24,867 nt of DNA from contig WELB01000099.1 in the NCBI GenBank assembly GCA_009602725.1, positions 169,462 to 194,328 on the forward strand, read 5' to 3'. The DNA is from Spirogloea muscicola (Eukaryota > Streptophyta > Zygnematophyceae > Spirogloeales > Spirogloeaceae). The translations under genes and the position numbers were made by a program. The notes under the pieces were generated by a model. The model did no database searches. It was not told the DNA's origin and was given only the letters and a program-made list of their open reading frames with translations. Of the stretch, positions 1 to 24,867 are shown piece by piece. Numbering within the stretch: position 1 is the first letter of the stretch; the number at the start of each line of letters is the position of its first letter.

Positions 1-180
1 CACCTCTCCCCCGCCCTCCTCCCCCCTCCTCCTCCTCCCTCTGCCGCCGGCCAGCCATCTCGGTCACCTCACCCTCTCTTCTTCGCTCCCCCTTGTCACC
101 CCCCCTTTCCTTCGCTCTCTCGCTTTTGAGCCACTCTCTCTCTCGGCGGCACCCACCGACTCTTCCTCCCTTCCCCGTGT
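1..180. repeat. Pyrimidine-rich low-complexity sequence
   Basis: The plus strand is almost pure C and T for the first 130 bases, with CCT and CTC runs, and remains C/T-biased to about 180. The minus strand of 64-267 is open and begins Met-Ala-Ser-Ser-Ala-Gly with a Gly/Ser/Thr-rich start, then turns into Arg/Glu-rich low complexity. I do not regard that frame as a supported gene; it could be the start of a retrotransposon gag, but nothing decides it. Confidence 0.6.
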
Positions 181-699
181 CATGTTTTCGATATTCGCAG
201 ACACGTTAGTAGCATGAGTGCCGCCGGAAGTCGTGCCACCAGAAGAGGTGCCAGCGGAAGAAGCCATGTCGAAGAAGACAAACAGTTGGATGATAAATGC
301 TAAAAGAGTTGATAGCACTGGACAGCAAAGCAGGTCATAATTATGTACAAAATCAAGAGCGAAGGCAAAAACAAACCAGAGGCGTCAACGGGGATGTGTA
401 GTAGAGGCAGGCAGCTCTCGAAGTGAGGACAAACCAGGAACTTGCGAAGGCGCAGCAGAGAAGCTTGAGCGGGAGCAAGCAGCGCGCGAATATTGGACGA
501 AGCCTGATACGGTGGGTCTCCTCCTTTACCTCTTTCAAAGGACGGTGTCTGGCTGGCGATCCAACCCCCACACCCGTAGCTCGTCGCCCAACATGCCGCC
601 CTCCCCCCCGGCTCTACAAGAGCAAGAGGCTTGCCACGGATGACTGGATGCAAGGCATAGCTTGCATACAGTGATTCACCGTGCTTGAGCAGATCTCAC

Positions 700-894
700 C
701 TTGAATTCTTTGCCAGGTTCGAGGCCTAGGCTGGCAAGCAGCTTGTAGGAGGAAGAGAGGGCCACCTCAATCAGATTGCCTCTCATAATGCCAGAGAGGC
801 TCTGGAGCCACCCTCCAAGGGCGTCCATGCCTGTGCTTGTGCCCTTATTGCCGTGCGTCATGAGCTTCTTGAGCCTCTCATCGCACAGCTCAAT
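700..894 (-). CDS. Single internal exon of a TraB-domain protein
   Basis: This 195-nt open stretch (65 codons, phase 0 at both ends) is bounded by a good acceptor (ACTTGCAG) and a strong donor (GTGAGA). It opens with Ile-Glu-Leu-Cys-Asp-Glu-Arg and closes with Leu-Gly-Leu-Glu-Pro-Gly-Lys-Glu-Phe-Lys. These are the two ends of a block typical of eukaryotic TraB/PrgY-family proteins (human TRABD and plant TraB proteins), where a VELC..R segment is followed about 50 residues later by a Leu-Gly-x-x-Pro-Gly-x-Glu-Phe segment. The biochemical role of the eukaryotic family is poorly defined. I could not find the preceding exon, which should carry the GTAH motif, within 1-2000, nor the following exon with the GDRP motif, so flanking introns may be long or the exon may be an orphan. 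The family call is by motif recognition only. Confidence 0.5.
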
Positions 895-1065
895 CTGCAA
901 GTCTAGGGAGGAAAGCTGCAGCTGTGGCCAGCTGTTCTTCACGCCATGTTAATGTATTTGTGATGGCTGGAAGTAGCGCGATACTCAATTTTTACAACTC
1001 GAGTGGTGACTGTGGCAACTCTAGAGCTGGTTGACTGATGGAGATACGTGCCAGGTGTGCCCATC
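895..1065. other. Short spacer, no gene seen
   Basis: Probably intron upstream of the TraB-type exon. No coding motif was recognised on either strand. Confidence 0.4.
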
Positions 1066-1400
1066 TTTTCTCGTTTCAGCGAAGTAATTCTGTGGGCAAG
1101 AAGGGTGATAATCCTAACAATTTAGGCACCTAATTATTGTAGAAAACAAGGAACGTGGGATTTATTCTTTGCGGCATTGATAGAGGAGTTAGCCAGGAGG
1201 ATGTCGTCAAATTGCAGGATCTGTGCAGGATCTGCCTGTCTTTCCTGGTTTCAGCGAAGAGATGATTCTATGGGCAAGAACGGTGATTGTCTTGACAACC
1301 TTGTGAACCTCATGATTGTTACAAAAAGGAAAGGGGGATGTGGATTTGTTTTTTGCGGCATTGATAGAGAAATAAGCAAGGAGGATGTCGTCACATTGTA
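1066..1400. repeat. Diverged tandem duplication, two units of about 160 bp
   Basis: Unit one (about 1066-1222) and unit two (about 1241-1400) share blocks in the same order: TTTCAGCGAAG, TGGGCAAGAA, GTGATAAT/GTGATTGT, TTGCGGCATTGATAGAG and GAGGATGTCGTCA. The offset grows from 175 to 184 bp along the repeat, showing indels between units. Frames across both units are interrupted, so this looks like a non-coding duplication, possibly within an intron. Confidence 0.75.
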
Positions 1401-1955
1401 GGATCAAAGGGTCTGGTGTTTTTAAAAATTTAGATGTCACAAGGCACCTGTTATGGCAAGCTTTCTGCAAGGTGGAAAAGGAGATGTTGTAGAGGTGTGT
1501 ACTTTGTAATGTACGAGGAAGGGTGCAGGCTCTTCTTTGCTAAGCTATTATTTTGCTGCGATGTGTAACTTTGCAGACACAAATAAACTTGAAAAGTTGC
1601 AGTATGTGGACACAAACAAATATTTTAAGATTGTTATCAAACATAGCAGTAGTGTGAGGTTTCAACACAAATAAACTATGATCCTGTCACGGGCACTACT
1701 GGTGGTGAGAAGTCTTCTGCAGGATGATTTCATTGGAAAATATTGCAGTGTACTGAGTACAGTGTTCAAGAGACGTTTGTACAGCTTAGTAGGGTCCTAG
1801 AGTCTGATTGCTAGATGTCATAGTAAGCTTGAAACATAACTCTGCCGGACTGACAAGAACATATTTTCACATGGTAATTCATTATACATACTCTTTGCAT
1901 GTAGACTTTTGGAGAGAAAAAGGTTGGAATACGTGTTGTGCTGATCTTTGCAGTT
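1401..1955. other. AT-rich spacer without a recognisable gene
   Basis: The stretch holds short direct repeats of the type ACACAAATAAACT near 1578 and 1663. No open frame here has recognisable protein motifs. Confidence 0.5.
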
Positions 1956-2233
1956 TCAGATATGGGTGCCAAGTGCTGGATTCTTATAGTATTGAGTACC
2001 ATACACAATGTTCTGGTTGCAGAGGTAGGTGGGATCCCTGAGAAAGGGAAGAGGAATGAGGCTCTGGCCGAGAGTGGAATATGTAAAGTTGAGGAATGTT
2101 TTGGTGGCAGTGGTAGTGGGGGTGCCGCCAGCGGGGTAGGTCTTGCGGGCCCAGGTGTACACGAAGGACGCCATGGGGCAGGCACCGGAACCGGGCTGGT
2201 AGATGGTCTGGGCTCCGGACCAGGTGGCGGTGG

Positions 2234-2245
2234 CGGCGGGCAAAG
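2234..2245. repeat. Target-site duplication, left copy (12 bp)
   Basis: CGGCGGGCAAAG is repeated exactly at 3000-3011. The bases just outside differ on both sides (G versus C before, A versus G after), so the match is exactly 12 bp. It lies inside a host coding frame and flanks the LINE fragment. Confidence 0.85.
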
Positions 2246-2999
2246 AAGCGAGCGCGGCCAGATTGACTGGTGGCTGGGAGAGGCCAGCCCAAAGGAATGG
2301 ACAAATTCAGAAGGAGCCGGAGTGCTAAGGACTGAGACAGCAGCAAGCAGACTCTCAGAAACCTCTAGTCAGTAGTCTAGCAGGCGGAAAGATGTCGCCC
2401 TGACGGAAGCCGGAGGCCGCCGCCAAAGCCCGGCCTGCGCGCAAGTGGACCGCGAAAGCGAGGGACCGCTGCAAAGAGGTGGCCAAGCGCATCCGGAAGA
2501 CTTGGGCGAGGGACCCGGCGACTCATTGAAGCCAGGCTGCTCGCCCTGCTGCCCGTGGCGGCTGGCCGCTGCTCGCCGCGCAAGGCGGTGAAGCAGGTCA
2601 AGCCATTTTGCGCCAAAGGCGCCGTGTACGTCGACGGCGAGTGGGACAAACTCGTCTCCGACCGGGTGATCCGAATATTTCCGATCCTTGGCGCCTGCCG
2701 CTTGGCGGACTGCGTAGCCCGCCTCCTCCGCCGAGCGTTTTGCGTTCCTGGAATCAAAAGAGTCAGTGGTGACGACATCGGCAATGAGCCGAGGCCCCCC
2801 GCCCCTCTTCTCTATGGCTGCGCACTTCTCCCCCGCCGAGCGCGCTGGCGACGAGATCGGCGCGCCGGGTGTGGAGGCGGCCATCCGCCCCAACGGTCGG
2901 AGGCATGATGCTGGTATTCTCGAGCGCCACAGTATAACCGACCTCTACGAATATGCCAAACATGGCATTGCGTAGCAACTCGTGGGTGCCGGTCCGCTC
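2246..2999 (-). mobile_element. 5'-truncated non-LTR retrotransposon (754 bp) with endonuclease-domain remnant
   Basis: The element reads on the minus strand. It begins abruptly (Arg-Thr-Gly-Thr-His-Glu-Leu-Leu-Arg-Asn-Ala) and matches the C-terminal half of the ORF at 5451-6623: Leu-Arg-Asn-Ala-Met-Phe-Gly versus Leu-Arg-Asp-Ala-Leu-Ala-Gly, then Asn/Thr-x-Ile-Met-Pro, and Arg-Arg-x-Asp-Leu/Ile-Val, then Val-Val-Thr, then Lys-x-x-x-Tyr-Ser-Asp. At least two frame changes (near 2890 and 2800) break the ORF. The domain is the restriction-like endonuclease region of R2/CRE/NeSL/Utopia-type LINEs. The right-hand end (2246-2370) is a non-coding 3' tail that contains a GGCTGG/CCAGCC hairpin. The 5' truncation is the usual outcome of target-primed reverse transcription. 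The copy is clearly diverged from the 5403-6715 copy, so the two belong to different subfamilies. Confidence 0.85.
2272..2289 (-). repeat. Hairpin repeat core inside the LINE 3' tail
   Basis: On the minus strand this reads GGCTGGCCTCTCCCAGCC, a 6-bp perfect stem with a 6-nt loop, about 30 bases from the 3' end of the element. It is the only member of the hairpin family seen here with clear LINE context, and so offers an origin for the other copies. Confidence 0.75.
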
Positions 3000-3011
3000 C
3001 GGCGGGCAAAG
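3000..3011. repeat. Target-site duplication, right copy (12 bp)
   Basis: Identical to 2234-2245; see that entry. Confidence 0.85.
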
Positions 3012-3299
3012 GACCCACAGGAATGACTATTGAGCAGGAGTTGCCCTTGTAGTTCTGGTCGGACTTGTTGTTGGTGGCGGCAATGCGCACGTTGCCGGTC
3101 ACGAAGGTGTTGGCGATCTGGGAACCAACGCAGGTGATTGCTCCAGGGTGGGAGGCCATGTTACGAGACAACGCCACTGGAGCCGGCGAGGAGGACCACC
3201 TTGGAGCCCCAGGCGATGCGGCTCTCGCCGACCTTGCTCGTGGGCCACGGGCGGGCACCGCCAGCGGTGCACAGGTTCAGGTATGAGTGGAAGAGCTGT

Positions 3300-5145
3300 T
3301 TTCTCTATATGGCGGAGCCACAGGCCAGGCGCTGTCGTACAGGCTTATATATTTCTTTCTTTCGCCTGGGCTGGCCTCTCACAGCCACCTCCCTCGACTG
3401 GAAGCGTCGTTTCTTGTATATCTGCTAGATGATACCCTAGTCAGAAGCTGCGCTTCGGTGTACCAGCCAGGTTGAGGTCTGTTGCGCTTGCTTTTTTGAG
3501 GCTAGCGGCGGTCGTTGGGGTTTGCCGTCCGCTTGCGGCGGCAAGGCCGCCCATTGGCTGCTGCCTCTGGACTCCGCCAGTCAGCATAGCTGCAGCGGGT
3601 CCATTGCACGCGCGATGCATCTGCTTGCCGGTCGCGCTTCGGGTTCAGAAGAAGTGGCTCTCCCAATGGGGGCAAGGGCTGTGAGAAGCCAGCCCGAAAA
3701 GAATTGACAAGGTTCGAAGGGGCCAAATTACGAGCTAAGCAGCGACTGCGGGGCCTGAAGAGGCTATGGCAGAACGGGGGAGGATGGACCACTTAGTAGT
3801 TACGAGTGAGGAGCCTCACATCCGACAGACTAGCTGCCGGTTAACTATCCCCCTGACGAAAGCCGGAGGCCGCAGCGAGAGCCCGGCCAGCACGCAGATG
3901 CAAGGCGTGGGCCATGGACCGCTGGAGGGTGACGGACAAGCGCTTTGGGTTCTGACCAGAGCCTCTGGCTCTGGTCACTTCTTCTGGCCGGGGAGAGAGA
4001 CGCTTCCATGAGAGGGCGGTGGCTGGGAGGCCTGCCCAGGCAATAAAATGAACTATGGTCAAGGGAGAACAAAGGCCAGGGGACCCGCAACCCGGAGACT
4101 GCTTTCCTCTGTTGAGCAGGCTCAGGTCAGAGAAAGTGGAGAACCCAGTGGCCCTCGGGTTGCAGTGTGCTTCAACGCTCATCTGGCCCCTTCGAGATAT
4201 ATTCATTCTTCTTCTGGGCTGGCGATTAACGATTAACGTCATTCGCCCGGGCGACAGATTTTTCTGCCCCCTCGAACCTTGTTGATAAGTTCGGACTGGC
4301 TGTTCACAGCCCCTGCCCGCTTTGGAAGAGCCAAATTCTCTCCTAATTCCGCCCTCTAGCTGATCTGATCTGCTCTTGCTGGCTTGATGTCATTGAGCGC
4401 CCCTTCGCGAAAGTCACGGAAGATAGTTCTGTGCTTTTTGCGCCATCCCGCCATTTTCAGACCTTGTACAATCTTCTCTGGCTGGCCTCTCACAGCCATT
4501 GCCTTACTTTAGAAGAGCGTTCTTTCATAGAGGGCGGCTGTGAAAGAAGCAGCTTCTTCCAGAAGGGGTTTCATGAAGCGAGCCGAGTGCATACAGAAAA
4601 CCAACAAGCGCATCTGCATTCAAGAGCTGGCATTTCACAGCCCTCGGTCCCCAGTGGAAGAGCTGCTTCTCTCTGCGCAGAGCCGCTTCTCATCTACACC
4701 GTGCGGAGCCGCAGGGTGGGCAAACAGGGCCCTCACAGCACCGCCAGGGAGAAGTGGTCCTCCCCCTGCAGCGACTTGAGGAGGGCAATGGCTATGACAG
4801 GCAAACCCAAAAAGGAAGGGCCGATGGCTGTGATAGGCCGTAAGGATCCAACGAAGAAGAAGCTCTTCAAAGGGGGCGAGGCTGTGGAAAGCCAGCCCAC
4901 AAATGCTAACAAAGCAAGCTTTCAAGGAGCCGAGCACCGTGTACAAGATTGAACATTGTCCAGAGAAGAAGAAGCTCTTTCTTTTCCTTCGTAGTTTTTG
5001 TTTTCGAACTCCTTTGTGCTTTCCAACTCCTTTGGACCTTGTTTGTACTTCTTAGGGCTGACCTTTAACAGCCATAAGCGCCGTTAGGAGGCAAATTTCT
5101 CTCTTCTTCCATCTAGAGGGGCCGATGGCTGTGAAAGGCCAGTTT
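3300..5145. repeat. Cluster of about ten short hairpin-bearing repeats in both orientations
   Basis: Copies share a core of the form GGCTGGCCTCTCACAGCC, often within a unit of about 75-80 bp that reads, in the sense direction, GGCCCCTTCGAACCTTG, then TTCATTCTTTTCTG, then the hairpin, then ATTGCCCTCGACTGGAA. Plus-strand cores lie at 3369-3386, 4298-4311, 4480-4497, 4626-4642 and 5056-5073. Minus-strand cores lie at 3677-3694, 4826-4839, 4880-4897 and 5127-5143, with weaker ones at 4021-4037, 4190-4215 and 4790-4802. The loop sequence varies while GGCTG and CAGCC arms persist. Apart from these repeats I see no gene here. The open frame at about 5161-5388 (plus) is preceded by in-frame sequence but has no recognisable motif. 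Confidence 0.75.
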
Positions 5146-5402
5146 CTTGGTTAGCAGGTCGACGCCCACTGCCGTTGTCGAGGGGGAAGCTTGGGGCAAT
5201 TCAGTGCACAGCAAGCCTTCATGCGTGCTACAGGATGCGGCTATTTGCTGAGCCTGCAGCGCTTGCAGGCCCTTGCAATTCACCACTGTGTAAAAGCAAT
5301 CCTGGGCAAGACGACCTGCTTTTATGGCGGTGCTCAGCCTCCCCAAGTTGGCATGTCTTACTTGAATGGGCTCACGCGTGGGTACTAGGCCCCCTCTCAC
5401 TC

Positions 5403-6715
5403 TAGCCGTGCAATTGCCCTGCTTCCTTCCTGCTCACCCTCTCCACTCGCATGGGCGGCCTTGGCTGCCGGTCGTTGGAGCAGACGGCGCAAGCAGCCTT
5501 CCTGGGCTGCTGGCACCACATCGCCTCTATGCTTCCCATGCGCTTCCCTTGCCTCCACGATCCCGTACGCACCGTGGAGGAAGGCTCCTTACCCTTCCAA
5601 GCGGATCTGAGGAGCATCCGTGACTCGGCAATCGGCTCTTTCCCCTCTATACAACCCCTACTCACGCCATTCTCCGCCCTCGCCCAAGCTTCGGATAGAG
5701 GGGCACAATCCAGACTGGTTACGGCAGTGGAAGATGAGCGCCGCAGAAGCTTGAGGAGGCTGCCAGAGATTCACAACAATCCAAGGAGCCTGGCAAGACT
5801 TACTTCCCTCGCCACACCTGGAGCCACAGACTGGATCACCTCACACGCCGTGGCCTGCGCCTTCAGCATCAGCTCCGAGGCCTTTCGGACGTTGCTGCAA
5901 CTCTCCCTCGGCCTCCCACCTAACTGCCTGATTGGGGTGCGCCAGTGCGAGTGCGGCTTCCGTGCAGAGAGTGCTGAGCTCGCCACTCACATGCTGCGAT
6001 GCCCCACTGGACCAGAAGTGGTGGGCATCCACAACCTTCTCCGTGATGCTCTGGCGGGTTTGATGCGCGACGCCGGGTACCGTGCGGTCGTGGAAGTGAA
6101 CAACATCATGCCTGTCATCACGGATGCCAAGGGACGTCATCATCGCCGCACACTTGACATTGTGGGCGTGCAACCTGGTGGAGGACCAAGGGCTTTGGTC
6201 AATATTGTGGTTACGGAGGCCTATAAAGGTCCAGCATCGACACACGTCGCTGGCCACGCAGTGGGCAGTGCTGAACAAAGAAAGTTGCAGCACTACTCCG
6301 ATTACCCCCGATGTGATCAGCTCTTGCCAGCGGCAATCGACATCTTTGGCTGCTTAGTTCCTCGTTTCCTTACTCTCCTTCAAAACATAGCCAATCTAGG
6401 CTACACACGACATGCAGATGTGTTCCCGGCTGAGATGGGCTTGCCAGCTGCTTATCTGTCGTTGTTGCGACGACGAGTTTCGGCCTGTTTGCAGCGTGCT
6501 CAGGCTAATGCTTTGCACCAGAAAGCTGGGCGAGCTCTAGTTGGTGTCAGAAGGGCTTCGTATCTGCCATCTAGTATCCAGGCATCGGTTAGCGACCTTT
6601 ATGTTTTGACCCGTGGTTTCTGAGCGGGTCAATCTACTGTAGGTTATGTAGGTCTTAAGATGTGCTTGCCTTTGTACTTGGCCATTTGGCCTTCGTTTGT
6701 TTCAAATACACGAAA
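5403..6715 (+). mobile_element. 5'-truncated non-LTR retrotransposon, second copy
   Basis: The frame is open from just after the TAG at 5402 to the TGA at 6621-6623, and is followed by a 3' untranslated tail. A 36-nt stretch of that tail (6676-6711) recurs exactly at 19536-19571, which supports the right-hand limit being near 6711-6720. The upstream reverse transcriptase domain is missing. No target-site duplication was identified, so the left edge is only where the open frame becomes readable. Confidence 0.75.
5451..6623 (+). CDS. C-terminal part of LINE polyprotein: zinc finger and restriction-like endonuclease
   Basis: The 390-residue frame covers the region that follows reverse transcriptase in LINEs with restriction-like endonucleases. 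It opens with Met-Gly-Gly-Leu-Gly-Cys-Arg-Ser and a Phe-Leu-Gly-Cys-Trp segment, typical of the thumb-to-C-terminal link in this group. A CCHC-type finger is seen at Cys166, Cys168, His180 and Cys184. The nuclease core follows, with Arg-Arg-Thr-Leu-Asp236-Ile-Val, then Val-Val-Thr-Glu256 and Lys278-x-x-x-Tyr, fitting a PD-(D/E)XK fold that nicks target DNA. The frame has no stop or frameshift over 1.2 kb, unlike the 2246-2999 copy, so it inserted recently or remains under constraint. The first Met is not a true start; the real protein would extend upstream into a lost RT domain. Codons remain intact to a natural TGA. Confidence 0.75.
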   Translation: MGGLGCRSLEQTAQAAFLGCWHHIASMLPMRFPCLHDPVRTVEEGSLPFQADLRSIRDSAIGSFPSIQPLLTPFSALAQASDRGAQSRLVTAVEDERRRSLRRLPEIHNNPRSLARLTSLATPGATDWITSHAVACAFSISSEAFRTLLQLSLGLPPNCLIGVRQCECGFRAESAELATHMLRCPTGPEVVGIHNLLRDALAGLMRDAGYRAVVEVNNIMPVITDAKGRHHRRTLDIVGVQPGGGPRALVNIVVTEAYKGPASTHVAGHAVGSAEQRKLQHYSDYPRCDQLLPAAIDIFGCLVPRFLTLLQNIANLGYTRHADVFPAEMGLPAAYLSLLRRRVSACLQRAQANALHQKAGRALVGVRRASYLPSSIQASVSDLYVLTRGF

Positions 6716-7744
6716 TTCTTAGCCCGTACAGGACTGGAGCTTCACTTTCTTAAGCCCCAGTGTTGCACCCATGCCGTTTGCAGAAGTAGTGTACTGGTTT
6801 AGCTTGGCCTCCAGAACCATTCAAGCGCACTCGCACACCTTCTCTCTTGTCCCAATGAAGGCAAGCAGCATTGTCGTTTGTGGCTCGTAACATTTCGGTC
6901 ACCAGAGTCGATAAGCCGGCGTAATACTGCAAGTGGGTAGTTGTGGCACGAACTTTCTAAAGTTCAATCTCTGAGTGGACTTTGACGGCGCTGGAAAGGT
7001 GCAATAATTGCATGTCTTTTTAATGAGGTTCACATTTTAGATCAATGTTACGAAGATTATATGACAATGTATATACATCACAATATACGTGACCCCTGCA
7101 TGATGTTATTGAAGGTATGCTTCTACAGTTCGCCTCCTGGAGCCCAGAAGCACAGTAGCAAACAGTTCTTCCAACTAAGGCGATGGTAATCACTGAGCAT
7201 CCTCTCTGCATCTGCCTCTCCTCTATTGTCAGGCGTGAGGACACAGAGCATCACACCACCCTTGTGATTGACAATTGAACACGACATGTTTGATTAACAA
7301 GCCTTTATGCAACAGGAGAGCAGGCACTCATATTCAAAACGCGGCTGTCACAGCAACCTGAGTGCATACAAGGGAAGCTCTGATTGCACCAATTATGTGT
7401 AGCTGCAGACTGGGCAGCTCAGAGCCTACTCACTACCCCTGTATCAGCTTCAGACCATCAGATGAGCTTAGGAGGAAAGCGCTGGTGCGCAGGCCAGGGA
7501 AGGCAGCACGAGCACTGTTGGTGGTGCAAGGCGAGGTATTGGGACCTTTGAAGCAACATTAAGGAACGCATGTCGGTGGCAAAAGACACCGGACCGCTAC
7601 AGGAACTCCTGGATACTCCCTGCTCCAACCGCCGCTGGTTAGCTTGAGAGGCCAGCTGCGCGAGTAGCGAGGACCACCAACTCTGGAGCACCCGTGGTCG
7701 TCCATGGCCAGCATATAGAAACAGCTGTCTTAATGAAAGGCAAT

Positions 7745-7762
7745 GGCTGTGAGAGTTCAGCC
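7745..7762 (-). repeat. Hairpin repeat copy
   Basis: Minus strand reads GGCTGAACTCTCACAGCC, followed by ATTGCCTTTCATTAAGACAG, close to the family downstream block. Confidence 0.65.
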
Positions 7763-7969
7763 CAAAGGTACAGATGTATCGCCAATTGCCACCTCCAAAG
7801 GGGACGCCCATCAACTGAGACGGCTTGTTCGAAGAACGCCATTCCAGAGTTGCACAGGCATCACCTTGGTTCTAGTCAAGGCAATTTCACACCCCATGGG
7901 AAGACGTGCACGTGGGCGCGCCAAGCTGGACACCCGTCATCAAATGTAGTGGCATCTGTCGCCCTATGG

Positions 7970-7987
7970 ACTGGCCTCTCAGAGCCT
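7970..7987 (+). repeat. Hairpin repeat copy, degenerate
   Basis: ACTGGCCTCTCAGAGCCT is followed by CTTGCTTTGGTGAAG; both the stem and the downstream block resemble the family. Confidence 0.5.
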
Positions 7988-8499
7988 CTTGCTTTGGTGA
8001 AGCCACTGCTCTGCTGCCTGGCAAAATCTGGGCCCTTTTTGCACAATGAACTCTTTGATAGTATCTATCTGCTGGCACACGCCTTGTATCTTACTCCGAC
8101 GTTCATTAGTCTCTGACTGTGCCGATAGATGAAACCCCCCGACAGCAAGTCTAGAGCACCAATGCAGTTATCGTCCTAGACTACCGGATGCGCCCAATTT
8201 ACATTGGGCTCACATGACAAGGCAAGAATCAAGCAAACTCGACGAGGTGCACATTCACGGGCACATGAAGAGCATAGCACATTGCTCCAATGCTTGGTTA
8301 GTCTGCATAGCTTGCACAATTTACATGAACAGGTGGCCGAGCTCAAATTCATACTTGCCAGCTTTGCACATGAGAAGAAAGTCTCGCTAATGTGAGCTAC
8401 TGCTACCAATGTACTGCAAAAACCCGAGTGCCTACGAGCAGAGCATAGAATGCTACAATGGCATCAGAATCAGGTCACATGACTGCTACTTGACCTAGG

Positions 8500-8517
8500 A
8501 TTGGCCTTTCAAAGCCA
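8500..8517 (+). repeat. Hairpin repeat copy, degenerate with compensating arms
   Basis: ATTGGCCTTTCAAAGCCA keeps inverted symmetry (TTGGC and GCCAA when one more base is included) although the sequence of both arms has changed from the GGCTG/CAGCC form. Confidence 0.45.
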
Positions 8518-8593
8518 AATCTCCAATAGACTACAAGTAAGCACGTTGCTGCAAGCACACCTTGGTGACACTAAGGACAGTCTTGGCAACTGT

Positions 8594-11289
8594 CTACTTC
8601 AAGAAGGTTGTGGCTAACCAGAGGAATACATAGGAGATGAGGGAAGTAATCAGCTCAAGAGACCAATATCGGGGGAGAATGAATGGCGGCACAAGAGGGA
8701 CTATGATGGAGCCAAGCACCCACCCAACGAGAAGAGCACCCAGGCTGTTGGAGTAGAGGGGCATATTATGTCCAGATGCACAAGGAGACCCAGGTGTCAG
8801 ACAAAGCCTTACCAGCTTCAGACAGCTTGCAGACAACTCGGGCCCATGCACAACGCACCTTATGCACACTGCCAACCATGTTGCTCCAATCTAGTCCATG
8901 CACAAAGGCTTTTTGTCTCGCCACCACTATGTGTAATCATTGTATGCAACAGATACTGAGTTCACTTGCTAATTTGTGAAGGAGCGCATATGCACTGAGA
9001 GCAAAGCTTCTTTGGCGAGCAACACTAGGTCAACATACCCAAGCAAGAAAGCACGCCCCAAGCTCTTTATTCGCTCATTCAAAAAGTAGATGCACAGTCC
9101 CAGAGCAACTGCAACCTGTCCAAAGTAGCACAAGCATATGAGACCTGTCAGCAAGGAAGTCGTAAGTCCGACACTTTTGAGCTTGATATGGCAGAGCAAA
9201 GCCACAGTGAGTATGCCATGAGCAACCCTTACATTTACGCAAGCTTGAAACAACTACAGAAGACTGATGTAGCCAAAAAGAAGATGCCTAAAACTAGAGT
9301 TCTTGAGGATAAGAATTTCATGAAGCTCATGACAAGCCCTCACCTGGAATGCGGGGCCTCCCTCAGCGGAGTTGATAACGCTCCACGCTCCAATTGCAAG
9401 GAAGAGAGCTCCCCGCTGCGCAATGACAGCCGGCTTGGGGGACTCTATCCGGTTGGCCAGAGCCTGCACCCAAGCTGGCGACTCTCCCACCTTCTTCTTG
9501 AGGTTGGCCTGTCAGATCAAGACATGCTCAATCAAGTCACATAAGAGGATGGACGTCAAAGTATGCAGTTAGCTGCCCGCCCAGTCAATGATGCTCTCAG
9601 TGAAGATACAAACACACCGCCAGGTCTGGCGACGGAGTCCTTCCTATTCAAGAGCAGTGCAAGCCCAATGAAGCAAGGGACAACACAACACTCTGCAGAT
9701 AAGAGCAGCAGGTGACACACCTTCAGGTTGATCTTGGAGCCCTTGCGGAGCCGGAGCTTCTCCATGATGATGCGGTCGTGCGCACTTTCAATTGCCTCCT
9801 TGCTCTTCTCATGGCCTTTGTACTGCTCCACCAGATAATTTCTTGCATCCTGAATTTCCTCATTTGATGCATCACGGGACACGCCCAACCGCTTGTATGG
9901 GTCCCGGACACCCAACCTGGGGAAGACGGGAGCCGGGCCTGGCCACAGGCTCAGCGGACTGTCAGCTGAATATAAATGGCAGTGTGCAGGACACCCTACC
10001 CAATTAATCAGTTCATGATTTTACCACGTACTCTTGGTGCGAAGGGGGGCTGGCTATGGTGGCGACTTGATGCCTAAGGAAGACTTATTTGGCAGCAATT
10101 TTGCAGAGATTGTCGTGTGGATGAGGCTCATGCCAGGCAACGGCAATCAGCCAAGAAAAACGTTCGAGGACAATGGAGGGTTCTACATAACTTGGTTGCT
10201 TACACCACAACAAGCTTGGCAAGACGAGACAGACAGGGACAAAACGCTCATCCTTGAAGGTGGGGCTTGCAAATAGCTACGCTGGTCTCCGTTGATTCAG
10301 TGTCTTGGATTGTTAATGGTATCTTGGACTGTGGACAAAAACATACATTGAACATTTGCAAGTGGTGATAGATACCAGTGGGAAAGTCGGGCTCGTCCGC
10401 AGCTGTGCCCTCTCCTCCAAGGGATGCGTCCATGGCTTGAAGCGGCTGCATTGCCGCTGAGCGCCCATCTGACCACAGCTGCCGCCGGCGGCCCCTGCTG
10501 CACTTGAGCGGCGGCGCCCAGCTGCAGCACAAGCACAGTCCCTCAGGCAACAACAGCGAGATAGTAGCAAAATGGGCAAAGAAAGCACAAGGGTTTCTCT
10601 AGGGGTTTTCAAAAAGCATCCAATTCCTGTACGATTAAATACTTCATGCCCAATGAGCGGTAGCAGCAAGAGCTCGCGCGGGCGAGTAAACGCCAAAGGG
10701 TTTAGCCAAGCTCTTGACTCGATCATAAGTATCATAAACCTCGGCTCGATGAGCCTAAGCTGACCACTAGACTTGAGCCCCTGTCTCAAGCCAGCCTGCA
10801 GTCACACTGTTACCTCAGCCCCCTTAGCTTTATGCAGCCCCAATGGCCCCTGAAGCTTCATGTAATCCCAATGTTTGGACTAGCTATTTCCTGATCAGTG
10901 TATCGGCTTGACTTGGCCTCCCTTTCAGTTCATAAGCACCGCACGCCACCTCTCAAGGGGCCTCCAACACCGAATTCGATCGACAGAGTCAAAACTGACG
11001 GCGACGCACCCATGCTCGGCGCACGGCGATGACCGCGAGCGTGCCGCAGCGGTGGTGGCGCCGGCGCTCACCGTGGAGGGCGTCGCTGCGGCGCCGGCGC
11101 GGCCCTCGACAGAGCTCCGCGCGGAGTCGTCTCCGCCGCCGCCGTCGCCGCCGCGGCCGCCGCCGCCGCCGCTGCCGCCGCCGCGACATGCGACGTGAGA
11201 ACTGACTCCAAGGAGCGCGGCCAACGCCACGGCGCTGCGTCAGCAGGGGCGCTGCAGCTCGCGGCAGGCGGGCTGCTGCTCGCCCGCAT
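8594..11289 (-). CDS. CJD1: Chloroplast J-like domain membrane protein, CJD1 type (six exons)
   Basis: Exons on the minus strand are 11289-11072, 10521-10376, 9965-9721, 9508-9344, 9115-9039 and 8744-8594. They join in frame at every splice site (total 1002 nt, 333 aa, stop TAG). The first exon is Ser/Ala/Arg-rich without acidic runs and fits a plastid transit peptide; it includes a polyalanine tract coded by GCC/GCG repeats. An acidic linker follows, then the J-like domain (Asp-Pro-Tyr-Lys-Arg-Leu-Gly-Val-Ser, ending Lys-Ile-Asn-Leu-Lys), which lacks the HPD motif of true DnaJ. The C-terminal half has Gly-Ala-Trp-Ser-Val-Ile-Asn-Ser-Ala-Glu-Gly-Gly-Pro-Ala-Phe-Gln and three likely membrane segments, ending Phe-Leu-Lys like Arabidopsis CJD1. 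That protein is a plastid inner-envelope protein affecting fatty-acid composition of chloroplast lipids. The four 3' exons are firm; exons 1 and 2 rest on phase agreement and composition. Confidence 0.88.
11000..11190. repeat. GC-rich trinucleotide (GCC/GCG) tract over CJD1 exon 1
   Basis: Bases 11125-11190 are almost pure CCG/GCC triplets on the plus strand. Read on the minus strand in the CJD1 frame they give a run of alanines. Such tracts vary readily in length, so this part of the transit peptide may differ between alleles. Confidence 0.7.
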
Positions 11290-11521
11290 CGCGAGCCCGG
11301 TATCGGCGCCTGCGGCTGCTGGCTGCCAAGCCGTGGATCTCTGCCAGCTCTCGCTCGTCCATGACCGATGAGTCAGAGGGGCTGGTCATGACAGCTCCGC
11401 AGCGATCACGTCGATCAGACTCGGCAGAATCTTCAGCACGGACAATTGGATCAACGTCGTCATCCTTGTTGCTAGCCTCCCGAGCCCTGCCACACCCATT
11501 CATACAGCTTGAAGCCGGGAT
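11290..11521. promoter_or_regulatory. Candidate bidirectional promoter between CJD1 and COQ6
   Basis: The interval separates the inferred start codons of two divergent genes by 232 bp. It is GC-rich near CJD1 and more balanced near COQ6, and no TATA-type box is obvious on either strand. A plus-strand ATG at 11361 opens a frame reaching the COQ6 exon 1 donor, but its phase does not fit the next exons, so it would be an upstream ORF overlapping the COQ6 start if transcribed. The regulatory role is inferred from layout alone. Confidence 0.5.
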
Positions 11522-14500
11522 ATGGCGGCCACAGGTTTCCTTCGGTGAGTCAAGCCTTCTGTTGCGCAAACGTGGCAGATAGCTGATAGTATCTTATCAA
11601 AACCAGGATATCTCTAGCTCCAGGGTGCAAGTACTGCAAGATCCTATGCCTTCATCTTTGTCGCTCAACATGGCCATAACTGGCCATGAATGAAGCTCAT
11701 CCGGACAAAGTTCTCGACTAATGCGGCCTCAGTCATTGCAGAATTTTGACACGCGTCTACTCAGCTCAAGTGGCGGTGAAAAGGATGGCAGTACCTTACT
11801 CTGCCTGCGTTAAGCAGCCTCATTGTCAGGTTGCACAAGAACAAGCTGTCTGCAGCTTGAGTACGATAAGTCCGCTGATGTGCACTGTCGAAGCTTCTAA
11901 GTCCATGCACAGGCTTCTATTTCTCAAGTCACTAAATTGCAGTGTGTGCTGCCAGCATGGCATGCTGCAAGTGGCGTGCTCTGGCAAGTCATACTCTGGA
12001 GACTTTTCCAACTGTGTAGCAGCCTGACCTGCAACGAGCGGGGAGGGATTGTATAAGGTGTTCATTTCACATCCTTCTGGCCAGCTGCATTGATGACATC
12101 CTAATGCTTTGCAGGCCACCTTCACGCGGTCCTTATGTCAAGCAGCCAGTGCAGACAGAGACCAGTATGATGTAGTGGTTGTAGGAGGTGGCATGGTCGG
12201 CGCTGCATTTGCTTGTGGCTTAGGTAAAGTACAGAATGCTGCTCGCTTTAGTATATGCCTTGATGCCTGCAACAAGGTAGATAAGAATGCTGGGTACTCA
12301 GGTCCAAAGGAACAATGGCATATACGTAGTTGGTGGCTCACCTATTATAGCATAGTTTTGGCCCCCTGTCTCTCATTCCTCTTACAGTCGATGCCTCCTG
12401 CCATTGCTGTCAAGCAAGGACAATATACTCTTTCCAAGCGATACTTGAACATCACTTCCTGCTTACTTACAAGACTGCTCTGCAGCAGGGGTTTACCATC
12501 CACCGTCAAGTATGAGCTGAGTTGCGACACTTCTGTTGAATATATTTGTTTGCAGCCACATCATCTATGACCAAGGAGCTGCGGACCACAATAGTGGACA
12601 CACAAGAGCTCAGCAAGATAAAACTCACTGATCCAGAGCTGAACTCCATTCCTGATCCAAGGACTGTTGCAATCAGTCCATCAACCATAAATTTCCTAAA
12701 AGGCAGGACAAGCTTGTCCCAGTGTTGCACATGATCTAGTATACTGGGTTCAAGTGCCACAGGATGAGCAGCTCGCAATCTGGCGCTGCCAATACTTCTC
12801 GAATACTCATCATTCCCTCCTGCAATGACTGTGCCTATAGCATGCGGTTCATGGAAAGCTATCACAGAACGTCGTCATGCTTCATTCGACACCATGCAGG
12901 TAGGCAGCTCAAGCATTAATTCTATCTTGGCGTTTCTGTTGCCAGTAGGATCAGACAGATATTCTGGAACTCACTTGACCTGATCAAGAACCCGGGCCTC
13001 CACGAATCCTCACTCTGCTTGGTTCACAGAAACTGACTGATCATCTACATGGGAGCTCAGCTTATACGTAGGCTTGTCCCAGTAATTTCTTGAAGCATCA
13101 CGTCCAGGTCAACCTTATAGTGGTAATTGATATCTCATGTCAGTATGACAAGTTTCTACAGGTGTGGGATTATGCTGGTCAGGGATATGTGCGATATCAC
13201 GCATCAGATGTGGGCCAACCTCGGCTCGGGTATGCGCTTCATTCAATATAGCAAAAGCCAGGGGTTGAAGTCAGCATCAATTGCAACAAATGACTCTGCT
13301 CAAATTCTGCTTGTGCTTCCGTTCTCATATTTCTTCCTTCGTGACTCGCGCAGGCTGATCACACATTCATCATTCATACTCAAAACCTGTCCTTCACAGG
13401 TGAAGCAAGTCACATAGTACCTGTGTGGCTTAATGTGCAGGTATTTGGTGGAGAATAGGGTGCTCCTTTCAGCTCTTCATGACAGACTGCAGGTCCGATT
13501 TACTTTGCCACCGAGGCTTTCACATGCTGTCTGCTGTTGTCCATTGCAGGCAATCATCTGTTCCAAGCCTCCTAGTTCTTTTGACTGCATCTCACAAGCA
13601 GCCCACACAAGCGCGCATGCAAATGTTTCCTAATACAAGTCTGTGACATGTTCTGATCTTGCTCACAGAATGTGGCTTCAATTGATCTGATCTGCCCTGA
13701 TAGTGTCGAGAATATTGAGTGGCCTGCTACAAGCTCCACCAGCCAATACAGGCCAACTCATGTTCCACCTCCAAGCAGCAGTGTGGGATTCACTGTGGAC
13801 TCTGAAGATTGGGCTCTCTTGAGGCTTGGCAGTGGTAGACAGCTTCGAGCAAGGCTAGTGGTAAGCCTGGCCACTTGAGTAACTGCAGGGGCTGGTTACT
13901 AGTGCCGCACATCTGTCCGTTTCTGAAAAGCATTCCTACTTGTGCACTCAAGTTTGTGGTGCTAGTGACGATCCTTGGAAAATGCACTGGCTTGAATGCT
14001 GCTTTGCTAGACGTTCCTGTCATGAGCAGGTCGGGGCCGACGGTGGGAGATCAAAGGTTCGTCAACTGGCAAACTTGAAGACCACTGGTTGGGAGTATGA
14101 CCAGCGAGCAGTTATCTCCACTGTTGAGGTTGACAGACCACATGCCACTGCATGGCAAAGGTTCCTCCCTACAGGGCCAATTGCACTCCTGCCACTAGGC
14201 AACAACTTTTCCAATATCGTTTGGTCTACAACTGCAGAGATGGCCAAGCAACTGCAAGAGGCAAATGAAACCCAATTTGCAGAAGCCGTCAACAATGCTT
14301 TAGTTCATGATCACGCTCCACTCCCCTCAACTAGTACAGATGACCCGATTCAAAGGTTGCTGCGCGCAGCCTCCTTCTCGGCTAGCGGTGATGAGTTTCA
14401 AGTACCTCCTAGGGTGACAGGAAGCTTCAGCCCGAGGATGTCTTTCCCGCTCATTCTCAACCATGCAGCAACATATGTCCAGCCAAGATTAGCCCTCATA

Positions 14501-15037
14501 GGGGATGCCGCCCACACAGTACATCCTTTAGCTGGGCAAGGTGTAAATCTAGGATTTGGAGATGCATCTCAGTTGGTCAAGAGTCTGTGCAAGGCGTGTG
14601 AGAATGGTGGTGATATTGGAGAGGTATGTCAATTTGTTCCTCACTATCTTCCATAGCCTATTCTAGTCTATTGTGCCATTCTCCTTCAAGTTCATGCCTC
14701 GAAAACAAGATGAAACTGTCTAGTTCAGCAGTTTTCTGGCAAATAAGACCGATGCAGCAGATCAAGGTCAACAAGTGCTTGATTGCAGGACACACGCTTA
14801 AATTACTGATTCTATTGTGACTCGTGGCCTGCTGTTTTCCAGCCAAGTGTTCTGGCACAGTACGACTTTGAGAGAAGGAGGGCCAATGTTGCAATGATGG
14901 CTGCTCTTGATGGTCTCCACCGAGTGTTTAAGGTGCAGTGGGGCCCCTTCAGTGTAGCTCGAAATCTGGGTTTGGCAGCGGTTCAATTCAGTGGACCTCT
15001 GAAAAGGCAATTCATGAGAGTCGCGATGGGGATGTAA
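11522..15037 (+). CDS. COQ6: Ubiquinone biosynthesis flavin monooxygenase COQ6 (ten exons)
   Basis: Exons are 11522-11544, 11742-11769, 12115-12223, 12556-12702, 12841-12899, 13162-13229, 13441-13492, 13669-13860, 14030-14623 and 14843-15037. All phases agree and the sum is 1467 nt (488 aa, TAA stop); human COQ6 is 468 aa. The N-terminus, with Arg and no acidic residues over about 35 residues, fits a mitochondrial presequence. Family marks are the FAD-binding Val-Val-Gly-Gly-Gly-Met-Val-Gly-Ala-Ala (exon 3), the Asp-Pro-Arg-Thr-Val-Ala-Ile-Ser segment, Trp-Asp-Tyr-Ala-Gly-Gln-Gly-Tyr, the DG motif Gly-Ala-Asp-Gly-Gly-Arg-Ser, Trp-Gln-Arg-Phe-Leu-Pro-Thr-Gly-Pro-Ile-Ala, and the GD motif Gly-Asp-Ala-Ala-His-Thr-Val-His-Pro-Leu-Ala-Gly-Gln-Gly. 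COQ6 performs C5 hydroxylation of the quinone ring on the matrix side of the inner membrane within the CoQ synthome. Intron 4 (12703-12840) starts with GC rather than GT. The first two exons are short and less certain. Confidence 0.92.
12703..12840 (+). other. GC-AG intron of COQ6
   Basis: The exon ends AAAAG and the intron begins GCAGGA; the acceptor is CTATAG. No GT lies at a position that would keep the frame into the well-conserved next exon (Gly-Ser-Trp and Arg-Arg-His-Ala-Ser-Phe-Asp). GC donors are a known minor class in eukaryotes. Confidence 0.75.
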
Positions 15038-15174
15038 CAGTTGGTGTACTTCACCTCCGCCTTTGCAGCAGCTGAATAGGAAAAGCGATTGCTAATAGCT
15101 TGCTAGGTCGTACGTAGATTTGCTCCTTGATCTAGGAGGCAGTCTGACATGATTTTGTCAATGCTTCCCCTTAG

Positions 15175-15715
15175 CCAAGGCTGCAGCTTATCTTGAATTG
15201 CAAAACAAGTCATACCTCTTACTTACCTACTCCTTACCTCTTCTATTGAGGCCTTTGTGCTGAAAGGAGCACTCATCGTTGCTAACTTGCACTCTTTGCA
15301 AAGAGTCCTCCTCGTTGAAGAAGGTCGGGTTCACTTTGCAAAGACTTCATTGGTTCATTGCTGTAGAGCCTCATGGTTGCAACATGTTTACCCACTCGTT
15401 TGACCACAGCTTCGTGCCCACGAATCAGCTCAGGCAGATATGTATAGGAGGAGCAACAATCTTGCTGCATCAGTGAAGAGGAGACAGCTTGATGACAGGA
15501 TGGAGGCAATTGATTGCCTCCATTTCGTATAGCAGGCAACAGGTCAGTTTTTGCAGATTGCGAAGACAAACACCACTGATCACAAATTCATCATTGAAAA
15601 TACTCCTGACGATCTTGCAAAGCTGTTGCTATGGCCCACCCTGCACGATGGCCGAGTTCATTCACGATGGTCAGTGGCTGGTGCAGAGTGCAGCCTGTAT
15701 CAGGCAATAGCATGA
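15175..15715 (+). CDS. Possible small gene of unknown function (four exon candidates)
   Basis: Four short open blocks with plausible splice sites fit one frame: 15175-15208, 15304-15323, 15474-15526 and 15557-15715. The joined product would contain Lys-Ala-Ala-Ala-Tyr-Leu-Glu-Leu-Gln-Asn-Lys, a charged helix with Lys-Arg-Arg-Gln-Leu-Asp-Asp-Arg-Met-Glu-Ala-Ile-Asp, and an ending with Asp-His-Lys-Phe-Ile-Ile-Glu-Asn-Thr-Pro-Asp-Asp-Leu, closed by TGA at 15713. Phases are 2-2, 1-1, 2-0 and 0-stop, which agree. The pattern looks like a coiled-coil-forming protein, but I do not recognise a family. No start codon was found in the 137 bp after the COQ6 stop, so the 5' end is missing or the model is wrong. 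Chance agreement of short exons is a real risk. Confidence 0.3.
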
Positions 15716-16150
15716 CCAGTCAGCCCCGCTGGTATCCGAGTTGTAGCAATTACGTGTCAGAAGTCAACCTTGACCAGAGACCTCGCGGGCAGCACAATTG
15801 GATTGTCACTATAGCCAGCTTCACGGCCTACGACAAGTCTGCGTCATTTGCAAGCAGTGCTGAATCAAGGCCTACGAGCAGGCCCGATTTGAGTGGGCCA
15901 CCAGGGCCACCAGTGACTTCGATAAGGCCGTTGCCAGCACTGAGCCTGGATGGCCGGCAGCTAAGGCGGCCAAGCACTGCCCAGAGAAGTGACGAAGACC
16001 CAGCCAATCTATATACCTTGCACATTCCTTTTTGACTAACTTCCCACAGCAATTGCCTTACATTCTTTGGCCAGTGGTCACTGTGCTAACATGGTAAGGA
16101 TTACAAATGATGTACAAGAACAATGACATGCTGCTATTGTAACAAGATGC
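15716..16150. other. Open but unassigned stretch
   Basis: A plus-strand frame stays open from about 15721 to 16035 and includes a Gly-Pro-Pro-Gly-Pro-Pro patch; another plus frame near 15868-15990 reads Tyr-Glu-Gln-Ala-Arg-Phe-Glu-Trp and could be a last exon. Neither has a clear family match, so I make no gene call. Confidence 0.3.
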
Positions 16151-16203
16151 TCTTATTTTGCTTGGTCCGTCAACTTGTTGGACCCAGAAGCTTGTTAATG
16201 AGA

Positions 16204-16372
16204 AATATATCGATAGAATTGAACACCAAGTAAATTTGGCAAGAGATGCTTCCGAACATGTAATAAAGAAGTGCTGCCCTTCAAGAATTATATCTAAGAA
16301 AGTTGTCGACAGAATCGAACACCTTAGCAAAAGATGCTTCGGAATATGTAATAAAGAAGTACTGCAAAAGCC
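16204..16372. repeat. Diverged tandem duplication, two units of about 75 bp
   Basis: AGATGCTTCCGAACATGTAA at 16244-16263 recurs as AGATGCTTCGGAATATGTAA at 16332-16351, each followed by TAAAGAAGT, and each preceded by ATAGAATTGAACACC or ACAGAATCGAACACC. The unit length is roughly 90-100 bp. Part of the frame is open through both units, but nothing in it is recognisable. Confidence 0.75.
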
Positions 16373-16399
16373 CGGTATTTTCAAGTACTATCCACATAA

Positions 16400-17060
16400 A
16401 CTCTTCCTAATACTACTTACCGGTCCGATTGTTTGAACACCTATATAGACACAACAGTGTGGAATCAGAATCATCCTATACAGTAATATAGATACACCTG
16501 GTGCAATTTACCACCGACGTGGCATATATTTATTAATGTGAAGAACACCGTCAACTTGTACCTTGTATTGTGCAAAGATGGCCTCTCTGGATAGCATTGT
16601 TGTGTCTTACATCACAAGGAGCACTCTGTACTGCATTTGTAAGAATACCAGCGTGTTGTCTAATAACTGAGGGCGATGGCTGTGGTTGACCAGCCCAGAA
16701 AAAGATCGAGGAAAGTTTGAAGGGGCCAGAAAAGCGCTGAAGCGCACAGCGACCATGCTTACAGGTCTACAGGACATGACCGATTATTCTTTAGAATATC
16801 CGTTTCTCTGTGAACCACGCAAAATTTACGGCACGATACTCACAAAACAATGATCTCAGCACAAGTCTCAGTGTGTTATTCTTGTTAACAACTAATATCT
16901 TGTCCCTGATATAGGTATAACACTCTTGCATAATCTGCTCATCAAGCATTATCAAGCATTATATCAGAGAAACTTGTGCCTAAAAAGTCCTCTAGTTCTG
17001 CGTATGTCTCCTTGTAAAACAAGTCGACATCGAGTGTCCATAGTGCTCTATTGGACGGCA
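16400..17060. other. AT-rich spacer, no gene seen
   Basis: Contains one hairpin repeat (16678-16695) and otherwise AT-rich sequence with stops in all frames. A direct repeat ATCAAGCATTAT occurs twice near 16945. Confidence 0.5.
16678..16695 (-). repeat. Hairpin repeat copy with family flanks
   Basis: Minus strand reads GGCTGGTCAACCACAGCC, preceded in sense by TGGCCCCTTCAAACTTTCC and TTTTTCTGG, and followed by ATCGCCCTC. It is one of the best full-unit copies and resembles the 19344 copy most closely. Confidence 0.75.
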
Positions 17061-17148
17061 TAGCCTTTTGCTCTTGGCTCTGATAACTAATGCACTGCAA
17101 ATTGAGGGATTACAGCACTCTTACGCACACTTATGGGCCGAAAACAAT

Positions 17149-17908
17149 ATGGGCTTCGTTCTGGCCACTCTTCTATGCAGTTTTGTCGCACCCTCTCTAG
17201 CTGATTATGAATGGACAGGAGACTTGGTACCGTATTCTAACACTCAATACACAGGCAACTCTGATGTAACATTTGGATGTGAGCTTTTCAGAAGAAACAA
17301 CACTTTTACCGAGACACTGGTCTTTGCTCTTGGCAATCCGACAACTACAGCAGCAACATGCTTTAAAGGGATCAGATAACAGATTTTAAGTGTGTGACAT
17401 AATATGATATCTCAAATAGCAACACCCTGTTGGTACGGAGTTCAACTCTATGCAGTTGACTCCCAGTGGAGCACGGGTTGTGGGTACATCGGTCTGACGA
17501 GTATCGCAACATCGAGTGGCTTTGGCATGGTTGCTACGTGTTGTAACATGGCAGTGACTGGAGCAGTCGGCCCACCAGGGCCACCGGGATCACGAGGGCC
17601 ATCTGGTATAAGTGGTACGATTGGGCCACCAGGGCCACCGGGATCACGAGGGCCATCTGGTATGGATGGTACGATTGGGCCACCTGAACGTGCACCTCAA
17701 GGACCTAATCAAGTACCTTGCCACAAATGGATTGTACACTCATTTTGTACAAATTCAGAGTAACGGGAACCAGAATGGGGCTGTCGCTGTTTTCTGTATG
17801 AATAACAATGCGTATGCTATTGGAGGTGGTTGCAATGTAGACGGTGACGGGTCATTATATTATAATCAGCTGAACTATGACGAGGTCAGATCTGGTTGGT
17901 CATGTTGA
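17149..17908 (+). pseudogene. Collagen-like secreted protein gene, apparently interrupted
   Basis: The start ATG at 17149 gives a clear signal peptide (Met-Gly-Phe-Val-Leu-Ala-Thr-Leu-Leu, cleavage near Ser-Leu-Ala). A globular part with paired cysteines follows and meets TAA at 17377 and TGA soon after in the same frame, then the frame is open again from 17404 (Cys-Trp-Tyr-Gly-Val, Cys-Cys-Asn). Next is a Gly-X-Y stretch of about 40 residues built from two 54-bp repeats (17566-17673), then a Cys-rich end, Gly-Gly-Gly-Cys-Asn-Val-Asp-Gly-Asp-Gly, to TGA at 17906. The last step needs a frame change; a 46-nt GT-AG intron at 17713-17758 would do it in phase 0. Two in-frame stops near 17380 have no obvious splice escape, so I call it broken, though a mis-seen intron is possible. 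Secreted collagen-like proteins are found in algae, bacteria and large DNA viruses; origin undetermined. Confidence 0.5.
17566..17673 (+). repeat. Two tandem 54-bp collagen-coding repeats
   Basis: Each unit codes 18 residues (six Gly-X-Y triplets), with a third partial unit starting ATTGGGCCACC at 17674. The two units differ at the first two codons (GTCGGC versus ATTGGG) and at ATAAGT versus ATGGAT, so they are young duplicates. Confidence 0.85.
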
Positions 17909-18483
17909 ATATCTAATTCAATACCCAACACAGGACAGAACTTGGTCATAACAATTATATGTTGCAATGCATTTTGAGCATATTATTAACATGGCCTCCT
18001 TGCTATACTTAGCGCTCGTACTTGCAGCCTTCTTTGACCAGTATCCCATCGTGGTAATGCTTACCATTATGTGTGTGCTTTGAGCCAATTAATTTCTTAA
18101 AAATAGCACTTAGGATATTGTGGCATCATATTGTGGCCTCAATCCTTAGACCATAAAGAGTCTGCATTGACAGGAACATTTATACCTAAGTCAGCCTGGA
18201 TCATCTTTTAAATCTCTACCAATACCGTTCAGGCTCGTAAATGATGAAGTCATGGTCTTGCAACTGGAAGCACATGAGACTTAACACTATACGGATGACA
18301 AAGCTTACAAGAGCTTAAGATCCAATCTTGTAGTGCTCTACAAAAATATTAAATAAGAGTTCACAGAAGGAGCTTATCGGTAAAAGGATACATAAAAACA
18401 ACAAAAGACATAATCTTAGATTCAATGAATTGAAGATAAGTATCAATGCAAGAAAATATCTATTCAATTTATTGAAAAACATA
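17909..18483. other. AT-rich spacer, no gene seen
   Basis: Stops are frequent in all frames. No motif, RNA gene or repeat was recognised here. Confidence 0.5.
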
Positions 18484-18699
18484 CTAATATAAGTCTTCTT
18501 CAGGAAGGATAACATCAGGTGTCAGTTTTACAAATTGATTGGCTGCCAGAGACGTTAGGCCGTAAATGTACGGCGTGCTCCAGTAGATAGCACTGCCCAA
18601 CGTGCAATCTTGGTGAGATCCTGCACGGGAGTGGTCCACGGTAGGCTGCTCGTAGACCCTTAGGGCAAGGAGCTGAACATTGTCGGGATCAGCCGTCAT
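18484..18699 (-). CDS. Unidentified open frame, possible C-terminal exon
   Basis: The minus-strand frame extends upstream of its first ATG to about 18730 and ends in Leu-Pro-Glu-Glu-Asp-Leu-Tyr-stop. It has balanced composition, with Tyr-Ile-Tyr-Gly-Leu-Thr-Ser-Leu-Ala-Ala-Asn-Gln near the end. DNA of 18628-18668 is a partial copy of the start of the neighbouring inverted repeat (GGTCCACGGTAGGCTGCTCG against GGTCTACGGTAGGATGCTCG). I do not recognise a family. It could be the tail of the gene whose other part is read from the left arm at 18707-18976, offset by a frameshift. Confidence 0.35.
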   Translation of the reverse strand: MTADPDNVQLLALRVYEQPTVDHSRAGSHQDCTLGSAIYWSTPYIYGLTSLAANQFVKLTPDVILPEEDLY

Positions 18700-18706
18700 G
18701 ATGTGC

Positions 18707-18976
18707 TCATCGTAGCACCAACGTGATGAGCTTGCAGTCGGTCCTCAGCCCTTCTGGGAATGGTCTACGGTAGGATGCTCGCAGACCCTTAGAGGCTAGA
18801 TATTCTGCTGCAAAAGTGACGCCGTCATGAAACAGGAGCTCGGCAGAGGCGTGCTCATTATAGTATCCTTCTGGAAGGAGGCACGCAACAACCTGCTCCC
18901 AAGTTGCAGCTTTCCTTGCTGCATGTACCTGATTGGATTTGTGATGATTGTCGTACCAACGACGATGCAAGTTCAA
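18707..18976 (-). CDS. Unidentified open frame in left arm of the inverted repeat
   Basis: Codes about 89 residues including Asn-His-His-Lys-Ser-Asn-Gln-Val-His-Ala-Ala-Arg-Lys-Ala-Ala-Thr-Trp-Glu-Gln, then Leu-Leu-Pro-Glu-Gly-Tyr-Tyr-Asn-Glu-His-Ala-Ser-Ala-Glu. The matching frame in the right arm (19066-19218, plus) preserves this stretch, and many differences between the arms are silent (AAA/AAG, GGA/GGG, TAT/TAC, TGC/TGT). That favours a real protein in this frame. The track starts at TTG with no ATG, so it is a fragment or an internal exon. Family unknown. Confidence 0.4.
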   Translation of the reverse strand: MNLHRRWYDNHHKSNQVHAARKAATWEQVVACLLPEGYYNEHASAELLFHDGVTFAAEYLASKGLRASYRRPFPEGLRTDCKLITLVLR

Positions 18977-19283
18977 TCAAGGCTGGTGGATTGTGTCCTT
19001 GTTGTTACTTTATAAGGTCCGACATAATCCACCAGCCTTGATTGAACATGCATCGTCGTTGGTAATACAATAATCACAAATCCAATCAGGTACATGCAGC
19101 AAGGAAGGCTGCAACTTGGGAGCAGGCTCTTCCGTGTCTCCTTCCAGAAGGGTACTACAATGAGCACGCCTCTGCCGAGCTCCTGTTTAGGACGTCAGTT
19201 TTGCTGCAGAGCATCTAGCCTCTAACGGTCTGCGAGCATCCTACCTTGGACCATTCCCAGAAGGGCTGAGGACCGACTGCAAG
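18731..19283. repeat. Long inverted repeat (arms about 265 bp, loop 23 bp)
   Basis: Left arm 18731-18997 and right arm 19021-19283 are reverse complements at roughly 85-90% by eye, from CTTGCAGTCGGTCCTCAG on the outside to GCTGGTGGATT near the loop. Small indels exist (for example the CGCCGTCATGAAA segment on the left). No target-site duplication flanks it. Transcripts would fold into a long near-perfect duplex. A partial third copy lies at 18628-18668. Confidence 0.9.
19066..19218 (+). pseudogene. Right-arm partner of the 18707-18976 frame, truncated
   Basis: Follows the same frame as the left arm but has TAA at 19063-19065, where the left arm has a Tyr codon, and ends early at TAG (19216-19218). 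It keeps Asn-His-Lys-Ser-Asn-Gln-Val-His-Ala-Ala-Arg-Lys. It is likely the decayed copy of the pair. Confidence 0.4.
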
Positions 19284-19343
19284 TTCACCTCTATGGAAAA
19301 GTCTTTCTTTCTGGCCCCGCTGAATTTTGTTCATTCTTTTCTG

Positions 19344-19361
19344 GGCTGGCCAACCACAGCC
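19344..19361 (+). repeat. Hairpin repeat copy with family flanks
   Basis: GGCTGGCCAACCACAGCC preceded by CTGGCCCCGCTGAATTTTG and TTCATTCTTTTCTG, followed by ATCGCCCTCGACTAGAATAG. It spans the full unit of about 75 bp and lies just right of the long inverted repeat. Confidence 0.8.
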
Positions 19362-19535
19362 ATCGCCCTCGACTAGAATAGTCTTTCATTCTCACGTTGA
19401 AAGTGCTCTTTCTATGTACAGAGAGCAATACCGACACAATTCAGAAGCTCCGAAGTTTGCCATAGCAGCTGCGGCGTCGTGCATTGACTACAGCGACCTC
19501 GTTGCGGGAGCTGCGGAGCGGATCTCACAGCATGA

Positions 19536-19571
19536 ACTTGGCCATTTGGCCTTCGTTTGTTTCAAATACAC
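19536..19571 (+). mobile_element. Very short LINE 3'-tail copy
   Basis: Thirty-six bases match exactly the 3' tail of the LINE at 6676-6711 (ACTTGGCCATTTGGCC at the start, TTTCAAATACAC at the end). Similarity fades to a few bases on either side. It is best read as an extreme 5'-truncated insertion, in the same orientation as its parent. Confidence 0.75.
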
Positions 19572-19587
19572 TAAATACTTTACTGCA

Positions 19588-19700
19588 GGCCTAAACCCTA
19601 AAGCACTTGAACCCACCCCAAAGCCTAGAGCCGTTCAAACCCTGATCCTGAACCCTAAGCCTGCGGTGAGATCCGCTCTAAACCCCTTAACCTCAAGCCC
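19588..19700. repeat. Degenerate telomere-type repeats upstream of the methyltransferase
   Basis: Scattered CCCTAAA-like units (CTAAACCCTAAAG, GAACCCTAAGCC, CTAAACCCCTTAACC) form an irregular array. The unit resembles the plant telomere repeat CCCTAAA. Confidence 0.65.
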
Positions 19701-19717
19701 TAGGCCTGGCGCCTGCC

Positions 19718-22700
19718 ATGGCCGCCGCGGGGGCGCCGGCGGGGCTGCTCGCGCGGCCGCGGCACTGGCTCGGCGCCGNGCCGGCGCCGCCGCCGGCGGC
19801 GGCGCTGGCGCGGAGGACGACGACCGGCGCCGCCACAACCGGGCGCAGGCGGCCTACTTCGACCGCACCTCGGCGTACTTCACGGGGCCGCCGCCGGACG
19901 AGATCCAGGCGCGGCTGCACGACATCGTCGCCGCCGCGGGTGAGAGGGCCGAGCCGAGCTGCTGGGCCCCGTCGCTGCGCTCACGACCAGAACCCTGAAC
20001 CCCAAAATCAGAAACCCTAACCCTAACCCCCAAAGCCTGAATTCCACGAGCTGCGCAGCGGCCCATACTTAGAGCTGCGACGCTGGACGGGACTCTCATG
20101 AAAGCTGAACCGTAACTTGTAGTCCACTTTGTGCTGCATGGAAGTCGAATTACTGAGCGGCGCATCGTGGAGTGGACACGACAGCGATGATGAAACCTAG
20201 CCCTTAAATCCCTAAACACTACATTCTAAGCCCTAACCCACAATAGTGACTTCAAATCCTAACCTTGAGCCCTATGCTTTGAATCCTAAACCCTAATACA
20301 AGCCCTAACCCAATCGTGGGCGCAGAGCTCGGGCCTGGGTCTCGCGTACTGGACTGCGGAGCGGGCGCCGGCATGCTGGCCCCCATGATTCTCCGGGCCG
20401 GCCCCGAGGAGGTCCTGGCCGTCGACCTCTCAGAGGCGATGCTGGCGGCCCTCAAGGAGCGGCACGACGCCGTCCGCTGCTGGCACGGCGACATCGTCGA
20501 CCTGCCGGCCACCGGCGCTTACGGCCCCTTCGACGCCGTCTTCTTCAACGGCGTCTTCGGCAACATGCACTCCCAGCGCAGTGCGCTGTCCGCAGCCGCG
20601 GCTCTAACCAAGCCAGGTGAGCGAGCACTGCAGCGCTGGCGGGGTGCTCCACGGCTCAGGGCGTGAGGCAAAGGGGTTAGTGTCAAAGTCTTCGTGCAGT
20701 ATCCGGAGCAGAACTGCAGATGCCTAGGCAGACGTTTGGCCGGTCGATACGAAGTATAAGCAGGCGCTCGCTGGCGCATGCAAAACTTGCCTGGACGATG
20801 TGCCGCTGGTTGTGGCTTTCTCTTATAGACCAAGCAGCAATAGACGTGTGTACGTGTGTACAGCAAGTCGAGTGGACCAGCTCTTGAGATGCCGCTGCTC
20901 GGCCACCGCAGGTGGGAGGATTGTGATCAGCGACCCGCTGGGTAAGGAGTACGTAGAGCACCTCCAGCGCGATGGCCCCGACATAGTTCCCCACCGCCTA
21001 CCCAATGCTGAAGAGCTGACAGCGCTCGCTGAAGGGCCGTCGCTGAGCGTCACCAGCCTTCTGGACAAGCCCGACCTGTACCTTGCCGTGCTCACAGTCA
21101 GTGTACTGGTCACTCTTGCTTCGGACCTAGATAATCTGGATCTATTAAGCTCACCTCACATGTTGGCAAGCACTCTGGTATGTTGCTTGAGTATGACATG
21201 TCAGCTGAGCTTAGTCAGTGCATGACCTGTTGACTCTAGCAGTTTGCTTCGTGTTGTGAAGGACAGAAGCCTGAAGTTAGCGTGCAGTCTGAGGACGACA
21301 GACTAAGTGAGGGCCCCTTTGTGTATTCATCAAGCATCGCAAATGAAGTGACTTACAATACAGGCCTATATTACTTCGAGGAACTGGTAATGCTTGCGCA
21401 TGGTGTTGCAGAACGGTGACTCTGAAACTGTCGTCTGGCGGCACAGTACGGTCGTTCTCGTTCCAAGGGGCACCACTGCGCATGCGTGGCAAAGTTGTGA
21501 GCGGCTTTGGCAGGGGCAGCAAGCAGATGGGAATCCCCACCGGTCAGCGCCGCTTGCTATGGCTTTGGACTAATACCGAAAACATCATGCATTGACCTGT
21601 TCATCATTGGAGTGGTTGAGTCGTTGGTATCCATGTATTTAAATAGCTTTGGACTCATCTCCTTTCTCCCAGCAAGCAGTCTGGATGATGGCCAAGGCCA
21701 TCGTCAATGCTAGAGTACCTCTGTAGTATTTTTGAATAATGCTACTTACTGTCGGCCTATTGCATTGGCAGCTGAGCATACCAGTCTGAGGTCTCTGATA
21801 AAAAGGATACCATTATTTTCCCTGCAATCGAACAGCGAACCTCCCGCCAGAGGAGCTCGAGGAGGAGTTGAAGGGCCTTTCAAAGGGCGTGTACTTTGGC
21901 TTTGCCCAGCTTCTCGCTGACGGCCTTGATAGGGGGGTGCACCAGATTGTGATGAATGTCGGCGAGCGGCCAACATTTGTGGACAGCAAGGGCACCACAG
22001 TGGTGCACCTCTTTGGCCTTGGCCTTCACTGTAATTTTTAAGAATGTTGACTGAAATAGTATTCAGCAATGGAGCAAGGGTTTAATCAATCTCAGTGTAT
22101 GCATGCATTATGAGGGCCAACATCTGCACCTCAAAATGAATTATCTAGATTGCCAATGTGCATCCCTGCATGCATGCATCATTCTGTATCGGCTGTATCG
22201 GCTGCTTCTCTAGTCAACTGATCCATCTGGCCCTGCTGCTATTGCAGGAGGTCCACATCCTACACGACTACAGCCGGGACTTCTACGGCGAGGAGCTCCG
22301 GGTGGTTGTCCTGGGTTTCATTCGCCAGGAGATGCGGTTCAGCTCTCTAGGTCGGGCGCTTTAGTATGACTGCGTGGATGACACTTGGCCACTCTCTTAA
22401 GAGCCTCAGCTTTAGATTGTCTACGGATTTGGGCTTAAAGCCCAGCCTTGATTTAGCGGGCTTTGCTGCTAGGCTGGAGCATACAATCAAGCAGCTTCTA
22501 CACGGCCTGTGCAGCAGTTTATTATGGTCACGGGTGAATGAATGTCCACTAGAAGCCAGCGACCAGGATTGGTTGGTAACTGCAAAGTTTCCCTTGTCTG
22601 TTCCAGCTGCAGAAGGTGTGTTATATGTTGCACTCAAAACTGATGCCGGACGTGGGCTTTGTTGTACAGATGACCTTGTCGCAAGGATCAGGAAGGACAT

Positions 22701-22773
22701 CACCATCGCCAAGGACGCACTGGCCAGCCAGTTGTGTGTGAGCTTCTTGAAGGACTCAAGTTTTGAGCTATAG
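19718..22773 (+). CDS. SAM-dependent methyltransferase joined to riboflavin kinase (candidate fusion)
   Basis: Methyltransferase exons: 19718-19939, 20326-20616 and 20912-21096. They carry Asn-Arg-Ala-Gln-Ala-Ala-Tyr-Phe-Asp, motif I Val-Leu-Asp-Cys-Gly-Ala-Gly-Ala-Gly, an acidic loop Val-Asp-Leu-Ser-Glu, Phe-Asp-Ala-Val-Phe-Phe-Asn, and Gly-Arg-Ile-Val-Ile-Ser-Asp-Pro-Leu-Gly, a class I fold of unknown substrate. Riboflavin kinase exons: 21412-21542, 21836-22002, 22248-22350 and 22670-22773, with Gly-Phe-Gly-Arg-Gly-Ser-Lys-Gln-Met-Gly-Ile-Pro-Thr-Ala-Asn, Gly-Val-Tyr-Phe-Gly, and the Glu of Val-Glu-Val-His that matches the family catalytic Glu; this enzyme makes FMN from riboflavin and ATP. 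A 35-nt exon at 21288-21322 would join the halves in phase (412 aa), but that exon is weak. The alternative is two genes, with the kinase starting at ATG 21481. In exon 1 the frame needs one extra base at the N (19779). Confidence 0.7.
19779..19779. other. Ambiguous base N at a frame break
   Basis: From ATG 19718 the reading frame is open to this N. The conserved downstream part (Asn-Arg-Ala-Gln-Ala-Ala-Tyr) is in the frame reached if one base is missing here. The surrounding sequence is a GC-rich GCC repeat, a common place for base-calling failure. Confidence 0.65.
20008..20310. repeat. Degenerate telomere-type repeats inside methyltransferase intron 1
   Basis: The intron contains AAACCCTAACCCTAACCCCC near 20010-20030 and further CCCTAAA-like units at 20200-20310. 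A different, non-repetitive stretch (20040-20190) sits between the two arrays. Confidence 0.75.
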
Positions 22774-23255
22774 CAGGCCCTCTGCTGCGTTATCCGTACC
22801 CCTCCCTTTGTCGAGCTCGCCTCCATGTAAGCCTGCCATTGACAGTCCGAAAGTGATGTTGGCCCAACGCTTGCGAAGATGTCCAGCGGCCTACTTAGCC
22901 TGATCAAAGTCTCCATCACCGCGGCAAGGTCACAATGACTAAATAAGGGAGGTACGCCTCCTTCTGAGCTTTATGCACTGGCCAGTGTTGACACGAGCAG
23001 TGTGTGTATGTGCAAGTCACAACCGTCTCCACTTTGACTGAGCAACTCATGATTTCTGCCCTCCGGTTTCAATGTCAAGAGAAGACCGGATAGTCAGCCC
23101 TGTATGGGGAGCTTGTTAGTCCTTTCTGTTAGCTAGCAGTGATGCATCTAATCATACCATCATGGACCTCTTTCTATGCGGGTGGGCCTAGACTCTGGAC
23201 CATGTGCGCCCCAACCAAGCACTACTGCTCAGCAAGCCGGCCAAAGCCAGGCTCA
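22774..23255. other. Spacer after the riboflavin kinase, no gene seen
   Basis: Likely 3' untranslated sequence followed by intergenic DNA. A long minus-strand open frame covers 22347-22919 but overlaps the kinase exons in antisense and has no motif. Confidence 0.45.
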
Positions 23256-23289
23256 TTAGAGGCAAAGACACATAAATGAGTGTTGGCTG

Positions 23290-23868
23290 GGGTGCGAGTC
23301 AGCTTCGCATTGCTCCCAGCTCATTGCAGACTTATTTGAAGTACTTGAGGTTGCGCATGGAGTTGGTGACCGGAAGGAGACCCAGCCGACAATGCAGAAG
23401 GACAGTGATGGCTGGCTCTGAGTGCTGTGAATGACGGCCCAAAGCGTTTGACAAGAGTGGGCGAAGGCGACCAGCAGAGGCTCCACATGTATGGTGTTTG
23501 GACAGCGGATAGACATGGTCACTGGGAAGAGAGATCAGGAAGGGGAGGAAGGAAGGGGGGGGGGGGAGGACTAAATAAGTATGAGCATTCTGCCGAGGAG
23601 TTTCGTCAACATGGCGATGGGACCAACAGAGTCGGTGTCCTCGTATGCCCTAGGAATGCGCAGGAAGGTGCGGGAGCTGGATGCAGCAGGGCAGGTCATC
23701 TTTCCGGACATGCTGGTGGCACACCTGTTTCAGAGTCTTACGGCAAGATTCCTTCACACAGTGGAGACGCTGCAGACGTACAAACCTCCACTATCTTTTG
23801 ACCACTGCGTAGAGCGCCTTCAGGGTGCTGAGGACCTTCAAAGACAACGGGATCGTAAGAGTCTATGA
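23290..23868 (+). pseudogene. Remnant of an LTR-retrotransposon gag gene
   Basis: The clearest part, 23602-23868, reads Val-Ser-Ser-Tyr-Ala-x-x-Met-Arg, then Leu-Asp-Ala-Ala-Gly-Gln-Val-Ile, then Val-Ala-His-Leu-Phe-Gln-Ser-Leu and Phe-Asp-His-Cys-Val-Glu-Arg-Leu. This spacing is that of the capsid-type gag domain of Ty1/copia elements (UBN2/gag-polypeptide family): a short flexible Ser/Tyr segment, a helix, then Leu-x-x-Leu-Pro/Ser. Upstream to about 23290, gag-like words appear in changing frames, with a Gly-Trp-Leu stretch and stops, and a run of 12 G (23555-23566) interrupts the sequence. No zinc knuckle, protease or polymerase follows, so the element is a fragment. Confidence 0.5.
23555..23566. 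repeat. Homopolymer run of 12 G
   Basis: Lies in a purine-rich stretch immediately before the gag remnant. Its length is likely to be unreliable in sequencing. Confidence 0.9.
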
Positions 23869-23949
23869 CAGATAGAGAGCACTACCTTCTATCATGACCT
23901 CTTTACGATCCCGTTGTCTTTGAAGGTCCTCAGCACCCTGAAGGCGCTC
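23812..23949. repeat. Perfect 47-bp inverted repeat with 44-nt loop
   Basis: Left arm 23812-23858 and right arm 23903-23949 are exact reverse complements, and similarity continues with one gap into the loop side. The left arm is the end of the gag frame (Glu-Arg-Leu-Gln-Gly-Ala-Glu-Asp-Leu-Gln-Arg-Gln-Arg-Asp-Arg-Lys); the right arm repeats it in reverse. Perfect identity implies a recent event or an assembly or template-switch artefact. Confidence 0.9.
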
Positions 23950-24597
23950 CCTCGAGCAGACGGGCTAAGGCGAGGCCACTGCATGCCCACAGTGCGGCAG
24001 TCGCTTGTGCTTGACCCAGTGTGACAGCTCTGGCTTGGGCCTTTCACTTCCGAGTTGCATTTGGCATTCCTCACAAGCAATACCCTCATGCGGATGAGAG
24101 TGCCAACATTTAACATTGAACACGCAACCACGTGCCTATTACACCTCTCTCAGTTACCACAATATGCCCCCACACCCTTAGCATCAGCAATTCGCAGCAC
24201 CCTTGATCGCTCTTGGGCTCGTCCTGCCGCTACCTTGTCCTGCATTCGTGCTTGACGGCATGCTTGCCGCATCAAGGAAATGCAGCACCACCAAGCCACA
24301 AGCCACGCTGGACAACAGCATGCTGCAACTATCCCACGTCTGATAAGCAGAAAGTTGATGCAGCCCCATGGAGCACACTCACTGATGCCCATCAGACGCT
24401 TTGCCAGAAATGCAGGCGACAATGTCAGCAACACGTCGCCTGTGCCAGTGAACCATTTTTCACCAATTAAAGGACAGAGGAACAGTACACACTCAGCAAG
24501 CAAGGAGTGCCGCCGACACTATTAGTGGCGAAGCTGGAAGAGGGAGGGAGGCACGAGTCGAGAGGGGGAGGAGAAGGGGGAGGGCAGGGACTCGGCG
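23950..24597. other. Spacer without a recognised gene
   Basis: No frame here shows motifs. The last part (24535-24590) is purine-rich and is the probable 3' untranslated region of the gene read from 24745 on the minus strand. Confidence 0.45.

Positions 24598-24867
<270 letters not shown>

What the first reader, a model, noticed from the sequence alone, without database searches (positions are those of the whole stretch)
19718..22773. Candidate methyltransferase-riboflavin kinase fusion enzyme
A SAM-dependent methyltransferase and a full riboflavin kinase domain follow each other on one strand with no stop codon needed between them, and a phase-compatible path exists (21096 to 21288-21322 to 21412). 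In plants riboflavin kinase is known fused to an FMN phosphatase of the HAD type; I know of no described fusion with a methyltransferase. A link between FMN production and a methylation step would be new.
Basis: partly seen in the sequence, partly recalled or inferred. Interest (0 to 1): 0.75.

Follow-up and report, generated by a model that had tools for sequence, protein, structure and literature searches.

The report
Green-lineage methyltransferase–riboflavin kinase fusion
A gene in a green alga joins a methyltransferase to the enzyme that makes the vitamin B2 coenzyme FMN, and the same joined protein, so far noted only as a riboflavin kinase or not at all, occurs in many green algae, mosses and liverworts.

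Summary
One eight-exon gene (19719–22773, +) encodes a class I SAM-dependent methyltransferase (MT) followed by a complete riboflavin kinase (RFK). A second locus (C129) and an annotated third copy (P0001) keep the same order. Of 307 proteins retrieved by three homology searches, 126 carry MT upstream of RFK. They include named green algae, liverworts and mosses, and eight have transcript-type labels. The alga also has three plant-type HAD-phosphatase/RFK loci, whose RFK lies on a different branch. AlphaFold of a relative is confident across the domain junction (pLDDT 93, pTM 0.91). This alga's MT keeps the SAM-binding motifs, but 32 of 100 testable fusions have lost GxGxG. Bryophyte fusions and standalone angiosperm relatives share an acid→His change. 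RFK activity is very likely; methylation is plausible in algae, with the substrate unknown. My literature searches found no description. It is a widespread, overlooked domain architecture rather than a new kind of system, and a candidate for the unidentified plastid or mitochondrial riboflavin kinase. No RNA of this alga was available.

The parts
19719..19939 (+). Exon 1 as a candidate (ATG 19719; MT reading frame read from 19813, EDDDRRRHNRAQ...). N at 19779; the ATG is out of frame with the rest in this copy
   Evidence: the homologous exon of L011 is open from ATG to the same donor (CCGCGG|gtgaga)
20326..20616 (+). Exon 2: MT core with motif I VLDCGAGAG, acid loop AVDLS and FGN motif
20912..21096 (+). 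Exon 3: end of the MT domain (GGRIVISDPLG...VPHRLP...LYLAVLT)
21243..21306 (+). Exon 4: linker exon (FASCCEGQKPEVSVQSEDDRL), cag|TTTGCT...CTAA|gtgagg
   Evidence: matched in L011 and P0001
21447..21542 (+). Exon 5: linker end and start of RFK (RSFSFQGAPLRMRGKVVSGFGRGSKQMGIPT)
21836..22002 (+). Exon 6: RFK core (ANLPPEELEEEL...NVGERPTFVDSKGTTV)
22248..22350 (+). Exon 7: RFK (EVHILHDYSRDFYGEELRVVVLGFIRQEMRFSSL)
22670..22773 (+). Exon 8: RFK C-terminal part and TAG stop
21097..21446 (+). MT-RFK junction: two short introns (146 and 140 nt; 90% and 86% identical to L011) around exon 4

Best explanation
This is one gene for one protein. The C129 copy reads 412 aa. This copy reads 378 aa from 19813 and has a short start whose frame is disturbed around an N. 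The N-terminal half is a class I SAM-dependent methyltransferase domain and the C-terminal half is a eukaryotic-type riboflavin kinase. Shown by sequence: the domain order, an open spliced frame in two loci, purifying selection on both halves, and the same architecture in many species of the green lineage. Inferred: (a) the kinase phosphorylates riboflavin with ATP to FMN (about 0.9); (b) in this alga the MT half binds SAM (about 0.8) and methylates a small molecule still unknown (about 0.5), working as a domain held against the kinase; (c) in land plants the MT half no longer binds SAM and survives as a structural or regulatory partner, later kept without the kinase in angiosperms (about 0.6). 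The alga also has the known plant-type FMN hydrolase/RFK at three loci, so the fusion is a second, distinct riboflavin kinase. In some species it may serve an organelle.
Against: No transcript or protein of this alga was available. The ATG at 19719 is out of frame in this copy. The two loci are a segmental duplicate, not independent evidence. Some relatives show no MT: two Closterium models and a Riccia model (P0030, P0031, P0024). In the RFK tree the fusion label needs two changes, not one, in all 200 bootstrap trees, because Tribonema joins RibF on long branches. No domain-to-domain error estimate came with the model, so a fixed arrangement is inferred from pTM. L011's start is short and acidic, unlike a transit peptide.
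Confidence: 0.8

Rival explanations
1. The MT half is not a methyltransferase in use but a SAM-responsive or purely structural module that supports or regulates the kinase, also in algae.
For: Of 126 fusions, 100 cover motif I. Of these, 68 keep GxGxG, 86 keep the acid, and 14 lost both, while the domain stays joined to the kinase. High confidence across the junction in the model. Precedent in the same pathway: vascular-plant FADS1 keeps an inactivated pyrophosphatase domain (PMC9678776, passages).
Against: This alga keeps motif I, the acid, FGN and VPHxLP as in the two standalone prokaryotic relatives tabulated. dN/dS of the MT half is 0.23. Both point to constrained function, possibly catalysis.
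Confidence: 0.35
2. Two neighbouring genes, a methyltransferase and a riboflavin kinase, transcribed separately.
For: The MT frame stays open past 21096 to a stop at 21225, so an MT ending there is possible. An in-frame ATG at 21482 could start the kinase. The 14 codons of exon 5 before that ATG hold three synonymous and two amino-acid changes against L011 (by eye), only weak evidence for coding.
Against: Same fused order in 126 retrieved proteins, including eight with transcript-type labels. The source labels P0001 as one mRNA.
Confidence: 0.05
3. The window copy is a decaying duplicate whose start is broken, and C129 carries the working gene.
For: N at 19779 and out-of-frame ATG in this copy, while L011 is open from its ATG.
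Against: The other exons are open with gt...ag borders, and dN/dS is 0.18. L011 also has an N in its first exon, so assembly ambiguity in this GC-rich exon is the simpler cause.
Confidence: 0.12

Closest known systems
Plant FMN hydrolase/riboflavin kinase (AtFMN/FHy)
   Same: Two-domain plant protein with RFK at the C-terminus
   Different: Its N-terminal partner is a HAD phosphatase. The alga has that arrangement too, at three other loci (L008–L010), and its RFK falls on a different branch
Monofunctional eukaryotic riboflavin kinase (human RFK, 1nb0)
   Same: Kinase sequence and fold, compared through the relative P0086
   Different: No methyltransferase domain
Bacterial RibF (riboflavin kinase/FAD synthetase)
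   Same: RFK joined to another domain
   Different: The partner is an adenylyltransferase. NCBIfam RibF models score well below cut-off on the four fusion proteins scanned
Standalone class I methyltransferases (P0194–P0224, mostly unnamed metagenome proteins; P0227, near-identical to Obscuribacterales L012)
   Same: MT half 40–47% identical, mostly over 84–99% of the query (P0206 only 54%). FGN, SHPxG and LP signatures in the two tabulated (P0197, P0227)
   Different: No kinase; function unknown; neighbours in L012 and L013 show no flavin genes by inspection
FADS1 of vascular plants
   Same: Flavin enzyme fused to a domain that lost catalysis in one lineage but was kept (PMC9678776, passages)
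   Different: Different activities and domains

Membership tests
Riboflavin kinase (PF01687) | Pfam match above the curated cut-off | tested here: met
   two window exons at 33.0 and 27.6 bits, cut-off 19.6; first exon 20.7
Riboflavin kinase (PF01687) | GRGS...G.PTAN loop and E-x-H...DFYG active-site region (roles of the motifs recalled) | tested here: met
   translation of the window; the relative P0086 aligns with human RFK through both
Riboflavin kinase (PF01687) | RFK beta-barrel fold | tested here: met
Riboflavin kinase (PF01687) | ATP:riboflavin phosphorylation | not testable with these tools
   Needs an enzyme assay
Class I SAM-dependent methyltransferase | Pfam match above cut-off | tested here: met
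   PF13649 53 bits (27), PF08241 47.7 (21.2)
Class I SAM-dependent methyltransferase | Motif I GxGxG and acidic residue after beta-2 | tested here: met
   VLDCGAGAG, D
Class I SAM-dependent methyltransferase | Methyl transfer activity and substrate | not testable with these tools
   NCBIfam on four relatives: no row shown reaches its cut-off (25 of 31, 17 of 17, 25 of 34, 25 of 37 rows shown), so no substrate class is assigned
Plant FMN hydrolase/RFK fusion | N-terminal HAD phosphatase domain | tested here: not met
   The window's upstream exons are MT. HAD parts of P0034/P0039 align to L008–L010; at the duplicate L011 only their RFK parts align
Plastid-targeted protein | N-terminal transit peptide | tested here: inconclusive
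   Composition only (22 relatives and L011): acid-poor extensions in many, short and acidic in L011; no predictor available

The most novel reading that the evidence does not exclude
The fusion is the so-far unidentified organelle riboflavin kinase of the green lineage, and its MT half senses or uses SAM to tie one-carbon status to FMN supply. Land plants turned that half into a non-catalytic regulator, and angiosperms still keep it as a standalone plastid protein after dropping the kinase.
Probability: 0.12. Interest if true: 0.8.

Novelty: new variant of a known kind. Interest (0 to 1): 0.55.

Why it matters
A 2022 paper on plant flavin enzymes states that the enzymes making FMN in plastids and mitochondria are unidentified (PMC9678776, passages read). 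A second, conserved riboflavin kinase with its own partner domain is a testable candidate in algae and bryophytes. A 2010 survey scored the RFK of two Micromonas species as monofunctional (PMC2972280, passages), while Micromonas commoda P0021 carries an MT-like domain. The loss of the SAM site in several lineages with the domain kept, and a set of unannotated angiosperm proteins related to it, give concrete orthologues to knock out and assay.

Tried and rejected
Gene neighbourhood of prokaryotic MT relatives (L012, L013): glutamate dehydrogenase-like, Ser/Thr kinase-like, CdsA-like and RuvB-like genes by inspection only, no flavin genes seen, so no clue to the substrate.

Cyanobacterial (plastid) origin of the MT: 1 of 292 genomes drawn from the phylum of G003 matched at 1e-25, and that one was G003 itself (at most 11 candidates scored per genome in the rows shown). 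Not supported. The draw is a sample: G001 and G002, which have the gene, are not among its matches. Plasmid collection: two Vibrio records at about 33% identity, uninformative.

Solved structures by sequence or fold: the MT half matches many class I methyltransferases about equally, so no substrate can be read from fold. NCBIfam gave no row above cut-off among those shown.

Chlamydomonas RFK2 (Cre01.g025250), listed among plastid-ribosome interactors (PMC8894945, passages) and detected under UV-C (PMC7305600, passages): I could not show that it is the fusion, so it is a lead only. Marchantia plastid proteome preprint (PMC13419835): no flavin terms found in the main text; its supplements were not open to me.

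RFK tree: Tribonema and RibF are long-branch joins and their places are not used. One of 18 retrieved proteins chosen as non-fusion rows (P0052) was dropped because the motif search missed it. Closterium and three unnamed RFK-only rows (P0176, P0187, P0191) fall on the fusion side: loss, fragments or poor gene models.

The RFK-motif pattern was wrong (0 hits) and was corrected. The exon-5 start (21448) was off by one and corrected to 21447.

Literature searches behind 'no description found': (PMC library only; subscription journals largely missing). One search was for the species.

Full report
What is there. The window is G000:C99:169462–194328 of a 153-Mb, 471-contig assembly. The closest annotated protein bears the label SM000166S02449, which I read from memory as a Spirogloea muscicola gene code. 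A table in PMC11096116 lists the Spirogloea assembly at 174, which I take as Mb (passage), so that zygnematophyte is the likely source. It is not proven: G000 carries no name.

Gene model. ORFs on the + strand give a class I methyltransferase (PF13649, 53 bits against 27) followed by RFK exons (PF01687, over cut-off). The model that reads through is 19813–19939, 20326–20616, 20912–21096, 21243–21306, 21447–21542, 21836–22002, 22248–22350 and 22670–22773, with gt...ag introns, giving 378 aa to a TAG stop. The annotated copy P0001 matches the 21243–21306/21447 version along the linker, FAS.CEGQKP…SED…SF.FQGAPL. In this copy the ATG at 19719 is out of frame with the MT reading frame, and an N sits at 19779. 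The second locus, which also has an N in that exon, is open from its ATG and gives 412 aa.

Copies. The second locus (L011, C129, minus strand) keeps all eight exons. Exon identity is 90–98% and intron identity 74–90%. Flanking DNA matching 14284–16064 is duplicated too, so it is a segmental duplicate and not independent evidence. P0001 is 89% and 91% identical to the two copies over 274 aa, hence a third copy; it lacks both ends. Between the two loci dN/dS is 0.18 overall: 0.23 MT, 0.36 linker, 0.12 RFK. The junction introns are about as conserved as exons, which weakens any argument from conservation alone.

Distribution. A search with the joined protein gave 85 hits at 1e-10; 12 of them align to 89% or more of the query. 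A profile search found 312 proteins at 1e-20, of which 120 were listed. Over all 307 proteins held have an MT-profile hit upstream of the RFK motif, 114 have MT only, 31 RFK only and 36 neither by these tests. Source names among the 126 include Chlorella vulgaris, Myrmecia, Nannochloris, Micractinium, Trebouxia, Coccomyxa, Raphidocelis, Haematococcus, Chlamydomonas eustigma, Volvox, Pleodorina, Pyramimonas, Cymbomonas, Micromonas, Klebsormidium, Marchantia, Calypogeia, Sphagnum, Ceratodon and Physcomitrium, and the xanthophyte Tribonema. Chlorokybus, Ulva and Mesostigma are read from JGI label codes by recall. Eight of the 126 bear transcript-type labels, so a single mRNA is likely in those species. 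Against this: two Closterium models and one Riccia model show no MT, and the stretch upstream of RFK in the longer Closterium model is a Ser/Pro-rich translation without MT similarity.

Two kinds of riboflavin kinase in one alga. Three other loci (C239, C162, C10) carry RFK with upstream HAD-phosphatase pieces like P0034 and P0039, i.e. the known plant FMN hydrolase/RFK arrangement; at L011 only the RFK parts of those proteins align. In an RFK tree of 48 sequences the HAD, animal, fungal, Cafeteria and Symbiodinium rows sit beyond a 100/99 branch. Fusion RFKs lie on the other side, with Closterium and three unnamed RFK-only rows among them. The fusion label needs two changes in all 200 bootstrap trees, because Tribonema joins RibF on long branches; the well-supported branches alone force only one.

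Function. The kinase half should make FMN. The MT half in this alga is probably able to bind SAM; its substrate is unknown. NCBIfam rows, fold and prokaryotic neighbours give no hint. The MT family is not a general cyanobacterial gene in the sample searched. The same pathway offers a precedent for a kept but inactivated domain: vascular-plant FADS1 (PMC9678776, passages), whose authors also state that FMN-making enzymes of plastids and mitochondria are unidentified. N-terminal extensions poor in acidic residues in many relatives are compatible with organelle targeting, but L011 starts with a short acidic stretch, so location in this alga is open.

Novelty. My searches of the held library found no description of this architecture. 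A 2010 survey scored Micromonas RFK as monofunctional (PMC2972280, passages). Databases already hold the proteins, some named 'riboflavin kinase' and many with both Pfam domains listed, so the architecture is visible though not discussed in what I could search.

Noticed in passing
window 12097-14656 (+): Exons of an FAD-dependent monooxygenase (PF01494 at 13883-14656, 63 bits), COQ6/UbiH-like by inspection. DNA from 14284 to 16064 is duplicated beside the second MT-RFK locus.
   Followed up: partly
window 9556-10020 (-): CPP1-like protein (PF11833, chaperone-like protein of POR1), 71 bits in one ORF.
   Followed up: partly
window 18718-19296: Large inverted repeat just upstream of the gene: arms of 168 nt (93% complementary, 23 nt apart) and 104 nt (88%).
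   Followed up: partly
window 17398-17763 (+): Collagen-like GPP repeats (PF01391, 30.1 bits) in a short ORF.
   Followed up: no
window 5406-6623 (+): 405-aa ORF without a Pfam match; similar stretches (RVSACLQRAQANALHQKA...) appear near the C10 RFK locus (L010), so probably a dispersed element.
   Followed up: no
window 19580-20310: Many degenerate CCCTAA-like units in the 5' region and intron 1, resembling telomere-type repeats (by eye).
   Followed up: no
window 24746-24867: The window ends in an unbroken run of 122 A, possibly an assembly feature.
   Followed up: no
P0278, P0282, P0283, P0284, P0289, P0291, P0293: Standalone angiosperm proteins of 248-276 aa without Pfam label, related to the MT half, with the SAM motifs lost; P0283 is predicted to have a methyltransferase fold.
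   Followed up: partly
P0028, P0029: Proteins with a degenerate MT-like start, RFK and an additional PF09493 domain listed; source organisms unnamed.
   Followed up: no
L012, L013, L014: Standalone relatives of the MT half in Obscuribacterales, a non-photosynthetic branch of Cyanobacteriota by recall.
   Followed up: partly
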